From an uncultured Bacteroidota bacterium (GTDB taxonomy: Bacteria > Bacteroidota > Bacteroidia > Chitinophagales > LD1): a stretch of 64,000 nt of DNA. The notes under the pieces are model-generated. The model was not told the origin of the DNA. It searched no databases and was given only the letters and a program-made list of their open reading frames with translations. Below, in pieces: positions 1-64,000 of the stretch. The stretch spans positions 1 to 64,000 of the forward strand of contig CAIXGR010000025.1 in the NCBI GenBank assembly GCA_903919075.1, read 5' to 3'. The position numbers were made by a program, and so were the translations under genes. Within the stretch, counting starts at the first letter, position 1. Each line of letters begins with the position of its first letter.

Positions 1-81
1 GTATATACCAGTTTAAAAGATGTTGACCTACTGGCCAAAGCCATTATTGAAATAACTGGTATGGAGCCTCCGAAAAAATAG
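1..81 (+). CDS. C-terminal end of a probable class V (PLP-dependent) aminotransferase, 5'-truncated by the window edge
   Basis: The first 26 codons are open in frame 1 and end at TAG (79-81). The tail reads YTSLKDVDLLAKAIIEITG then a short basic end. This resembles the extreme C-terminus of cysteine desulfurase / class V aminotransferase-like proteins, where a 'nT.edID.L..al' helix closes the small domain. Only the tail is visible, so no catalytic residue can be checked and the family call is an inference. Confidence 0.45.
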   Translation, partial: VYTSLKDVDLLAKAIIEITGMEPPKK

Positions 82-419
82 TTACACCATAAACCTACTC
101 CACAACCAACTTACCATAAGCTACCTGCCTACCGGGTAATGGAACCACCATTAACAGGTTACAGGTTACACTTTAAAAACCACATCATTGATAGTCAACA
201 TTTTGCACTTCAAAAGTGTAACCCATTGTAACCCCACTACTAGCAGCAACAACCATAATAGCCAATTGGCAAATATAACAAAATTAGCTAAATTTTATAA
301 TTTTATTTTCGTATGCATTTGTCCTCCTCTTGAGGAGGAGTGCGGGAGCCCGCAGGGGCGCAGGAGGAGGAGGCTGTTCGGCTTAACTTAACCAAGTTGT
401 CCTCAGCAGATATATAAAA
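82..419. other. Intergenic region with GC-rich hairpins; no gene supported
   Basis: This 338-base gap separates two convergent genes. It has a short direct repeat of AGGTTAC (about 157-172) and a compact hairpin cluster at 322-353, listed separately. A 67-codon frame (188-391) crosses the hairpins, ends in a run of arginines and has low-complexity composition. It looks like chance and is not called. Confidence 0.5.
322..353. repeat. Double-hairpin palindromic element
   Basis: TCCTCCTC (322-329) and GAGGAGGA (332-339) form a near loop-less 8-bp palindrome. Directly after it, GCGGG (342-346) pairs with CCCGC (349-353), followed by a purine-rich GAGGAGGAGG run. The GC content stands out from the surrounding AT-rich DNA. 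Position between convergent genes fits a REP-like intergenic element or a termination structure. No T-tract is present on either side. Confidence 0.4.
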
Positions 420-1763
420 TCACTTCCACACCATCTTCAAAACATCTTTTGTATCTGGCGCTACTTTAAACCGCTCATCAATCCGGTGCCCAACCACCCA
501 AACAATTTTTTGCGCCGATTCAATAATCCAGATATTTTCTTTTTCGTTAAGTGGCACTTTTTGGTCAATGAAAAATTTCTTTATTTTTTTCTTTTTCATC
601 TTCATACCAAACGGATAAAAGTAATCGCCCTGTTTCCATTTCCGGATAATAAGTGGGAAGGTAAGCTTAGATTTATCCAGCCAGGCCATGCTTTTATCAG
701 GTGTAATTTTTGCAGTTTTAGCGCGGGCCGTTGAAAGCTTTAATTTGTTATCTCCCAACTCAACCTCCTTATCCTTCTCATTAATCAACTTAGCAGTAAA
801 ATCTTTTTCGGGCAGTTGGGTAAGGATAAAAAATTGCCGGTCCTTAATAATTCTGGCCTTACCGGTAACAAACCGTTTACCGGAAGTATCATCAAGCACC
901 GAAAGCATATCCTCAATCTGCTCAATAGTAAAATCGAACTCTTTTAAATATTCAAATAGAACACTTGCTGCACGTGAAGTTTTCTTTAACTTAAGCAGTG
1001 GAATATAAATATCATTCTTCCGAGGCAAGAAAAGTTGCTTTGATAATTGCTTAGTTTGCTTTTCGTACATCTCTTCCAACCCAGTAAATATTTCAATCTT
1101 CTCCCCAATAGCATCTTCCAATGAAGGATTAATCTCCTTCAAAACCGGAATAACCGAGTGGCGAATTTTATTGCGCGTATAATCATCGCTGGCGTTTGAA
1201 GCATCTTCGCGGAACTGAAGTTTATTTTCTTTCAGGTAATCTTCAATTTCATTTCTTGGTGCAAACAGCATCGGCCGGATAATTCTTTCTTGCCGCACCG
1301 GTATGCCTCTTAACCCTCTAATACCTGTTCCCCGAGTAAGATTATGGATAACAGTTTCAATATTATCATTCAAATGGTGGGCGGTGGCTATAAGATGAAA
1401 ATCTTTTGACGAACGCAATTCTTCGAACCACTCATATCGCAATTCACGCGCCGCAAGCTGAATAGAAATTTTATTTTCCTCAGCATACTTAGCCGTTTCG
1501 AAAGATTTTACGAAAACTTTTACCTTGTATTTGTTAGCCACGTTTTTTACAAACCTGGCATCAGCATTCGATTCTTCCCCACGTAAATTAAAGTTGCAAT
1601 GCGCAATAGCAAACGGAAAACCCGCTTTATGAAACAGATCGCACATTACAACCGAATCCGTTCCGCCGCTTACAGCAAGCAAACATTTTTTCTTTTCGCC
1701 GGCTAATCTTTTGTCAGTATTAAATTCAATAAATTTTTGTAACAGGGTTTTGTTCTTATTCAT
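420..1763 (-). CDS. tilS: tRNA(Ile)-lysidine synthase
   Basis: This is the cytoplasmic enzyme that converts C34 of the tRNA-Ile CAU anticodon to lysidine, using ATP and lysine. The PP-loop SGGTDS lies near residue 32, followed by the HCNFNLRGEES and ATAHHLNDNIET segments typical of TilS. A C-terminal substrate-binding domain follows (KWKQGDYFYPFGM ... KKFFIDQKVPLNEKENIW), giving a full-length protein of about 447 residues. The frame extends two codons upstream to a TTG, but ATG at 1763 is preferred. It overlaps the stop of the upstream TPR gene by eight bases, so the two are probably co-translated. All expected motifs are present. Confidence 0.95.
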   Translation of the reverse strand: MNKNKTLLQKFIEFNTDKRLAGEKKKCLLAVSGGTDSVVMCDLFHKAGFPFAIAHCNFNLRGEESNADARFVKNVANKYKVKVFVKSFETAKYAEENKISIQLAARELRYEWFEELRSSKDFHLIATAHHLNDNIETVIHNLTRGTGIRGLRGIPVRQERIIRPMLFAPRNEIEDYLKENKLQFREDASNASDDYTRNKIRHSVIPVLKEINPSLEDAIGEKIEIFTGLEEMYEKQTKQLSKQLFLPRKNDIYIPLLKLKKTSRAASVLFEYLKEFDFTIEQIEDMLSVLDDTSGKRFVTGKARIIKDRQFFILTQLPEKDFTAKLINEKDKEVELGDNKLKLSTARAKTAKITPDKSMAWLDKSKLTFPLIIRKWKQGDYFYPFGMKMKKKKIKKFFIDQKVPLNEKENIWIIESAQKIVWVVGHRIDERFKVAPDTKDVLKMVWK

Positions 1764-2076
1764 CCTCAATAAGGGTTAAAGCTTCGGTTAATTCGGTCGC
1801 AGTTTTTAAATCGCCGGCAGCTTTTGCTTTTTCAATTCCTACTTTATAAATATAAATACATTTTGTTATTTCATTTACCCGTTCGTACAACTTTCCAAAT
1901 TGGTAATACGTAGGCACGTAATTCGGAAATTTTTCAACTAACAGTTCAAAATATTCTGTTGCCTTTGGGTAATTATTTACGTTTACGTACTCTTGTGCCA
2001 AAGCAAACTTTAAAAAAGCATCATTTGGCTGGTGCTTTTCCATTTCCAATAATTGGGCAATTCTCTTCTCGTTCAT
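1756..2076 (-). CDS. Small tetratricopeptide-repeat protein
   Basis: A 106-residue all-helical protein without signal peptide or membrane segment. It contains about two TPR units: DAFLKFALAQEYVNVNNYPKATEYFELLVEKFP, where the alanine, tyrosine and proline positions match the TPR pattern, then VPTYYQFGKLYERVNEITKCIYIYKVGIEKAK. TPRs mediate protein contacts; no partner can be named. The gene overlaps the start of tilS and forms a two-gene unit with it. Small TPR proteins of this kind are common conserved hypotheticals in Bacteroidota. Confidence 0.8.
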   Translation of the reverse strand: MNEKRIAQLLEMEKHQPNDAFLKFALAQEYVNVNNYPKATEYFELLVEKFPNYVPTYYQFGKLYERVNEITKCIYIYKVGIEKAKAAGDLKTATELTEALTLIEDE

Positions 2077-2106
2077 ATTGTGTTAATAAGCAATGGTCGC
2101 TGGGGG

Positions 2107-2114
2107 TAAATTTG
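2107..2114 (+). promoter_or_regulatory. Candidate -7 promoter box (TAnnTTTG) for etfBA
   Basis: TAAATTTG matches the Bacteroidota primary-sigma -7 consensus TAnnTTTG and lies 55 bases before the etfB start. The nearest upstream TTG (2078-2080) is 26 bases away, slightly longer than the usual gap, so the -33 element is weak. A second near match, TATTTTCG, lies closer to the gene at about 2152. Confidence 0.35.
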
Positions 2115-2169
2115 TTTTGGGAATAGTCAAATATCCATATTTTCGCACCGCAAGTTTAAAATTATAATA

Positions 2170-2910
2170 ATGAAGATACTAGTCCCGATAGCAAAAGTGC
2201 CTGATACCACTTCTAAAATCACGTTTACCGAAAATAATACCAAGTTTAATCCAGATGGGGTTACTTTTATTATGAACCCTACCGATGAATGGTATGCCTT
2301 GGTGCGTGCCATTGAACTGAAGGAGAAGCAGGGCGGCGAAGTAGTGGTAATTCACGTAGGTCGTGCCGATTCGGAGCAAGTTATCAGAAAAGCACTTGCC
2401 ATAGGGGCCGATAAGGCAGTAAGGGTAGATGCAGACCCGACTGACGCCTACTTCGTAGCGTCGCAAATAGCTGCCCATGCAAAGGCCGAAAATTACGACC
2501 TGATTATTACCGGGAAAGAAACCATTGACTACAACTCGTTTGAAGTAGGCGGTATGGTAGCCGAACTACTTGACCTACCGGCGGTATCACTGGTTCAAAA
2601 ACTAGATGTAGAAAACGGAGTGGCCAATATGAAACGCGATATTGAAGGCGGAACCGAAACTGTAGAAGTAAAACTGCCTTTAGTTGTTGGCGCCCAGAAA
2701 GACCTGGCAGAGGCACGTATACCAAATATGAAAGGAATTATGGCCGCCAGAACCAAGCCGCTAACTGTATCACCCGCAGTTGACGCAGACAAGCTAACCA
2801 CAATTATTAGCTACGCTGTGCCTCAAAAAGCTAAGGAATGCAAATATGTTTCGCCTGATAATGTAGCTGAATTAGTAAAGCTGCTGCACGAAGAAGCAAA
2901 AGTGATTTAA
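2170..2910 (+). CDS. etfB: Electron transfer flavoprotein beta subunit
   Basis: The beta subunit pairs with EtfA to form the soluble FAD/AMP heterodimer that carries electrons from acyl-CoA dehydrogenases toward the quinone pool. The 246-residue length and the KILVPIAKVPDTTSKI start are typical. The VVVIHVGRADSEQVIRKALAIGADKAVRV segment and the LIITGKETIDYNSFEVGGMVAELL segment belong to the ETF nucleotide-binding fold. etfA follows 46 bases later on the same strand, which supports the assignment. Confidence 0.95.
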   Translation: MKILVPIAKVPDTTSKITFTENNTKFNPDGVTFIMNPTDEWYALVRAIELKEKQGGEVVVIHVGRADSEQVIRKALAIGADKAVRVDADPTDAYFVASQIAAHAKAENYDLIITGKETIDYNSFEVGGMVAELLDLPAVSLVQKLDVENGVANMKRDIEGGTETVEVKLPLVVGAQKDLAEARIPNMKGIMAARTKPLTVSPAVDADKLTTIISYAVPQKAKECKYVSPDNVAELVKLLHEEAKVI

Positions 2911-2956
2911 AGATTAGAACTAAAAGAACAAGAATTCAACATTCAAAATAAAAGAT

Positions 2957-3934
2957 ATGGCAGTTTTAAGTTTTGTAGAAGTAGCAGATGGAAAAATTAA
3001 GAAAGCCTCAGTTGAAGCAGCCTATTATGGCTCGAAAGTAGCTGAAGGTTTAGGCACCGACTCGCTGGCTTTAGTTTTAGGAACCATATCTGCTGACGAA
3101 CTGGCTACGCTTGGCCAGGTAGGCATTAAAAAAGTGTTACACGCCAACGATGCCCGGTTCAATAATTTCGATTCGAAACTATATACAAAAGCTATTGCCG
3201 AAGCAGCGAATAACGCCGGTGCTAATGTTGTTGTTCTGTCGTTCAGCAATAACGGTAAATTGCTTGCGCCACGATTAAGCGTGAGGCTGAAAGCAGGCTA
3301 TGTGCCAGGTGCAGTTGAATTACCTGCATTTAATGGAAATGCAGCAGTAGTTAAGAAGAATGTATTTTCAGGAAAAGCCTCAGCGCAATATCAGGTAAGC
3401 ACCGAAAAGAAAGTTATTTCAGTTAACCCTAACTCGCTTTCACCGGTTAGAAATACCAACACTGCTGCGGTGGAAGCATTTACCGCAACTGTAACCGATG
3501 CTGATATTACAACCACTGTAAAAAGCGTAGATAAAATAACCGGTACTATTCCATTAAGCGAAGCCGAAATAGTAGTATCAGCTGGCCGTGGCTTAAAGGG
3601 CCCTGAGAACTGGGGAATGATAGAAGAACTGGCCCGCGAAATGGGTGCAGCTACAGCCTGCTCACGTCCGGTAGCCGATGTTGATTGGAGGCCGCACCAT
3701 GAACACGTAGGGCAAACCGGCCTTACCATTCGCCCTAACTTGTATATCGCTATCGGAATATCGGGAGCTATACAACATTTAGCCGGTGTAAACGGTTCGA
3801 AAGTAATTGTAGTTATTAACACCGATGCCGAGGCACCATTTTTTAAAGCGGCCGATTACGGCATAGTTGGCGATGCTTTTCAGGTAGTGCCCAAGCTGAT
3901 TGAAGAGTACAAAAAGTTTAAAGCCGCCCATTAA
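2957..3934 (+). CDS. etfA: Electron transfer flavoprotein alpha subunit
   Basis: The alpha subunit contributes the FAD-binding domain of the ETF heterodimer. At 325 residues it has a divergent N-terminal nucleotide-fold domain (1 to about 195). The conserved C-terminal FAD domain follows: GRGLKGPENWGMIEELA, then SRPVADVDWRPHHEHVGQTG, IAIGISGAIQHLAG and INTDAEAPFFKAADYGIVGD. All the expected FAD-contact motifs are seen. It lies directly downstream of etfB in a two-gene operon. Confidence 0.96.
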   Translation: MAVLSFVEVADGKIKKASVEAAYYGSKVAEGLGTDSLALVLGTISADELATLGQVGIKKVLHANDARFNNFDSKLYTKAIAEAANNAGANVVVLSFSNNGKLLAPRLSVRLKAGYVPGAVELPAFNGNAAVVKKNVFSGKASAQYQVSTEKKVISVNPNSLSPVRNTNTAAVEAFTATVTDADITTTVKSVDKITGTIPLSEAEIVVSAGRGLKGPENWGMIEELAREMGAATACSRPVADVDWRPHHEHVGQTGLTIRPNLYIAIGISGAIQHLAGVNGSKVIVVINTDAEAPFFKAADYGIVGDAFQVVPKLIEEYKKFKAAH

Positions 3935-4037
3935 TTTAAAAGCATATTAACATTTACCCGAAGGGCCTAAAAAGCGGGAATTTTTATTTCGGAAAATTCC
4001 TTTTACATTTCGCTCAAGTTGGATTAACTTAGAACTA

Positions 4038-4643
4038 ATGAGAAAAATTGAATTAGAGATTATTGCACTTTCACATAGTGTTACTCAATCTCATTCATTT
4101 GCAGTTGTGTTGGGCGAAGTTGGCGGCAGTAGAAGGCTACCGATTGTAATAGGTGGCTTTGAGGCACAGGCTATTGCCGTGGCCCTGGATAACATGAAGC
4201 CTTCGCGCCCCTTAACCCACGACCTTCTAAAAACCCTTTGCGATACCTTCGAAATTCATCTGGAGTACATTTATATCTCTAAATTATTGGATGGCGTCTT
4301 CTATTCAAACTTAGTTTGCAAAAAGGGAGATGAATTTTTTGAGGTGGATTCTCGCACTTCCGATGCTTTAGCTCTCGCAGTAAGATTTGATTGCCCCATA
4401 TACGTTGAAGAATCAATTATACTGGAAGCCGGCGTAGAGGCCGACCCAAGCGAAGAAAATGCTGTTTCTCAGGCCGAAGAAAAGGAAATTGCGAACCTTA
4501 CCAGCCCACAAATACCAACCAATTATAGCGATATGTCTGTGCAAGAACTTCAAACCCAATTGAAGATTGCACTTGATAATGAAGACTATGAACTCGCCGC
4601 CCGCATTAGAGATGAGATGGGGAAGAGGAAGAAATCTTCTTAA
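4038..4643 (+). CDS. Bifunctional nuclease family protein (DUF151) with C-terminal UvrB/UvrC motif
   Basis: A 201-residue cytoplasmic protein. Residues 1 to about 135 form a DUF151/bifunctional-nuclease domain, with LPIVIGGFEAQAIAVALD, RPLTHDLL and the RTSDALALAVRFDCPIYVEE signature. After an acidic linker (about 136-160) comes a UVR motif, LQTQLKIALDNEDYELAARIRDEM (about 170-194), the short helical contact module of UvrB and UvrC. The fusion is common in Bacteroidota. DUF151 nuclease activity was described for some plant and bacterial members; here the activity is inferred. It sits between etfA and dnaE. Confidence 0.9.
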   Translation: MRKIELEIIALSHSVTQSHSFAVVLGEVGGSRRLPIVIGGFEAQAIAVALDNMKPSRPLTHDLLKTLCDTFEIHLEYIYISKLLDGVFYSNLVCKKGDEFFEVDSRTSDALALAVRFDCPIYVEESIILEAGVEADPSEENAVSQAEEKEIANLTSPQIPTNYSDMSVQELQTQLKIALDNEDYELAARIRDEMGKRKKSS

Positions 4644-4878
4644 AATGCTATCCTAATAAGTTATTCACACCACATTATCAGAAATACTGAGAACTTTAAA
4701 CATTCAAAACACTTTGCGGTGATTCTGAAAGAGAAACCTATTTAATTGGCACAATTGAGTTGCCCAATTTTTGCTTTTTATCAACAACCCTCACACTCCC
4801 GCTGTTATTCCTTAAATTTGTAGCACACGGATTCGTTTTCTGAGTTCGCATTCCAAAACCTAAGTCAAAATTACCAAG
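4644..4878 (+). other. AT-rich intergenic leader of dnaE
   Basis: No coding signal is seen in this gap. TAAATTTG at 4813-4820 matches the Bacteroidota -7 consensus and would give a 5' leader of about 50 bases for dnaE. A TTG at the usual -33 spacing is not obvious. Confidence 0.4.
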
Positions 4879-7800
4879 ATGCCCGAGTTCATCCATCTCC
4901 ATTCGCATACTCAATTTTCGCTGTTAGATGGTGCAGCGGGCATACCAGCCATGTACAAAAAGGCTGCCAAAGATGGCATGAAAGGCCTGGCCATAACCGA
5001 CCACGGTAATATGTTTGGTGTATTTGAATTTGTGGCCGAAGCTGCAAAGCATAAACTACCGGATGGCAGCAGCATAAAACCCATAGTAGGCTGCGAGTTT
5101 TACGTGGTAAATGACAGGACAAAAAATAAGTTTACCCGCGATGAAAAAGATAAGCGCTACCACCAGTTAATGCTGGCGAAGAATGCCGATGGATATAAAA
5201 ACCTGATTAAACTTTGCTCGCTTGGGTACACCGAAGGCATCTATGGAAAATACCCCCGTATTGATAAGGAACTGATTTTAAAATATCACAAAAATCTTAT
5301 CGCCACTACTTGTTGCATAGGTGCTGAGGTTCCACAAACTATTTTGCACAAAGGCGAAGCCGAAGGACGAAAAGTTTTTGAATGGTGGTATAACCTGTTT
5401 GGCGAAGATTACTATATCGAGTTGCAGCGCCACGGTATGCAGGAACAAGATAAGGTGAACGAGATTTTATTGAAGTTTTCGAAAGAGTATAACGTTAAGA
5501 TAATTGCTACCAACGATTCGCATTATGTAGACCAGCAGGATTCGAACGCGCATGATATTTTGCTTTGCATCAACACCGGTGAGAAGCAGAGCACGCCTAC
5601 CATGAAAGAATTTTCTGATGATGATGCGCAGATGAAGGGAAAGCGTTTCGCGTTTTTCAACGACCAGTTTTATTTTAAAACTCAGGCCGAAATGGGCGCT
5701 TTGTTCAGCGACTTGCCACAAGCGCTCGATAACACACATGAGATATTAGATAAGGTAGAACATCTAAAACTGAAAAAAGATATTCTTCTTCCAAACTTTC
5801 CGGTGCCTAAAGAATTTCAAATACATGCCGATGATGTATTGAACCAATGGGAATATTTAAAGCACCTTACATTTGAAGGTGCCAAGAGACGCTACAAAGA
5901 AATAACTCCTGAAATTGAAGAGCGATTGAACTTCGAGCTCTTCACAGTTAAAACAATGGGCTTTGCCGGTTACTTTCTCATTGTATCAGACTTCATACAA
6001 GCCGGTAGAGATTTAGGCGTAATGATAGGCCCTGGCCGTGGTTCTGCAGCCGGTAGTGTGGTAGCGTATTGCATTGGCATTACTAATATTGACCCGATAG
6101 CTTATAATCTCCTCTTCGAAAGATTTTTGAACCCCGACCGGAAATCAATGCCGGATATTGATACCGACTTTGATGATGAGGGCCGCGATAAAGTAATAGA
6201 CTATGTTGTAAAAAAATACGGCAAAAATCAGGTAGCGCAAATTGTTACTTACGGCACCATGGCTGCTAAAATGAGTATTAAAGATGTTGCGCGAGTGCTT
6301 GACCTTCCGCTTAGCGAATCGAACATGCTTACTAAAATGGTACCGGAACGGCCCGGTATAGAATTGGGACGCGTACTACATGCTCCTTTCGATGGTGATA
6401 AAAGTTTGAAAGACAAAGAAGGACTAGGTTCCGATGAAATTGAAGAAATAAAAAAACTGCGTAAGATTTACGATAATAGTAGTACGCTTGAATCAAAAGT
6501 ACTGCACGAAGCAGAGATACTTGAAGGCTCAGTACGCGGCACCGGTGTTCATGCCGCCGGTATTATCATTGCGCCAAAAGATTTAACTGAAATTATACCA
6601 ATAGCGACATCAAAGGATACCGAATTATACCTAACCCAATTTGAGGGCAAAGTAGTTGAAGATGCCGGTGTTATTAAAATGGACTTCTTGGGTTTAAAAA
6701 CCCTCACCATTCTACGCGATGCACTTAGATTGATAAAGAAAAACTACGACATTGATATTGAGATAGACGAAATTCCGCTGACGGATGCAAAAACTTTTGA
6801 GTTGTATCAACGCGGTGAAACCAACGCTACGTTCCAATTTGAAAGTGCCGGAATGCAAAAATATTTGAAGGAACTTAAACCCGATAAGTTTGATGACCTG
6901 ATAGCGATGAATGCTTTGTATCGTCCGGGTCCTATCGCATACATTCCTAACTACATTGCCCGTAAACACGGCCGTGAAAAAATAACTTATGACCTTCCGG
7001 AAGTGGAAGAATACCTTAAAGATACTTATGGCATTACTGTTTACCAGGAACAGGTGATGTTGCTTTCGCAAAAATTAGGAGGCTTTAGCAAAGGCGATGC
7101 CGATGTGTTGCGTAAAGCAATGGGTAAAAAGGACAAAGCTACGCTCGATAAAATGAAGAGCAAGTTTATGGACGGTGCCAATGCCAAAGGCCTTGAACAA
7201 AAAAAGCTGGATAAAATATGGACCGATTGGGAAGCCTTCGCACAATACGCTTTCAATAAATCGCACTCTACCTGCTATGCTTTTGTGGCGTTCCAAACGG
7301 CCTACCTAAAAGCCAACTACCCTTCGGAATATATGAGCGCCGTGCTTACCAATAACATGGGTAATATTGATAAGATTACATTTTTCATGGAAGAGTGTAA
7401 GCGCATGGGCATTGCAGTAAAGGGGCCGGATATTAACGAGAGCGATGTTAACTTTGCCGTAAATGAGAAAAAAGAAATCCGGTATGCGCTTTCGGCTATT
7501 AAAGGTGTAGGCGATGCAGCGGTTGAAGCAATTATTGAGGAGAAAAAGAAAAACGGGTTCTACAAAAGCATATTCGACCTTACTAAGCGCGTAAGCCTGC
7601 GCTCAATGAATAAAAAATCGTTAGAGGCCTTGGCACTTGCCGGTGCTTTTGATTGCTTCACTATCTATCACCGGGCGCAATATTTTATGCCCGATAAAAA
7701 AGATGGATTGAATGTATTGGAGAAAGCGGTGAAGTACGGCAACAACTTGCAGAACTCTCAAATTACTCAGCAAAGCTCATTGTTTGGCGGTGCTGGTGGT

Positions 7801-8481
7801 GGCGGCGAAATTGCCGAGCCTCCAGTTTTTGCCTGCGAGGAATGGAGTCTTTTAGAAAAACTAAAAAAAGAAAAAGAAGTAACTGGTCTTTACATCAGCG
7901 GACACCCCTTAGATGATTACCGGTTAGAGATAGCCACCTTCACCAATTGCCCGCTCAACGAAATTGAAAAGAAGAAAGATAAAGAGGTAAAGATTACCGG
8001 TATAGTTGCAGCTACCGAAACCAAAATTGCCAAAAACGGTAACCCATATTGCCGTTTTACTATGGAAGACTTTACCGGCAGCTATAATTTTTCTGTATTT
8101 GGAAAAGATTACCTGGCTTTTAAAACTTACATTGAAACCAGCGGTGCATTACTATACATGACCGGCAGATACCAACCCCGTTGGGATGGCAAAGAATATG
8201 AGTTTAAGATTATGAAAATTGATCTTTTATCGGAAGTGCGCACTAAACTTACTAAGTACTTGACTTTGGAAATGGCATCGTTTGATGTAAACGAGAAATT
8301 AATAAACGATATTAATACGGTGCTTTCAAAATACCCGGGCAGAACAAAAGTTCGGATTAGTTTTGTAGATATGGAAGAGGGCATAAAAGTAGGAATGACC
8401 TCATCCACAAAATCTATCGAATTGAATAACGACCTTTTTAAAGAGTTAGATTCACTGCATATACCTTACAACCTTAATTAA
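4879..8481 (+). CDS. dnaE: DNA polymerase III alpha subunit
   Basis: This is the replicative polymerase catalytic subunit. The 1200-residue protein opens with a PHP domain (HLHSHTQFSLLDGA near residue 6, then ITDHGNMFG). The polymerase palm follows, with GPGRGSAAGS near 385 and the metal-binding PDIDTDFDD at about 425-433. The helix-hairpin-helix region is at IKGVGDAAVEAI (about 875) and an OB-fold at VKITGIVAATETKIAKNGNPYCRF (about 1037-1060). The order and length fit DnaE1. The ATG at 4879 places the PHP histidines at the normal distance. A short glycine run (GGAGGGG, about 972) lies before the OB-fold. Confidence 0.97.
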   Translation: MPEFIHLHSHTQFSLLDGAAGIPAMYKKAAKDGMKGLAITDHGNMFGVFEFVAEAAKHKLPDGSSIKPIVGCEFYVVNDRTKNKFTRDEKDKRYHQLMLAKNADGYKNLIKLCSLGYTEGIYGKYPRIDKELILKYHKNLIATTCCIGAEVPQTILHKGEAEGRKVFEWWYNLFGEDYYIELQRHGMQEQDKVNEILLKFSKEYNVKIIATNDSHYVDQQDSNAHDILLCINTGEKQSTPTMKEFSDDDAQMKGKRFAFFNDQFYFKTQAEMGALFSDLPQALDNTHEILDKVEHLKLKKDILLPNFPVPKEFQIHADDVLNQWEYLKHLTFEGAKRRYKEITPEIEERLNFELFTVKTMGFAGYFLIVSDFIQAGRDLGVMIGPGRGSAAGSVVAYCIGITNIDPIAYNLLFERFLNPDRKSMPDIDTDFDDEGRDKVIDYVVKKYGKNQVAQIVTYGTMAAKMSIKDVARVLDLPLSESNMLTKMVPERPGIELGRVLHAPFDGDKSLKDKEGLGSDEIEEIKKLRKIYDNSSTLESKVLHEAEILEGSVRGTGVHAAGIIIAPKDLTEIIPIATSKDTELYLTQFEGKVVEDAGVIKMDFLGLKTLTILRDALRLIKKNYDIDIEIDEIPLTDAKTFELYQRGETNATFQFESAGMQKYLKELKPDKFDDLIAMNALYRPGPIAYIPNYIARKHGREKITYDLPEVEEYLKDTYGITVYQEQVMLLSQKLGGFSKGDADVLRKAMGKKDKATLDKMKSKFMDGANAKGLEQKKLDKIWTDWEAFAQYAFNKSHSTCYAFVAFQTAYLKANYPSEYMSAVLTNNMGNIDKITFFMEECKRMGIAVKGPDINESDVNFAVNEKKEIRYALSAIKGVGDAAVEAIIEEKKKNGFYKSIFDLTKRVSLRSMNKKSLEALALAGAFDCFTIYHRAQYFMPDKKDGLNVLEKAVKYGNNLQNSQITQQSSLFGGAGGGGEIAEPPVFACEEWSLLEKLKKEKEVTGLYISGHPLDDYRLEIATFTNCPLNEIEKKKDKEVKITGIVAATETKIAKNGNPYCRFTMEDFTGSYNFSVFGKDYLAFKTYIETSGALLYMTGRYQPRWDGKEYEFKIMKIDLLSEVRTKLTKYLTLEMASFDVNEKLINDINTVLSKYPGRTKVRISFVDMEEGIKVGMTSSTKSIELNNDLFKELDSLHIPYNLN

Positions 8482-8511
8482 GGAAAATTTGCTCGGGTCA
8501 CCAGGTAACGT

Positions 8512-8715
8512 TTAAAAAACGTCTTCCATTATATCGCCTACGTATTGCCGCTCTTCAATTTCGGGTAAGCTTTGCTCTAATTTTTTTCGGTGCTCTTCGC
8601 AGCAAACGTTTTCAAAACTAATTTTGCCGTCAGCAAACTTTACAATGGCTGTGTTACCATGTGTTGGGCATTTAACCTGCTCCAACTCCTCCTTCATTCT
8701 TGTGTACTCGAACAT
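8512..8715 (-). CDS. Small putative zinc-binding protein, function unknown
   Basis: A 67-residue cytoplasmic protein with C16-P-T-H19 and C38-C39-E-E-H42, a spacing that could hold one metal ion. The C-terminal part is acidic and helical. Size and start (ATG at 8715) fit a real gene, and it sits convergently 30 bases after dnaE. The family is not recognised, and the metal-site reading rests only on the Cys/His spacing. Confidence 0.6.
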   Translation of the reverse strand: MFEYTRMKEELEQVKCPTHGNTAIVKFADGKISFENVCCEEHRKKLEQSLPEIEERQYVGDIMEDVF

Positions 8716-8838
8716 AGGATTAGATTTAGTTACCTAAAGCTAGCAAAATATTAACCTTAATATATCTTTTAGCTTGAAGAGAAATTATGCACAATTAACT
8801 CTTCTGATATAATTATAATTATCAGGCATTTATAAATC

Positions 8839-9285
8839 TCACCCTCCTATCAACCTTCTATGGTAATTGATTTGCCCCAAATGATAATTAAGGTGCGTTG
8901 CCAAATGAATCATAAAAAACATGGTGGTTGATTCTTTATTTAGCACTTTTAAAGGATATATTTTTTCAAAATCTTCGTTGCCTAGCCTGGCAAACGTATG
9001 GCGAATAACACCTTTAGTTTTCTCAATTTCCGCTATAAGTTCAGCGCGGGCTATATTTTTTAATGTAAACTCGCTATCTCGGTTTCTAACAAAATTGGTA
9101 TGTCCCAACGTAGCACCTATAAAGTGATTTAGATTACCAATTAAGTGCAAAGCTAAGTTGCCGGCAGAGTTGCTAATGCCCTTTTCAACTTTCCACATGT
9201 TAGCTTCATTGGCATAGGCATTCAATTCCTCTTTCACCTTGTCCAAATCTCTGTCAAAAAGTTCTATTAAAATATTGTTGAGCAT
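8839..9285 (-). CDS. DinB / DUF1572 family protein
   Basis: A 148-residue four-helix-bundle protein of the DinB superfamily. The conserved histidines lie in LALHLIGNLNHFIGATLGHT (residues about 43-62) and MIHLATHLNYHLGQINYHRR (about 124-143). Members usually bind a divalent metal through three histidines, and some act in bacillithiol- or mycothiol-type thiol transfer. The substrate here is unknown. It lies 25 bases downstream of gpmI on the same strand and may be read through from it. Confidence 0.85.
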   Translation of the reverse strand: MLNNILIELFDRDLDKVKEELNAYANEANMWKVEKGISNSAGNLALHLIGNLNHFIGATLGHTNFVRNRDSEFTLKNIARAELIAEIEKTKGVIRHTFARLGNEDFEKIYPLKVLNKESTTMFFMIHLATHLNYHLGQINYHRRLIGG

Positions 9286-9309
9286 ATAAATTGGTTTTAA
9301 AATGAATAA

Positions 9310-10824
9310 TTAAAACAAACTATTACCGGTCATCTCCTTGGGTTGTGGTATTTCCATTAATTTTAAAATAGTAGGTGCTATATCACCCAATATCCCCTGG
9401 TGTAATACAGGCTTAAATGTTTTATCTACCAGAAAAATTGGAACCGGATTTTTAGTGTGTGCCGTGTTAGGGCTGCCATCATCGTTAATCATATAATCAG
9501 CATTACCGTGGTCGGCTGTAATAAGAATGGCGTAGCCATTTTCCAAGCCTAGTTCTGTAACTTGCTTTACGCATGCATCAACTGTTTCAACTGCTTTAAT
9601 AGCTGCTTTAAAAACGCCGCTATGGGCTACCATATCAGCATTAGCAAAATTCAAACACACAAAATCAGGTTCATTGGTTTTTATTTCCTGCAGTATTTTT
9701 TCAGTTACACCTTCAGCACTCATTTCCGGTTGCAAATCATAAGTAGCCACTTTTGGCGAAGCCACCATAATACGCTTCTCCCCTTCAAATTCTTTCTCAC
9801 GCCCACCACTGAAAAAGAAAGTAACATGAGGGTATTTTTCAGTTTCAGCTACCCGTACTTGCGTTTTCTCTTGTAGCGAAAGTACTTCCCCCAGTGTCAT
9901 TTTCAAATCGTTGTTATCAAAAATATTTGCCACGCCTTTAAAGCTATGATCATACATTGTTAGAGTAGTATAATTCAAATTAAGCGTATGCATATCCTGC
10001 GCAGGAAAATCCTGCTGCGTCAATGCTTTAGTAATTTCACGGCACCGGTCGGTTCTAAAATTAAAACATATTACCGCATCGCCTTCCTTTATTGGAGCAA
10101 AATTTTCGGCTGATATAATGGGCTTAATAAATTCATCCGTAACTCCCGCATTATAACTTTTAGTAACAGCATCAAAAATATTACTAACCTTATCTCCCAC
10201 TCCCTTAACAAGCATATCATACGCTATCTTTATTCGCTCCCACCGGTTATCACGATCCATGGCATAATACCTGCCTATAACGGAAGCAATCCTGCCAACA
10301 GAATTTTGCAAATGGGCATCTAAGTCTTTCAAAAAAACCGACCCGCTCTTCGGGTCGCAATCGCGTCCATCTGTAAAAGCATGTACATAGACATCGTTTT
10401 TACTCAAACCGTTTTGCTTTGCCAAATCGCAAAATGCTTTAAGGTGTTCTATATGCGAGTGAACACCTCCATCCGAAACAAGCCCGATAAAATGAAGCGG
10501 CTTTTTATGCTCTTTACAATAGTTAAAAACATCTAACAAAATCTTATTCTTTGCCAATTCACCACTTTTTATTGCCCGGTTTATGCGCATCAGTTCCTGA
10601 TATACAATTCTACCTGCACCAATATTTAAATGCCCTACTTCGCTGTTACCCATTTGGCCTTCGGGCAATCCAACCGATTCGCCAAAGGTTATAAGTTCGG
10701 TGTTAGGATAATTCTTGTATAAACTATTTATAAAAGGCGTTTGCGCTTGCGCAATAGCACTTCGTTTTGGGTCAGCGCCGTGGCCCCAACCATCCATTAT
10801 AATCAGAATAACTTTTTTACTCAT
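9310..10824 (-). CDS. gpmI: 2,3-bisphosphoglycerate-independent phosphoglycerate mutase
   Basis: This glycolytic enzyme interconverts 3- and 2-phosphoglycerate through a phosphoserine intermediate with two Mn ions. The alkaline-phosphatase-type motifs are present: IMDGWG at 9-14 with metal ligand D11, GNSEVGHLNIGAG with catalytic S61, HAFTDGRDCDPKSG, NFRTDR, FANADMVAHSG and ITADHGNAD. The 504-residue length is typical. A -7-like box ends only seven bases before the ATG, so the leader would be very short or absent. Confidence 0.97.
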   Translation of the reverse strand: MSKKVILIIMDGWGHGADPKRSAIAQAQTPFINSLYKNYPNTELITFGESVGLPEGQMGNSEVGHLNIGAGRIVYQELMRINRAIKSGELAKNKILLDVFNYCKEHKKPLHFIGLVSDGGVHSHIEHLKAFCDLAKQNGLSKNDVYVHAFTDGRDCDPKSGSVFLKDLDAHLQNSVGRIASVIGRYYAMDRDNRWERIKIAYDMLVKGVGDKVSNIFDAVTKSYNAGVTDEFIKPIISAENFAPIKEGDAVICFNFRTDRCREITKALTQQDFPAQDMHTLNLNYTTLTMYDHSFKGVANIFDNNDLKMTLGEVLSLQEKTQVRVAETEKYPHVTFFFSGGREKEFEGEKRIMVASPKVATYDLQPEMSAEGVTEKILQEIKTNEPDFVCLNFANADMVAHSGVFKAAIKAVETVDACVKQVTELGLENGYAILITADHGNADYMINDDGSPNTAHTKNPVPIFLVDKTFKPVLHQGILGDIAPTILKLMEIPQPKEMTGNSLF

Positions 10825-10831
10825 ACAAACG

Positions 10832-10839
10832 CAAAAATA
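10832..10839 (-). promoter_or_regulatory. TAnnTTTG box immediately upstream of gpmI
   Basis: Read on the minus strand, TATTTTTG matches the Bacteroidota -7 consensus and is separated from the gpmI ATG (10824) by seven bases. If used, transcription would start at or next to the initiation codon. No clear TTG at -33 was identified. Confidence 0.35.
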
Positions 10840-11041
10840 ACCTACTTTAGATATATTAACTTGACAATTAATACAATGAACCTAGTGATGCGTTAATTTT
10901 ATACTGTATTAAGCTAACGTTGAAAATTTACAATGATTAATTTGTAATTACCTTTTTATTTTTGAAATTTCGGTGTTTATTGCTGTAAATCATTCATTTG
11001 GCATGATATTAGCAGTAAAAAAGAAAAGTTTGAAGGCAAAA

Positions 11042-11443
11042 ATGAAAGTCTCTATTCGCTATATCATCTTCCTCATATTTCTTTCCTTCACCGGCATTTG
11101 CAGTACCGGCGTTTATGCCCAAAGCTTTGATAACATCGCGGCAGCTTTTAAAAGCGGCGATGCATCATCGGTAGCCAAACATTTTGAAACTAATGTTGAA
11201 ATTACCATAAAAAATACCGGCACATCATACAGCAAAAGCCAGGCTGAAATGGTTTTAAAAAAATTCTTCACCTCGCACACACCCAAAACGTTTACTCTCG
11301 ATCACGAAGGCACCTCGCCCCAAGGTTCAAAATATTTTATTGGCCACCTTACTACAAGTGCGGGCAATTATAGAACGTATATTTATGCCAAAACTACCAA
11401 TGGCATACTAACAATACAGGAAATAAGGTTCGAAGAGCAATAA
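11042..11443 (+). CDS. DUF4783 family secreted protein
   Basis: A 133-residue protein. The frame extends upstream to a GTG at 10973, but ATG at 11042 is preferred because it begins a clear signal peptide: KVSIRYIIFLIFLSF, then GVYAQ before the cleavage site. The mature part (FDNIAAAFKSGDASSVAKHF ... EMVLKKFFTSHTPKTFTLDHEG ... IQEIRFEEQ) matches the DUF4783 NTF2-like family of Bacteroidota. Function is unknown. This family often neighbours nadC, as it does here, 83 bases upstream. Confidence 0.85.
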   Translation: MKVSIRYIIFLIFLSFTGICSTGVYAQSFDNIAAAFKSGDASSVAKHFETNVEITIKNTGTSYSKSQAEMVLKKFFTSHTPKTFTLDHEGTSPQGSKYFIGHLTTSAGNYRTYIYAKTTNGILTIQEIRFEEQ

Positions 11444-11526
11444 AAATCTGCTTACTGCCTATAGTGGGCAAAAACAATCAAAACACACAGTTCAAAATTT
11501 TATTTTTATTTCACACAAAAATTGTA

Positions 11527-12387
11527 ATGAACCAAATTCAACATTCTGCCATTATTCGGGCAATATCGGAAGACACTGCCGATGCTGATAATAAATTTAT
11601 TCCGGGCGACCATACATCATTAGCATGTATTCCCGAAAGCCGTGATGGCCAAGCACAATTAATATGCAAATCAAATGGCATTTTAGCTGGCGTGGAGTTG
11701 GCAGAAAGTATTTTTTCTGAAATAGATGAAGCAATAAAATTTGAGAAGCTATTGGATGACGGTGCTAAAATAAAACATGGCGATATAGCATTTAAGGTAT
11801 ATGGCGAAGTAAAATCCATTTTACTTGCCGAGAGAACTGCGCTTAATTTTATGCAGCGAATGAGCGGCATAGCCACCCATACTTCCTTATTTGCAGAAAA
11901 GATTAAAGGCACTAATGCAAAAATTCTTGATACCAGAAAAACAACTCCGGGCCTTCGCTATTTTGAAAAATGGGCAGTACGTATAGGCGGTGGCCAGAAT
12001 CACCGGTTCGGGCTTTATGATATGATTTTGGTAAAGGATAATCATATTGATTTTTGTGGGGGAATTAAAAACGCAATACACGCGGTTAAAAACTATCAGC
12101 AAAAAAACAATTTGAACTTGCAGGTTGAAATTGAAGCTAGGAACTTAAAAGATGTTGAAGATATTTTAAGCATTGGTGAAATTAACCGCATTATGTTCGA
12201 CAATTTTAAACCCGAAGAAATGAAACGCGCAGTTCAGTTGGTAAACCACAAATATGAAACCGAAGCCTCGGGCGGCATTACCCTTGAAACTGTTTGCTCT
12301 TTTGCTGAAACTGGTGTCGATTTTATTTCTGTAGGAGCATTAACCCATTCATTTAACAGCCTTGATTTGAGCTTAAAAGCCTTTTGA
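11527..12387 (+). CDS. nadC: Nicotinate-nucleotide pyrophosphorylase (quinolinate phosphoribosyltransferase)
   Basis: This enzyme makes nicotinate mononucleotide from quinolinate and PRPP in de novo NAD synthesis. The start was moved from a GTG at 11464 to ATG 11527, giving 286 residues, the usual NadC length. Family motifs are ERTALNFMQRMSGIAT, ILDTRKTTPGLRYFEKWAV, GGGQNHRFGLYDMILVKDNHI, VEIEARNL and EASGGITLETV followed by TGVDFISVGALTHS. No other NAD-synthesis gene is adjacent. Confidence 0.96.
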   Translation: MNQIQHSAIIRAISEDTADADNKFIPGDHTSLACIPESRDGQAQLICKSNGILAGVELAESIFSEIDEAIKFEKLLDDGAKIKHGDIAFKVYGEVKSILLAERTALNFMQRMSGIATHTSLFAEKIKGTNAKILDTRKTTPGLRYFEKWAVRIGGGQNHRFGLYDMILVKDNHIDFCGGIKNAIHAVKNYQQKNNLNLQVEIEARNLKDVEDILSIGEINRIMFDNFKPEEMKRAVQLVNHKYETEASGGITLETVCSFAETGVDFISVGALTHSFNSLDLSLKAF

Positions 12388-12429
12388 CAAGGCTCTATAT
12401 ACAATACAAAATAAATTAATTCGTCATTA

Positions 12430-12437
12430 TATATTTG
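12430..12437 (+). promoter_or_regulatory. Candidate -7 promoter box (TAnnTTTG)
   Basis: TATATTTG lies 35 bases before the lipid-kinase start at 12472 and matches the Bacteroidota -7 consensus. The -33 element is not clear. The gap to nadC (85 bases) is long enough for an independent promoter. Confidence 0.4.
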
Positions 12438-12471
12438 AACCTTTAACCATTCTGTGTTATATATGTAGGCT

Positions 12472-13383
12472 ATGGAGTTTCAGCAGCGGAAAAAAATAAT
12501 GTTTATTATCAATCCCATTTCGGGTGTATATAAGAAGAAAAATATACCTGAGAAGGTTGCCCGTTATATTGATTATGTGCAATATGATTACACCATTCGC
12601 TTTACACAATATGCAGGCCATGCCAGCCTTATAGCACAGCAGGCAGTTGAAGAAGGATATGATGTTTGTGTTGCGGTGGGTGGCGATGGGTCTATTAACG
12701 AAGTTGCACAAAGTTTAGTTGGCACTAACACAGCCTTAGGTTTAATACCCTACGGCTCCGGTAATGGTTTTGCTACACATTTAAAAATTCCACCGCGGAA
12801 TGCAGAAGCATCTATTGACATATTAAATACCGGCAAACGGGTTAAAGTAGACTTGGTAAAATCCAATCTCAGATATTTTGTTAGTGTAGCTGGATTTGGA
12901 TTAGACTCATATGTTGCACGTCGTTTCCATCATCATAAAGTTAGAGGTTGGGCATCATACGCATGGGCAATTGTTAAAGAAATGCTGTTTTATTATAAGC
13001 CACTAGATGCCAAAATGGATATAGATGATATAACCATCGAAAGGCCTGTCTATTTGTTTACAGCATTTAATGCCAATCAGTATGGCTATAATTTTGGTGT
13101 ATTTCCATCTACCAGCCTAAAAGACGGCGTAATGGATGTTATAATTTTGAACGACTTCCCAATGTGGAAACTCACTTACATTCTTATTTGCTTAGCACTA
13201 AAGCGCGCTGATTTGATTAACGAAGCAGAATCATATCGAGCCAAAAAAATAAATATTTACGGAACTAAAAAGATGATATACCAATTTGACGGCGATTCAT
13301 TCGTTTATCATGATGATGTAACATTTGAAGTAATACCACAGTGCATTGACGTAATAGTTCCGCAGGATTTGAATGCATATTAA
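12472..13383 (+). CDS. Diacylglycerol/sphingosine kinase-family lipid kinase (YegS-like)
   Basis: A 303-residue cytoplasmic protein of the DAGK catalytic family. The nucleotide-binding motif is VAVGGDGSINEVAQ (residues about 68-80), then LGLIPYGSGNGFATHL (about 89-104) and the C-terminal DG-MDVIILND region. The YQFDGDSF element near 277 is also typical. The family phosphorylates diacylglycerol, ceramide or related lipids; the substrate cannot be read from sequence. It lies 18 bases upstream of the SUI1-like gene and is probably co-transcribed with it. Confidence 0.9.
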   Translation: MEFQQRKKIMFIINPISGVYKKKNIPEKVARYIDYVQYDYTIRFTQYAGHASLIAQQAVEEGYDVCVAVGGDGSINEVAQSLVGTNTALGLIPYGSGNGFATHLKIPPRNAEASIDILNTGKRVKVDLVKSNLRYFVSVAGFGLDSYVARRFHHHKVRGWASYAWAIVKEMLFYYKPLDAKMDIDDITIERPVYLFTAFNANQYGYNFGVFPSTSLKDGVMDVIILNDFPMWKLTYILICLALKRADLINEAESYRAKKINIYGTKKMIYQFDGDSFVYHDDVTFEVIPQCIDVIVPQDLNAY

Positions 13384-13401
13384 ACACCGGGCAAAACAAT
13401 C

Positions 13402-13743
13402 ATGAAAAAGAATAGCGACGATAAAAACCGCATAGTGTTTTCAACCAATAGCAGTTTTAATTTTGAAGAAAAAGAAACGGGTCAGCCTGAAACTTTACCT
13501 GCTTCTAAACAAACATTGTACATTTCTTTAGAGTGGCTGAAGGGTGGGAAAACTGCAACTGTTGTAGAAAATTTTATTGGCGAATTATCGGCACTTGAAG
13601 ATTTGGGCAAGCAACTAAAAGTAAAATGTGGTGTTGGCGGAACAGTAAAAGACGGCGTAATTATTATACAAGGCGAACAACGCGATAAGGCCATAGCATA
13701 CCTTAATTCTTTAGGGTACAAAACCAAGAAGAAAGGAGGCTAA
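13402..13743 (+). CDS. SUI1/eIF1-like translation initiation factor family protein
   Basis: A 113-residue protein (YciH/SUI1 family) with a variable basic and acidic N-terminus (1-38). The SUI1 fold follows: ISLEWLKGGKTATVVENFIG, then LEDLGKQLKVKCGVGGTVKDGVIIIQGEQRDKAIAYLNSLGY. The KxxCGxGGT-KDG-I-IQG core is diagnostic. Eukaryotic and archaeal SUI1 guide start-codon selection; the bacterial role is poorly defined. Its stop codon abuts an A-tract that is the T-tract of a minus-strand terminator. Confidence 0.92.
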   Translation: MKKNSDDKNRIVFSTNSSFNFEEKETGQPETLPASKQTLYISLEWLKGGKTATVVENFIGELSALEDLGKQLKVKCGVGGTVKDGVIIIQGEQRDKAIAYLNSLGYKTKKKGG

Positions 13744-13775
13744 AAAAATCCGGCAATGTATTTAACACTGCCGGA
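13742..13775 (-). terminator. Rho-independent terminator on the minus strand
   Basis: An 11-bp stem with one mismatch (TCCGGCAATGT at 13749-13759, ACACTGCCGGA at 13765-13775) encloses a five-base loop. On the minus strand it is followed by seven T. The plus strand lacks a T-tract after the hairpin, so it works in the minus direction only. It marks the 3' end of a minus-strand transcript that enters the gene-free stretch. Confidence 0.75.
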
Positions 13776-13911
13776 CACCCACCCTACCGCGGTATTTACT
13801 CGACGTTTACCTCGGCAAGCTCTTTGAAAAAAAGACAGCGCCCCTCCGCTGGCCCTGCCTTGTCTGCGACCATACTACGATAGGTTAGACCTACAGGTAT
13901 GTACGGAGGTA
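13742..13911 (-). ncRNA. Candidate structured non-coding RNA of about 170 nt, class unknown
   Basis: This gene-free block ends in a strong minus-strand terminator. It has an unusually regular fold: TACCTC (13808-13813) pairs with GAGGTA (13906-13911). Inside are CAGCG/CGCTG around a six-base loop (13836-13851) and a long hairpin built from CATAC/GTATG (13871-13875, 13897-13901) plus TAGGT/ACCTA (13881-13885, 13889-13893). Local GC is above the surroundings. The SRP RNA GGAAGG apical motif, RNase P core and tmRNA ends are not seen. A 6S-type RNA of the Bacteroidota kind (Rfam 6S-Flavo) is one possibility, not proven. The fold can also be read on the plus strand, where the closing stem is followed by nine T. 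Confidence 0.45.
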
Positions 13912-14086
13912 TTTTTTTTTCTTTACCGGTTTTTCACCGGCGCATTTTTCTATATATTTTCTTACTCTTAAAAATTTATTAGCACCCACGTAATTGCCAT
14001 TAATATTATTGCCGACCCTACTAACAACCAATCGCACACCCTAAACTTTATTTCCGGAACCGCACGAGTCATATTCACCAATTTGT
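13912..14086. other. AT-rich intergenic stretch
   Basis: No gene is supported. A small hairpin CCGGT/ACCGG lies at about 13926-13940. The rest is AT-rich and would hold the promoter of the minus-strand RNA if that RNA is independently transcribed. Confidence 0.4.
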
Positions 14087-14422
14087 TTATCCGGTCCGGC
14101 CGATATTATCAAATCTCTTTTCGTCAATTAATTCTTGCTGTGCCTTTAAAGTTTCAGCTATTAAAACATAATTAGGTATATCCAATTCTGTTTTAAACAT
14201 GTCAAGCGCATAAAAAAAAGCAGTATTAAGGCTATATATATCTTCACTCGTCAGGCGTTTATCTCTGGCAATTTCTATCAGCCATTGATAAAGAATAGCG
14301 CGCTTATTTACACCGGTATGCACCAAGGTATGCAGCGGTATAGAATATTTCACGTCAGCTCTGCCCTTCCAATCAATACCATATGGGCTAACACTCCAAT
14401 TGTTGAATCTTATTAGTTCCAT
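14087..14422 (-). CDS. Conserved-looking hypothetical protein
   Basis: A 111-residue soluble protein, starting at ATG 14422 rather than the TTG two codons upstream. It opens MELIRFNNWSVSPYGIDW, rich in aromatic residues, then a predominantly helical middle (RAILYQWLIEIARDKRLTSEDIYSLNTAFFYALDM) and an amphipathic C-terminal helix. No signal peptide, membrane helix or known motif was found. Its compositional complexity argues for a real gene. The family is not recognised. Confidence 0.6.
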   Translation of the reverse strand: MELIRFNNWSVSPYGIDWKGRADVKYSIPLHTLVHTGVNKRAILYQWLIEIARDKRLTSEDIYSLNTAFFYALDMFKTELDIPNYVLIAETLKAQQELIDEKRFDNIGRTG

Positions 14423-14518
14423 ATACAAGAATTTTACATTACAAACTTGGTCATATTAGTAAGTAAAAACAATAGGGAGGTCCACAAAAATGAATGCGGA
14501 ATTATACAATTTTTATTG

Positions 14519-14550
14519 CGGGTTTCCGAAAAATGAATTTCGGAAACCCG
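14519..14550. repeat. Perfect 13-bp inverted repeat upstream of the small-protein gene
   Basis: CGGGTTTCCGAAA (14519-14531) and TTTCGGAAACCCG (14538-14550) form a perfect stem with a six-base AT-rich loop, in the divergent gap between 14422 and 14691. Neither side has a run of T, so it is a poor intrinsic terminator. It could be an operator, an mRNA leader structure for the gene at 14691, or a mobile palindrome remnant. Confidence 0.5.
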
Positions 14551-14690
14551 TAGTTTAAATGTTGAAAACCACTTGTTAATACATTAAAGTATTTTGTAGT
14601 TTTATAACTTTCGAAAAAAAAGATTTGTACGTAGCGACCCGTATCATATCTTTTTTCCACAAATATTTAACAACTAAAAAAACCAAACTT

Positions 14691-15011
14691 ATGCCAACAA
14701 CAACATTTAATGGAAGCGAAGGATCTTACATTACTCTTACTGCCGGCACTACATTAACAACCGCATTTCGCACAGCTTTCTCAACTCAACCCCAAGGATT
14801 TTTTTTCGGTTCCGATAAGCTTAATCAGGTACTGGGCCAAAGAGATTGTGTAGGTATCAGAGCATACTTTGGCACAGATGCCAACGGAAAATTAACATTG
14901 GTTTTAGCTGGTGCCAAAGCAAATACTGATGATATGCTTTCAAGTTATATTTTGGATGGCGGTATAGCATGCCCCTCAACCTGCGGTGCAAGCAATGGCC
15001 TAAACTCATAA
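14691..15011 (+). CDS. Small soluble protein with C-terminal Cys motif, function unknown; first gene of a putative signalling cluster
   Basis: The open frame begins at a TTG (14625), but ATG 14691 gives the convincing 106-residue product. It starts PTTTFNGSEGSYITLTAG and has a mixed core with a single C53 (RDCVGIRAYFG, then LTLVLAGAKANTDDM). It ends GGIACPSTCGASNGLNS with C94 and C98. No signal peptide or membrane helix is seen, so it should be cytoplasmic or exported by an unusual route. My recollection is that similar small proteins with a CP-x-x-C-x-x-x-N-x-L-N tail recur in Bacteroidota without assigned function. A strong terminator follows, so this gene can be expressed apart from the membrane protein and kinase downstream. 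Confidence 0.7.
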   Translation: MPTTTFNGSEGSYITLTAGTTLTTAFRTAFSTQPQGFFFGSDKLNQVLGQRDCVGIRAYFGTDANGKLTLVLAGAKANTDDMLSSYILDGGIACPSTCGASNGLNS

Positions 15012-15045
15012 CACTATTTTCATTTAAAATCGCATTAATCCCCCC

Positions 15046-15090
15046 AAATGCCCTTCTTTATATATGTATATAGAAGGGCATTTATTTTTT
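15046..15090 (+). terminator. Strong rho-independent terminator after the small-protein gene
   Basis: Two perfect 12-bp arms, AAATGCCCTTCT (15046-15057) and AGAAGGGCATTT (15072-15083), are followed by ATTTTTT (15084-15090). The AT-rich loop contains the ATG at 15064 that would otherwise be the first start of the next gene. The structure separates expression of the small protein from the membrane-protein/kinase pair. Confidence 0.8.
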
Positions 15091-15097
15091 AACTTTG
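15090..15097 (+). promoter_or_regulatory. Candidate -7 promoter box for the membrane-protein/kinase pair
   Basis: TAACTTTG matches TAnnTTTG and directly follows the terminator T-tract, nine bases before the TTG codon at 15106. If active, it would give a leaderless or nearly leaderless transcript for the membrane protein. No good -33 TTG is visible within the terminator stem. Confidence 0.35.
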
Positions 15098-15105
15098 CTT
15101 GTATC

Positions 15106-15747
15106 TTGAATATTAATCTAATAGTAGCTTACATATCTTCTTTCTCAGTTCTTTTGCCATTCATAATTTTGTTGGCAAACTATAAAGCCTTTTGGAGATA
15201 TAACCACTGGCTTTCGCTCTTTATTATAAATAATTTTATTAGTGAGGCCGTAACCGGAACATTGGCAGTATATAAAATATATAATATGCTTGCACTGGAT
15301 TTATTTTCTATTGTCGAGGCTTTCTTTATAATACTTCTTTACTATAAATCTTATAAATCTAAAGCCCTTAAAAAATTTATACTATGGCTACTGCCTTTTT
15401 ATATTACCGGGCAAATCCTGATTTATTTGAATTTTGATCGCAACAGCCAATTTAATGGCTATACTTATGCTTTTCACAGTGCGCTTATTCTAATTCCCAT
15501 CATTCTGTATTTTTGGGAAAAAGTGAATTTGTTAGAAGATGTTTATATTACTAAAAATCCAATGTTTTGGGTTAGCGCCGGCTTTCTCCCATTTTATAGT
15601 GTTAGCATACTGCATTATAGCTTAATTAATTACTTGTTTTATCATTATACCCACTTATTAGGAGTCTTAGGATTAATACACTCCATCATGCTTATTATTA
15701 TGGATATTCTTTTATCAAAAGGATTATGGCTGATACCGGAGGAATAA
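15106..15747 (+). CDS. Seven-helix integral membrane protein, putative sensor or partner of the adjacent histidine kinase
   Basis: The frame opens at ATG 15064, but that codon lies inside the upstream terminator hairpin. TTG 15106, just after a TAnnTTTG box, is more plausible and gives 213 residues beginning NINLIVAYISS. About seven hydrophobic segments are seen: LIVAYISSFSVLLPFIILL, WLSLFIINNFISEAV, LDLFSIVEAFFIILLYY, FILWLLPFYITGQILIYL, ALILIPIILYF, MFWVSAGFLPFYSVSIL and LGVLGLIHSIMLIIMDILL. No enzyme motif is present. Its last 22 bases overlap the kinase gene, implying translational coupling and a shared role, perhaps as the input module of the kinase. Confidence 0.75.
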   Translation: MNINLIVAYISSFSVLLPFIILLANYKAFWRYNHWLSLFIINNFISEAVTGTLAVYKIYNMLALDLFSIVEAFFIILLYYKSYKSKALKKFILWLLPFYITGQILIYLNFDRNSQFNGYTYAFHSALILIPIILYFWEKVNLLEDVYITKNPMFWVSAGFLPFYSVSILHYSLINYLFYHYTHLLGVLGLIHSIMLIIMDILLSKGLWLIPEE

Positions 15748-16517
15748 ATTTTTTGGCGGCTTTTATGCTTGGTACCGTTGCTTTATTAGTAATGGCTATT
15801 GGTATAATATCATTTGTGCTTGTTTACCAGCGCAGGGTTATTACCCATCAACTGGAAATACAGAAAAAAGATGAAGAAATGCAACGTGAAATGCTTCGCG
15901 CAACCATCCAATCACAGGAGGAAGAACAACGCAGAATTGCCCGCGATTTGCACGATGATCTTGGCCCCATGCTTAGTGCTATAAAATTAAAAACCGGGCA
16001 GATTAAGAAAAAGCTGGAGGCAAGCAACATGAATGTAGCCGATGCTGACGAATCGCAAGAGATGATTGATACTACTATTACACAGGTGCGAGGTATCTCT
16101 CACAGATTGTTTCCCCCGGTGCTTGAATATAATGGCCTTGCAGATACCATTGAAGATATGTGCGACAAAATAAACAGCGATAAATTGAATATTGCATTTA
16201 CTAAACCGGAAGAATACAACCGCATTAGTAACGAAAAAGAGTTGGCTTTATACCGGGTGGGAATGGAGTTATTGAACAATATTATAAGGCACAGTCAGGC
16301 CACACAAGCAGCAATAAGCCTTACACAAAAAAACAACAACAGCATCGAAATTTTAGTGTCAGATAATGGCAAAGGGTTCGACACTAAAAACATAAACGAA
16401 AAGGCAGGCCTGGGTTTAAAAAGCATTTTAAGCCGTATAGCCGCTATTAAAGGGCATATTAAATTCGAAAGCTCACCGGGCAACACGCTGGTAACAATAA
16501 ATGTAGATGGCAACTAA
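15726..16517 (+). CDS. Membrane sensor histidine kinase, HisKA_3 (NarL/LuxR-partner) type
   Basis: A 263-residue kinase. One transmembrane helix (about 8-35, AAFMLGTVALLVMAIGIISF) is followed by a coiled coil (about 40-70). The dimerisation/phosphoacceptor motif is RDLHDDLGPMLSAIK with H76. The HATPase_c domain has ELLNNIIRHSQA (N box), VSDNGKGFDTKN (G1) and GLGLKSILSRI (G2). There is almost no extracytoplasmic part, so the overlapping seven-helix protein may supply the input. No response regulator lies nearby; the partner should be a LuxR-type regulator elsewhere. It overlaps the upstream gene by 22 bases. Confidence 0.92.
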   Translation: MADTGGINFLAAFMLGTVALLVMAIGIISFVLVYQRRVITHQLEIQKKDEEMQREMLRATIQSQEEEQRRIARDLHDDLGPMLSAIKLKTGQIKKKLEASNMNVADADESQEMIDTTITQVRGISHRLFPPVLEYNGLADTIEDMCDKINSDKLNIAFTKPEEYNRISNEKELALYRVGMELLNNIIRHSQATQAAISLTQKNNNSIEILVSDNGKGFDTKNINEKAGLGLKSILSRIAAIKGHIKFESSPGNTLVTINVDGN

Positions 16518-16654
16518 GTTAACCTGTTAACACACCTCACCCGGTTTATAAAATTTATCTGGTAACTTTAAACTTCAACACCGCTTTGCTGTTCGATGAT
16601 AAAAATCATTGAATGCTTTCGCTTAAGCATTGTTATTTTATAACGTAATCTAAC

Positions 16655-18865
16655 ATGAGTAACACCATAAAAAAAATATTTCCTGTTACAGGAATGACCT
16701 GCGCTTCATGTGCTGCAAGTGTTGAGAGCACGTTGGCATACCAAAAAGGGGTTTTAAAATCAGCAGTAAATTTTGCTGATAACTCAGCCTTGGTAGAATA
16801 TGATGAAGCGTTAACCAAGCCGGCCGAGTTAAAAAAAGCCGTGCAATCAACAGGCTATGATATTGATATATCAGAAAACAAATCTGCCGAAGAAGCTGAA
16901 GCAGAGAAAAAGAAATCGTTCAAAAAATCGCGCACAAATGCAGTGATGGCTTTCACATTTGCTATACCTGTATTTGTTTTAGGTATGTTTTTCTCACATT
17001 TTGAAGCCGGCAGGTTGGTTTCACTTATTTTATCAGCCATTGTTGTTTTCTATTTCGGCCGCCAATTTTTTATTCATTCGTTTAAGCTTTTAACCCATTT
17101 TAAAGCCAATATGGATACGCTGGTGGCACTGAGTATAGGTGTTTCGTATTTCTTCAGCGCATTCAATACTATCTTTCCTCAAGTTCTCTCATCGCATGGA
17201 CTAAGCCCTGATGTATATTTCGAAAGTGCCGCCATAATAACTGCATTTATTTTGCTTGGTCGTTTTTTTGAAGAGAAAGCAAAAGCCGGTACTTCGGAAG
17301 CGATTAAAAACCTGATAGGCCTGCAAGCTAAAACCGTAAAGGCTATAAGAAACAACACCGAGCAGGAAATTAGAATTGAAGACGTTTTGCGCAGCGAAAT
17401 AATCATTATCCGCCCGGGAGAAAAAATTCCGGTAGACGGTGCGGTAATTTCAGGCAACTCATTTATTGACGAAAGTATGATAAGCGGGGAATCGCTACCG
17501 GTTGAAAAATCAATTGCCTCAAAAGTATTCTCAGGAACTATTAACCAAAAAGGCAGCCTTACCATAAAAGCCGAAAAAATCGGAAAGGATACTTTGTTAG
17601 CACAAATTATTAAAACAGTACGGGAAGCGCAAGGCAGTAAAGCACCAGTACAAAAACTGGTAGATAAAATTGCTGCTGTATTTGTACCGGTAGTGTTGCT
17701 GATAGCAGTGGCGACTTTTATTTTATGGGTAAGTATTGGTGGCAAGAATTATTTAGCACAAGGATTAATTTCATCCTTAAGTGTTTTAGTAATTGCCTGC
17801 CCCTGTGCACTGGGCCTCGCAACACCCACCGCTATAATGGTTGGTGTAGGCAAAGCAGCTGAAAACGGAATTTTAATTCGTAATGCCGAAGTTTTTGAAA
17901 ACACTAAAAACATTAACACCATAGTGCTTGATAAAACCGGCACTATTACAAAAGGTAAACCCGAAGTAACTGATATAATTTGGCTGGCCGATAATAGTTC
18001 GAAAAATTATGCGCCAGTTCTTTCCGTTATTGAAAGCAAATCAGAACACCCCTTAGCAGATGCGGTAGTAAAATATTTAGCAGTAAAAGAAAACCCTATT
18101 GATATCAAGCAGTTTGATGCCATGCCGGGTAAAGGTGTTAAAGCCGTAACCGCAGCGGGCACTTTTTATATAGGCAACGAAAAGCTAATGAGCGACAAGC
18201 TGATACTAATTTTTCCGGAGATAGAAAAACGGGCTGTTGCTTTAAAGAATGAAGCAAAAACCGTAATTTATTTTAGTAACGAAAGTGATTTACTGGCTGT
18301 AATTGCACTGGCTGATGAATTAAAAGATACATCGGCAGATGCCATTAGAGAATTGAAAAAAAAGTATGAAGTAATTATGCTTACCGGCGATAATATTTCA
18401 ACCGCAAAAGCCATAGCCGCAAAAGCCGGAATAGAAAATTTTAAAGCACAGGCACTACCTACCGATAAAGCAAAATTTATTTCAGAATTAAAAGCCCAAG
18501 GCAAAAAAACAGCCATGGTTGGTGATGGCATTAACGATAGCGAAGCGCTAGCAGTTGCTGATATAAGCATGGCCATGGGCAAAGGAACCGATATTGCCAT
18601 GAACGTTGCAGATATAACCCTAATGCGCTCTGATTTAAAATCCATTCTTCAATCCATTCATCTATCGCAAAAAATTGTGTCTACCATCAGGCAAAATCTT
18701 TTCTGGGCGTTTGTGTACAACCTGGTGGGTATTCCAATTGCGGCAGGTGTGCTATATCCATTTACCGGCTACCAACTTAGCCCTATGATTGCCGGTGCGG
18801 CAATGGCTTTAAGCTCCATTTCAGTGGTGGGCAATAGCCTGCTTCTTAAATCGAAATCTGTGTGA
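16655..18865 (+). CDS. copA: Copper-exporting P1B-type ATPase
   Basis: This inner-membrane pump removes cytoplasmic Cu(I). The 736-residue protein has one N-terminal heavy-metal-associated domain with GMTCASCA (C16, C19). Membrane helices, the actuator motif SGES and the channel motif CPC (C382-P-C384) follow. The phosphorylation motif is DKTGT (D426), with SEHPLADA of the nucleotide-binding domain, MLTGD and GDGINDSEALAVAD in the hinge. The single HMA, CPC and HP-locus pattern fits CopA rather than a Zn/Cd pump. No CopZ or copper regulator is adjacent. Confidence 0.95.
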   Translation: MSNTIKKIFPVTGMTCASCAASVESTLAYQKGVLKSAVNFADNSALVEYDEALTKPAELKKAVQSTGYDIDISENKSAEEAEAEKKKSFKKSRTNAVMAFTFAIPVFVLGMFFSHFEAGRLVSLILSAIVVFYFGRQFFIHSFKLLTHFKANMDTLVALSIGVSYFFSAFNTIFPQVLSSHGLSPDVYFESAAIITAFILLGRFFEEKAKAGTSEAIKNLIGLQAKTVKAIRNNTEQEIRIEDVLRSEIIIIRPGEKIPVDGAVISGNSFIDESMISGESLPVEKSIASKVFSGTINQKGSLTIKAEKIGKDTLLAQIIKTVREAQGSKAPVQKLVDKIAAVFVPVVLLIAVATFILWVSIGGKNYLAQGLISSLSVLVIACPCALGLATPTAIMVGVGKAAENGILIRNAEVFENTKNINTIVLDKTGTITKGKPEVTDIIWLADNSSKNYAPVLSVIESKSEHPLADAVVKYLAVKENPIDIKQFDAMPGKGVKAVTAAGTFYIGNEKLMSDKLILIFPEIEKRAVALKNEAKTVIYFSNESDLLAVIALADELKDTSADAIRELKKKYEVIMLTGDNISTAKAIAAKAGIENFKAQALPTDKAKFISELKAQGKKTAMVGDGINDSEALAVADISMAMGKGTDIAMNVADITLMRSDLKSILQSIHLSQKIVSTIRQNLFWAFVYNLVGIPIAAGVLYPFTGYQLSPMIAGAAMALSSISVVGNSLLLKSKSV

Positions 18866-18876
18866 AAGCCATTTTT

Positions 18877-19266
18877 TCAAACAATTTCCTGCTCTGTTGA
18901 TGGGGCAATTCCTTCGGCAGCGTTCTCCAACTCTCTTCTCTTTTTCGGGAAATAATAGGCGCAATAAATAGCCAGCACAATTAAACCCAAAGTAAAAAAT
19001 ATCATCGCATAGGGGCGAAAGGTATCGTCGTAATAAAACTCACCTGTCATCCAGGTAGCATTAGCAGTTATCCATAAACAAACTGCCGTGTTGTGAAACA
19101 AGTCCGCAATATCTTTCCGTGCCCGGTAAGTAATATGAATGGCAACAAAAAGAGTGGGAATAATCATAATCATTCCCGCCGTTCGCCAACTCATAGCCCA
19201 GCAGGTATCTTTAATCAGCCACAAGGTTATATGCATGTTTTCGTATTGCCGTATATTTTTGAACAT
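18877..19266 (-). CDS. Small conserved membrane protein of unknown function
   Basis: A 129-residue protein with about three transmembrane segments: AGMIMIIPTLFVAIHI, LFHNTAVCLWITANATWM and YAMIFFTLGLIVLAIYCAYYF. A charged C-terminal tail (KKRRELENAAEG) follows. The W-L-I-K-D-x-C-W-A start and FHN-AVC-WI-ANATWM-GEF block look conserved; I recall similar Bacteroidota proteins, all without assigned function. It is convergent with copA (11-base gap), so no shared function is implied. Confidence 0.75.
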   Translation of the reverse strand: MFKNIRQYENMHITLWLIKDTCWAMSWRTAGMIMIIPTLFVAIHITYRARKDIADLFHNTAVCLWITANATWMTGEFYYDDTFRPYAMIFFTLGLIVLAIYCAYYFPKKRRELENAAEGIAPSTEQEIV

Positions 19267-19338
19267 TTAAGGGGATTTTACTATGACTAAATCAATACCA
19301 ATATTTCTTAAAACAGCTATTATCTTGCAGCGTTGAAA

Positions 19339-20193
19339 ATGGTAAAAAAAATTATTAATACAATTCTTTATTCCAACATTTTTATAGGCGCCTGTGCAGT
19401 AGCGTTGACATTCACAAATCAGCTTATTGTAGAAGGCCAAATTCATTTCGACAGCAATTGCTGGTTCATTCTTTTTTCAACCATTTTCACTTACTCCTAC
19501 CTTAAAGCAATCAGTACATCCGGTGCCACCCATCATACTTCTCATCGAGATTGGGCTACCGAAAATCCGCAATTATCAAAAAACATTTTACTCATATCGG
19601 CAATTGGAGCTGCGGCATTTTTCTTTGAACTTAATACTGATGCCAAAGTAGTAGTGTTTATACTGGCTATTGTTACTGCCTTTTATGGCTTTTTCGAAAT
19701 TCCCTTCATAAAGCCTAAAAAAAAATTGCGCGACCTGGGGCTGGTAAAAACCGTTTTTGTTGGTATAGTTTGGTCAGCTACTACCGTATTGGTGCCTCTT
19801 GCACAAAGCCATATACAAACCGACCTGATGATTTTTTTACTACTAAGGCGATTTCTTTTCCTACTGGCCCTAACCATGGTTTTCGAGATTAAAGATATGG
19901 AAGGCGATGCTGCCAACAACCTTGAAACATTACCACTTGCCATAGGCATACCTAATACCAAACTTTTAGCACAGGGAATATTGTTTGCAATGATTATTAT
20001 TAATCTTATACAGTATTTCTTTTTTTACATACCGTTTGTAAATATGGTGGCGGTTAATCTTTCACTATTGGTTTCCATTATTTGCATTCAACCGGTAAAT
20101 GAACAAACCGGAGAAAAATGGTACTACATAGTGCTTGATGGCATGATGATACTACAGTTTATTTTTGTTTACATAGCAGCTAAATATTTTTAG
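19339..20193 (+). CDS. UbiA-like prenyltransferase superfamily membrane protein with a degenerate first Asp motif
   Basis: A 284-residue polytopic protein, ATG 19339 preferred over a TTG two codons upstream. It has about eight hydrophobic segments. The second UbiA motif region is seen as LTMVFEIKDMEGDAANNLETLPLAIG (about 172-197). The first Asp-rich motif (N-D-x-x-D-x-x-x-D) is not recognisable; the corresponding loop reads THHTSHRDWATENPQ. Family members transfer prenyl groups to aromatic or other acceptors; here substrate and activity are uncertain. The next gene begins at the base after its stop, so the two form a unit. Confidence 0.7.
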   Translation: MVKKIINTILYSNIFIGACAVALTFTNQLIVEGQIHFDSNCWFILFSTIFTYSYLKAISTSGATHHTSHRDWATENPQLSKNILLISAIGAAAFFFELNTDAKVVVFILAIVTAFYGFFEIPFIKPKKKLRDLGLVKTVFVGIVWSATTVLVPLAQSHIQTDLMIFLLLRRFLFLLALTMVFEIKDMEGDAANNLETLPLAIGIPNTKLLAQGILFAMIIINLIQYFFFYIPFVNMVAVNLSLLVSIICIQPVNEQTGEKWYYIVLDGMMILQFIFVYIAAKYF

Positions 20194-21153
20194 GTGGCAA
20201 CAATTAATAAAAAATACCTGCTTACTAATTTAGTTACGGTGGTTATTATTTTAACCATTATAGAAGTTGCAGCACGCATTATTTTAAAAAAAACATACAA
20301 CCGCAATTTTGATTCTACCCTTATAGTCGATAATAAATATTACACCTCAGCAGGGTTGAAGGAAAATGCAAGCGGTATGGTTTGGGGTAAGGCATTTCAC
20401 ACAGATAGTACCGGCTGCCGCAGACCATCCAAATCTTATATTAACACAAAAAAGAAATGGCTATTTATCGGCGATTCAGTTACAGAGGGTGTAGGCGTTG
20501 ATGATTCTTCAACTTTTTCTTCTCTAGTTTTTCGGAATACCGACTCCTTCAATATTCTCAATTATTCACTTATCGGTTATTCGGTTGCCGACTATTTGAA
20601 TGTTTTAAAAACTGTTTTAAATAAAAACGATTCATCAATAAAAAAGGCTACTATTTTCTTTTGCCTGAATGATGTGTACGGAAAAGCACTTTTTAATCAA
20701 TTACCCGTAATGGCTAAAACGAATATGATAGGAAAGCTGAATGCTTTTTTACAAAGCCATTACTACACTTACAAACTGCTTAAATTAACCGTATTCCGAA
20801 ATTCGGACCGCTATTTTCAATACGATTTTCAATTTTATAAAGATAACAGCCCGTATTTTACAAGCGCTATGAACACATTGAAGCAATGCGATTCGGTTTG
20901 CCATTTAGCGGGTGTTGAAATGAATGTGGTAGTCCTTCCTTATCGCCTCCAGGTTTGCGGTAAGGATATAGGAAATAATATCCCTCAGGATTTGATTGGA
21001 AAATTCTGTTCTGCAAACAAAATACCCTGTTCAAACCCTTTAAAATACCTCTCAGAACAACAAAATCCTGAAAAGTTCTATCTATTTGCTGATGAGATAC
21101 ATTTGTCTGAAAAAGGACATTCTGCGGTAGCACGCTTTATTCTTTCGCATTAG
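20194..21153 (+). CDS. SGNH/GDSL-family hydrolase with N-terminal membrane anchor
   Basis: A 319-residue protein starting at GTG 20194, which directly follows the TAG of the UbiA-like gene. An N-terminal hydrophobic segment (LLTNLVTVVIILTIIEVAARIIL) suggests a signal anchor. Block I of the SGNH fold is WLFIGDSVTEGVGVDD (nucleophile Ser in GDS). FFCLNDVYG may hold the block III Asn, and the C-terminal DEIHLSEKGHSAVA holds the catalytic Asp/His (D-x-x-H). The family includes esterases and O-acetyl or O-acyl modifying enzymes of surface glycans. The target is unknown. Confidence 0.85.
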   Translation: MATINKKYLLTNLVTVVIILTIIEVAARIILKKTYNRNFDSTLIVDNKYYTSAGLKENASGMVWGKAFHTDSTGCRRPSKSYINTKKKWLFIGDSVTEGVGVDDSSTFSSLVFRNTDSFNILNYSLIGYSVADYLNVLKTVLNKNDSSIKKATIFFCLNDVYGKALFNQLPVMAKTNMIGKLNAFLQSHYYTYKLLKLTVFRNSDRYFQYDFQFYKDNSPYFTSAMNTLKQCDSVCHLAGVEMNVVVLPYRLQVCGKDIGNNIPQDLIGKFCSANKIPCSNPLKYLSEQQNPEKFYLFADEIHLSEKGHSAVARFILSH

Positions 21154-21157
21154 CGTT

Positions 21158-21165
21158 TATATTTG
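21158..21165 (+). promoter_or_regulatory. Candidate -7 promoter box for the biotin operon
   Basis: TATATTTG matches the Bacteroidota -7 consensus and lies 17 bases before the bioB ATG at 21183. It would start the bioB-bioF-bioD-bioA transcript. The -33 region is not a clear TTG. No BirA-type operator palindrome was seen. Confidence 0.4.
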
Positions 21166-21182
21166 CTAACTGAAAACCTAAA

Positions 21183-22175
21183 ATGATGAAAGCTGAAATA
21201 AGAAATGATTGGACTTTACACGAAGTAAAAGAAATCTACAACTCACCGGTTATGGAATTAATATTCCGTGGCGCTACAATGCATAAAAAATATCAGGCTA
21301 CCGGCGAGGTGCAGGTTTGTACCTTGTTATCAGTAAAAACCGGAGGCTGCCCCGAGGATTGTTCTTATTGCCCGCAAGCAGCGCGTTACCATACTGGTGT
21401 TGATGCACATAAGTTAATGGGTTACGAGGAAGTAATTGGAAAAGCTTTGGATGCGAAAAATGGTGGTTCAACCCGCTTTTGCATGGGTGCCGCATGGCGT
21501 AATGTGCGCGATAACTCTGACTTTGATAAGGTGATTGATATGGTGAAAGGAGTTAACTCACTTGGGCTTGAAGTTTGCTGCACACTTGGTATGCTAAGCG
21601 AAGACCAGGCAAAAAAACTGAAAGAAGCCGGCCTGTATGCCTACAATCATAATCTCGATACTTCTGACGAATATTATACTGATATTATTTCGACCCGCAC
21701 TTATGATGACCGCTTGAAAACATTGGACAATGTTGAGAAGGCGGGCCTTAGTGTTTGCTGCGGCGGCATTATAGGCATGGGCGAAAGCGATGAGGACAGA
21801 ATAAAACTTTTATATACCCTTGCTACACGCGCCACTCACCCTGAGTCGGTACCAGTAAATGCTTTGGTAGCTGTGAAAGGAACACCCCTCGAAGGCCGCG
21901 AAAAAGTAAAAGTATGGGAAATGGTGCGCATGATAGCCACTGCCCGTATTTTAATGCCTAAAGCCATGGTGCGCCTTTCAGCCGGAAGAAATGAAATGAG
22001 TTACGAGCAGCAGGCTTTGTGCTTTTTAGCCGGAGCCAACTCTATTTTTACCGGCGAAAAACTACTTACCACCCCTAACCCCGATTTTGATGCCGATAAG
22101 GAAATGTTTGAATTATTGGGATTGAAGCCGAGGGAATCTTTTAAGGTGGAGAAAGAGGAAAATGTTACGGTTTAA
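21183..22175 (+). CDS. bioB: Biotin synthase
   Basis: This radical SAM enzyme inserts sulfur into dethiobiotin as the last step of biotin synthesis. The cluster motif CPEDCSYCPQ gives C56, C60 and C63. The family blocks CMGAAWRNVRDNSDFD, CTLGMLSE, YNHNLDTSDEYY and VKGTPLEG are present, as is SAGRNEMSYEQQALCFLAGANSIFTGEKLLTT. The 330-residue length is typical. Two in-frame ATG codons overlap at the start (21183 and 21186). First gene of a four-gene biotin operon. Confidence 0.97.
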   Translation: MMKAEIRNDWTLHEVKEIYNSPVMELIFRGATMHKKYQATGEVQVCTLLSVKTGGCPEDCSYCPQAARYHTGVDAHKLMGYEEVIGKALDAKNGGSTRFCMGAAWRNVRDNSDFDKVIDMVKGVNSLGLEVCCTLGMLSEDQAKKLKEAGLYAYNHNLDTSDEYYTDIISTRTYDDRLKTLDNVEKAGLSVCCGGIIGMGESDEDRIKLLYTLATRATHPESVPVNALVAVKGTPLEGREKVKVWEMVRMIATARILMPKAMVRLSAGRNEMSYEQQALCFLAGANSIFTGEKLLTTPNPDFDADKEMFELLGLKPRESFKVEKEENVTV

Positions 22176-22226
22176 ATTCGCACTTCTAGAATTGGCAAAA
22201 TTTGCAGCACTAAATATACAAGCAAA

Positions 22227-23357
22227 GTGAGCCAGTCCATCCAACAATATATAAAGTCCAGAGTAGACCAGCGTCATCAGGAAAATAATTTCCGTTCGCT
22301 AAAACTTTTAACCGGCTTAGTTGATTTTTACTCCAACGATTACCTCGGGTTTGCGCATGACAAGAATTTAAAAGCAGCCATTGAAAAAGAGTCAACCGCC
22401 AATGCCGAAGCAACTACAGGCAGCACCGGCTCGCGTTTGCTCTCTGGTAATAGCGGTTATGCAGAGGCCCTTGAAAAAATGTTAGCTGAATTTCATAATG
22501 CCCAGGCCTCTCTCCTGTTCAACTCTGGTTTCGATGCCAACTATGGCTTGCTTTCCGCTTTGCCATACAGAGGCGATACCATTATTTACGATCAATTGGT
22601 TCATGCATCTATACATGATGGAATAAGAAATAGCAAAGCAAATGCAGTAATGTTTTCTCACAACAACCTGCAACAATTGGAAGAGAAACTTTCTTCTGCC
22701 AAAGGCTTAAAATATGTAGTAGTAGAATCGGTTTACTCAATGGATGGAGATTTGGCACCCCTGAAAGAGATTGCCGATTTATGCGAAAAATACGATGCAG
22801 GCTTAATAGTGGATGAGGCCCACGCCACCGGCGTATTTGGGCCGCAAGGCGAAGGCAGAGTTGTAGAATTAAATTTGGAAGATAAATGCCTGGCACGAAT
22901 TCATACTTTTGGCAAAGCCATTGGTGCGCATGGTGCGGTTATTGTGTGCTCTGAAGATTTAAAAAACTTTTTAATCAATTATTGCCGCCCTTTTATTTTT
23001 TCAACGGCGTTGCCTTTTCATTCGCTGGCAGCAATAAAGTGTTCATATGCTTTATTACCCCAAGTAAACGAAAAAAGAAAAACAATTTTTCAGCTTATTC
23101 AAACCTTTAAAAAACACTACAACAGCAAGCCGGGCTTCGAATTGATAGAAAGTCCAAGCCCCATTCAATCTATTATAGTTAAGGGAAATGAGCACATTAA
23201 ACAATTTGCCGAAAAAATAAGGCAACAGGGGCTTGATGTAAGGCCTATTCTCTTCCCTACAGTGCCCCGAGGGAAAGAACGCATAAGAATTTGCCTGCAT
23301 AGTTTTAATACCGAGCAAGAAGTAGTTAAACTTGCTGAAGTAATTAATAACCTTTAA
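22227..23357 (+). CDS. bioF: 8-amino-7-oxononanoate synthase
   Basis: This PLP enzyme condenses pimeloyl-ACP or pimeloyl-CoA with alanine to form KAPA, the first committed biotin step. The 376-residue protein has FYSNDYLGFAHD, GSTGSRLLSGNSGY, the pyridoxal-contact VDEAHATGVFGPQGEG and the Schiff-base lysine K230 in HTFGKAIGAHGA. The start is a GTG (22227), since no suitable ATG precedes the conserved N-terminus. It is 51 bases downstream of bioB and overlaps bioD by one base. Confidence 0.96.
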   Translation: MSQSIQQYIKSRVDQRHQENNFRSLKLLTGLVDFYSNDYLGFAHDKNLKAAIEKESTANAEATTGSTGSRLLSGNSGYAEALEKMLAEFHNAQASLLFNSGFDANYGLLSALPYRGDTIIYDQLVHASIHDGIRNSKANAVMFSHNNLQQLEEKLSSAKGLKYVVVESVYSMDGDLAPLKEIADLCEKYDAGLIVDEAHATGVFGPQGEGRVVELNLEDKCLARIHTFGKAIGAHGAVIVCSEDLKNFLINYCRPFIFSTALPFHSLAAIKCSYALLPQVNEKRKTIFQLIQTFKKHYNSKPGFELIESPSPIQSIIVKGNEHIKQFAEKIRQQGLDVRPILFPTVPRGKERIRICLHSFNTEQEVVKLAEVINNL

Positions 23358-24001
23358 TGCGCAGATTGCCTCAAAATATTTTTGTTACCGGAATAGGAAC
23401 CGGCGTTGGTAAAACTATCGCCTCGGCAGTTTTAACCGAAGCCCTACAGGCCGATTATTGGAAACCTATACAATGTGGTAACCTTGAAGATTCTGATACA
23501 AAAACTGTTCAATCGCTAATTAGTAATTCCAGTTCAAAAATTTACCCTGAGGCTTACCGGTTAAAAACCGCTGCTTCGCCACATTACGCCGCTTCGGCTG
23601 AAAACCTAGAAATCGAATTAAAAGAATGTAAACTACCCACAACCAACAATAGATTAGTGATTGAAGGCGCAGGCGGAATTATGGTTCCACTCAACCAAAA
23701 TGAATTGATTTTGGACCTGATTATTAAATTAAAAGCGCCGGTTGTTCTTGTGGTGCGTAATTATCTTGGCGCTATAAACCATACCTTGCTTAGCATTGAT
23801 GCTTTAGGACAAAACGGAGTTGAATTACTTGGAGTGGTTTTTAGCGGCGAAGATTTTTTAGATAATGAACAAATCATCCAACACTTTGGCAAGGTTAAAG
23901 TATTAGGCAGAATTGACGAAGCTAAAAATATAGATAAAGAATTTATAAAGCAGCAATCGGTGAAATTGAAAACTTACTTATCACAACACTTTACAATTTG
24001 A
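23357..24001 (+). CDS. bioD: Dethiobiotin synthetase
   Basis: This ATP-dependent enzyme closes the ureido ring of dethiobiotin from DAPA and CO2. The 214-residue protein carries the P-loop TGIGTGVGKT (11-20), WKPIQCG and the VIEGAGGIMVPL motif, all diagnostic of BioD. Its ATG shares its A with the TAA of bioF, and its TGA overlaps the start of bioA. The genes are therefore tightly coupled in translation. Confidence 0.96.
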   Translation: MRRLPQNIFVTGIGTGVGKTIASAVLTEALQADYWKPIQCGNLEDSDTKTVQSLISNSSSKIYPEAYRLKTAASPHYAASAENLEIELKECKLPTTNNRLVIEGAGGIMVPLNQNELILDLIIKLKAPVVLVVRNYLGAINHTLLSIDALGQNGVELLGVVFSGEDFLDNEQIIQHFGKVKVLGRIDEAKNIDKEFIKQQSVKLKTYLSQHFTI

Positions 24002-25278
24002 AAACCGAACCAGCAACAAAACAATTAATCTGGCATCCATACACACAAATGGAGACTGCCCTCGCATCTATTTCAATTGCAAGAGGGCAGGGTAGCTATT
24101 TGTACGACGATAAAAGAACGCAGTACATTGACGCAGTTTCAAGTTGGTGGACAAATATTCACGGGCATGCTCACCCTTATATTGCCCAAAAGATTTTTGA
24201 ACAGGCTCAAACATTAGAGCACGTAATTTTTGCAGGCTTTACACATCAACCGGCTGAGAAATTGGCTGAAAAAATTTTAGCCCGCATACCTTTCCATTCA
24301 AAAATATTTTATTCAGATAATGGCTCTACGGCAGTTGAAGTAGCCATAAAAATGGCTCTGCAATATTGGTGGAACAAAGGTGAAGAGAGAGAAAAAATAA
24401 TTGCTTTTAAAGACTCATACCACGGCGATACTTTTGGTGCTATGAGTATTAGCGCCAGAGGCGTTTTTACCCAACCTTATCATCGCCTGCTATTTGATGT
24501 TGAATTTATTGACACACCGGTAAAAGGGCATGAACAGAAAACTGTTGAGCAACTGTACAACTTAATAAAAGGCCCGGCTGGGGCAGCGCAAATTGCGGGC
24601 TTCATCTTCGAGCCTTTAATATTAGGTTCAGGTGGAATGCTAATGTATTCAGAACAAGTGTTGGATGAGTTATTATCTATTTGCAATGCAAATAATATTA
24701 TAACCATTGCCGATGAAGTAATGACCGGATTCGGGCGCACCGGTAAATTTTTAGCCACTGATTATTGCCAAAACAAGCCCGATATTATTTGCCTTTCGAA
24801 AGGAATAACCGGAGGCTTCCTGCCTTTTGCAGCTACAACATGTAAAGAGGAAATTTACCAAGCTTTTCTATCAAATGATAAATCGAAAATGTTTTTTCAC
24901 GGGCATAGCTATACGGCAAATCCTGTAGGTTGCGCAGCAGCTATTGCCAGCCTTGAAGTATTTGAAAACGAAAATACATTGGAGAAAATAAGCCGGCTTG
25001 AAAAACAGCATTCGAAATTTGCCGATAGCATTAAAAATCATGCACAAGTTAAAGAAGTAAGGCAACGAGGAACAATAGTAGCCTTTGAATTAAATACAAA
25101 AGAAGAAACCGGCTACCTGAATACTGTTCGAGATAAGGCTTACCAGTTTTTTATTGAAAATAAAATCATATTACGTCCGTTAGGCAATGTAATTTATATC
25201 ATGCCTCCTTATTGCATTTCGAATGAGGATTTGGAACAGGTGTATGGGGTGATTTATAGTTTTTTAGATACTTTATAG
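23998..25278 (+). CDS. bioA: Adenosylmethionine-8-amino-7-oxononanoate aminotransferase
   Basis: This PLP aminotransferase makes DAPA from KAPA with SAM as amino donor. The 426-residue class III protein shows the BioA-typical WHPYTQMETA, SSWWTNIHGHAHPYI and FYSDNGSTAVEVAIKMALQYW blocks. IADEVMTGFGRTGK and the Schiff-base lysine K268 in CLSKGITGG follow. The start is a TTG (23998) overlapping the bioD stop, followed at once by the conserved N-terminus. Last gene of the operon. Confidence 0.95.
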   Translation: MKTEPATKQLIWHPYTQMETALASISIARGQGSYLYDDKRTQYIDAVSSWWTNIHGHAHPYIAQKIFEQAQTLEHVIFAGFTHQPAEKLAEKILARIPFHSKIFYSDNGSTAVEVAIKMALQYWWNKGEEREKIIAFKDSYHGDTFGAMSISARGVFTQPYHRLLFDVEFIDTPVKGHEQKTVEQLYNLIKGPAGAAQIAGFIFEPLILGSGGMLMYSEQVLDELLSICNANNIITIADEVMTGFGRTGKFLATDYCQNKPDIICLSKGITGGFLPFAATTCKEEIYQAFLSNDKSKMFFHGHSYTANPVGCAAAIASLEVFENENTLEKISRLEKQHSKFADSIKNHAQVKEVRQRGTIVAFELNTKEETGYLNTVRDKAYQFFIENKIILRPLGNVIYIMPPYCISNEDLEQVYGVIYSFLDTL

Positions 25279-25369
25279 TTGTGTTAAAGTGATATAAAAC
25301 CGGTTCCAAAGTTTTAAACATTCCTTTAATTGCGCAGGCCATAGCAGTAAACCTTAATTATTTGGTAGT

Positions 25370-26092
25370 ATGAAGTTCGTGAGAACTATTATTTTATTAA
25401 TGCTTTGCTCCTCCTCTCACTTCTTGTTTTCGCAAACAGAAACTGTTAAGATGAAACTAACTGTTACTGATAGCTATACCAATAAAACATTAGCCGGTGT
25501 TAGCATTATTAACCCTAAGTCAAGCACCACTCTTGCTACCGATGGCAAGGGTTATCTGGAAGAAATGATTAATAAAAGCGATACACTTTTTCTTTTCTTC
25601 CCAAGTTATCGTGCTATCCGGTTTTCTGTAGCCGATTCGTCACCTAAAAAAGAATATGTCCTGCATTTAACGTTAGAGCCATTTAGTACCGGCATTAGCC
25701 GCGATATAATTATTAAAGCGCCTAAAACGTTGGAGCAAATAGAAGCAGATAGACATAATATAGGAATTACCCCAAAGGAGTTGGAAAAGCCCGCTGTAAG
25801 TTTTATGAATCCCATCAGCGCTTTCTATGAAATGTTGAGCCGCCATGCTAAAGAGCGCGAAAAACTAAAAAAACAAATAGCCGAAAACGATAAAGACAAA
25901 GTTTTTAAGGAGTTACTGAATTATTACAACGAGAAGAAACTTATTGACTTGCCCGAGGAGCACTACGATAATTTTATAAGATTCTGTAATCTACCCACCG
26001 AGTTTTTAAAAAACCATACCGATTACGAGATTATGAAAACCGTAAAAACGTTTTATGATAAGTATGCAAAGTTGAGTGGCTTGGTGAAATAA
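25370..26092 (+). CDS. Secreted protein with N-terminal CarboxypepD_reg-like domain
   Basis: A 240-residue protein with a signal peptide (FVRTIILLMLCSSSHFLFSQ, cleavage after about residue 21). A beta-rich CarboxypepD_reg-like domain follows at about 27-105 (VTDSYTNKTLAGVSIINPKSSTTLATDGKGYLEE ... SDTLFLFFPSYRAI). The C-terminal half (about 120-240) is helical and charged. The architecture resembles small Bacteroidota periplasmic proteins of unknown function. No lipobox, OMP barrel or T9SS domain is seen. Confidence 0.75.
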   Translation: MKFVRTIILLMLCSSSHFLFSQTETVKMKLTVTDSYTNKTLAGVSIINPKSSTTLATDGKGYLEEMINKSDTLFLFFPSYRAIRFSVADSSPKKEYVLHLTLEPFSTGISRDIIIKAPKTLEQIEADRHNIGITPKELEKPAVSFMNPISAFYEMLSRHAKEREKLKKQIAENDKDKVFKELLNYYNEKKLIDLPEEHYDNFIRFCNLPTEFLKNHTDYEIMKTVKTFYDKYAKLSGLVK

Positions 26093-26518
26093 TTATAAAA
26101 AACTATCTAAAGCCAATACGTAACTTTCCAACCCAAAGCCTGCAATAATTCCTTTGCAAACCCCGCTTAAAAGAGATGTATGGCGAAATTCTTCGCGGGT
26201 GTATGGGTTGCTGATATGAACTTCAATAACTTTCGTTTTTATAGAAGCCACAGCGTCACGCAAGGCAACGCTGGTGTGCGTATAGCCGCCGCCGTTTAAT
26301 ATAATACCATCATAACTAAAGCCAACTTCCTGTATCTTGTTGATCAATTCGCCTTCAACGTTGGATTGGTATTGGCTTAACTGAATATCGTCGCTGTATA
26401 CATCTTTAATGTCGTTAAAAAACTGTTCGAAAGTCATGTTGCCGTAAATATCAGGTTCGCGTTTACCCAACAGATTTAAATTAGGCCCGTTAATGATGAT
26501 GATTTTCTTTTTATTCAT
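26093..26518 (-). CDS. aroQ: 3-dehydroquinate dehydratase, type II
   Basis: This enzyme dehydrates 3-dehydroquinate in the shikimate pathway as a cytoplasmic dodecamer. The 141-residue protein has the diagnostic INGPNLNLLGKREPDIYG (8-25) with the flexible catalytic-loop tyrosine. IQEVGFSYDGIILNGGGYTHTSVALRDA and VIEVHISNPYTREEFRHTS carry the catalytic histidine. It is convergent with the preceding gene, with abutting stop codons. Confidence 0.96.
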   Translation of the reverse strand: MNKKKIIIINGPNLNLLGKREPDIYGNMTFEQFFNDIKDVYSDDIQLSQYQSNVEGELINKIQEVGFSYDGIILNGGGYTHTSVALRDAVASIKTKVIEVHISNPYTREEFRHTSLLSGVCKGIIAGFGLESYVLALDSFL

Positions 26519-26600
26519 GCTGCAATTTGCAATTCATAATTTGAAATTCGAAATTTGTTTAGTGCTGTAAAATTAATTTGTCTTTTATTACATAGTAATC

Positions 26601-26705
26601 TCATCCCCCTGACTGTCTTTTCCTATGGAAAATCCAGTCTTCCCCCTTCGAAGGGGGACAATTCGATTCAACTGTCGAAGACATTGAATCGAATTTGGGG
26701 GATGA
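26601..26705. repeat. Compound palindromic repeat element (about 105 bp) upstream of xerD
   Basis: Three inverted repeats sit in one block. The outer arms are TCATCCCCC (26601-26609) and GGGGGATGA (26697-26705). An 18-bp perfect palindrome built on CCCCCTTCGAAGGGGG lies at 26641-26658. AATTCGATTCAA (26660-26671) pairs with TTGAATCGAATT (26684-26695). No frame spans it. The terminal repeats and internal symmetry resemble a non-autonomous mobile palindrome (REP/MITE-like). Confidence 0.6.
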
Positions 26706-26759
26706 CGGGCGGCTAGTTCTAACAGGCACTAAGCTTTGCACACATCCTAAATTCTAACA

Positions 26760-27662
26760 ATGTCGTGGCAGTCGTATATAAAAGGGTTTAAAAGTTATTT
26801 GCAGTTAGAGAAATCGCTGTCCCTAAACTCTATTGACGCATATCTGCGCGATGTAGGCAAACTGGCCAACTACGTTGAAGTTGCAAAATTATCGCTTCAA
26901 CCCGATGAAGTAAAGCATGAACATTTAGAAGGTTTTGTAAAAGCCATTCATGAACTTGGTTTAGATGCACGTTCGCAAGCACGTATTATTTCTGGCATTA
27001 AGGCATTTTATAAATACCTGGTAATCGAAGACGTTCTTTCCATTAACCCGGCGGAACTTTTATCGGCGCCCAAACTTTCCAGAAAATTACCCGATACACT
27101 TTCAACAGAGGAAATAAATGCACTGCTGGAGTCTATTGACCTGAGCACACCGGAAGGAATGCGCAACCGCACCATGCTTGAAGTGCTGTATGGCTGCGGA
27201 CTGCGTGTAAGCGAACTTACCGGCCTCAAAATATCCGACATATTTATGGATGTAGAGTTTATTAAGGTAACCGGCAAAGGCGATAAAGAACGGCTCGTGC
27301 CTATAGGTAGCCAAGCCATTAAGTATATACGGATGTATAAAGAACAGGTACGCGTTCACGTACCGGTGCAAAAAGGACAAGAAGATATTTTGTTTTTGAA
27401 CCGACGCGGAAGACACCTCAGCCGCATGTACGTGTTCTTAGTTATTAAAGAAGCTGCACAAAAGATAGGATTGAAGAAAACAATATCGCCGCACACCTTT
27501 CGCCACTCATTCGCCACCCACCTTATTGAAGGCGGCGCCGACCTGCGCGCCATTCAGGAAATGCTAGGCCATGCCTCAATTACCACTACTGAAATTTATA
27601 CGCATCTTGACAGGGATTACTTGCGGAGTACTATTATGCAGTTTCATCCGAGGTATAAGTAA
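26760..27662 (+). CDS. xerD: Site-specific tyrosine recombinase XerD
   Basis: This recombinase resolves chromosome dimers at dif with XerC before division. The 300-residue protein has an N-terminal SAM-like core-binding domain (FKSYLQLEKSLSLNSIDAYLRDVGKLANYV). The catalytic domain carries R149 in GCGLRVSELTGL, the beta-hairpin lysine in TGKGDKERLVPIG, HTFRHSFATH and GHASITTTEIYTH with nucleophile Y280. All catalytic residues are present. It is flanked on both sides by unrelated palindromic elements; no dif-like sequence was identified. Confidence 0.94.
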   Translation: MSWQSYIKGFKSYLQLEKSLSLNSIDAYLRDVGKLANYVEVAKLSLQPDEVKHEHLEGFVKAIHELGLDARSQARIISGIKAFYKYLVIEDVLSINPAELLSAPKLSRKLPDTLSTEEINALLESIDLSTPEGMRNRTMLEVLYGCGLRVSELTGLKISDIFMDVEFIKVTGKGDKERLVPIGSQAIKYIRMYKEQVRVHVPVQKGQEDILFLNRRGRHLSRMYVFLVIKEAAQKIGLKKTISPHTFRHSFATHLIEGGADLRAIQEMLGHASITTTEIYTHLDRDYLRSTIMQFHPRYK

Positions 27663-27973
27663 TAGATATGAGATATTAGATGTTAGACATTAGATAAAAT
27701 ACAAAATAAAAAAACAGCACACAACTGGCGCAAGAATGCAGCGTGGATGGAGGGGTTAGCGTTCTTGTGCCTTTAGTACCCACGGTCATAAAGAGGCTCA
27801 TGGGCACAAGAACCCTCCCCACTGGCTCGCCCGGCATTCTTGCGCCAGTTGGGGAGATATTAGTTATCTTTTCAAAGAAAATAATACACACATTACAAAT
27901 ACGAGGCCGCAGCATCCGCGTCCGCTGCCCGCAAATGCCATTCTACAGGCGGACGAGCGGTGTTGTCCTTTTA
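27663..27973. other. Intergenic region carrying a nested palindromic element; no gene
   Basis: After xerD comes an AT-rich stretch with short repeats of AGATATTAGAT and AGACATTAGAT, then the inverted-repeat element at 27722-27851. A 137-codon frame (27743-28156) crosses the element and runs antisense to the next gene. It is judged spurious. Confidence 0.5.
27722..27851. repeat. Nested inverted-repeat element (about 130 bp) downstream of xerD
   Basis: The outer arms are perfect 18-bp repeats: CAACTGGCGCAAGAATGC (27722-27739) and its complement at 27834-27851. Inside are GTTCTTGTGCC (27761-27771) and GGCACAAGAAC (27803-27813), flanked by GGAGGG and CCCTCC. The element is GC-rich against AT-rich DNA and would fold into one long stem. 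The form is that of a non-autonomous palindromic insertion or a REP-type element. Confidence 0.65.
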
Positions 27974-28486
27974 TCACCGTATTTTCCCTTCAATCATAAC
28001 TGTTTTCTTGTCGTTAAGAAAAGTAATACTTATTTCGCCCTTTTGAACAATCTTGATAATGCTTTTACTTTGCATTCTTTTTGCAACTTTGTAATACCAG
28101 GCGCTGCGGGTAAGGGTAGTGTCAAGTTTAAAAGTGCGGTCTGCTGTAGTTTTTAACAGCAAGGAATTATAATCTGTTTCAGAAAACTCTACCAGTGCCT
28201 CAGAATCATATTTGCCGTGCTGGTCTGGATACGTCGCATCCTTCGCAACAATTTTACCTGAAGGAGGAAATGTCAGCCCGGTATAACGCTCAAAGTCCTC
28301 TTGGTAAAAACTGTCAAGTGGATATACCGCCGTGTAGATGAAGAAACTCGGTATGCCAATTATTAATAATCCAACCGTTAGCCCAATATTCTTATATCCT
28401 TTTTTCGCAAGCCAACGATAAATAATAATTGGAATCCCAATGGTAATTACAGATAAAACTATAAGAGCAATAAGTATTTCAGCCAT
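27974..28486 (-). CDS. Hypothetical membrane-anchored protein
   Basis: A 170-residue protein with two N-terminal hydrophobic segments (ILIALIVLSVITIGIPIIIYRWL and NIGLTVGLLIIGIPSFFIYTAVY, about 4-57). A soluble domain of about 110 residues follows (FERYTGLTFPPSGKIVAKDATYPDQHGKYDSEALVEF). That segment recalls small envelope proteins, but the family is not recognised. The start ATG 28486 gives the first membrane helix at once. No partner gene is adjacent. Confidence 0.65.
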   Translation of the reverse strand: MAEILIALIVLSVITIGIPIIIYRWLAKKGYKNIGLTVGLLIIGIPSFFIYTAVYPLDSFYQEDFERYTGLTFPPSGKIVAKDATYPDQHGKYDSEALVEFSETDYNSLLLKTTADRTFKLDTTLTRSAWYYKVAKRMQSKSIIKIVQKGEISITFLNDKKTVMIEGKIR

Positions 28487-28834
28487 TATTGTTGGGCTAT
28501 CAAATTACCGTCAACACTTAAATATACGCAATTGCCAAAACATAATATAAATTAAGTAGAACTAAAAACTATCGAAAATAAGTATATTAAATGTTTATTG
28601 ACCAGATTGACACAAAGGTACGAAAAACACTGCAGAAGACCATTCAGCCCGCAGGTTGTCGCATAATTTGATTCGCTTATTCTTTATGAATAAATCGTTC
28701 CCGTATGAGCGTAGCAGGCCGCCACGCTCCATTAAGACGATAGACTGTCCATAGTGATCATGATAATATAAAACAGCACACCCTTCGACATGCTGTTTTT
28801 TTTAACCTTTTAACCTGTAACCTGCAACTTGTAA
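28487..28834. other. Gene-free stretch containing the gdhA terminator
   Basis: No coding frame is convincing. It holds a short inverted repeat GAGCGT/ACGCTC (about 28706-28730) and the hairpin at 28771-28803 described separately. Near 28808-28838 the text ACCTGTAACCTG occurs, similar to the AGGTTACAGGTTAC stretch near 157-172 in the opposite orientation. Confidence 0.4.
28771..28803 (-). terminator. Bidirectional hairpin terminator downstream of gdhA
   Basis: AAACAGCA (28771-28778) pairs with TGCTGTTT (28791-28798) around a 12-base loop. A run of eight T ends the plus strand side, while the minus strand reads TTTT then ATATTAT. It lies 32 bases beyond the gdhA stop and would end that transcript. 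Confidence 0.6.
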
Positions 28835-30187
28835 CTACACAAGTCCCTGATCAATCATAGCATCAGCCACCTTCACAAAGCCACCAACATTCGCCCCTTT
28901 CAGATAGTCAATACTGCCATCGGCACGTTTGCCGTATTTGCTGCAAGTGGTATGTATGCTTTTCATAATGTTGAGTAAGCGGTGGTCTACTTCCTCGCGT
29001 GTCCATGAAAGCCTTAATGAGTTTTGCGACATTTCAAGGCCTGAGGTAGCAACGCCGCCAGCGTTGGATGCTTTGCCTGGTGCGTATAATATTTTTGCTT
29101 CCTGAAATACTGTAATTGCTTCCGGCGTAGTAGGCATATTAGCACCTTCGGCTACGCACAGCACACCATTTTTCTTTAATGCTTTGGCATCATCACCATT
29201 CAATTCGTTTTGAGTAGCACATGGTAAAGCCACATCGCACTTAATATGCCAAGGTGTTTTTCCTTCAAAATATTCAGCCTTGTATTTGCTGGCGTATTCT
29301 TTTATCCGGCCGCGTTTTACGTTCTTCAATTCCATCAAAAAGTCCAGCTTTTCGGCATTAAAACCTGCGGCATCATAAATATACCCATCACTATCTGATG
29401 CTGTAACCGCTTTAGCGCCTAACTGTATGCACTTTTCGATAGCATACTGTGCCACATTACCCGAGCCCGATACTACCACTGTTTTGCCTTTAAAACCATC
29501 GTTTCTATGCTCCAGCATTTCCTGTGCAAAATATACACAGCCATAACCTGTGGCCTCAGGACGAATAAGCGAACCACCCCAACCAATACCTTTGCCGGTA
29601 AGCACACCGGTAAATTCGTTTCTTAGCTTTTTATATTGCCCGAACATAAAGCCAATTTCGCGGCCACCTACGCCAATATCACCGGCAGGTACATCGGTAT
29701 CAGCACCAATGTGCTTCGATAATTCTGTCATAAAAGATTGGCAGAAGCGCATTACTTCGGTATCTGATTTTCCTTTAGGGTCAAAATCGCTTCCGCCTTT
29801 TCCGCCGCCCATAGGCAAGGTGGTAAGTGAGTTTTTAAATATCTGTTCGAAACCTAAAAACTTGAGGATAGAAAGATTAACCGTTGGATGAAACCGAAGG
29901 CCCCCTTTGTAGGGCCCCAAAGCAGAATTAAACTGAACCCGGTAGCCCTTGTTTACCTGAATTTTGCCTTTATCATCAGCCCAAGCAACCCTAAAAATAA
30001 TAGCGCGTTCTGGTTCAATAATGCGTTCAATAATTTTGGCATCGGCATATTTTGGATGCTCGGCAATAAAAGGAAGCACCGCCTCGGCCACTTCATAAAC
30101 CGCCTGATGAAACTCCGGCTCGTTCGGATTTTTAGCTTTAACGTATGCCATAAATGCGTCTAATTGCGATTGCGCTGCTTGTGCCAT
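28835..30187 (-). CDS. gdhA: NADP-dependent glutamate dehydrogenase
   Basis: This cytoplasmic hexamer makes glutamate from 2-oxoglutarate and ammonia. The 450-residue length is that of the small bacterial/fungal NADP type. Motifs are YRVQFNSALGPYKGGLRFHPTVN, the catalytic-lysine region LTTLPMGGGKGGSDFDPKGKSD, PAGDIGVGGREIGFMFGQYK, the Rossmann VVSGSGNVAQYAIEK and the LPCATQNELNGDDA block. Coenzyme preference is inferred from overall similarity. Confidence 0.96.
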   Translation of the reverse strand: MAQAAQSQLDAFMAYVKAKNPNEPEFHQAVYEVAEAVLPFIAEHPKYADAKIIERIIEPERAIIFRVAWADDKGKIQVNKGYRVQFNSALGPYKGGLRFHPTVNLSILKFLGFEQIFKNSLTTLPMGGGKGGSDFDPKGKSDTEVMRFCQSFMTELSKHIGADTDVPAGDIGVGGREIGFMFGQYKKLRNEFTGVLTGKGIGWGGSLIRPEATGYGCVYFAQEMLEHRNDGFKGKTVVVSGSGNVAQYAIEKCIQLGAKAVTASDSDGYIYDAAGFNAEKLDFLMELKNVKRGRIKEYASKYKAEYFEGKTPWHIKCDVALPCATQNELNGDDAKALKKNGVLCVAEGANMPTTPEAITVFQEAKILYAPGKASNAGGVATSGLEMSQNSLRLSWTREEVDHRLLNIMKSIHTTCSKYGKRADGSIDYLKGANVGGFVKVADAMIDQGLV

Positions 30188-30463
30188 ATTGCTTATGTTT
30201 TAGGGTTAAAAATTGAGTGTATGCAAATATGCATATTCATATTAAAATAAGCATGTTAATATCCACATCAACAATAGTCTGAAAAAAGATCCCTCAACAC
30301 AAGCTTAAATTAAATACGATAAATGATTAATAATCAATATCATAAATAACATTAACTAAATACATTATTTCACCTCTGTTGAAATAATTTGTATAACAAA
30401 AATAAAAAATAAGCTCCCCTCCTTTTCAAAATTCTGATTTTTGCGCCTTCTTTATTCAGCGTT

Positions 30464-31696
30464 TTGAAACAGGCCATTAACCGATATTTTTCCATCAGGC
30501 GGGTTATCATCTATTTGATGATGGTCGACGTTTCGCTGCAGCTTATTAACTCGGCCTTTACCCTTCTATTAAATTACTTAATGCTCGACCACGGGTTTAA
30601 AGATTACGAAATTACCTCCATGGTGGGCAACCGTTATTTAACTGTTTTGCTTTGCGCCCTTCCGCTTGCTATCATCATTAAAGGAAAAAAATTAAAGCCC
30701 TTTATTGTGGCAGGTTCAATTGCTTCACCCATTGTTGCCCTGCTTTTAATATGGGGCATACACATGCACAATACCGAACTTATCCGGATGCTAATGGCTT
30801 TATGGGGTATTGCCTTTTCGCTGGTTCAAATATTGGTTTTGCCCTACATACTTTTAAACGGCACGAAAGATCACGAAACCGAATCTATTGCCCTGTTCTT
30901 TTCTGCAGGAAATTTTACCCTTATTGTTACCGGGCTTTTAAGCTACATACTGCCCCAACTACATAAATTCTTTTCAACCGAAGTGCTGCTTATCATCTAT
31001 TCGGTAATGGGCTTCACCGGCGTCTACTTTGCTAAAAAATTACCCGAGCAGGAAACCATAGGCACTAAAATTCCGCTCATTAACCTGCATACCGATTACG
31101 ATTGGGACCTGATTATCCAGGCGGCCATACCTACTTTTATAATTGCCTTCGGCGCAGGGTTTACCATTCCGTTCATCAACCTGTTTTTTAAAAGCGTTCA
31201 TAATATGGATGCTGCGCCTTTTTCATTGATGAACTCAGTAGCGTTTGCGCTGGTAGTTGTTTCTGCCTTTTTTATTCCGGAAATAAAGCGGCGCTTCGGC
31301 TACCAGGTGGCTATTACTTTGGTACAGTCGTTTGCTATTGTAGCGCTATTTGCAATGGGCACTACCGAATGGTATAAAGGCTACCCGGCCGGCATTATTG
31401 TGGCTGTGGTTACCTTCATTATCCGCCAACCGTTGATGAATATGGCGGGCCCCATGACCTCTGAACTTACCCTAAACTACGTGGGAGAAAAAAACCGCGA
31501 AATGATTTCAGCCCTCGGCGCAGCTATTTGGAGCGGTTGCTGGTTTGTAAGCGCCAAGCTTTTTTCAATGCTGCGCGAAGCAGATATTGCTTACTCCAAC
31601 ATCATTTTCATAACAGTGGGATTTTACATAATCGGCGTGGCCTGGTATTATTGGCTGATAAAAGCACACGAGAAAAAAGCACGCGCCAATGGTTAA
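30464..31696 (+). CDS. Major facilitator superfamily transporter
   Basis: A 410-residue protein with about twelve hydrophobic helices. The frame begins at TTG 30464; KQAINRYFSIRR then gives a basic N-terminus before the first helix. No ATG upstream fits. The inter-domain loop (LPEQETIGTKIPLINLHTDYDWDL) lies mid-protein, as expected. No substrate-specific motif was recognised. Its end overlaps the next gene by eight bases, so the two are co-transcribed, although a functional link is not obvious. Confidence 0.88.
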   Translation: MKQAINRYFSIRRVIIYLMMVDVSLQLINSAFTLLLNYLMLDHGFKDYEITSMVGNRYLTVLLCALPLAIIIKGKKLKPFIVAGSIASPIVALLLIWGIHMHNTELIRMLMALWGIAFSLVQILVLPYILLNGTKDHETESIALFFSAGNFTLIVTGLLSYILPQLHKFFSTEVLLIIYSVMGFTGVYFAKKLPEQETIGTKIPLINLHTDYDWDLIIQAAIPTFIIAFGAGFTIPFINLFFKSVHNMDAAPFSLMNSVAFALVVVSAFFIPEIKRRFGYQVAITLVQSFAIVALFAMGTTEWYKGYPAGIIVAVVTFIIRQPLMNMAGPMTSELTLNYVGEKNREMISALGAAIWSGCWFVSAKLFSMLREADIAYSNIIFITVGFYIIGVAWYYWLIKAHEKKARANG

Positions 31697-32198
31697 GATA
31701 GGTTTAATGAGCGATACCCATGGCTACCTCGACCCCAAAATATTTGAGGTTTTTAAAGACGTAGACGAAATATGGAACGCCGGTGATATAGGCACGCTTG
31801 ACCTTTGCGACGAGCTAAAAAACTTCAAACCCTTCTACGCTGTTTACGGAAATATTGACGACAAAAATATCCGCATTGAATACCCTTTGAACCTTGAAAT
31901 GGAACGCGAGGGCTTAAAAATCCTCATCACCCACATAGGCGGTTACCCCGGCAATTATGAACCTAAAGCCCGTAAGAAAATTGAAGAACTGAACCCTGAT
32001 ATTTTTATTTGCGGTCACTCGCACATTTTAAAAGTAATGCGCGACGCCAAACACAACAACATGATTGTAATGAACCCCGGTGCAGCCGGTATACAGGGCT
32101 TTCATAAAGTGAAAACGGTTTTGAGGTTTACACTAAACAATAAGAAGGTTGAGAATTTGGAGGTAGTGGAATTGGGGTTGAGGGGGGAGATAAAGTAA
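31689..32198 (+). CDS. YfcE/MJ0936-family metallophosphoesterase
   Basis: A 169-residue two-metal phosphoesterase. The calcineurin-like motifs are in order: GLMSDTHGY (D-x-H), WNAGDIG (GD), AVYGNIDD (GN), ITHIGGYPG and CGHSHILK (GHSH). The family hydrolyses small phosphodiesters; the physiological substrate is unknown. It overlaps the MFS gene by eight bases. Confidence 0.93.
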   Translation: MVKIGLMSDTHGYLDPKIFEVFKDVDEIWNAGDIGTLDLCDELKNFKPFYAVYGNIDDKNIRIEYPLNLEMEREGLKILITHIGGYPGNYEPKARKKIEELNPDIFICGHSHILKVMRDAKHNNMIVMNPGAAGIQGFHKVKTVLRFTLNNKKVENLEVVELGLRGEIK

Positions 32199-32285
32199 CC
32201 TTGGAACAATTTTAATTATGTATCCCAAAAATTTGAAAACCCTGTAATTTCAAATTCTTTATAATTTGCGCAAAAATTACCCTTC

Positions 32286-34373
32286 ATGGCCAAGCAACAA
32301 AGTAAACCACAGGCAAAACCGGAAAAAAAAGTTGAACCTAAAATTGAAACAGTTTTGGTTAACCTAATACCCGAGCCACTTGCCAAAAAGATTTTTTTCG
32401 CGTTTGCCATTGTATTGTTACTAGTAATGACCACCGTAAGCCACCAATACGGCATTACCGGTGATGAGAACGTGCACAGAATGTACGGCCATGATATTAT
32501 TGACTTTTACGCCACCTTAGGTAAAAACAATGTAGCCGCAACTACAGCCGGGGCCGATTCAATAATGGTTAACTACGGCGGCTTTTACGATGGCACTGCC
32601 ACATTGCTTGCAAAAGCCATGCCTTCTGTGAGCGAATGGGATGTGCGCCATTTTTGGAACTCTATTTTTGGATTTGTAGCTATGCTGTGTGCCGGTTTAG
32701 TAGCGGTTGAAGTTGCAGGTTGGCAAGCCGGCTTACTTACGCTTATATTCATGGCCCTCTCCCCCCGCTTTTTTGGCGAAAGCATGAACAACCCAAAGGA
32801 TATCACCATGGCTGCCGGTTATATGCTTTCGTATATATTTATTATTAAATTTTTAAAACAACTACCCCGCCCAAGTTTCAAAATAGCTATGGGTTTAGGT
32901 ATAAGCATTGGTATAGCCATGGGTATACGTATTGGCGGTTTACTACTTATCCCCTACACCTTTTTATTTTACGGGCTTGCCATGGCAAACTTATTAGGCT
33001 GGAAAGAAGTTTTAGATTTTTCTAAATTCAAAGAAAACATCTGGCCTAGCTTTAAATTGGTTTTACTGGCATCTATAATAGGCTACGGCTTCAGTCTTAT
33101 ATTTTGGCCTTATGGCTTAGTAAGCCCTATCAGCCACCCGCTTGAAGCCTTAGGTGTAGCCGAGAAATTCCCGATACACATACGAATATTATTCGATGGA
33201 AAACAAATCCAGTCTTCCGAAGTGCCCTGGAATTATATTCCTCAATGGCTTTTCATTTCAACACCGTTATTTGGTTTAATAGGGCTGGCCTGTTCGGTAT
33301 CACTCATTCCATATATGAAGAGAAACGGCAGTCTTTTGCTATTGGGCTTTCTTTATTTCTCCCTCCTATTCCCAATCGGCTATGTTATTTATAAAAAATC
33401 ATTTTTGTATGATGCCATGCGCCACTTCTTTTTTGTATACCCAAGCATTATCATTCTCGCCGGTATTGCTTTTGATTATTTCCTGAAAGTATTTTCGAGA
33501 AACACAAAGTATTTCATTGCCCTAATGATTGCGCTGTTAATGATTCTTCCTGCGCGTTTTATGTTTGCCAACCATCCTAACCAGTGTGTTTATTTTAACG
33601 AGTTAGAAGGTGGCATACAAGGTGCTTATGGCAACTACGAAACAGATTATTATATGAACTCGGCCAAACAATGCGCCGACTGGATGAAACAACATGAAAA
33701 CCTGAAACGCAACGACGGAAGAAAAACAACAGTTTACAGCAATGCAGTAACACCGGTGGGCTTTTATTTTAAACCCGATTCGGCGTTTGTAGCTATAGGC
33801 TACGCCAGCTACAGACAGCGCAGCGAAAAAAATGCCGATTACGAAATTATGTATTGCCGCTTTGTTGACCGTGACCTTTTAGTGAAATCGGCATTTCCGC
33901 CCGAGCAAAGTGTTTACACCGTTTATGCTGATGGTGTGCCTCTTTCATGTGTTGTAAAAAAAGATGATAAGAGAGATTATGAGGGTATTGAATTAATTGG
34001 CAAAGGCGATTATGCCGGTGCAATAAATGCATTTGAACCTTACGCCCAAAAATACCCGAAGAACGAAATAGTTTTAGCCAACCTTGGTTTATGCTATTTG
34101 AATATGCAAAGATTTGATGATGCCATTCGTGTTTTAAATCAAAGTCTTTCACTTAGTAATGAAAATACGAATGCTGCCTACTGGCTGGGGCTTGGCTATT
34201 ACTACAAGCAAGATTTTGCAAATGCAGCAACTATACTTACTAATGAGGTAAAAGAAAACCAATATTTTGCACCACCATACCGGGTGCTAAGTGATTGCAT
34301 GGCGCGCCTTGGCGACCGGAACGCGGCGCAATACTACGCCAATATTTATCAGCAATTAACCGGTGGCAGATAA
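32286..34373 (+). CDS. Polytopic GT-C-like membrane protein fused to C-terminal TPRs
   Basis: A 695-residue protein. A basic N-terminal tail (to about 33) precedes roughly ten membrane helices (about 37-430). The first periplasmic loop carries YGITGDENVHRMYGHDIIDFY, whose acidic pair D-E follows the first helix as in GT-C glycosyltransferases. After the helices is an extracytoplasmic domain (FANHPNQCVYFNELEGGIQGAYGNYETDYYM). The TPR block runs from about 560 (GDYAGAINAFEPYAQKYP, LANLGLCYLNMQRFDDAIRVLNQ, AAYWLGLGYYYKQDFANAATIL). A dolichyl/undecaprenyl-phosphate sugar donor is typical of the family, but donor and target are not known here. Confidence 0.8.
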   Translation: MAKQQSKPQAKPEKKVEPKIETVLVNLIPEPLAKKIFFAFAIVLLLVMTTVSHQYGITGDENVHRMYGHDIIDFYATLGKNNVAATTAGADSIMVNYGGFYDGTATLLAKAMPSVSEWDVRHFWNSIFGFVAMLCAGLVAVEVAGWQAGLLTLIFMALSPRFFGESMNNPKDITMAAGYMLSYIFIIKFLKQLPRPSFKIAMGLGISIGIAMGIRIGGLLLIPYTFLFYGLAMANLLGWKEVLDFSKFKENIWPSFKLVLLASIIGYGFSLIFWPYGLVSPISHPLEALGVAEKFPIHIRILFDGKQIQSSEVPWNYIPQWLFISTPLFGLIGLACSVSLIPYMKRNGSLLLLGFLYFSLLFPIGYVIYKKSFLYDAMRHFFFVYPSIIILAGIAFDYFLKVFSRNTKYFIALMIALLMILPARFMFANHPNQCVYFNELEGGIQGAYGNYETDYYMNSAKQCADWMKQHENLKRNDGRKTTVYSNAVTPVGFYFKPDSAFVAIGYASYRQRSEKNADYEIMYCRFVDRDLLVKSAFPPEQSVYTVYADGVPLSCVVKKDDKRDYEGIELIGKGDYAGAINAFEPYAQKYPKNEIVLANLGLCYLNMQRFDDAIRVLNQSLSLSNENTNAAYWLGLGYYYKQDFANAATILTNEVKENQYFAPPYRVLSDCMARLGDRNAAQYYANIYQQLTGGR

Positions 34374-34378
34374 AAAAC

Positions 34379-34409
34379 AAAAGGGGCAATTTATAAATTG
34401 CCCCTTTTT
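34379..34409. terminator. Bidirectional rho-independent terminator between convergent genes
   Basis: A near-perfect palindrome built on GGGGCAATTT/AAATTGCCCC (34383-34404), flanked by A-rich and T-rich runs, lies between the convergent GT-C/TPR and icd genes. Both strands show a G+C stem followed by T-rich sequence, so it can end both transcripts. Confidence 0.85.
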
Positions 34410-34445
34410 GTTTTTACCGGTAATAATTACAAATTCAATATTATT

Positions 34446-35774
34446 TTAGAAGTGACTGATTATTTCATCAGCAAACTGGCCGCACTTTACTTCGGTTGCG
34501 CCTTCCATTAAACGGGCGAAATCGTAAGTAACGCGTTTAGCGGCAATAGCACTTTCAAGCCCATGATGAATTAATTGAGCGGCTTTATCCCAACCCAAAT
34601 ATTCAAACATCATAGCACCCGATAAAATAACCGAACCCGGATTTACTTTGTCAAGATTAGCGTATTTAGGGGCTGTGCCGTGTGTAGCTTCGAAAATAGC
34701 ATGTCCGGTTACATAATTAATATTGGCGCCGGGTGCAATACCAATACCACCTACCTGTGCAGCAAGAGCATCTGAAAGATAATCACCGTTCAAGTTCAAT
34801 GTCGCAATTACATCAAAATCCTCAGGGCGTGTAAGCACTTGCTGCAACGTAATATCGGCAATAGAATCTTTAATAATTACTTTACCTGCCGCTTGTGCTT
34901 CTTTCATTTCAGCATTCGCTGCGCTTTCGCCTTTTTCTTTTTTAGTTTTCTCCCAAGTGCTCCAGGTATATGTTTTATCACCAAATTCTTTTTCGGCAAG
35001 TTGGTAACCCCAATCGCGAAAAGCACCTTCGGTGTATTTCATGATATTACCCTTATGCACAAGGGTAACCGATTTGCGCTGGTGCAGTATTGCATACTCA
35101 ATAGCCGAACGAATCAAGCGCTGAGAGCCAATCATTGATACCGGTTTAATACCAATGCCCACTGCCAATTCCGGGTCGCTGTCTTTTAATCGGGCAACCT
35201 TCAAATATTCTTTTCCCTTCTTTTTATCGCTAAAACGAATCTTATTGTAGTCCTTTTCAAAATTCTTCTTCAAAAATTTCAAAAACTTCAAAGCATCTTC
35301 GCTTCCGCTCTGAAACTCAATACCGGCATAAATATCTTCAGTATTCTCGCGGAAAATTACCATTTCCACTTTTTCAGGATGCTTAACCGGCGAAGGTGTT
35401 CCGGCATAATATCTTACCGGACGAAGGCAAACATATAAATCAAGTATTTGGCGCAAAGCAACATTTAGCGAACGTATACCTCCACCAACCGGCGTTGTAA
35501 GCGGACCTTTAATACCCACTAAGTACTCTCTAAACGCAGCTAAGGTTTCATCCGGTAGCCAGCTACCAGTTTTGTTAAAACTTTTTTCACCGGCAAGTAC
35601 CTCCATCCACTCAATCTTCTTTTTGCCTTTGTACGCCTTTTCAACTGCAGCATCCAATACGCGCACGCTTGCCCGCCAAATATCAGGCCCAGTGCCATCA
35701 CCTTCAATAAATGGAATAATAGGATTCTCAGGTACTTTCAATTTGCCTCTGCTGGTGGTTATTTTTTCTGCCAT
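34446..35774 (-). CDS. icd: NADP-dependent isocitrate dehydrogenase
   Basis: This TCA-cycle enzyme oxidises isocitrate to 2-oxoglutarate. The 442-residue protein is the homodimeric E. coli-like type. Motifs are [47 protein letters not shown] with substrate arginines, and [37 protein letters not shown] carries the catalytic lysine, followed by [16 protein letters not shown] and [34 protein letters not shown]. Coenzyme choice is inferred from overall similarity. Confidence 0.96.
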
Positions 35775-36167
35775 AACGTAGATATTGATGATTAAGAAAT
35801 AAAGCGGAGCAAATTTATCCGAATTTATAAGAATGAAAAATGAATGTTTTGCACCAAAGCATAATAAGGGGCTTTACAATATAGTTACCTGATTTATAGC
35901 TCTTAATAAATTACAAAACCTAGTTATTCAAAAATTCCCCTTTTCCAGCTCATCTTATAAATACAAACCAACGAACGCTTAAAATCACACAACGGAATAC
36001 TAATACTTGTTTATGTTTGTATTATAAGTTTGGCTATTTTTTTCCTGCACCGCCTGCCGGTGTTTGAAAAACCGGAAATTGTAATTTATATATGCAACTC
36101 CTTATTAAAATTAACATTCTAAATCAAATGAAAATGATTTTGCTTTTTGGTTTAGATTTTTAGTGCG
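35775..36167 (+). other. AT-rich intergenic region with promoter-like box upstream of the T9SS protein gene
   Basis: The gap separates two divergent genes. TAAGTTTG (36025-36032) fits the -7 consensus TAnnTTTG, with TTG at 36007-36009 fifteen bases upstream, slightly short of the usual spacing. Downstream, CACCG-CCTG-CCGGTG and CCGGTGTTTGAAAAACCGG fold into small hairpins in the leader (36048-36076). No gene is seen. Confidence 0.4.
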
Positions 36168-39100
36168 ATGAATAAAAACATGAAAAAGGTTTACTACATT
36201 ATTTTTGCCCTACTTAATATACTGTGCTTAACTGTATCTGCCCAAATCAACGTTGCGTCAAATTCCAATGGAAATCAGTTAGCACAAATTATATCTGGCA
36301 ATGGTGTTACAATATCCAATGTCACCATGAATTGCCCCACTGGCGCTGCAGGTACATTTAATTGTGTTAACTGCGATCTTGGCATGAAAACAGGTATCGC
36401 ACTCACTACGGGTTGTGTAAGTAATATTCCGGGGCCGAATGATCAGGACGGCTCCCTTTCAAGTTGCGATAATTTCGGTGCCGGAGATCAGGACCTGGCA
36501 AATCTTATCAATGCTGATGTTAGTACTTTATTCGATGCCTGCACACTCGAATTCGACTTGAAAGTATTGAGTGACAGTGTTCAGTTTAATTATATTTTCG
36601 GCTCAGAAGAATACCCTGAGTACGCTTGCAGTTCTTTCAACGATGTATTTGCGTTTTTCATTAGTGGCCCGGGCATCGTTGGCTCGAAAAATATTGCATT
36701 AGTTCCCGGTACTAATACTCCGGTTTCTATAAATACCGTAAACGACGGGCCGGGGCTTAATTCGGATGGCAGTTGCAATACTGTTTACCCTCAATATTAC
36801 GTTAATAATGGCGATGGGTCTACTAGCCCGTATAATAGTTCTCCTTATTATATCCAATACGATGGATTCACTACCGTGCTTACTGCAAAAAGGCACGGCT
36901 TACAGCCTTGCCAAACTTACCATTTAAAACTTGCTATTTCCGATGTTGGCGATGGCATTTTCGATTCAGGCGTTTTTATCGAAGCTAATAGTCTTACATC
37001 TAACGGCGTAGCTTTTGATTCGGCAACAACCAGCCTCCCTAACGTTAAGAATGCAGTACGAAATTGTGTAAATGGAATTTTTACTCTCCATTTCCAAAAT
37101 CCGGTAACACAAAACACAAACGTGCATTTCAAGATTGGAGGCACAGCTACCAACGGGGTTGATTATATACCTATTGCCGATAGTATTTTATTTCATACCG
37201 GTGACAGTACAGCACAAATTGTCATTCATCCGCTCAATTCTGCGAACAATAGCGATACAGAAACTGTAATTTTGTATTTATATGATGTTTGCAGCCTCGT
37301 TCCTTATGATAGCAGCATTTTACTTATTGTCGATTCTATGCAACTTCACGTTGGACCGAATGCAAGCATTTGCGCAGGTGATTCAGTTCAGCTAACAGCC
37401 TCTTCAGGCGCTGTTACTTATTCTTGGACTCCTGCAACCGGGTTATCTGCTACTAATATTGCTAACCCTATCGCTTTCCCGAGTTTAACAACCACATATA
37501 AGTGTACTTCCGCTGTAGGCTCGTGCCAAACCTCCGATTTGCTTACAATAACAGTTATTACGCCACCATTTAGCGTTGATGCAGGGCCCGACAAAATAAA
37601 TTGCACTTCTAATGGCGTTCAGTTAAATGCTACCGTTACCGGCACTATTGTAAATGGCCACCCATTTGTTTATTCTTGGACACCAGCCACTGGACTTAGT
37701 AACGACAGCATTTTAAATCCGGTAGCCGCCCCGGTGTCAAGTACTACCTACACAATTAATGTTTTAAGCGGCAATTGCAAAGTTAAAGACTCCGTAAATA
37801 TTACTATTGGACATATTCAGTCTACAGATTCCGCTACAAATGCAACTTGCTTTAACTCCAACGATGGAACTGCTAACGTAAACGTAACCGGTGCACCTCC
37901 ATATATTTATCTCTGGAGCAACAATGCAAATACTCAAAGTGTATCGGGGCTTGCTCAGGGAACTTACTACGTAACCAGTACCGACAATCTTGGCTGTGCA
38001 ATAATCGATACCCTAGTTGTATCATCGCCACCGGCAATTGTATTTGGTGCACCGGTTGTTACAAACGTAAGCTGCTTCGGTGGTAGCGATGGGATCATCA
38101 GCATTACAGCCATTGGCGGCAACGGCATATTGAATTACTTGTGGAGCAACGGCACTAATGCTAACAGTATCAATAATCTTTTAGCCTATACCCCTTACAT
38201 CGTTACCGTTACAGATTCAAATTCATGCACAGCCGACACCAGTATATCTTTAATATCATCTCCTCAAATAATAGCAAACATTACCGCTACCAATGTTTCA
38301 TGTTTTGGCGATAACAATGGCACTGCAACGGCTAATGCCACCGGAGGAGCAGGCGGTGGATACACTTATTTATGGAACGACAATTCAACAACAGCAATCG
38401 ACACAGGTTTAGCAGTGGGCACTTATTCATTAATAGTTACCGATTCTGCATCATGCACCGCAACTGATAGTATTTCTATTACTCAGCCCGTCCTGTTAAC
38501 AGCAACCGATACCGGAATAGGCCCCCGTTGCATTTATAGTACCGATGGAACCATTAATGTTTTTCCAGCCGGTGGAACATCGCCATATCAATTTAACCTG
38601 TCTTTTAACGATAGTGCTATTATGAACAATGGCAGCGGAGCTTTTGCCGGGCTTGCCGCGGGCAACTATTCTGTTACAGTTAATGATTTTAATAATTGCA
38701 CCACATCGGTTGACTTAACCCTATTGTTACCTCAGCCTGATGTATTTCAATACAGCAGCACACCTACTTCATGTTACCCTAACCAATCTGTTAGCGGAAA
38801 TGGTAACGACGGAGTGATAAGTGTAACACCAATAAGCGTGCATAACGGACCATACAATTTTACAATCGATGGTGGTTCAACCCAATCTTCAAATAGTTTT
38901 TACAGCCTAAGCGCTGGAACGCATGAGGTAGTAATAACTAACCAGAATGATTGCCTTACTGATACCTCTGTGATAGTTGATCAACCTCTACAAGGAATTG
39001 CCGACATATATCCATCAGACACAACAATTAAGTTAGGGCAATCGGTTCAATTGTACGCTTCGTTTTCACCTTATTCTGATATTGATATTAACTCCTACAG

Positions 39101-39524
39101 TTGGACCCCTACCACAGGGTTAAGTTGCACAGATTGTTTTAACCCTGTAGTTACCACATATGGGCATGCCAATCAATACACATTAACTATAATTTTTAAT
39201 AACAAAGAATGCTATACTACGGCACAAGCAACAGTTATTGTTAATGGCAATTCGCCTGTTTATATTCCAAATGCATTTACTCCAAACAATGATGGCAACA
39301 ACGATATATTCTTAATTTATGGAGAAGACATAAAGACCCTTGATTTGAAAATTTTCAACCGTTGGGGTGAGGAAGTTTTTAAAACCAACAGCCAGTTTAT
39401 AGGTTGGGATGGAACATTCAAGGGCCTCTTGCAAAATCCGGGAGTATATGTATACGAAGCAAATATTACCTTTTTGGATAATACCCAAACCCTTAAAAAA
39501 GGAGCAATTACTTTAATTAGGTAA
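36168..39524 (+). CDS. Large secreted adhesin-like protein: choice-of-anchor L domain, SprB repeats, T9SS type B sorting domain
   Basis: An 1118-residue surface protein with a signal peptide (KKVYYIIFALLNILCLTVSAQ); ATG 36180 is an equally good start. The choice-of-anchor L domain (about 27-275) shows GIALTTGCVSNIPGPN and FNYIFGSEEYPEYACSSFNDVFAFFISGPG. A Calx-beta-like region (about 290-395) and two PKD/Ig-like segments with SWTPATGLS follow. SprB repeats start near 555, 630 and 709, each with a TCF/SCF-x-x-x-x-DG opening and LWSN or LWND core. The last about 90 residues (YIPNAFTPNNDGNNDIF ... IFNRWGEEVF) are the gliding-associated type B T9SS signal. Probable role: adhesion or gliding-related surface contact, inferred from architecture. 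Confidence 0.92.
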   Translation: MNKNMKKVYYIIFALLNILCLTVSAQINVASNSNGNQLAQIISGNGVTISNVTMNCPTGAAGTFNCVNCDLGMKTGIALTTGCVSNIPGPNDQDGSLSSCDNFGAGDQDLANLINADVSTLFDACTLEFDLKVLSDSVQFNYIFGSEEYPEYACSSFNDVFAFFISGPGIVGSKNIALVPGTNTPVSINTVNDGPGLNSDGSCNTVYPQYYVNNGDGSTSPYNSSPYYIQYDGFTTVLTAKRHGLQPCQTYHLKLAISDVGDGIFDSGVFIEANSLTSNGVAFDSATTSLPNVKNAVRNCVNGIFTLHFQNPVTQNTNVHFKIGGTATNGVDYIPIADSILFHTGDSTAQIVIHPLNSANNSDTETVILYLYDVCSLVPYDSSILLIVDSMQLHVGPNASICAGDSVQLTASSGAVTYSWTPATGLSATNIANPIAFPSLTTTYKCTSAVGSCQTSDLLTITVITPPFSVDAGPDKINCTSNGVQLNATVTGTIVNGHPFVYSWTPATGLSNDSILNPVAAPVSSTTYTINVLSGNCKVKDSVNITIGHIQSTDSATNATCFNSNDGTANVNVTGAPPYIYLWSNNANTQSVSGLAQGTYYVTSTDNLGCAIIDTLVVSSPPAIVFGAPVVTNVSCFGGSDGIISITAIGGNGILNYLWSNGTNANSINNLLAYTPYIVTVTDSNSCTADTSISLISSPQIIANITATNVSCFGDNNGTATANATGGAGGGYTYLWNDNSTTAIDTGLAVGTYSLIVTDSASCTATDSISITQPVLLTATDTGIGPRCIYSTDGTINVFPAGGTSPYQFNLSFNDSAIMNNGSGAFAGLAAGNYSVTVNDFNNCTTSVDLTLLLPQPDVFQYSSTPTSCYPNQSVSGNGNDGVISVTPISVHNGPYNFTIDGGSTQSSNSFYSLSAGTHEVVITNQNDCLTDTSVIVDQPLQGIADIYPSDTTIKLGQSVQLYASFSPYSDIDINSYSWTPTTGLSCTDCFNPVVTTYGHANQYTLTIIFNNKECYTTAQATVIVNGNSPVYIPNAFTPNNDGNNDIFLIYGEDIKTLDLKIFNRWGEEVFKTNSQFIGWDGTFKGLLQNPGVYVYEANITFLDNTQTLKKGAITLIR

Positions 39525-39801
39525 AATTGCCCCCCCCTGCAAACATAACCCCTGGTGGCCAGCAAATAACCGCAAAAACCGCGGGCTATAAACACAGCCT
39601 TTTCCTCATTTTATGCAGCATAGCAATTTCTGTACGAAATAGTATGGAATACCGGGAGCCTTTAACCACGAAACAAATACAACGCAAAGCTACAAAGTAT
39701 AACAAATTAGCTTTTTGCCCAGGCACATGCCGAACACAAGGCAAATCAAAATGAACAGAATGGCAATTTAAAACCTGAGTAAGTAATAGATACTATAAAT
39801 A

Positions 39802-40920
39802 TTAAGTAGTCTTTCTATAATTCAGCACCGCCCATGTATTAAATACTATTCCCAAAATAATTATAGCAATAAAGTGTGGTTGAATATCATGAAAGGTACT
39901 GCCTTTTAATACCACCATTCTCATTACAGCAGCAAAATGGCTCATAGGGCTCAAGTATGATAGCGCTTTGCCCCAATCTGGCATACTATCTATAGAAGTA
40001 AAAACGCCACTTATCATATTAAACACAAGAACAAAAAAGAATGCCAGCGAAACTGCCTGTTGTTGTGTATCGGAATAAGTAGATATAAGCAACCCGGCCC
40101 CCAATAGTGTTATTAAATAAGCACTTAAAAAACCATAAAGCAAACCAATATTACCTACCGGTACTATACCATAAGCAAACCGCGATACCAACATGCCAAT
40201 AGTAAAAACAAACATGCTAAGCACCCAGTATGGAATAAGTTTACCTAATATAAAATGATGTTTTTTAATAGGCGTAACATTAATCTGCTCAATGGTGCCT
40301 ATCTCCTTTTCCTTTACAATATTAAGCGACGCAGAAAAAGCGCCAATGCCGGTAAGCAACGAAACAATTAACCCCGGCACCATAAAAAGAAAATAACTCA
40401 TAAATGGGTTATACCAATTTGCATTTACAACATCAATAGTTGGCGCTTCGCTAAAATGGCCGGGTTGGTTCCATTGCAGGCGCACATCCTGATTAAAATC
40501 TGCAACAATAGCACCCAGGTAACCACTTCCCACTCCCGCTTTTGTTCCATTTATCGCGTTTACGGCTACATAAACTTCTTCATGGCCTTCACGCACTAGA
40601 TTTCTTTCAAACCCCTGTGGAATTTCAAGTATAATATCTGCCTTATTCTGTTCAATCATTTTATTTGCGGCTTCGTACGATGAGTGATAAGTGCCGCCAC
40701 TAAAATATTTCGAAGCATAAATTTTCGCAATTAGTTTATTCGAATAAGTAGAGTGATCGTGGTCAACAACCGCAACTGCAATTTTTTTCACTTCGAAATT
40801 GGCTGCCAGAGGCAGCAAGGTAAGCTGAATAACCGGTCCCAGAATTATAGATATTAGCAGGGACCTGCTACGCAGAATCTGCCTGAATTCTTTTTGCAAT
40901 AAAAATCTTAATGTTCTCAT
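39802..40920 (-). CDS. ABC-2 type permease of the efflux operon (YbhR/YbhS-like), second subunit
   Basis: A 372-residue permease with an N-terminal helix (SLLISIILGPVIQLTLLPLA), an extracytoplasmic domain (about 45-175) and five C-terminal helices. The motif NIVKEKEIGTIEQINVTPIKKHHFILGKLIPYW at the first cytoplasmic loop is typical of ABC-2 drug exporters. It is the last of seven same-strand genes, starting four bases inside the end of the sister permease. It probably forms a heterodimer with that protein and is driven by the two upstream ATPases. Confidence 0.92.
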   Translation of the reverse strand: MRTLRFLLQKEFRQILRSRSLLISIILGPVIQLTLLPLAANFEVKKIAVAVVDHDHSTYSNKLIAKIYASKYFSGGTYHSSYEAANKMIEQNKADIILEIPQGFERNLVREGHEEVYVAVNAINGTKAGVGSGYLGAIVADFNQDVRLQWNQPGHFSEAPTIDVVNANWYNPFMSYFLFMVPGLIVSLLTGIGAFSASLNIVKEKEIGTIEQINVTPIKKHHFILGKLIPYWVLSMFVFTIGMLVSRFAYGIVPVGNIGLLYGFLSAYLITLLGAGLLISTYSDTQQQAVSLAFFFVLVFNMISGVFTSIDSMPDWGKALSYLSPMSHFAAVMRMVVLKGSTFHDIQPHFIAIIILGIVFNTWAVLNYRKTT

Positions 40921-42038
40921 GCCAGACGGATTTTAAAACTTCTAACATTAATAACTACCAGCACTAAAGTTATACCCGCCAATACAAGTGTTTCGCGCCA
41001 TATAGCAGTAAAACCAAGCCCTTCAAGCATTACAGCTTTTACAATAGTATAGTAGTAACGCGATGGCACTATGTACGAAATGCCCTGCATCCAAAAGGGC
41101 ATATTTTCAATGGGGAACATAAAACCGGTTAGCATCATTGTGGGCAGCATCAAACTCATTTGCGATGTCATCATAGCCGACATTTGCGATGTAGAGCCAA
41201 CAGATATAAGCAACCCTAACGCCAGACATGAAATAATAAACAAGGTGCTTTCGGCAAACAGCAAAATTACACTGCCTTTAATAGCAAGGTTAAGCAGAAA
41301 CACGCTCATCAATAAAATAGCTGCAAGATTTAATAACGATATAAGCAGATACGGAATTGTTTTAGCTATAATAACCAAATATGGTTTTAGTGGCGACACC
41401 AGCAAAATTTCCATAGTGCCCATTTCTTTCTCTTTTACTATCGCAACCGCTGTCATCATGGCGCAAATAAGCATTAGCACAAGTGCCATTACACCGGGTA
41501 CAAAATTTGGCGCCCCAAGCAACTCAGGATTGTACAACATTTTCACTTGCGGTATTATGCTGTAAGGTTTTTTAGTTTGAGCAAGCGCCTCAGCCTGGTA
41601 ATCGTTTATTATTGATGTAAGATAATTTGAAAGTGTTGTAGCTGTGTTTGGGTCGCTTGCATCGGCAATTACCTGTATCTGTGCTTTATTAAGATGCGAT
41701 AAGTCGCTATAAAAATCAGCAGGAAAAATTACAGCCATCTTAATATCGCCCGACCTTAAAGATGCTTCTATCTGGTCGTGTGTAAGCGTGGCTTTCTGCA
41801 CATTAAAATATTTGCTCGCTTCTATCTTTCTAATAATTTCCTGCGAAGCATAATCCTTAGCGTAATCACAAACTACAATCTTCGAGTTTTTAATCTCGTT
41901 GCTCAACACAAAACCAAAAAGCAGCACCTGCGCTATCGGTATACCAAAAAGCATTAACAACGTTTTCCTATCTCGAAAAACGTGGTAAAACTCTTTTTGA
42001 ATAAAAGCATATAGTTGCTTCCACACAGCATTTTTCAT
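40917..42038 (-). CDS. ABC-2 type permease of the efflux operon, first subunit
   Basis: A 373-residue permease. The open frame extends 17 codons upstream into the ATPase gene, but ATG 42038, one base after the ATPase stop, gives the standard MKNAVWKQLYAFIQKEFYHVFRDRKTLLML start. The periplasmic domain (about 45-175) is followed by five helices. The loop motif AIVKEKEMGTMEILLVSPLKPYLVIIAKTIPY matches the sister permease. The overlap with the downstream gene suggests coupled synthesis. Confidence 0.92.
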   Translation of the reverse strand: MKNAVWKQLYAFIQKEFYHVFRDRKTLLMLFGIPIAQVLLFGFVLSNEIKNSKIVVCDYAKDYASQEIIRKIEASKYFNVQKATLTHDQIEASLRSGDIKMAVIFPADFYSDLSHLNKAQIQVIADASDPNTATTLSNYLTSIINDYQAEALAQTKKPYSIIPQVKMLYNPELLGAPNFVPGVMALVLMLICAMMTAVAIVKEKEMGTMEILLVSPLKPYLVIIAKTIPYLLISLLNLAAILLMSVFLLNLAIKGSVILLFAESTLFIISCLALGLLISVGSTSQMSAMMTSQMSLMLPTMMLTGFMFPIENMPFWMQGISYIVPSRYYYTIVKAVMLEGLGFTAIWRETLVLAGITLVLVVINVRSFKIRLA

Positions 42039-42039
42039 A

Positions 42040-42783
42040 TTAATCTGCTTTACGTTTGGCTCCACGCGCCAATTGATAAAATACTTCATTCATCGATTCA
42101 ACAGAAAACTTCTTTTTTAAATTAGCCGGTGTGTCAAAAGCATCTATCCGCCCATCAACCATTACCGAAACCCGGTTGCAATATTCAGCTTCATCCATAT
42201 AGTGGGTGGTAACAAAAACAGTAATACCCCTGTCTGCTGCTTCATATATTAAATCCCAAAACTGCCTGCGTGTTACCGGATCTACCCCACCGGTAGGCTC
42301 ATCCAAAAAAACAATTTTTGGCCGGTGAATAACCGCAACCGAAAAAGCTAACTTTTGTTTCCACCCCAATGGCAATGAAGCCACAAAGGTTTTCGCTTCA
42401 TGCTCAATACCCAACCGCGTCAACAATTCAGCTCCTCTGTCCTTTATCTCTTGGTTAGATAGCCCGTAAATACCGGCATAAAAAGTAATGTTCTCCATCA
42501 CCGTAAGGTCTTCGTATAACGAAAACTTTTGGCTCATGTAGCCAATGTTTTTCTTTATTTTTTCAGCATCCTTATATACATCAAAACCGGCCACTGTTGC
42601 TGTACCCGAAGTAGGAATTGAAAGCCCGCAAAGAATACGCATAGCTGTAGTTTTACCCGCACCATTGGCACCAACAAAACCAAAAATTTCGCCTTGCCTT
42701 ACATCAAAAGTAATAGCATCCACAGCGGTAAAATCATCGAACCGCTTGGTTAGTTTATCAGCTTGTATGGCTATGTTGCTCAT
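42040..42783 (-). CDS. ABC transporter ATPase, second half of a split YbhF-type ATPase
   Basis: A 247-residue cytoplasmic ATPase. Walker A is GANGAGKTTAMRIL (39-52) and Walker B is IVFLDEPTGGVDP. The signature loop, normally LSGGQ, reads SLPLGWKQKLAF, as in the second ATPase domain of YbhF. In E. coli YbhF the two domains are one polypeptide; here they are separate genes overlapping by 26 bases. It supplies ATP binding and hydrolysis for the two downstream permeases. Confidence 0.93.
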   Translation of the reverse strand: MSNIAIQADKLTKRFDDFTAVDAITFDVRQGEIFGFVGANGAGKTTAMRILCGLSIPTSGTATVAGFDVYKDAEKIKKNIGYMSQKFSLYEDLTVMENITFYAGIYGLSNQEIKDRGAELLTRLGIEHEAKTFVASLPLGWKQKLAFSVAVIHRPKIVFLDEPTGGVDPVTRRQFWDLIYEAADRGITVFVTTHYMDEAEYCNRVSVMVDGRIDAFDTPANLKKKFSVESMNEVFYQLARGAKRKAD

Positions 42784-43702
42784 TTTGCTTCTCGGTTATT
42801 CTTATAAAATAATCTTCAATTCCTGCAGGTATTTCTGTTATTTCAAGTTGCTGCTGCCCTTTACCGGTTAAATAATTAGTAAGCGTACTTACAGCATTAT
42901 CCGAATCTTGTTTAAAGCTTAAGTGCATTGAATCGCCAAAGGTGAAACAGCTACGGGTGCCTTCATAATCCCGTAAATCATGCAACAGCCTATGCATGTT
43001 TGCGGATTTAACAGCAAAAAGTTTTCCGGGATATTTTTTAACCGTATTAGCAGGGCTATCAATACTTAAAATTTTTCCGCCTTCAATTAGTGCAATCCGG
43101 TCGCATAAGGCCGCTTCATCCATATAAGGTGTAGAAACCAAAATAGTAATACCCTGATACTTTAATCTTTTCAGCATTTCCCAAAACTCAACACGCGAAA
43201 CCGCATCTACTCCTGTTGTTGGCTCATCAAGAAATAATACTACCGGTTTATGTATCAACGCACAACATAATGCCAACTTCTGCTTCATTCCTCCCGATAG
43301 CTTACCCGCCCGCCGTGTTTTAAAAGGTTCTATCTGTACATAAATATCTTTGATAAGCTCGTAGTTCTCTTCAATACTTGTATTAAAAATGGTAGCAAAA
43401 AAATTCAGATTTTCCTCTACCGTCAAATCCTGGTAAAGCGAAAACCTACCGGGCATATATCCGATACAATTACGTATTAGTTCATATTGTTTTACCACAT
43501 CATAGCCTGCTACAGTGGCATTGCCGCCATCGGGCAACAACAATGTGGTGAGCACGCGGAAAATGCTGGTTTTGCCAGCGCCATCAGGACCTATAAGGCC
43601 AAAGGTTTCGCCTTGCTCAAGTTCAAATGAAGCCTTGTCGACAGCAAGTACTTTTCCTTTGTCGTACGTTTTGGTAATATTATCCAGCGTAATAGCCTTC
43701 AT
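42758..43702 (-). CDS. ABC transporter ATPase, first half of a split YbhF-type ATPase
   Basis: A 314-residue ATPase. Walker A is GPDGAGKTSIFRVL, the signature is KLSGGMKQKLALCC and Walker B is VVLFLDEPTTGVD, all canonical. The C-terminal about 90 residues form the extension seen in YbhF-type domains (YPGKLFAVKSANMHRLLHDLRDYEG). It overlaps the next ATPase gene by 26 bases and follows the HlyD gene with a four-base gap. It should pair with the second ATPase as a heterodimer. Confidence 0.93.
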   Translation of the reverse strand: MKAITLDNITKTYDKGKVLAVDKASFELEQGETFGLIGPDGAGKTSIFRVLTTLLLPDGGNATVAGYDVVKQYELIRNCIGYMPGRFSLYQDLTVEENLNFFATIFNTSIEENYELIKDIYVQIEPFKTRRAGKLSGGMKQKLALCCALIHKPVVLFLDEPTTGVDAVSRVEFWEMLKRLKYQGITILVSTPYMDEAALCDRIALIEGGKILSIDSPANTVKKYPGKLFAVKSANMHRLLHDLRDYEGTRSCFTFGDSMHLSFKQDSDNAVSTLTNYLTGKGQQQLEITEIPAGIEDYFIRITEKQNEQHSHTS

Positions 43703-43706
43703 GGTT

Positions 43707-44606
43707 TTACTTAAATTTTACATCGGCATACATGCCTATTTTTAAATAACCATCATTCTTCACAGCAATTTTTGTAGCCCAAACTAAGTTGGCGCGCTCA
43801 TCCTTAGTCTGAATGGTTTTTGGTGTAAATTCTGCCTTATCGCTTATCCATGTTACTGTCCCTTCGTACTCTTTATAATTATCTGCAGTACTGTCAATAA
43901 ACACCTTTACCTTTTGACCCAACTTTATTTGCGAAAACTGATCATTAGTTACATATGCACGAAGCAAAAGAGTTGATACATCAGCAATTTTATAAAGTGG
44001 CTTACCGGGTGTTGCTTCTTCATTCAAACGCGCGTATTTCGAAAGCACAGTTCCATTTATTGGATTAATCAAATAGCATTTACCCAACTGGTCATTCATT
44101 TGTTGAATCAATGCCCTTAAAGGCACAGTTTCTTTATTAATACTTTGTGTCGAAATATCTAAAGTTGAAAGCTGTGCGTCAATTTGCTTTTGAATTTGTG
44201 CAACCATTGATGTCTGGTCATCCAATTGTTTTTGAGTAGCCGCATCAGCTTTTACTAAATTACTAATACGGGTTTGCTCATGCTGTGCATTTTGCAACTG
44301 CACCTGTAATGATGCTACCTGTGCCGCAATATCCGGACGCTTGCTTAAGCCCGCCTGAATTTGCGCTTCAAGGTTTTTCTTATTGAAGTATAGTTGTGCA
44401 GTATCAATAAAGCCAATGTATTGCCCGGCTTTAAGCGTTTGTCCTTCTTCAATACTAAATTCCTTTATCCTTCCGGTGCCCTCAGAAGAAATAATTGTTT
44501 CTTCGGTCTCGAAAGTTCCCGATGCATCGAATTGTGATTTTTTTGTGCAAGAACTGAGAGAGATAATTGCAATAAGAGTAAAGAATGAGATTTTTTTCAT
44601 CGCCAT
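43707..44606 (-). CDS. HlyD-family periplasmic adaptor lipoprotein
   Basis: A 299-residue membrane-fusion protein of the efflux operon. The N-terminus (KKISFFTLIAIISLSSCTKK) holds a lipobox, so it is probably a lipoprotein anchored at C20. A lipoyl/barrel-sandwich half-motif (GRIKEFSIEEGQTLKAGQYIGFID) is followed by a long helical hairpin (about 75-165). The second half-motif (LINPINGTVLSKYARLNEEATPGKPLYKIADV) and a beta-barrel domain complete it. It should bridge the inner-membrane ABC pump and the TolC channel. Confidence 0.93.
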   Translation of the reverse strand: MAMKKISFFTLIAIISLSSCTKKSQFDASGTFETEETIISSEGTGRIKEFSIEEGQTLKAGQYIGFIDTAQLYFNKKNLEAQIQAGLSKRPDIAAQVASLQVQLQNAQHEQTRISNLVKADAATQKQLDDQTSMVAQIQKQIDAQLSTLDISTQSINKETVPLRALIQQMNDQLGKCYLINPINGTVLSKYARLNEEATPGKPLYKIADVSTLLLRAYVTNDQFSQIKLGQKVKVFIDSTADNYKEYEGTVTWISDKAEFTPKTIQTKDERANLVWATKIAVKNDGYLKIGMYADVKFK

Positions 44607-44627
44607 TTTTGTTTTGTATTGAATAAT

Positions 44628-45911
44628 TTAATTTCCTGATATGTTTTGGTGATTGTATTCGGCCTGTAATAATTGCACCTGGTGTAAAATCATATTTTGG
44701 CGGGCCAATGCTTCGGCATCTACCTGTGTTAAATAATCGTGACTGGCTATTACCCCATTTTGCAATTGCGCGCTCGAAGCATTTTTTACCGAAGTGCGCA
44801 GCTCAACTATTTGCTTGTCGTTTTCAAGCAGCTCTGCATATTTTTTAATCTCCTGGTCTTGCTGAGATAAATTTATGCGTGTATTAAAAAGGAATGTTTC
44901 TTTCTGAATATCTAAATCACTTTGATTCATCGCAAAAATCTCCTTGCTGTTTTTACGCATATAAAGGGCAGTTAAGCTCCAATTGAACCGAATACCGGTA
45001 ATCCAAAAAGCGCCGAAATTATTGCTCACTGTATTTAATGTTGGCCTTCCATACGAGCCATCGAAGTAGGCATTAACTTGTGGCATCAATCCTGTTTCTA
45101 ATTGTTTTGATTGAACATCGTAACTTCTTTTCTGCAAGTCGTACAACATTAATTCCGGCCTTTTAATATCGCTACTTATCACCGGTGCAGGAGGGCTAAG
45201 CAATACAACGCCATCGCTCAACACCTGATTAGTTAATAGGCCCAACACTAATAAATACGATTTACGCGAACTATTTAGCGATACTTCATTTTGTACAGTT
45301 TGCAGTAGTTGTGCCTTCAATTCATCTACACTACTTTTATATGCATTACCGTTATTAACTAAAGCCTGCGCTTTATCAATTCCATTTTGAATATCCTTTT
45401 GTTGTAATACATTTTGCTTTAATTGTTCATCTATTAACAATACACCAAAGTATACCTGATTGACGCGGTCACGCAGGTTGTATAAACTAACCTCCAGATT
45501 TTGTTCCTGGATATTAGCCTGTGCTATTGCATTTTGCTTTTTAAACTTACTTTGCTCGCCATCAAAAATCACTTGGTAAGCCTCCGCTGTAAACCGGTAC
45601 TGGTCTTTACTATAAGTAGGAAATTTAATCGTGTTAAAAGGTGCAGGCAGAGGACCACCAAATACATCCGCAAAATTTGTGGTTTCCGACTGATAAGTAG
45701 CCTGCCCGGTAATATTTAGTTGGGGGATATAATTTCTCCAGGCATTTTGCAATGTAAACTGCTTTGTTTGCTCAATTACATTATGCTGCTTAAGCATTGG
45801 GTAATTTTGTTTGGCCCATACATAGCATGAATCTATACTAATTGCCCTGCCATCTTGAGCAAATACGCCAACTACGGGCAGCAAAAAAATAAGGATGAGA
45901 ATTCGTTTCAT
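44628..45911 (-). CDS. TolC-family outer-membrane efflux protein
   Basis: A 427-residue protein with signal peptide (KRILILIFLLPVVGVFAQ). Two repeats of the OEP fold are seen: ISIDSCYVWAKQNYPMLKQ at the start, long coiled helices, and GLMPQVNAYFDGSYG ... GIRFNWSL as the beta-strand/helix repeat. It forms the outer-membrane exit duct for the adaptor and ABC pump encoded next to it. It lies between the TetR gene and the HlyD gene with short gaps. Confidence 0.93.
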   Translation of the reverse strand: MKRILILIFLLPVVGVFAQDGRAISIDSCYVWAKQNYPMLKQHNVIEQTKQFTLQNAWRNYIPQLNITGQATYQSETTNFADVFGGPLPAPFNTIKFPTYSKDQYRFTAEAYQVIFDGEQSKFKKQNAIAQANIQEQNLEVSLYNLRDRVNQVYFGVLLIDEQLKQNVLQQKDIQNGIDKAQALVNNGNAYKSSVDELKAQLLQTVQNEVSLNSSRKSYLLVLGLLTNQVLSDGVVLLSPPAPVISSDIKRPELMLYDLQKRSYDVQSKQLETGLMPQVNAYFDGSYGRPTLNTVSNNFGAFWITGIRFNWSLTALYMRKNSKEIFAMNQSDLDIQKETFLFNTRINLSQQDQEIKKYAELLENDKQIVELRTSVKNASSAQLQNGVIASHDYLTQVDAEALARQNMILHQVQLLQAEYNHQNISGN

Positions 45912-45933
45912 TTATTTAATATTTATTCGTCTT

Positions 45934-46563
45934 TCAAAACTTATTGGCTTTCATAATTGCCTTTAACCAAATGGGCACTAGTTCTTTTCTCTCCTCCATA
46001 ATGGAATCAAATTCCTTTTTATTAATGTTGTTCACCTTCATTAAAATTGGCTGAGCAACAAACGGAAATATGATAAGCCCCATAAAATTCATCATCATAT
46101 GGGCCATATTTGCCTGCGATATCTTCTTTTTAAGCAAGGTATCTTCAACACGCTTTAAAAACCTGGCTTTAACTTGGGCCATCTTCTCTCTAACATGCTG
46201 TAGTTTATTAGAATCGCTTCTCATCTCATTCATAATGAAAAAAGGGAGGCCCGGGTTGAGCTTTAACATATCAATATAGCTGGCAGTTACCTGCGTCAAT
46301 ATTTCATCCAACGATAATTCTTCATTGCCCAATATGGGTATAAGCTGCTTTATAAACCGCTCGAAATTTTCAATCATTACAATGTCAAATAACTTTTGTT
46401 TGCTACGGAAATAATAGTTTAGCAAAGCAAGGTTAATACCTGCTTCGGCTGCTATATCCCGGGTTTTTACAGCATCAAATCCCTTTTCTGTAAATAGCTT
46501 GCGCGCTGCCTCTTTAATTCTCTCTTCGGCAGAAACATCTTCATTTTTTTTAGGCTTGGCCAT
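45934..46563 (-). CDS. TetR/AcrR-family repressor of the efflux operon
   Basis: A 209-residue regulator, ATG 46563 preferred over the GTG two codons upstream. The helix-turn-helix lies at about 24-60: ARKLFTEKGFDAVKTRDIAAEAGINLALLNYYFRSKQKLFDIV. The C-terminal ligand-binding domain is the usual all-helical type. First gene of the seven-gene export operon, so it is likely autoregulatory. The inducing ligand is unknown. No clear operator palindrome was seen upstream. Confidence 0.93.
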   Translation of the reverse strand: MAKPKKNEDVSAEERIKEAARKLFTEKGFDAVKTRDIAAEAGINLALLNYYFRSKQKLFDIVMIENFERFIKQLIPILGNEELSLDEILTQVTASYIDMLKLNPGLPFFIMNEMRSDSNKLQHVREKMAQVKARFLKRVEDTLLKKKISQANMAHMMMNFMGLIIFPFVAQPILMKVNNINKKEFDSIMEERKELVPIWLKAIMKANKF

Positions 46564-46655
46564 ATACACAGTCTATTGACGATGCAAATCTATATTTATT
46601 TTATTTATTTAAACAAGTTTTTTAATCAAATGATTAAAAATATTAAGTGGTGAGT

Positions 46656-46690
46656 TAAAAAGATTGTGGCCGGCAAGGATGCCAGCCACA
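46656..46690 (-). terminator. Rho-independent terminator after the minus-strand glycine-rich gene
   Basis: TGTGGC (46665-46670) pairs with GCCACA (46685-46690). An inner GGC/GCC pair extends the stem across one mismatch, and the minus strand continues ATCTTTTT. It lies 31 bases beyond the stop of the gene at 46721 and insulates it from the TetR operon. Confidence 0.75.
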
Positions 46691-46720
46691 GAGAAAAGCA
46701 TAAAATGATTTTTTTGAAAA

Positions 46721-48190
46721 TTACCAGGTAATTACCACCTGCCCATTACCACTTTGAACTCCATTTTGCATAGAGCCATTAGTAACGCCACCAGTATAAC
46801 CGCTTCCGCCACCGCCACCGCCACCACCGGCCCAGTTGCTAGATCCGCCGCCGCCATAATAGCCGCCACCGCCACCGCCACCAGAGAAGCTATTCCAGTT
46901 AGCACCGGTGCCACCCTGACCCAATGAGCCATCTGTTCCGCACACGCCGCTGCCACCGTTCCAGCAACTAGCGGCACCGCCCGCGCTTTGAGTTCCACCC
47001 GAAGCACCAGGGCAATATGTTGGGTTGCCTTGCGACCTATCACCCTGGCCACCGGTAGTTCCTCCGCCTGTACCGCCGGCACCAGAATAGTAATTACTTT
47101 CCTGCCCGCCGCCGCCGCCGCCGCCGCCGGCAACAATTATTCTGTTTCCCAGTCCGGTACCCCCCATTCTAACATCCGAAGCTCCACCGCCTATTCCACC
47201 CGCACCCCAACTACCACCGCCACTACCACCAACACCGCCGCCATTATACCCATTTTGACCGCCAACCAACACATACAAATTTTGCCCCTGCGTTACTGCT
47301 AACATTCCGGTAGATTGGCCACCAAGTCCACCTGTTTTTGCCAAACTTGGGTCTCCGGTATTAGCGCCGGTAGCTCCCTGAGCCCCATAGGCGGTAATGG
47401 TAATAGAACTTGCCCCACATGGTACAGTAAATGTTTGTTGCGAGCCTGTGTAGCTGAAGGTTTGATTTCCCGGCACGTAGCAAGCAACATAGGATAAATT
47501 CACGGTATCTGTTGAAGTTCCACAGGAATTGGAAATTGTCCATACTAAAGTATACAATACAGAATCTTGTCCGGTAAAGGTACTGGTTGGGCTTGATGGA
47601 TTGGTTATATTACCTCCTGCCCCGCTTACAATGCTCCATGTGCCAGTACCGTTGGTAGGTGAATTGGCTGCTAAAGTTATGGTAGTGTTTTGGGGTACAT
47701 TTAGCTGATCGGGACCTGCATTGGCAGCCGATGGTATCGACCCCAGACTTGGAAATGATATCATTTGAAAATTTACACTATCAAATACCACTGTTACTAT
47801 TTGCCCCACCTGTATTTCGCATCCACCAACATCTTGGTTAACATACTTTTTTATTGGAACTGCTCCCAAAGCATTAATGTTTAAAGTGCAAGGTCCATTA
47901 ATGGTTTGATTAGATTTAAAAGAAAACAGCATACCTTTTTGGTAAGCTGATATTGCCGGATTAATGTCTATTTGAAAATTATTATTGCTTCCAGTAGCAT
48001 CGGAATATACAAACCCACCCGACTGCAATGAGCCTACGCTAGTTGCATCATTGGTATTAGTAACATTTTGAATGCCCGAAATTTTAGCGTTGACACCGGC
48101 ACCTGTAAGCTGAATGGCATGATCTATTTGCATTTGCGAATAACCTGATATAAAAAACACGCATAAAGCCAAGGAGAACAATATTCTCAT
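46721..48190 (-). CDS. Secreted glycine-rich protein with ALK/LTK-like glycine-rich domain
   Basis: A 489-residue secreted protein; ATG 48190 begins the signal peptide (RILFSLALCVFFISGYSQ). The N-terminal module (about 20-150) reads QSGGFVYSDATGSNNNFQIDIN and PCTLNINALGAVPIKKY, as in Bacteroidota surface proteins. A PKD-like domain spans about 155-235 (TITLAANSPTNGTGTWSIVSG). The last half (about 245-489) is the glycine-rich domain: QTFSYTGSQQTFTVPCGASSITITAYGAQG, then LYVLVGGQNGYNGG, ASDVRMGG, RIIVAGGGGGGGG and the closing NGQVVITW. Cysteines recur in the glycine-rich part. No T9SS signal is seen. Confidence 0.85.
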   Translation of the reverse strand: MRILFSLALCVFFISGYSQMQIDHAIQLTGAGVNAKISGIQNVTNTNDATSVGSLQSGGFVYSDATGSNNNFQIDINPAISAYQKGMLFSFKSNQTINGPCTLNINALGAVPIKKYVNQDVGGCEIQVGQIVTVVFDSVNFQMISFPSLGSIPSAANAGPDQLNVPQNTTITLAANSPTNGTGTWSIVSGAGGNITNPSSPTSTFTGQDSVLYTLVWTISNSCGTSTDTVNLSYVACYVPGNQTFSYTGSQQTFTVPCGASSITITAYGAQGATGANTGDPSLAKTGGLGGQSTGMLAVTQGQNLYVLVGGQNGYNGGGVGGSGGGSWGAGGIGGGASDVRMGGTGLGNRIIVAGGGGGGGGQESNYYSGAGGTGGGTTGGQGDRSQGNPTYCPGASGGTQSAGGAASCWNGGSGVCGTDGSLGQGGTGANWNSFSGGGGGGGYYGGGGSSNWAGGGGGGGGSGYTGGVTNGSMQNGVQSGNGQVVITW

Positions 48191-48310
48191 ATTCTGAAAT
48201 TTGAAAGTGAATAAATCGATTAAAAAATCTCGTACCACCAATTAACCGGTAGATGATTGCCAAATTAGCAATAAAATAGCAGATTCGAAAAACAAATGAA
48301 GTATTGCTAA

Positions 48311-50716
48311 TTAAATAATTTTAATACCCTTGGCTGCAAGCCGGTTATATATATTGGCCAGTACTTCACTTCTAAATTCCTGCTCTTTATAAATGCTGTT
48401 AATCCAAACATTTATCGATATACCAACCGCTTTTTCTGACACATCATTTAAAAGAATTTCTACCGGCCTTTCTTGAATTACGTGCCGGTCCTTCTTCAAC
48501 TCTTCTATTATAATTTCCTTCGCATTTTGCAAATCGGAAGTTTGCTCAATTTTAATATTCAACTGGGCCCTTCTGTTATTATTACCTCTGGTCCAGTTAA
48601 CCATATGGCTTGATAAAATATCTCCGTTTGGTACAATTACCTCCGATCCGTCCGGCGTAATTAATTTGCTTGACCTGATGCCAATGCTTTGAACCCTTCC
48701 CCTTTTATCGGCTACTTCAATGTAATCGCCAATTTGCATGGGCTTCTCAAAAACAAGAATAACCCCCGATACCAAATTATAAACTATGTTTTGTAGTCCA
48801 AGCCCAATACCTACACCCAAGGCACCTAACACCACTGTAACCTTATCTACCGGAAGCCCCGATGCAACTACTGCAATAAAAAAACCCGCCATAATTATTG
48901 CTAAACGGAATATTATCAATCTCGATTCCTTCTTATCAAGGTCGCCAATAGTATCATCCTCTGTTTCTCCAAAAAAGTAACCAACATATTTTTGTAAAAT
49001 ATTTACTACAAATAGTATCACAATAAATGTGAGAATATTGCCGATTGAAAATGAAGTACTACCTATAGCGCGTTGAGTATTTAGCACTTTATCCAGAAAA
49101 GACATTACCGCGTTATATATTTCAAGGTTGGTGGCAAAAGTAACTAGCCATAATATTATTACCATAACCGAGAAAAGCTGAAATAACCCCTTTTGAATAT
49201 CGTCGTAGCTAAACTTTGCCGCCATTCCGCCCGAAATACGACTGCTTTTCATTTGCAGGTAAAATACCTCAATTAGCATGGGAACCAAAACAAATAATCC
49301 GATAATTTGTGTAAGTCCAATAACAGCCGTCGATGTTAAAATCTTTGCCAAGGTAAGTCTACCCATTATATTAGCAGCAACCGAAAGAAAGTTCATAATA
49401 ATAAACAGAACCGCAACAAACTTGACGGCACCTCCTAACGATAAGGTTCTGTTATAATACGCTATAAAACGAAACCCGAATACGATTGCCGAAAGATTAA
49501 GCCCAAGTACGAAAAAGCGCAACGGCCAACCCGGCGTAATAATGGCGTTCATCGCAGAGGTTGATAAAAACAATAATACCTGCACACACCAACATATAAA
49601 TAATGGTCCCCTCCAAATACGCCAGAATATAATACTCAGCGGTATTAAAATAAAAAATTGTAATACTTCAATATATAAAGCCGGTTGGTTAAATCCATAA
49701 AACGGAGCCAGATTTAAAATAAAAATAAAAGCGCCCAGCAGTGGAGCCTGCTTTATATATTTAAAGTTCAAATCATTTCTGTCAGCTGCGTTGGTTATCG
49801 ATTTTATTTTTCTGAAATTCCATACAATCCAAAAAAAGAAAACCACGCCTGATAAAATAATAGAAAGCCAATCCCACACATTTAGCTGCAAATAGTATTT
49901 CAGCACCCTCAATCGCTCCTCAAAAGATTGCTCAGTAAAGGCAGTAACTTCATATAAACTAAAGGGACTATGGGTATTCCAAATAAAATTATACTCCTTA
50001 CCAAAAATCCTTAAACCGGTACCGGCCAACTGATTTGCTACTTTGTTTTGCAATTCGATTACATCAAAGTAACTGGAAGACACAGCAGCCTGTAGCTTGC
50101 TAATTCGTGCAAGGTTAGTGTTGGTAGCAGTTTGGGCCTCGCCCCATCTGTCATGCAGAACAAGCATTTCATCAAGATGCAGCTTGGCAAAAGCCGTATC
50201 GGCAGCTACCATTTGTGTAAACGAATCCTGCACAAAAACATTCATCTCCGCAGACATACTTTCAAGGTCCTTCTTGTCTTTATAAAGCACATCTTTCCAT
50301 CCATGCAGCTTATCTTCCATGTCCTTTAATAACCCACGAAACATTTGAAGATTGTTGATATTCAACACACTGCTATCGCGGCTCAAGCTTTCGGTAATAA
50401 TATCAATATTAGATTCCATGGTGTGCAGGTCTACTTCAATTTCCTGCGTTTTAAACCCATATTTTGTTTCGTTGGTAATGCTATTTAAAGTACTGTGCAG
50501 GTGTTCAATCTGCAACAGTAGGGTATCGGCATATTCTCTTGAAAATACAACTTGCACCACATTGTTTCTTATGGAATCTGCCTTCTCTTTTCTATGAAGA
50601 ACAGTTACTTTATGAATACTGTCCGTTCCAGCTTTCCAGCTGGGTTTAACTTTAACAGCAGTTCCCTGAAAGAACAGCACTAAAACAAATATTGAAGCAA
50701 TATATTTTCTTGTCAT
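48311..50716 (-). CDS. Large MscS-family mechanosensitive channel
   Basis: An 801-residue inner-membrane protein. ATG 50716 gives a signal peptide (RKYIASIFVLVLFFQGTAV). A periplasmic coiled-coil region (about 35-260) precedes about ten transmembrane helices. The conserved pore helix and MscS beta-domain lie near the C-terminus: LGALGVGIGLGLQNIVYNLVSGVILVFEKPMQIGDYIEV and IRSSKLITPDGSEVIVPNGDILSSHMVNWT. The architecture is that of MscK/YbdG-like large channels. It protects against osmotic shock or signals membrane tension; ion specificity is unknown. Confidence 0.92.
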   Translation of the reverse strand: MTRKYIASIFVLVLFFQGTAVKVKPSWKAGTDSIHKVTVLHRKEKADSIRNNVVQVVFSREYADTLLLQIEHLHSTLNSITNETKYGFKTQEIEVDLHTMESNIDIITESLSRDSSVLNINNLQMFRGLLKDMEDKLHGWKDVLYKDKKDLESMSAEMNVFVQDSFTQMVAADTAFAKLHLDEMLVLHDRWGEAQTATNTNLARISKLQAAVSSSYFDVIELQNKVANQLAGTGLRIFGKEYNFIWNTHSPFSLYEVTAFTEQSFEERLRVLKYYLQLNVWDWLSIILSGVVFFFWIVWNFRKIKSITNAADRNDLNFKYIKQAPLLGAFIFILNLAPFYGFNQPALYIEVLQFFILIPLSIIFWRIWRGPLFICWCVQVLLFLSTSAMNAIITPGWPLRFFVLGLNLSAIVFGFRFIAYYNRTLSLGGAVKFVAVLFIIMNFLSVAANIMGRLTLAKILTSTAVIGLTQIIGLFVLVPMLIEVFYLQMKSSRISGGMAAKFSYDDIQKGLFQLFSVMVIILWLVTFATNLEIYNAVMSFLDKVLNTQRAIGSTSFSIGNILTFIVILFVVNILQKYVGYFFGETEDDTIGDLDKKESRLIIFRLAIIMAGFFIAVVASGLPVDKVTVVLGALGVGIGLGLQNIVYNLVSGVILVFEKPMQIGDYIEVADKRGRVQSIGIRSSKLITPDGSEVIVPNGDILSSHMVNWTRGNNNRRAQLNIKIEQTSDLQNAKEIIIEELKKDRHVIQERPVEILLNDVSEKAVGISINVWINSIYKEQEFRSEVLANIYNRLAAKGIKII

Positions 50717-50860
50717 AAACTGATTGTTGAATAACGTTTTAATGAGGCGAGGTTTAAAATTAATCATTTTTGAGACTTATTAAACAGCATCAATTAAAAG
50801 TATTTTCTATTTTCAACAACATATCCTTTGAAAAAATAAAATATAATATATAATAACTAT

Positions 50861-51598
50861 ATGAAAATTATTGCCTTAGGTGGAGGCGAAATTCGAAGCG
50901 CTGAAACTAATATAATAGATAAGGAGATTATTCATTTATCGGGCAAAGCTAAGCCCCGCTTACTTTTTATCCCCACTGCCAGTTCCGATTCGGAAGGATA
51001 TATTGATACTATACAAAACTACTTCGGCAAAAAACTGGGTTGCGAAATAGATACTTTATTACTGCTTCAAAAGAAAATTACCATTAAAGAAATAGAGCGA
51101 AAAATTTTAAACGCTGATATTATTTATGTAGGTGGTGGAAATTCTTTGAAGATGATGAACACATGGAGAAAAAATGGCATTAATAATATTATTAAAAAGG
51201 CAGTAAAAAAGGGAGTGGTTCTTTCGGGCGTAAGCGCGGGGGCAATTTGTTGGTTCAAATATGGCAGTTCCGATTCAAAACGATTCTACAACCCCAAGGC
51301 TGATTTAATAAGAGTAAGTGGCCTAGGGTTAATTAATGCACTTTTGTGCCCGCATTATGATGTTGAAAAAGACAGAAAACCGGATTTGAAAAAATTAATG
51401 AAAAAAACCACCGGTATAGCCATAGCCCTTGATAATTGCTGTGCAATAGAAATTATAGATGATAGTTATCGTATTATTAGTTCGAAAAATTCAGCAAATG
51501 CTTATAAGGTTTATTGGAAAAATTGCGTTTATGTTGAACAGGTGATAAAAAAAGATCGGAAGTTTAAACCCATGGCTACTTTATTGCAGAAAAGTTAA
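50861..51598 (+). CDS. Peptidase E-like S51 family dipeptidase
   Basis: A 245-residue cytoplasmic protein. The nucleophile elbow is GVVLSGVSAGAICWF (catalytic serine in GVSAGA), preceded by ADIIYVGGGNSLKMMNTWRKNG. The fold opens MKIIALGGGEI and RLLFIPTASSDSEGY. The later ALLCPHYDVEK and IALDNCCAIEI match S51 peptidases, which cleave N-terminal Asp dipeptides. A cyanophycinase-like role is an alternative within the family. It stands alone between surface-protein genes. Confidence 0.9.
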   Translation: MKIIALGGGEIRSAETNIIDKEIIHLSGKAKPRLLFIPTASSDSEGYIDTIQNYFGKKLGCEIDTLLLLQKKITIKEIERKILNADIIYVGGGNSLKMMNTWRKNGINNIIKKAVKKGVVLSGVSAGAICWFKYGSSDSKRFYNPKADLIRVSGLGLINALLCPHYDVEKDRKPDLKKLMKKTTGIAIALDNCCAIEIIDDSYRIISSKNSANAYKVYWKNCVYVEQVIKKDRKFKPMATLLQKS

Positions 51599-51620
51599 AG
51601 GGCGCTTGCCCGTCTCCTTT
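51599..51620 (+). terminator. Weak hairpin terminator after the peptidase gene
   Basis: GGGC-GCTT-GCCC (51600-51611) is followed after six bases by a run of five T. The stem is short, so strength is uncertain. Confidence 0.35.
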
Positions 51621-51688
51621 TTGTTTCTTACCTTGTCATTTGGAAATCAGGACACTTTCCATCATTTTATTTTTCCATTTAACTGTAA

Positions 51689-53458
51689 ATGCTTATGAGC
51701 AAGCTTTTTACGATTTTGTTATTGTTTACTTCCATAGGTGCATTTTGTCAGCAGGGTATTAGTGTAAACCCTAACGGCAGTGCTGCAGATCCTTCAGCAA
51801 TATTAGATATTAATGCCCCCAATAAAGGCTTTTTACTGCCTCGCTTAACCACCACACAGCGCGACTCCATTAACTCTCCGGCATTTGGCTTAATGATTTT
51901 AAATTCTACCACTGGTTGTTTTGAGGCTTATGGATACGGGCAATGGCAGGCTATTAGCTGTATGTGTAGCGGACCTCCTTCTACACCTGGCAATATCATT
52001 GGCGACGTAAATCCATGTAATGCATCATCAGTTGTATATGCAGTTCAAGGCGTAAGCGGTGCCAATTCATACACCTGGACAGCTCCATTGGGTTCTATCA
52101 TCACCGGTGGTCAGGGCACCAATTCTGTTTCTATATATACCGGCAGCAATTCCGGCAATATTAGTGTTACCGCTAATAATAATTGCGGAAGTAGTTCTGC
52201 AAGCACCTCCTCAGTTACTATTAATACGGGCCCTTCAACTCCAAGCACAATTACGGGTAATTCCAATCCATGCGCTTCAACAATTAATACATATTCAATT
52301 TCGTCGGTAAATGGCGCAACATCTTACACGTGGACAGTTCCTGCAGATGCTACCATCAACAGCGGGCAAGGAACTACATCTGTCAGTGTTACTATGGGAA
52401 CATTGTCCGGTAATGTAAGCGTTAGTGCCAGTAATACTTGCGGAACAAGTTCATCAAGTTCACTACCAATTACAATTGTTAGCACACCGGGTACACCGGG
52501 TAGCATTTCAGGCATCACCACTTTTTCTAGCAACCAAACTAGTGTAAATTATTCTATTGCATCTGTTAATGGCGCTACTTCTTACAGCTGGACTGTTCCT
52601 TCCGATGCTACGATTGCATCCGGACAAGGAACAAATTCTATTTCGGTTAACTACGGGGTTACTGGTGGTAATATTTGCGTATCGGCCAGTAATGCTTGTG
52701 GAACAAGTAGCTCAAACTGCTTGGCTGTAGGCAACTGTATGGGTAGCGGTTCGCAAACATTTGGTTACACCGGCGGCTTACAACTATTCACTGTTCCCGA
52801 TTGTGTTACTTCAGTAACCATAGATGCTTATGGTGCACAAGGTGGTATGAGCAATGGGAATACCGGTGGACTAGGCGCTGAAATAAAAGGAACATTTTCA
52901 GTAACTGCAGGACAAGTACTGCATGTAGTAGTTGGCCAAGTAGGTTATAACAACACCGGTGGCTCGGGTGGTGGTGGTGGTTCGGGCGTTACCTACAGCG
53001 GCTCGGCATGGATTGTGGCAGGTGGCGGCGGTGGTGTAGATGGCGGCAGCGACGCTAATGCTAACGGCACTACTTCAAATAATGGGAACGCGGGAGATGG
53101 AAATGGTGGAAATGGTGGAACCGGTGGCGGAACCGGTGGCAGCCAATTCTACAACGGCAGTAACAATATATCTTACGGCGGCAATGGAATTAGCGCAGGC
53201 ATTGATGGTTCAACCGGCACCAATGGATATTCGGTGCAAACTACAATTGCCAATGGCTCGTTCGGTTTAGGCGGTGGTGGTGGTGGCGTAGGAAACAGCT
53301 ATTGCAACTGTGGTGGCGGTGGTGGCGGCTACTCAGGTGGCGGCTCGGCTAATATAAACGCCGATGGCGGAGGTGGCGGCTCGTACAATATTGGTAGTAA
53401 CCAGACAAACAGCTCTGGAGTACAAAGCGGAAACGGACAGGTAATTTTTACCTGGTAA
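51689..53458 (+). CDS. Secreted glycine-rich protein with three PKD-like domains and ALK/LTK-like glycine-rich domain
   Basis: A 589-residue protein (alternative ATG at 51695). The signal peptide is KLFTILLLFTSIGAFCQ. An N-terminal module (about 24-95) has AILDINAPNKGFLLPRLTTTQRDSI. Three PKD-like repeats follow, each with GANSYTWTAPL, GATSYTWTVPADATI or GATSYSWTVPSDATI and ending SASNTCGTSSS. The glycine-rich half (about 355-589) opens QTFGYTGGLQLFTVPDCVTSVTIDAYGAQG and ends NGQVIFTW. The same ending is seen in the proteins at 46721 and 60360. No T9SS sorting domain is obvious, so the export route is unclear. Confidence 0.85.
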   Translation: MLMSKLFTILLLFTSIGAFCQQGISVNPNGSAADPSAILDINAPNKGFLLPRLTTTQRDSINSPAFGLMILNSTTGCFEAYGYGQWQAISCMCSGPPSTPGNIIGDVNPCNASSVVYAVQGVSGANSYTWTAPLGSIITGGQGTNSVSIYTGSNSGNISVTANNNCGSSSASTSSVTINTGPSTPSTITGNSNPCASTINTYSISSVNGATSYTWTVPADATINSGQGTTSVSVTMGTLSGNVSVSASNTCGTSSSSSLPITIVSTPGTPGSISGITTFSSNQTSVNYSIASVNGATSYSWTVPSDATIASGQGTNSISVNYGVTGGNICVSASNACGTSSSNCLAVGNCMGSGSQTFGYTGGLQLFTVPDCVTSVTIDAYGAQGGMSNGNTGGLGAEIKGTFSVTAGQVLHVVVGQVGYNNTGGSGGGGGSGVTYSGSAWIVAGGGGGVDGGSDANANGTTSNNGNAGDGNGGNGGTGGGTGGSQFYNGSNNISYGGNGISAGIDGSTGTNGYSVQTTIANGSFGLGGGGGGVGNSYCNCGGGGGGYSGGGSANINADGGGGGSYNIGSNQTNSSGVQSGNGQVIFTW

Positions 53459-53498
53459 TACTCGTCATCAATACAAATTATATTTATAAAATAATATT

Positions 53499-54557
53499 AT
53501 GAAAAATAAATTCAATTTTTGCCTTGCCCTGATTTTATGTTTTATTTTATTTCAAACAAAGGGTAAAGCACAGGGCGTAGCCATTAATACATCCGGTTCA
53601 AACCCTGCAAGTTCAGCCATGTTGGATGTAAGTTCAACAAACCACGGCCTGCTTATTCCACGAGTGGCGCTAACCGGATTAGATGATCAAACAACTATTG
53701 CTTCACCGGCAACATATCTTACGGTTTACAATACTAACGCTGCTATTGGAAATGGTGCCGGTATGTATTACTGGAGCGGCAGCAGTTGGAATTATATGGC
53801 ATCAGCTTCAAACGGCAACGGCTCAAGCGGACAGGTATTAACTAGTCAGGGCAGTGGCCACGCGCCATTATGGAGCCCCATACCTCCTTCTGGCGGAGGC
53901 GGAAGCATTTGTGCTTGTTTCAACGGCTATCAGGTATTTACATCTAACGGTACTTTTACAACTTCTTCTACTACAACGCTTATCAAAGTACAGGTTTGGG
54001 GTGCAGGTGGCGGAGGCAGTAGCTCAAGCTATATTTATTATGGTGGGGCCGGTGGCGGCGGTGGTGGTTATACCGAAGGTATTTTTACTGTAACCCCTTC
54101 AACAAGTTATAATATTACTGTCGGTACCGGAGGACAAGGCGGTACTCCCGGTGGCAATATAGGTAGCAATGGTGGCATAAGTAGCTTTGATGTGTTAATT
54201 CAAGCCACCGGTGGCGGGGGTGCCACATATAACGGTACTAGTGGCGGTATACCTGGCCAGGGAGGGCTTGGTACTGGGGGCTATTTTAATAGCTCTCTTG
54301 GCTCAGGCGGAATGGGTGGCTATTATGGTAATCCCTACCTATTGGCACAGGCGGGTACTAATGGTGGAGGCAACCCCGGTGCTGCCATATATGGAGGCGG
54401 TGGAGGCGGTGGCGTGGGCGGCGGCAATGGCGGCTCGTATAATAGTTCGGGAAATAATGCTGGTGATAATACAGGTGGTGGCGGCGGTGGCTCGGGCGCA
54501 TATACGGCCGGAAGCGGCGGCAATGGCGGTAGCGGCATGGTTGTAGTTTATTATTAA
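53499..54557 (+). CDS. Glycine-rich secreted protein, first of a tandem paralogous set
   Basis: A 352-residue protein with a signal peptide (KFNFCLALILCFILFQTKGKAQ). The N-terminal module (about 25-115) has SSAMLDVSSTNHGLLIPRVALT, then MYYWSGSSWNYMAS and SGQVLTSQGSG. After SICACFNGYQVFTSNGTFT, an extended glycine-rich region (about 170-352) closes with GSGMVVVYY. The VFTSNGTFTTSSTTTLIKVQVWGAGGGG start of that region is a phage-tail/glycine-rich-fibre type motif. The gene precedes a near-identical paralog by 24 bases, so the set is one operon. Confidence 0.82.
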   Translation: MKNKFNFCLALILCFILFQTKGKAQGVAINTSGSNPASSAMLDVSSTNHGLLIPRVALTGLDDQTTIASPATYLTVYNTNAAIGNGAGMYYWSGSSWNYMASASNGNGSSGQVLTSQGSGHAPLWSPIPPSGGGGSICACFNGYQVFTSNGTFTTSSTTTLIKVQVWGAGGGGSSSSYIYYGGAGGGGGGYTEGIFTVTPSTSYNITVGTGGQGGTPGGNIGSNGGISSFDVLIQATGGGGATYNGTSGGIPGQGGLGTGGYFNSSLGSGGMGGYYGNPYLLAQAGTNGGGNPGAAIYGGGGGGGVGGGNGGSYNSSGNNAGDNTGGGGGGSGAYTAGSGGNGGSGMVVVYY

Positions 54558-54581
54558 ATTAATTTTGAATAAATAAAATCT

Positions 54582-55640
54582 ATGAAAGGTAAATTGTTTT
54601 TATCCCTTGCTGTTTTATTTTTCGTTATGTGTCTTCAAACAAAAAGCAAGGCACAAGGAATGAGCATCAGCGCCAATGGATCTTCGCCCGATAATTCAGC
54701 TATGCTGGATGTAAGTTCAACTAATCATGGCCTTCTTATTCCACGGGTTGCGCTAACCAGTTTAAGCGACCAAACAACTATTGCTTCGCCGGCAACATAT
54801 CTCACCATATACAATACAAATGCATCGGTTGGTAATGGCACTGGTATGTATTATTGGAGCGGCAGCACTTGGAACTACATGGCATCCGCTTCAAACGGCA
54901 ACGGTTCAAGCGGGCAGGTGCTTACCAGCCAAGGTGGAGGGCAGGCACCACAGTGGAGTCCAATACCACCCTCTGGCGGAGGAGGCAGCATTTGTGCTTG
55001 TTTTAATGCTTATCAAATTTTTACTTCAAGCGGTACTTTTACTACTTCTTCCACCACTACACTTATTAAAGTAGCAGTTTGGGGCGGCGGTGGCGGTGGT
55101 AGTGGCGGTGGCTACAACCCAAATGGTATAGGCGGCTATACCGGTGCCGGTGGCGGCGGCGGTGGCTACGCCGAAGGTATTTTTACGGTAACGCCTTCAA
55201 CTAGTTATAATATAACCATTGGTAACGGCGGACCGGGCGGTACTCCTAATAATGCAGGCACCAACGGAGGCACAAGTAGCTTCGATGTATTTATTTCGGC
55301 TACCGGTGGTGGTGGCGCTACTATTAATAACTATAGCGGCGGATTAGCGGGGAACGGTGGATTTGGTGTTGGAGGTTATTTAAATAGCTCGCTGGGCTCT
55401 GGCGGAGCCAGTGGATATAGTACTACTTTTGCGGCACAGGCAGGTGTTAATGGTGGCGGAAGCTCCGGCGGCCTTTATGGCGGCGGTGGCGGTGGTGGAG
55501 TTGGCGGTGGTAACGGTGGTGGTTATGAAGCCGCCGGTGGCAATGCACAAGCCAATAGCGGCGCCGGCGGCGGTGGCGGCGGATACTATACTGCAACCGG
55601 TGGTGATGGCGGAAGCGGAATGGTGGTTGTTTATTATTAA
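54582..55640 (+). CDS. Glycine-rich secreted protein, second tandem paralog
   Basis: Also 352 residues, collinear with its neighbours. The signal peptide is GKLFLSLAVLFFVMCLQTKSKAQ. The N-terminal module (SSTNHGLLIPRVALTSL, MYYWSGSTWNYMAS) is almost identical to the first copy in protein. DNA differences in it are largely at third codon positions, which points to an old duplication held by selection. The glycine-rich tail differs more. It closes GSGMVVVYY. No catalytic motif is present. Confidence 0.82.
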   Translation: MKGKLFLSLAVLFFVMCLQTKSKAQGMSISANGSSPDNSAMLDVSSTNHGLLIPRVALTSLSDQTTIASPATYLTIYNTNASVGNGTGMYYWSGSTWNYMASASNGNGSSGQVLTSQGGGQAPQWSPIPPSGGGGSICACFNAYQIFTSSGTFTTSSTTTLIKVAVWGGGGGGSGGGYNPNGIGGYTGAGGGGGGYAEGIFTVTPSTSYNITIGNGGPGGTPNNAGTNGGTSSFDVFISATGGGGATINNYSGGLAGNGGFGVGGYLNSSLGSGGASGYSTTFAAQAGVNGGGSSGGLYGGGGGGGVGGGNGGGYEAAGGNAQANSGAGGGGGGYYTATGGDGGSGMVVVYY

Positions 55641-55647
55641 AATAATT

Positions 55648-56718
55648 ATGTTCAAAAAATTAAATATGAGTAATAAATTAATTCTCTTTTTTGCAACCTT
55701 CCTATTCTTTATTGGTATTGAAAAAAAGAGTGTGGCGCAGGGTGTGGCAATAAACAATTCAGGTACAAACCCTGCAAGTTCCGCCATGCTTGATGTAAGT
55801 TCAAACAATCACGGATTACTTATTCCTCGTGTAGCACTAACCAGTTTGACCGACCAAACCACTATTGCTTCACCTGCAACATATCTAACTATTTACAATA
55901 CCAATGCATCTGTTGGTAATGGAGCCGGTATGTATTACTGGAGCGGAAGTAGTTGGAATTACATGGCCTCTGCATCTAATGGCAATGGCACAAGCGGGCA
56001 AGTGCTTACCAGCCAAGGTGGCGGACAGGCACCACAGTGGAGCGCCATTCCACCATCCGGAGGCGGTGGAAGTATTTGTGCTTGTTTTAATGGTTACCAA
56101 GTATTCACATCTAATGGTACTTTTACTACTTCTTCAACTACAACACTAATTAAGGTGCAGGTTTGGGGCGGAGGCGGAGGCGGAGGCAGTTCGCAATATT
56201 CATCATTAGGTGGCGCAGGTGGCGGAGGCGGCGGATATGCGGAAGGAATTTTTACTGTAACCCCATCAACCAGTTATAATATAACCATAGGGGCCGGTGG
56301 AGCAGGTGGGACTCCCAATGGCGGCGTTGGTGTTAATGGCGGCACAAGCAGTTTTGATGTTTTAATTTCAGCCACCGGTGGCGCAGGGGCATCATATAAC
56401 GGTACCAGCGGGGGGGCACCGGGTCAGGGCGGCTTTGGTATTGGTGGTTATTTTAATATTTCCTTAGGTTCTGGCGGAAGCGGTGGTTATGCCCCATACC
56501 TGGCATCGCAGGCTGGCGCTAATGGCGGGGGGGCTGCAGGGGGGGCCCTCTACGGCGGCGGCGGCGGCGGTGGAGCAGGCGGTGGAAATGGTGGCGTATA
56601 TAATAGTTCGGGTAATGATGCTGTACCTAATAGCGGGGCCGGTGGTGGCGGTTCAGGCGGTAATACTATTGGCGCCGGCGGCAGTGGCGCAAATGGGCAG
56701 GTAATTGTTTATTACTAA
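55648..56718 (+). CDS. Glycine-rich secreted protein, third tandem paralog, with homopolymeric G tracts
   Basis: The open frame starts far upstream inside the second paralog in another frame, so the start was set at ATG 55648, seven bases after the previous stop (ATG 55666 is an alternative). This gives 356 residues: MFKKLNMSNKLILFFATFLFFIG signal, the same SSNNHGLLIPRVALTSL module, SICACFNGYQVFTSNGTFT and a glycine-rich tail closing GQVIVYY. Three runs of seven G occur in the tail (56410-56416, 56527-56533, 56539-56545) and are absent from the other copies. Confidence 0.82.
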   Translation: MFKKLNMSNKLILFFATFLFFIGIEKKSVAQGVAINNSGTNPASSAMLDVSSNNHGLLIPRVALTSLTDQTTIASPATYLTIYNTNASVGNGAGMYYWSGSSWNYMASASNGNGTSGQVLTSQGGGQAPQWSAIPPSGGGGSICACFNGYQVFTSNGTFTTSSTTTLIKVQVWGGGGGGGSSQYSSLGGAGGGGGGYAEGIFTVTPSTSYNITIGAGGAGGTPNGGVGVNGGTSSFDVLISATGGAGASYNGTSGGAPGQGGFGIGGYFNISLGSGGSGGYAPYLASQAGANGGGAAGGALYGGGGGGGAGGGNGGVYNSSGNDAVPNSGAGGGGSGGNTIGAGGSGANGQVIVYY

Positions 56719-56856
56719 TTTATTTCTCCTTTTCTTATAACAAGGATGTAGCATACGTTTATTTGAGAGATTTGTGAAATAATCTCTACCATTGCACTGA
56801 AATTTATTTTTGGCTTGCTTAAATAAGCATTCAAAAAAAATATTTAAGTTAGCAGT

Positions 56857-57795
56857 ATGCTTAGGTACAAAGCAGATATTAGAACTCTTATTAATGTGGC
56901 ACTTTATTTTGCTGTTGCCATTACACCTTGGTTTTTGTGGGATAGTATGAGCAAATGGCAAGTAGTTGCCTGGGTGGCTATTAATTGCTTAATGTCGTTT
57001 GTTTGTGCAACCATTATTCATAACACCATACATGCGCCTATTTTTAAAAGCCGCACGCTTAATAAAATTTTTCAAGTAGTGTTGTCTTTTACTTATGGGC
57101 ACTCTACCAGTGCTTATGTGCCGGGGCATAATTTCAGTCATCATAAATACACACAAACACCTAAGGATGCTATACGCACCTCTAAAGCGCGCTTCAGAAT
57201 TAATTTTTTGAATCAGCTTTTATTTTTCTTTATTATGAGCGGCGATATTTTGAAAGGCGAAATCAGATTTGCTTCTAAAATGCGGAAGGAACGTCCGGCA
57301 TGGTTCAGGCAATACCTGCTAGAGCTTTTTTTGGTGATAGGAACTAAAGTTGCCTTAATTATTATTAACTGGAAATGTGCTATACTGTTTGTATTAATAC
57401 CACATCAATATGCCGCATGGGGCATAGTAAGCACAAACTATTTTCAGCACGATGGTTGTGATGAAGAACACCCTTATAACCACAGCCGAAATTTTACCGG
57501 TTGGAGCTTAAACTGGTTTTTATTTAACAACGGCTATCATGGCGCTCACCACATGAAACCTAATTTGCATTGGAGTTTATTGCCGGATTACTATGAGAAA
57601 AATTTGCGCCCTTATATTCATCCGGCGCTCGATAGAAAATCTTTGGTTGCCTATTTAGTAACTACGCATATATACCCAGCCAAGCGCATTGATTATCTTG
57701 GCCAGCCGATTGTTTTAAAACCTTCTGTTCCTGATGAGGATTGGGTAAACAATGTGGAGATAAAAGAACACGCCACAGATTTAGCAGGCGCATAA
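56857..57795 (+). CDS. Membrane fatty acid desaturase family protein
   Basis: A 312-residue integral-membrane diiron protein. The three histidine boxes are IIHNTIHAPIF (HxxxH), GHNFSHHKYTQ (HxxHH) and NGYHGAHHMKP (HxxHH), with four hydrophobic segments between them. The family includes acyl-lipid desaturases and hydroxylases; the substrate is not readable from sequence. The ATG at 56857 gives a short cytosolic N-terminus. It follows the glycine-rich genes but has its own 138-base upstream gap. Confidence 0.88.
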   Translation: MLRYKADIRTLINVALYFAVAITPWFLWDSMSKWQVVAWVAINCLMSFVCATIIHNTIHAPIFKSRTLNKIFQVVLSFTYGHSTSAYVPGHNFSHHKYTQTPKDAIRTSKARFRINFLNQLLFFFIMSGDILKGEIRFASKMRKERPAWFRQYLLELFLVIGTKVALIIINWKCAILFVLIPHQYAAWGIVSTNYFQHDGCDEEHPYNHSRNFTGWSLNWFLFNNGYHGAHHMKPNLHWSLLPDYYEKNLRPYIHPALDRKSLVAYLVTTHIYPAKRIDYLGQPIVLKPSVPDEDWVNNVEIKEHATDLAGA

Positions 57796-57809
57796 TTTCT
57801 TCTTGCTTT

Positions 57810-58244
57810 CTAAGTGCCCGGTGTTTTTTCTAAATAATTTTTTAACGATGTACCAATAATTGATGTCCAGCCCATCTCAAAACTTGATTTTGCAAAATCC
57901 GGTTGGTTGGGGAAGGTTTCCAAACCTTCATGCGTTAGCCTCAATCTTGTTTTATCACCTTCAGCAAATAATTCAAAAGTTAGTATTGAATTACCTTCAT
58001 ACCCTTCGTAACGCCAGGTGTGCGATAGTTTTTCACCTTCAATTACTTCGATAATTTTACACAAGTGTACGTATCTTCGTCCTTCATTCTCACCGGTAAA
58101 GCTAAATTCAAAACCAACTACCGGTTTAAATTCTGCAAGGTCGAAATACCATTGCTTCATTTCTTCTTTGTTGGTGATGGCTCTCCATACTATATTTATA
58201 GGGGCGTTAAATGTGCGTTCGATTACAAATGGTTCGGTTTTCAT
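57810..58244 (-). CDS. SRPBCC (AHSA1-like) domain protein
   Basis: A 144-residue START/SRPBCC-fold protein: FVIERTFNAPINIVWRAITNKEEMKQWYFDLAEFKPVVGFEFSF and LSHTWRYEGYEGNSILTFELFAEGDKTRLRLTHEGLE. The pattern is AHSA1-type, often next to ArsR regulators. It probably binds a small hydrophobic ligand. It is the last gene of the ArsR operon, ten bases after the double-domain SRPBCC gene. Confidence 0.9.
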   Translation of the reverse strand: MKTEPFVIERTFNAPINIVWRAITNKEEMKQWYFDLAEFKPVVGFEFSFTGENEGRRYVHLCKIIEVIEGEKLSHTWRYEGYEGNSILTFELFAEGDKTRLRLTHEGLETFPNQPDFAKSSFEMGWTSIIGTSLKNYLEKTPGT

Positions 58245-58254
58245 TATTAATGAT

Positions 58255-59226
58255 TTACGAATTTATTTTAGGAAGATATTCATCAAGCTGATCAAATGTT
58301 CCGGTAAACCCTTGCTGCATTGAACTGAACATATCTACAAACATTTTCATTTCTTCGGCAGTAGCATTAATAGGCCCGCCGCGAAGGGTAACAGTTGTTT
58401 TGCCGTCCTTCCATATGAGTGTCATATTATTCAATACTTCCAATGGCCAATTAACGCTAAATGGAGCGCGGGTTACATTACCTGCTTCATCTGAAAATGA
58501 ACTTACAAATACAACACGTCCGGGTGCCTCAATTTCCCGATACACAAATTTGCCCCACATTATTTGCCCATCGGGCGATTGCATGGAGTAATGAAAGATT
58601 CCACCGGGTTTAAAATCTAGTTTAGTTACTACCATTTTAAACCCTTTAGGGCCCCACCATTGCGCCAGATGTTCAGCCTGGCTAAATGCTTTAAAAATAA
58701 GTTCGGGAGATGCGTTGAAAACACGTGTAATTTCGAAAGCATTATTTTCCATATTGTTTGTTTGATTGTTTATTAAATACTTTTCCAGTTTCTCAATATT
58801 CTGTTTCAATCCTTCATCTGCCTTAAATGTTTTAACCACTTGTATAAATTCTTCTTTCGATTCGAAAAGCATGTGCCATTTAAGCATGGTCTTTTTTCCC
58901 TTCGGTGTAAAAGTTATTGTAGTTGTAAATTTAGGGCCGGTCACATGTTCAAAAACAATTCGTTCGTGTTTTACTATTTCCTTATAAATACTTTTGTTTT
59001 TATAATTAGTACCATCGGGCCCGTGCATTACAAATTCCCATTCACCACCAGGTTTTACATCCATTTTATCAATAGTATTAGTAAACCCGTTAGGCCCCCA
59101 CCAGTTTTTAATATGGCCGGGTGTTGTAAATACTTCCCAAACAAGTTCTTTAGGCGCGTTAAGAAGACGCGTAATAACGAGCTCGCGATCGGCGGTATCG
59201 TTATTTTTTTCTTTTTTTTCTGCCAT
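58255..59226 (-). CDS. Tandem double SRPBCC (AHSA1-like) protein
   Basis: A 323-residue fusion of two AHSA1-like domains. Domain 1 (about 12-150) has LVITRLLNAPKELVWEVFTTPGHIKNWWGPNGF. Domain 2 (about 160-315) has FEITRVFNASPELIFKAFSQAEHLAQWWGPKGF. The linker (YLINNQTNNMENN) contains an in-frame ATG directly before domain 2, as if a stop between two genes had been lost. It overlaps the ArsR gene by 26 bases. Function is probably ligand binding; catalysis is not shown. Confidence 0.9.
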   Translation of the reverse strand: MAEKKEKNNDTADRELVITRLLNAPKELVWEVFTTPGHIKNWWGPNGFTNTIDKMDVKPGGEWEFVMHGPDGTNYKNKSIYKEIVKHERIVFEHVTGPKFTTTITFTPKGKKTMLKWHMLFESKEEFIQVVKTFKADEGLKQNIEKLEKYLINNQTNNMENNAFEITRVFNASPELIFKAFSQAEHLAQWWGPKGFKMVVTKLDFKPGGIFHYSMQSPDGQIMWGKFVYREIEAPGRVVFVSSFSDEAGNVTRAPFSVNWPLEVLNNMTLIWKDGKTTVTLRGGPINATAEEMKMFVDMFSSMQQGFTGTFDQLDEYLPKINS

Positions 59227-59548
59227 TACTTTTATTTTTTGTTTGTAATTGATTCAAATAATTTTCGAGTGAATCGAATTTGTCGGTCCAGAATTTCCGG
59301 TACTCTTCTACCCAATCCGATACCTCGCTTAATTTTTCAAGCCTTGCCTCGCAGTAACGGTCCCTACCCTGTTGGTTAATAACAATCAAGCCGCACTCGG
59401 TAAGTATTTTAATGTGCTTGGATATGGCGGGCCTGCTAACATCAAAATTCTCAGCCACCGCATTTAAATTTAACGACCGGTGCGCAATAAGATTAATAAT
59501 CTCACGCCGCGTAGGGTCGGCAATTGCCTGAAACACATCTCTTCTCAT
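59201..59548 (-). CDS. ArsR-family transcriptional regulator
   Basis: A 115-residue winged helix-turn-helix protein: FQAIADPTRREIINLIAHRSLNLNAVAENFDVSRPAISKHIKILTECGLIVINQQGRDRYCEA. No metal-binding cysteine pair is present in the alpha-3 region, so it is not a typical arsenic sensor. It resembles the SRPBCC-linked ArsR class. It is followed on the same strand by two SRPBCC genes. Likely autoregulatory via the AACC-N4-GGTT sites upstream of the DHFR-like gene. Confidence 0.9.
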   Translation of the reverse strand: MRRDVFQAIADPTRREIINLIAHRSLNLNAVAENFDVSRPAISKHIKILTECGLIVINQQGRDRYCEARLEKLSEVSDWVEEYRKFWTDKFDSLENYLNQLQTKNKSNGRKKRKK

Positions 59549-59577
59549 ATAATAATCTTGTCAACTGTATTCAATCT

Positions 59578-60147
59578 TCAAGCAATGCGCTCATAATGCA
59601 TTAAAACTATACCAGTGCTAAACGCTTTACTGGATAGCAGTTTTAGTTTTACCTGGTTTGTAATTCCCGCAAAAAGCGGCATACCTTTACCTATAACCAC
59701 CGGGGCTATGAACATCCAATATTCATCTATCAGGTTTTCCTGCATTAATGAACGCACCACACCGGGGCTGCCAAAAATTTGAATGTTCTTTTCCTTTTCT
59801 TGCTTCAGTTTATTTATTTCATCAGAAACATTGCTGCCTATAATTCTTGTATTGTTACCGGCAACATTTTTCATGGTTGTTGAAAGCACAATTTTCTCTA
59901 CCCTGTTGTACCAGGCTGCATGCTCTTTATCATGCTTGCTTGCATCGGGCTTATCGGCCGCTGTTGGCCAATAGCTGTTCATAATCTGATAAGTTCCTTT
60001 TCCGTATAATGCAGTATCTGATTGATCGGTAAGTACACCTGCGAAATCAAAAAACTCCTGATTAACGTTAAACATATCTAACTCCCCATTGGGGCCAGCT
60101 GCAAACCCATCAAGGGTAACAAGTACTGATGAAACTAATTTTGCCAT
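59578..60147 (-). CDS. Dihydrofolate reductase/RibD C-terminal-like family protein
   Basis: A 189-residue cytoplasmic protein of the DHFR fold: LVSSVLVTLDGFAAGPNG, TALYGKGTYQIMNSYWP, KIVLSTTMKN, IQIFGSPGVVRSLMQENLIDEYWMFIAPVVIGKGMPLFAG. This matches the YyaP/RibD-C group, whose members are reductases of unclear substrate. It probably is the first gene of the ArsR-SRPBCC operon, 29 bases upstream of ArsR. Confidence 0.88.
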   Translation of the reverse strand: MAKLVSSVLVTLDGFAAGPNGELDMFNVNQEFFDFAGVLTDQSDTALYGKGTYQIMNSYWPTAADKPDASKHDKEHAAWYNRVEKIVLSTTMKNVAGNNTRIIGSNVSDEINKLKQEKEKNIQIFGSPGVVRSLMQENLIDEYWMFIAPVVIGKGMPLFAGITNQVKLKLLSSKAFSTGIVLMHYERIA

Positions 60148-60182
60148 GGCTTTGATTTTATTTTAGTGAACACTATTTATGT

Positions 60183-60220
60183 AACCATTCGGTTGCAAAT
60201 GTATGTGAAACCATTTGGTT
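60183..60220 (-). promoter_or_regulatory. Paired AACC-N4-GGTT palindromes, candidate ArsR operator
   Basis: AACCATTCGGTT (60183-60194) and AACCATTTGGTT (60209-60220) are two copies of a 12-bp palindrome with centres 26 bp apart. They also form an imperfect larger inverted repeat, bounded by GTAACC and GGTTAC. They lie 36 bases upstream of the first gene of the DHFR-like/ArsR/SRPBCC operon and 140 bases upstream of the divergent glycine-rich gene. Spacing and symmetry fit two dimeric repressor sites; binding by the encoded ArsR is an inference. Confidence 0.55.
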
Positions 60221-60359
60221 ACACAATTTTTTAACGAAATATTTTTCAAATATCATGATTTACAAAAACAGGGTTGCTTTTAGCCTTGTGTTTTTCGAAA
60301 AGCCTGAGTATTTTAGAGCGATTATCTTTAAGTTAAAGTTTACCCATAAATACACCTTT

Positions 60360-62192
60360 ATGAAGAAAGTATGTCACCCATTGTCTATTATGTTCATGCT
60401 GTTTATTGTTTTCAAGGTATCTACTGTAAATGCCCAAGGAGGTGTAGCCATAAACGCTGCAGGAACACAGCCTGATAGTTCGGCTATTTTGGATATTGGT
60501 TCAAGCAGTAAGGGGCTACTAATACCAAGAATGTCAACTTCGCAAAGAAATGCCATTTCAAAACCTGCCACCGGGCTCGAAATTTTTAATACCGATTGTA
60601 ATGTATATAATTTTAATGCTGGTACTCCTTCGGTTCCAAACTGGGTAACGTCTAATTCTTCGAATGCATTAGTAGCATCGGTAAGTATAGCGGCAAGTCC
60701 TGTTGGGGCTATTTGCTCGGGAGCCGATGTTACTTTTACTGCAACCCCTTCAAGTGGTATTAATTCGCCAACTTATCAATGGAAAGTTAATGGAGGAAAT
60801 GTGGGCACCAATAGTTCATCGTATAGCAACTCCAATTTAAATAATGGTGATGTTGTAAATTGTATATTAACCACTAGCGAAGCCTGCGTTACCGGCTCGC
60901 CTGCTACTTCGAATTCAATTTCAATGACTGTAACACCTATCCCTTCAACACCTGGTTCAATTTCGGGAAGTACGGGGGTATGCACCGGTAGCACCGGAAA
61001 TATTTATTCTGTTAGCCCGGTTGCAGGCGCTACTTCATATAATTGGACTGTACCACAAGATGCAGCAATAGCTTCGGGCGCAGGCAATACTTCCATAAAC
61101 GTAACTTTCGGCTTAGATTCAGGAACCATAAGTGTTACTGCAGTTAACAGTTGCGGCTCTAGCTCGGCAAGCACTCAAACTATTACTATAAACCCTCCAG
61201 CACCGGGTACACCGGGTAATATATCCGGAAGTTCTTCAGCAGCCAGCGGTTCAAGTGGCAATGTGTATTCTATTAGTGCTGTAAATAATGCAACTACCTA
61301 CACTTGGAGTGTTCCATCTGACGCAACTATAACCGCAGGCCAGGGAACAACTTCTATCACCGTTACCTTCGGTACCAATTCCGGTAATATTGCCGTTACA
61401 GCAGGAAACAGTTGCAGTAATAGTTTTTCGAGCACTTTGGCAATAACCGTTTGTAATGGGTACAACACCGGTAACCAAACCTTTAATTATACCGGTTCAA
61501 TGCAAATTTTTACCGTTCCTTCCTGTGTTTCAGCTATAACTATTGCTGCTTATGGGGCTGCGGGACAAAATTCGGTTGCTGCAGGTGGGCAAGGAGGCTA
61601 TGCCACCGGAACATTAGCTGTTAGCCCGGGCCAAACATTATACATTTTTGTAGGTGGGCAAAGCGGATGGAACGGCGGCGGCCCGCATGGACCTAACGGT
61701 GGAGGTTACGGTGGCGATGCATCGGATGTAAGAGCAGGAGGCACTGCGCTTATGGATAGAGTAATAGTTGCCGGTGGTGGTGGCGGCGGTGCGGGTAATG
61801 ATTCAAGCTATGGCGCGGGCCCTGGCGGAAATGGTGGTGGATTGACTGGAGATATGGGTGGTAATTCAGCCGGTTGCGGTAGTTGTTATTATGGCGGTGG
61901 TGGCGGTGGCGGTACTCAAAATAGCGGTGGGGCTGCAGGATGGGGAGGTTGTAATGCCTGTTACGGGGCTTGCGGCTATGCTGGCACTTTAGGTGTTGGT
62001 GGCGAAGGCTCATCTGCTGACCATCCTGTGGGTGGTGGCGGTGGTGGTGGTTACTATGGCGGCGGCGGCGGCGGAAGCGATTGCTCATGCGGCGGCGGCG
62101 GTGGTGGCTCATCATACATTACCGGCTTAACGAATGCAAGCACCAGCACAGGCGGCACAACAGGCAACGGTCAAATAGTATTTACCTGGTAG
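60360..62192 (+). CDS. Secreted glycine-rich protein with Ig/PKD-like domains and ALK/LTK-like glycine-rich domain
   Basis: A 610-residue protein. The frame extends 35 codons upstream, but ATG 60360 begins the signal peptide (KKVCHPLSIMFMLFIVFKVSTVNAQ). The N-terminal module has SSAILDIGSSSKGLLIPRMSTSQRNAI (about 40-66). An Ig-like domain (about 100-190, SICSGADVTFTATPSSG-type) and two PKD-like domains (GATSYNWTVPQDAAI, NATTYTWSVPSDATI) follow. The glycine-rich half (about 370-610) opens QTFNYTGSMQIFTVPSCVSAITIAAYGAAG, includes ASDVRAGG and VAGGGGGGAGN, and ends NGQIVFTW. Confidence 0.85.
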   Translation: MKKVCHPLSIMFMLFIVFKVSTVNAQGGVAINAAGTQPDSSAILDIGSSSKGLLIPRMSTSQRNAISKPATGLEIFNTDCNVYNFNAGTPSVPNWVTSNSSNALVASVSIAASPVGAICSGADVTFTATPSSGINSPTYQWKVNGGNVGTNSSSYSNSNLNNGDVVNCILTTSEACVTGSPATSNSISMTVTPIPSTPGSISGSTGVCTGSTGNIYSVSPVAGATSYNWTVPQDAAIASGAGNTSINVTFGLDSGTISVTAVNSCGSSSASTQTITINPPAPGTPGNISGSSSAASGSSGNVYSISAVNNATTYTWSVPSDATITAGQGTTSITVTFGTNSGNIAVTAGNSCSNSFSSTLAITVCNGYNTGNQTFNYTGSMQIFTVPSCVSAITIAAYGAAGQNSVAAGGQGGYATGTLAVSPGQTLYIFVGGQSGWNGGGPHGPNGGGYGGDASDVRAGGTALMDRVIVAGGGGGGAGNDSSYGAGPGGNGGGLTGDMGGNSAGCGSCYYGGGGGGGTQNSGGAAGWGGCNACYGACGYAGTLGVGGEGSSADHPVGGGGGGGYYGGGGGGSDCSCGGGGGGSSYITGLTNASTSTGGTTGNGQIVFTW

Positions 62193-62397
62193 ATTGCTTT
62201 TGAGTAGTGAGTTAACAGCTGACAGCATTACATCGCTGTAGCTTATTCCACCAATGCATTGCTATATTGGCAATACTTCACACCAAATCTCTATTTGCTC
62301 GCTCTATGCAGGATAGTGAGCCTAATATTCTTATTTTCGCACTTCCAAAATAAGCGGCATTAAGCCTGTTAGAGAAATATTAACACAGAGTAAGGTC
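62193..62397 (+). other. Intergenic region upstream of era
   Basis: No gene or tRNA is seen. TATTTTCG lies at about 62332, close to the Bacteroidota -7 consensus, and is the likely era-der promoter region. Confidence 0.3.
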
Positions 62398-63285
62398 ATG
62401 AGTCATAAATCGGGGTTTGTAAATATTATTGGGCTTCCTAACACTGGTAAGTCAACGCTAATGAACGCGCTTATTGGAGAAAGACTGTCAATTATTTCTC
62501 CAAAGGCGCAAACCACCCGGCATAGAATTTTAGGAATAGTGAATGATGAAAATTACCAAGTAGTGTTTTCGGATACACCGGGATTTATTAATCAGCCTGC
62601 GTATAAGCTGCAAAACTCAATGAATGAGTCGGTTGCAGGGGCGCTGGAAGATGCAGATGTGCTATTGTTTGTTACCGACAAGGCTCAAAAAGATGAGGAG
62701 CAAAAGCACTTGATTGAACTGGTAGAAAAGAGCAAAGTGCCATCGATAGTAGTTATTAATAAAATGGACCTTTGTGAAAAAAAGGAGCTGGAAACGCTGG
62801 TAAATTTATGGAAAGAGAAACTACCTAAATCAACAGTAATAACCATTTCAGCTGCCTCAGGCATTAACGTTAAAAAGATCTTGAAGCAAATCGTTGAATT
62901 GTTACCTGAATCTCCGGCATATTATGACAAAGACCAACTAACCGACAGAAACGTACGCTTTTTTGTTTCCGAGATGGTTCGCGAAAAAATATTTTTGAAT
63001 TACAGTGCCGAAATCCCCTATTCATGCCAGGTTGAGGTAACAGACTACAATGAAAGCGAAACTATTGACCGGATAAAATGTGTTATATATGTTGAGCGCG
63101 AAGGGCAAAAGGCCATAATTATTGGTAAAGGAGGAAGCGCGTTGAAAAAAACAGGAACAGAAGCCAGGATAGAAATAGAAAAATTTATAGGCAAGAAAGC
63201 TCACCTTGAGTTGGTTGTAAAGGTGAGAGATAAATGGAGGAACGACCCGCTTTTACTTAAAAATTTCGGATATACCAATCGCTAA
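62398..63285 (+). CDS. era: GTPase Era
   Basis: This essential GTPase binds 16S rRNA near the 3' end and aids 30S maturation. The 295-residue protein has G1 GLPNTGKSTLMNAL, G2 SPKAQTTRHRILG, G3 DTPGF and G4 NKMD. A C-terminal KH domain carries EIPYSCQVEVTDY, GQKAIIIGKGGSALKKTG and AHLELVVKVRDKWRND. Length and domain order are standard. It lies three bases before der. Confidence 0.97.
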   Translation: MSHKSGFVNIIGLPNTGKSTLMNALIGERLSIISPKAQTTRHRILGIVNDENYQVVFSDTPGFINQPAYKLQNSMNESVAGALEDADVLLFVTDKAQKDEEQKHLIELVEKSKVPSIVVINKMDLCEKKELETLVNLWKEKLPKSTVITISAASGINVKKILKQIVELLPESPAYYDKDQLTDRNVRFFVSEMVREKIFLNYSAEIPYSCQVEVTDYNESETIDRIKCVIYVEREGQKAIIIGKGGSALKKTGTEARIEIEKFIGKKAHLELVVKVRDKWRNDPLLLKNFGYTNR

Positions 63286-63288
63286 AAA

Positions 63289-64000
63289 ATGAGTTTCACA
63301 ATAGCAATAGTAGGAAGGCCCAACGTGGGAAAATCAACGCTCTTTAATCGTTTAATAGGCGAGAAAAAAGCCATTATTGATAACATAAGCGGTGTAACGC
63401 GCGACCGTATTTACGGCGAAAGCGACTGGAACGGAAAAGCCTTCAATGTAATTGACACCGGTGGTTATGTTCCGCGCTCCGTAGAGGTTTTTGAAAAGCA
63501 CATTCGGGAACAAGTGAAGATAGCAATGAACGAGGCTTCGTTGTTGTTATTTATGGTTGATGCGGCTAGTGGAATCACAGGATTAGATTCTGAATTTGCC
63601 GAGTTATTAAGAAAGCAATCAAAGAATGTTTTCCTGGTAGTAAACAAAGTTGATAATATAGGGCGAATGCACGAAGCCAACGAGTTTTACAGCATGGGAT
63701 TTGAAAATATATTTTTCCTTTCATCAATGACCGGCTCCGGCACCGGTGAATTATTAGATGCAGTAGCTGCAAGAATACCGGTAGTTGAACCAAACCCAGA
63801 AGACGAAAACATACCTAAAGTTTGTATTATAGGCCAGCCCAATGTAGGAAAATCATCGTTGGTAAATTCGTTGCTTGGCGAGGAAAGGAATATTGTAACC
63901 GATATAGCCGGCACCACCCGCGATTCAGTACATACTCGGTTTAATAAATTTGGCAAAGAGTTTATATTGATTGATACCGCAGGTATCCGCCAAAAGGCGA
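63289..64000 (+). CDS. der: GTPase Der (EngA), 3' end beyond the window
   Basis: This double-GTPase acts in 50S ribosome assembly. From ATG 63289 about 237 codons are visible without a stop. The first G domain has [32 protein letters not shown] and NKVDN. The second begins with [27 protein letters not shown] and DTAGI. The two successive G domains identify Der. It is probably co-transcribed with era. Confidence 0.96.

Follow-up and report, generated by a model that had tools for sequence, protein, structure and literature searches.

A small alpha/beta protein, a seven-helix membrane protein and a sensorless histidine kinase are encoded as a conserved unit across Bacteroidota

In a 64,000-nucleotide stretch of DNA from an uncultured Bacteroidota bacterium (GenBank assembly GCA_903919075.1, contig CAIXGR010000025.1, positions 1 to 64,000; hereafter the window), genes for a small protein without a known domain, a seven-helix membrane protein (7TM) and a short histidine kinase follow one another on the forward strand. 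We asked whether these three genes are a functional unit, as a preliminary description of the locus had proposed, and how a signal might reach a kinase that has no sensor domain of its own. The features concerned are as follows.

14691..15011 (+): gene for a small alpha/beta protein, 106 aa, leaderless, of an uncatalogued family (R57xY59, D81, C94-P-x-x-C98)
15046..15091 (+): terminator-like hairpin with T-rich tail in the spacer that separates the small gene from the 7TM gene, with the ATG of a 227-aa frame in its loop (by folding, z -5.6)
15106..15747 (+): gene for the 7TM, about 213 aa, of an uncatalogued family, N-out/C-in (TTG start inferred by homology)
15726..16517 (+): gene for a short histidine kinase, 263 aa, with one TM helix, no sensor domain, and HisKA_3 and HATPase_c domains
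Contig C90:48936-49598 (= L090:3937-4599), beyond the window: likely response regulator of the window kinase

Re-analysis of the locus confirmed the 106-residue protein with C53, C94 and C98 and the tail CPSTCGASNGLNS at 14691-15011 (+), as well as the 22 bases (15726-15747) that the 7TM frame shares with the kinase gene. That the small protein has no export signal is borne out by homologues whose start is fixed by an upstream stop or by almost no upstream frame, and the claim that it has no known domain agrees with our searches, which gave no Pfam match up to an E of 1 and nothing of note in NCBIfam. The left end proposed earlier, 14519, lies about 170 bases 5' of the first gene. The seven-helix protein stood as described; its 227-aa frame is probably over-long and its start TTG 15106, because ATG 15064, from which that frame was read, sits in the loop of the hairpin at 15046-15083 and because the homologues in loci L010, L012 and L014 likewise begin at TTG. 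Upstream of the small gene, a divergent 113-aa frame with a TTG start (14087-14428, -) has no significant Pfam or NCBIfam match, and an inverted repeat (GGGTTTCCGAAA...TTTCGGAAACCC, 14518-14552) lies between the two. No Rfam family was found around the locus, and sigma-70 and Bacteroidota (TTTG/TAnnTTTG) promoter patterns occurred there at chance level only.

The grouping of the three genes is conserved. Relatives of the small protein at 34-48% identity were present in 6 of 60 related genomes, with a seventh, weak match (E 2.5e-4), and in all six the order small gene, 7TM gene, kinase gene was kept, so the grouping reflects more than chance. Among 395 sampled Bacteroidota genomes, a deeper profile found the small domain in 51 (the first profile, in 33) and a 7TM profile (E 1e-4) found the 7TM in 79. 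At 46 readable loci anchored on the small gene, the 7TM gene was directly downstream in every case and a kinase then followed in 45, 42 of them HisKA_3-like by profile; homologues of the small protein scattered without such linkage, the pattern that the preliminary description had named as speaking against its reading, were not seen. A NarL-type (receiver-GerE) regulator adjoined 38 of the 46 loci. No response regulator adjoins the three window genes, as already noted, yet this is the exceptional arrangement. We conclude that the small protein, the 7TM and the sensorless kinase are encoded as a conserved unit across Bacteroidota, usually together with a NarL-type regulator, which supports the earlier view of a functional unit.

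Whole-genome profile matches gave the same picture: in 65 of 70 cases a 7TM match lay within 1.6 kb downstream of a small-domain match, and of the other five, two have a divergent 7TM, one lies at a contig end and two are second copies inside the same cassette. Conversely, 20 7TM loci had no match to the small profile; 15 of these have a gene of 102-290 aa immediately upstream, by eye several with R-x-Y or CPxxC and six whose N terminus is of lipoprotein or anchor type, and at about five no small protein is visible upstream, so that the 7TM may be able to work without one. The kinase is the more variable member. In L056 and L066 the small-7TM pair stands ahead of a PAS-containing kinase of another type, which suggests a constant module, the pair, with the kinase as an exchangeable output; in L067 no kinase adjoins the pair, and in L049 and L058 the pair is duplicated inside one cassette. 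The one stand-alone small-domain protein that we saw (338 aa; L016 in genome G045, 1559-2572, -) has one or two divergent domains (CPPFC, CPFWC) and neither 7TM nor kinase beside it. A contig scan with the single protein gave one match, which could not be placed (L087), a tblastn search of plasmids gave none, and no recurring flanking genes that would name a regulon were convincing across genera. We found no paper on the small protein or the cassette in the openly accessible literature, an absence that is not proof of novelty.

The small protein is predicted by AlphaFold2 to be a confidently folded domain (pLDDT 91.8) of two helices and an antiparallel sheet, for which solved structures offered no convincing match (best E 0.25 by Foldseek; by VIA-align, Z 3.1 at most, over 51 residues), and no Pfam family recurred among 32 homologues. 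GPCR, PAS and CopG identities were considered and are not claimed, the fold matches being weak. In 48 sequences R57 and Y59 were each retained 47 times, P95 46, C94 43, D81 42, C98 41 and C53 27 times. The suggestion that the protein is read out through its cysteine motif does not stand as a general rule, since CPxxC is wholly absent from several intact cassettes (e.g. L081 and L085, DGTRPSPPY/F) and R57, Y59 and P95 are better kept; judged by these sequences, a cysteine switch would not be essential across the family. The N termini of the same 48 proteins fall into 40 leaderless ones, the window protein included, five of Sec or anchor type and three with a lipobox, with a gap in hydrophobicity between leaderless (at most 1.44) and leader-bearing forms (at least 2.08). 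Leaderless and lipoprotein forms thus seem to face each other across the membrane, and one common mechanism must cover both. Two cassettes, L085 (3579-6318) and L119 (2057-4808), encode in order a leaderless small protein, a 7TM, a lipoprotein that contains two small-like domains, a kinase and a regulator, and so apparently place the domain on both membrane sides.

The 7TM belongs to no catalogued family that we could detect: the window protein had no Pfam match, no Pfam family recurred among 30 members at E 0.1, a seven-sequence profile had no sequence match in the PDB, and these searches likewise revealed no sequence homology to GPCRs or rhodopsins. The AlphaFold2 model is confident (pLDDT 94.8, pTM 0.90), and mean K+R counts of the loops over the 30 members (2.6, 1.9, 1.8 and 2.2 on one side vs 0.4, 0.7, 0.5 and 0.8 on the other) indicate an N-out/C-in orientation. 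Its structural matches by VIA-align were GPCR-like folds throughout, the best being LYCHOS (Z 13.7, rmsd 4.4, 209 residues aligned), from a candidate set that shares the bias of the PDB towards GPCRs, and with Z values of a kind that can reflect a common helical arrangement; the best Foldseek E, 0.17, was not significant. The modelled fold therefore resembles that of GPCRs, without a claim of homology; the arrangement could be convergent. In six cassettes (L052, L061, L062, L086, L049 and L058) a single kinase is preceded by two or three consecutive 7TM genes or by small-7TM pairs in duplicate, and such multiplicity hints at homo- or hetero-oligomers of the 7TM.

The window kinase matched HisKA_3 at 45.3 bits (cut-off 24; E 1.3e-11) and HATPase_c at 42.6 bits (cut-off 26.4; E 9.6e-11) and has one N-terminal helix, which confirms the short one-helix HisKA_3 kinase described earlier; its matches to the UhpB (1e-30) and LiaS (1.4e-21) models were each under the cut-off of that model. 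The short, single-helix, sensorless form recurs among the cassette kinases, and this recurrence, together with the swap of kinase type behind the small-7TM pair, supports the proposal that the 7TM is the input module. A 'GT' motif in the kinase helix was rejected as a signature, being present in just 23 of the 64 kinases examined, with helices that were chosen automatically and in some cases misplaced. Regulators are absent beside the cassettes of the window and of two congeners (L010, L012). We detected a single HisKA_3 kinase in the window genome, that of the window, and two GerE proteins, one of them the receiver-GerE orphan on contig C90 and the other without a receiver of this type by eye; by this elimination, the window kinase would phosphorylate the C90 orphan. 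The best relatives of the orphan include cassette regulators of genomes G024 and G008 and orphans in G014 and G015, and these last two genomes also carry cassettes without a regulator. A TonB-dependent receptor and an HMA-domain protein lie 1.4-3.6 kb from the orphan (L090, 3937-8581).

To which of its neighbours is the small protein tied? Across 41 cassettes, tree distances correlated at 0.69 for kinase and regulator, 0.44 for 7TM and regulator, 0.31 for 7TM and kinase, and 0.30 for small protein and 7TM, a value reached in none of 999 permutations; the correlation of small protein and kinase (0.12; 116 of 999 permutations) was not significant. Such correlations are inflated by shared ancestry and the short small-protein alignments are noisy. 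With that caveat they link the small protein with the 7TM and not with the kinase, and they support the earlier proposal that it is a partner of the 7TM/kinase pair, favouring the 7TM. The junction between the two genes is also distinctive. The hairpin at 15046-15083 (-21.3 kcal/mol), whose stem has an internal mismatch, was not listed by a terminator scan. Among small-7TM spacers of at least 40 nt, hairpins of z < -2.5 occurred in 10 of 21, vs 1 of 18 and 1 of 16 at the two junctions further downstream (10/21 vs a pooled 2/34, Fisher p 0.0005, an approximate value because loci of one genus are not independent), and they vary in sequence between genera. The recurrence of terminator-like hairpins after the small gene suggests that the small protein is made in excess, in the manner of binding proteins encoded upstream of their membrane partners.

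The same hairpins, and the position of the small gene at the head of the operon, could also be read as marks of an output: the small protein would be an abundant effector, encoded by the gene that its own 7TM-kinase-regulator system chiefly controls, and the 7TM would sense alone, as the roughly five 7TM loci without a visible small gene would allow. We consider this unlikely, because the small protein and the 7TM are correlated in their trees, because their linkage survives both the swap (L056, L066) and the absence (L067) of the kinase, and because the pair is duplicated within single cassettes (L049, L058). Overproduction would also suit an exported or processed pheromone-like signal with CPxxCxxxNxLN as its active tail and the 7TM to receive or mature it, much as peptide quorum sensing works; a 7TM with a HisKA_3 kinase and a NarL-type regulator is reminiscent of quorum-sensing layouts, the tail is conserved and some homologues are exported. 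However, conservation extends over an entire folded domain with its internal R-x-Y, intact cassettes exist without the tail and the cysteines, the lipoprotein forms are anchored, and no signal or processing enzyme recurs near the cassettes, all of which makes a pheromone very unlikely.

A third reading starts from the cysteines, in which CPxxC and C53 would form a disulfide or metal site that the kinase reads, with copper handling as its task in the window genome. The retention of C94, C98 and C53 (43, 41 and 27 of 48) fits such a redox or metal sensor, as do the HMA protein and TonB receptor near the orphan regulator and the gene after the window kinase, at 16655, which by eye encodes a CopA-like P-type ATPase with an HMA domain. 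About 140 bases separate this ATPase gene from the kinase, however, no metal gene recurs beside other cassettes and several intact cassettes are devoid of the cysteines, so that this sensor appears quite unlikely. With the TonB receptor and HMA protein near the C90 regulator and the ATPase after the window kinase, a copper link in this genome is possible.

Is the cassette a variant of a known system? In UhpABC, which senses sugar phosphates, the accessory membrane protein UhpC acts with the HisKA_3 kinase UhpB and the NarL-type regulator UhpA; the cassette shares the kinase and regulator types and what is probably its sensor, a polytopic membrane protein encoded separately. UhpC, however, is related to 12-helix transporters and UhpB itself is polytopic, whereas the cassette has a seven-helix protein that belongs to no known family, a kinase with one helix and, as fourth part, a soluble protein. 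VraTSR likewise combines a sensorless HisKA_3 kinase, a NarL-type regulator and an accessory membrane protein. The same set is described for LiaFSR (PMC3543457); the cassette shares this layout with both, and neither is known to have a small alpha/beta partner. None of the 30 7TM members matched a LiaF- or UhpC-family Pfam model (E 0.1). By analogy, the cassette would work like UhpC-UhpB-UhpA or LiaF-LiaS-LiaR and yet belongs to neither, having other accessory families and a fourth part. In QseG-QseE (PMC12691602), a separate lipoprotein activates a histidine kinase by acting on the kinase itself; lipoprotein versions of the small protein might similarly activate kinase signalling, with the difference that the cassette has a 7TM in between. 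Seven helices also serve as sensor in BtsS, whose N terminus is periplasmic, in LytS-type 7TM kinases and in 7TMR-DISM receptors (PMC10653868, PMC6107284); the helices of BtsS belong to the kinase, whereas the cassette 7TM is a separate gene, and no 7TM member matched the 7TMR-DISM or LytS 5TMR family models among the 30. The likeness to GPCRs covers nearly the whole length of the 7TM model and the N-out/C-in orientation, and comes without sequence similarity. The novelty of the cassette is thus two uncatalogued families within the familiar scheme of a separate membrane protein and a HisKA_3 kinase.

The cassette probably serves as a receptor from which a signal passes through the membrane to the kinase. 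The specific reading that we favour, at somewhat better than even probability, is a phosphorelay of four parts: the small protein is the partner of the 7TM, the 7TM drives the sensorless kinase through the membrane, and the regulator follows. The small alpha/beta protein, present in excess of the membrane parts, would bind the 7TM as a soluble, ligand-binding or ligand-presenting partner and set its state; the 7TM, as membrane-embedded input module, would hold the kinase by contact with its single helix and change its autokinase or phosphatase state; and the kinase would phosphorylate the NarL-type regulator, by elimination the C90 orphan in the window genome. Since it has no leader, the window protein most likely acts on the cytoplasmic side, and in related cassettes the small protein may act from the periplasmic or lipid-anchored side. 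A bolder version, which we regard as doubtful, is a bacterial pair of protein ligand and GPCR-like receptor, in which a diffusible or lipid-anchored partner binds a separate GPCR-like 7TM that drives a histidine kinase through the membrane and in which the domain may serve both faces of the receptor, with a leaderless and a lipoprotein copy in one cassette (L085, L119).

With one HisKA_3 kinase and one candidate regulator in the window genome, the pathway would be easy to test. Two unrecognised protein families, spread across Bacteroidota, are here assigned to one signalling machine with testable roles, and, if true, a separate GPCR-shaped 7TM connected to kinases that can be exchanged would offer a new view of how sensorless kinases receive their input within the membrane.
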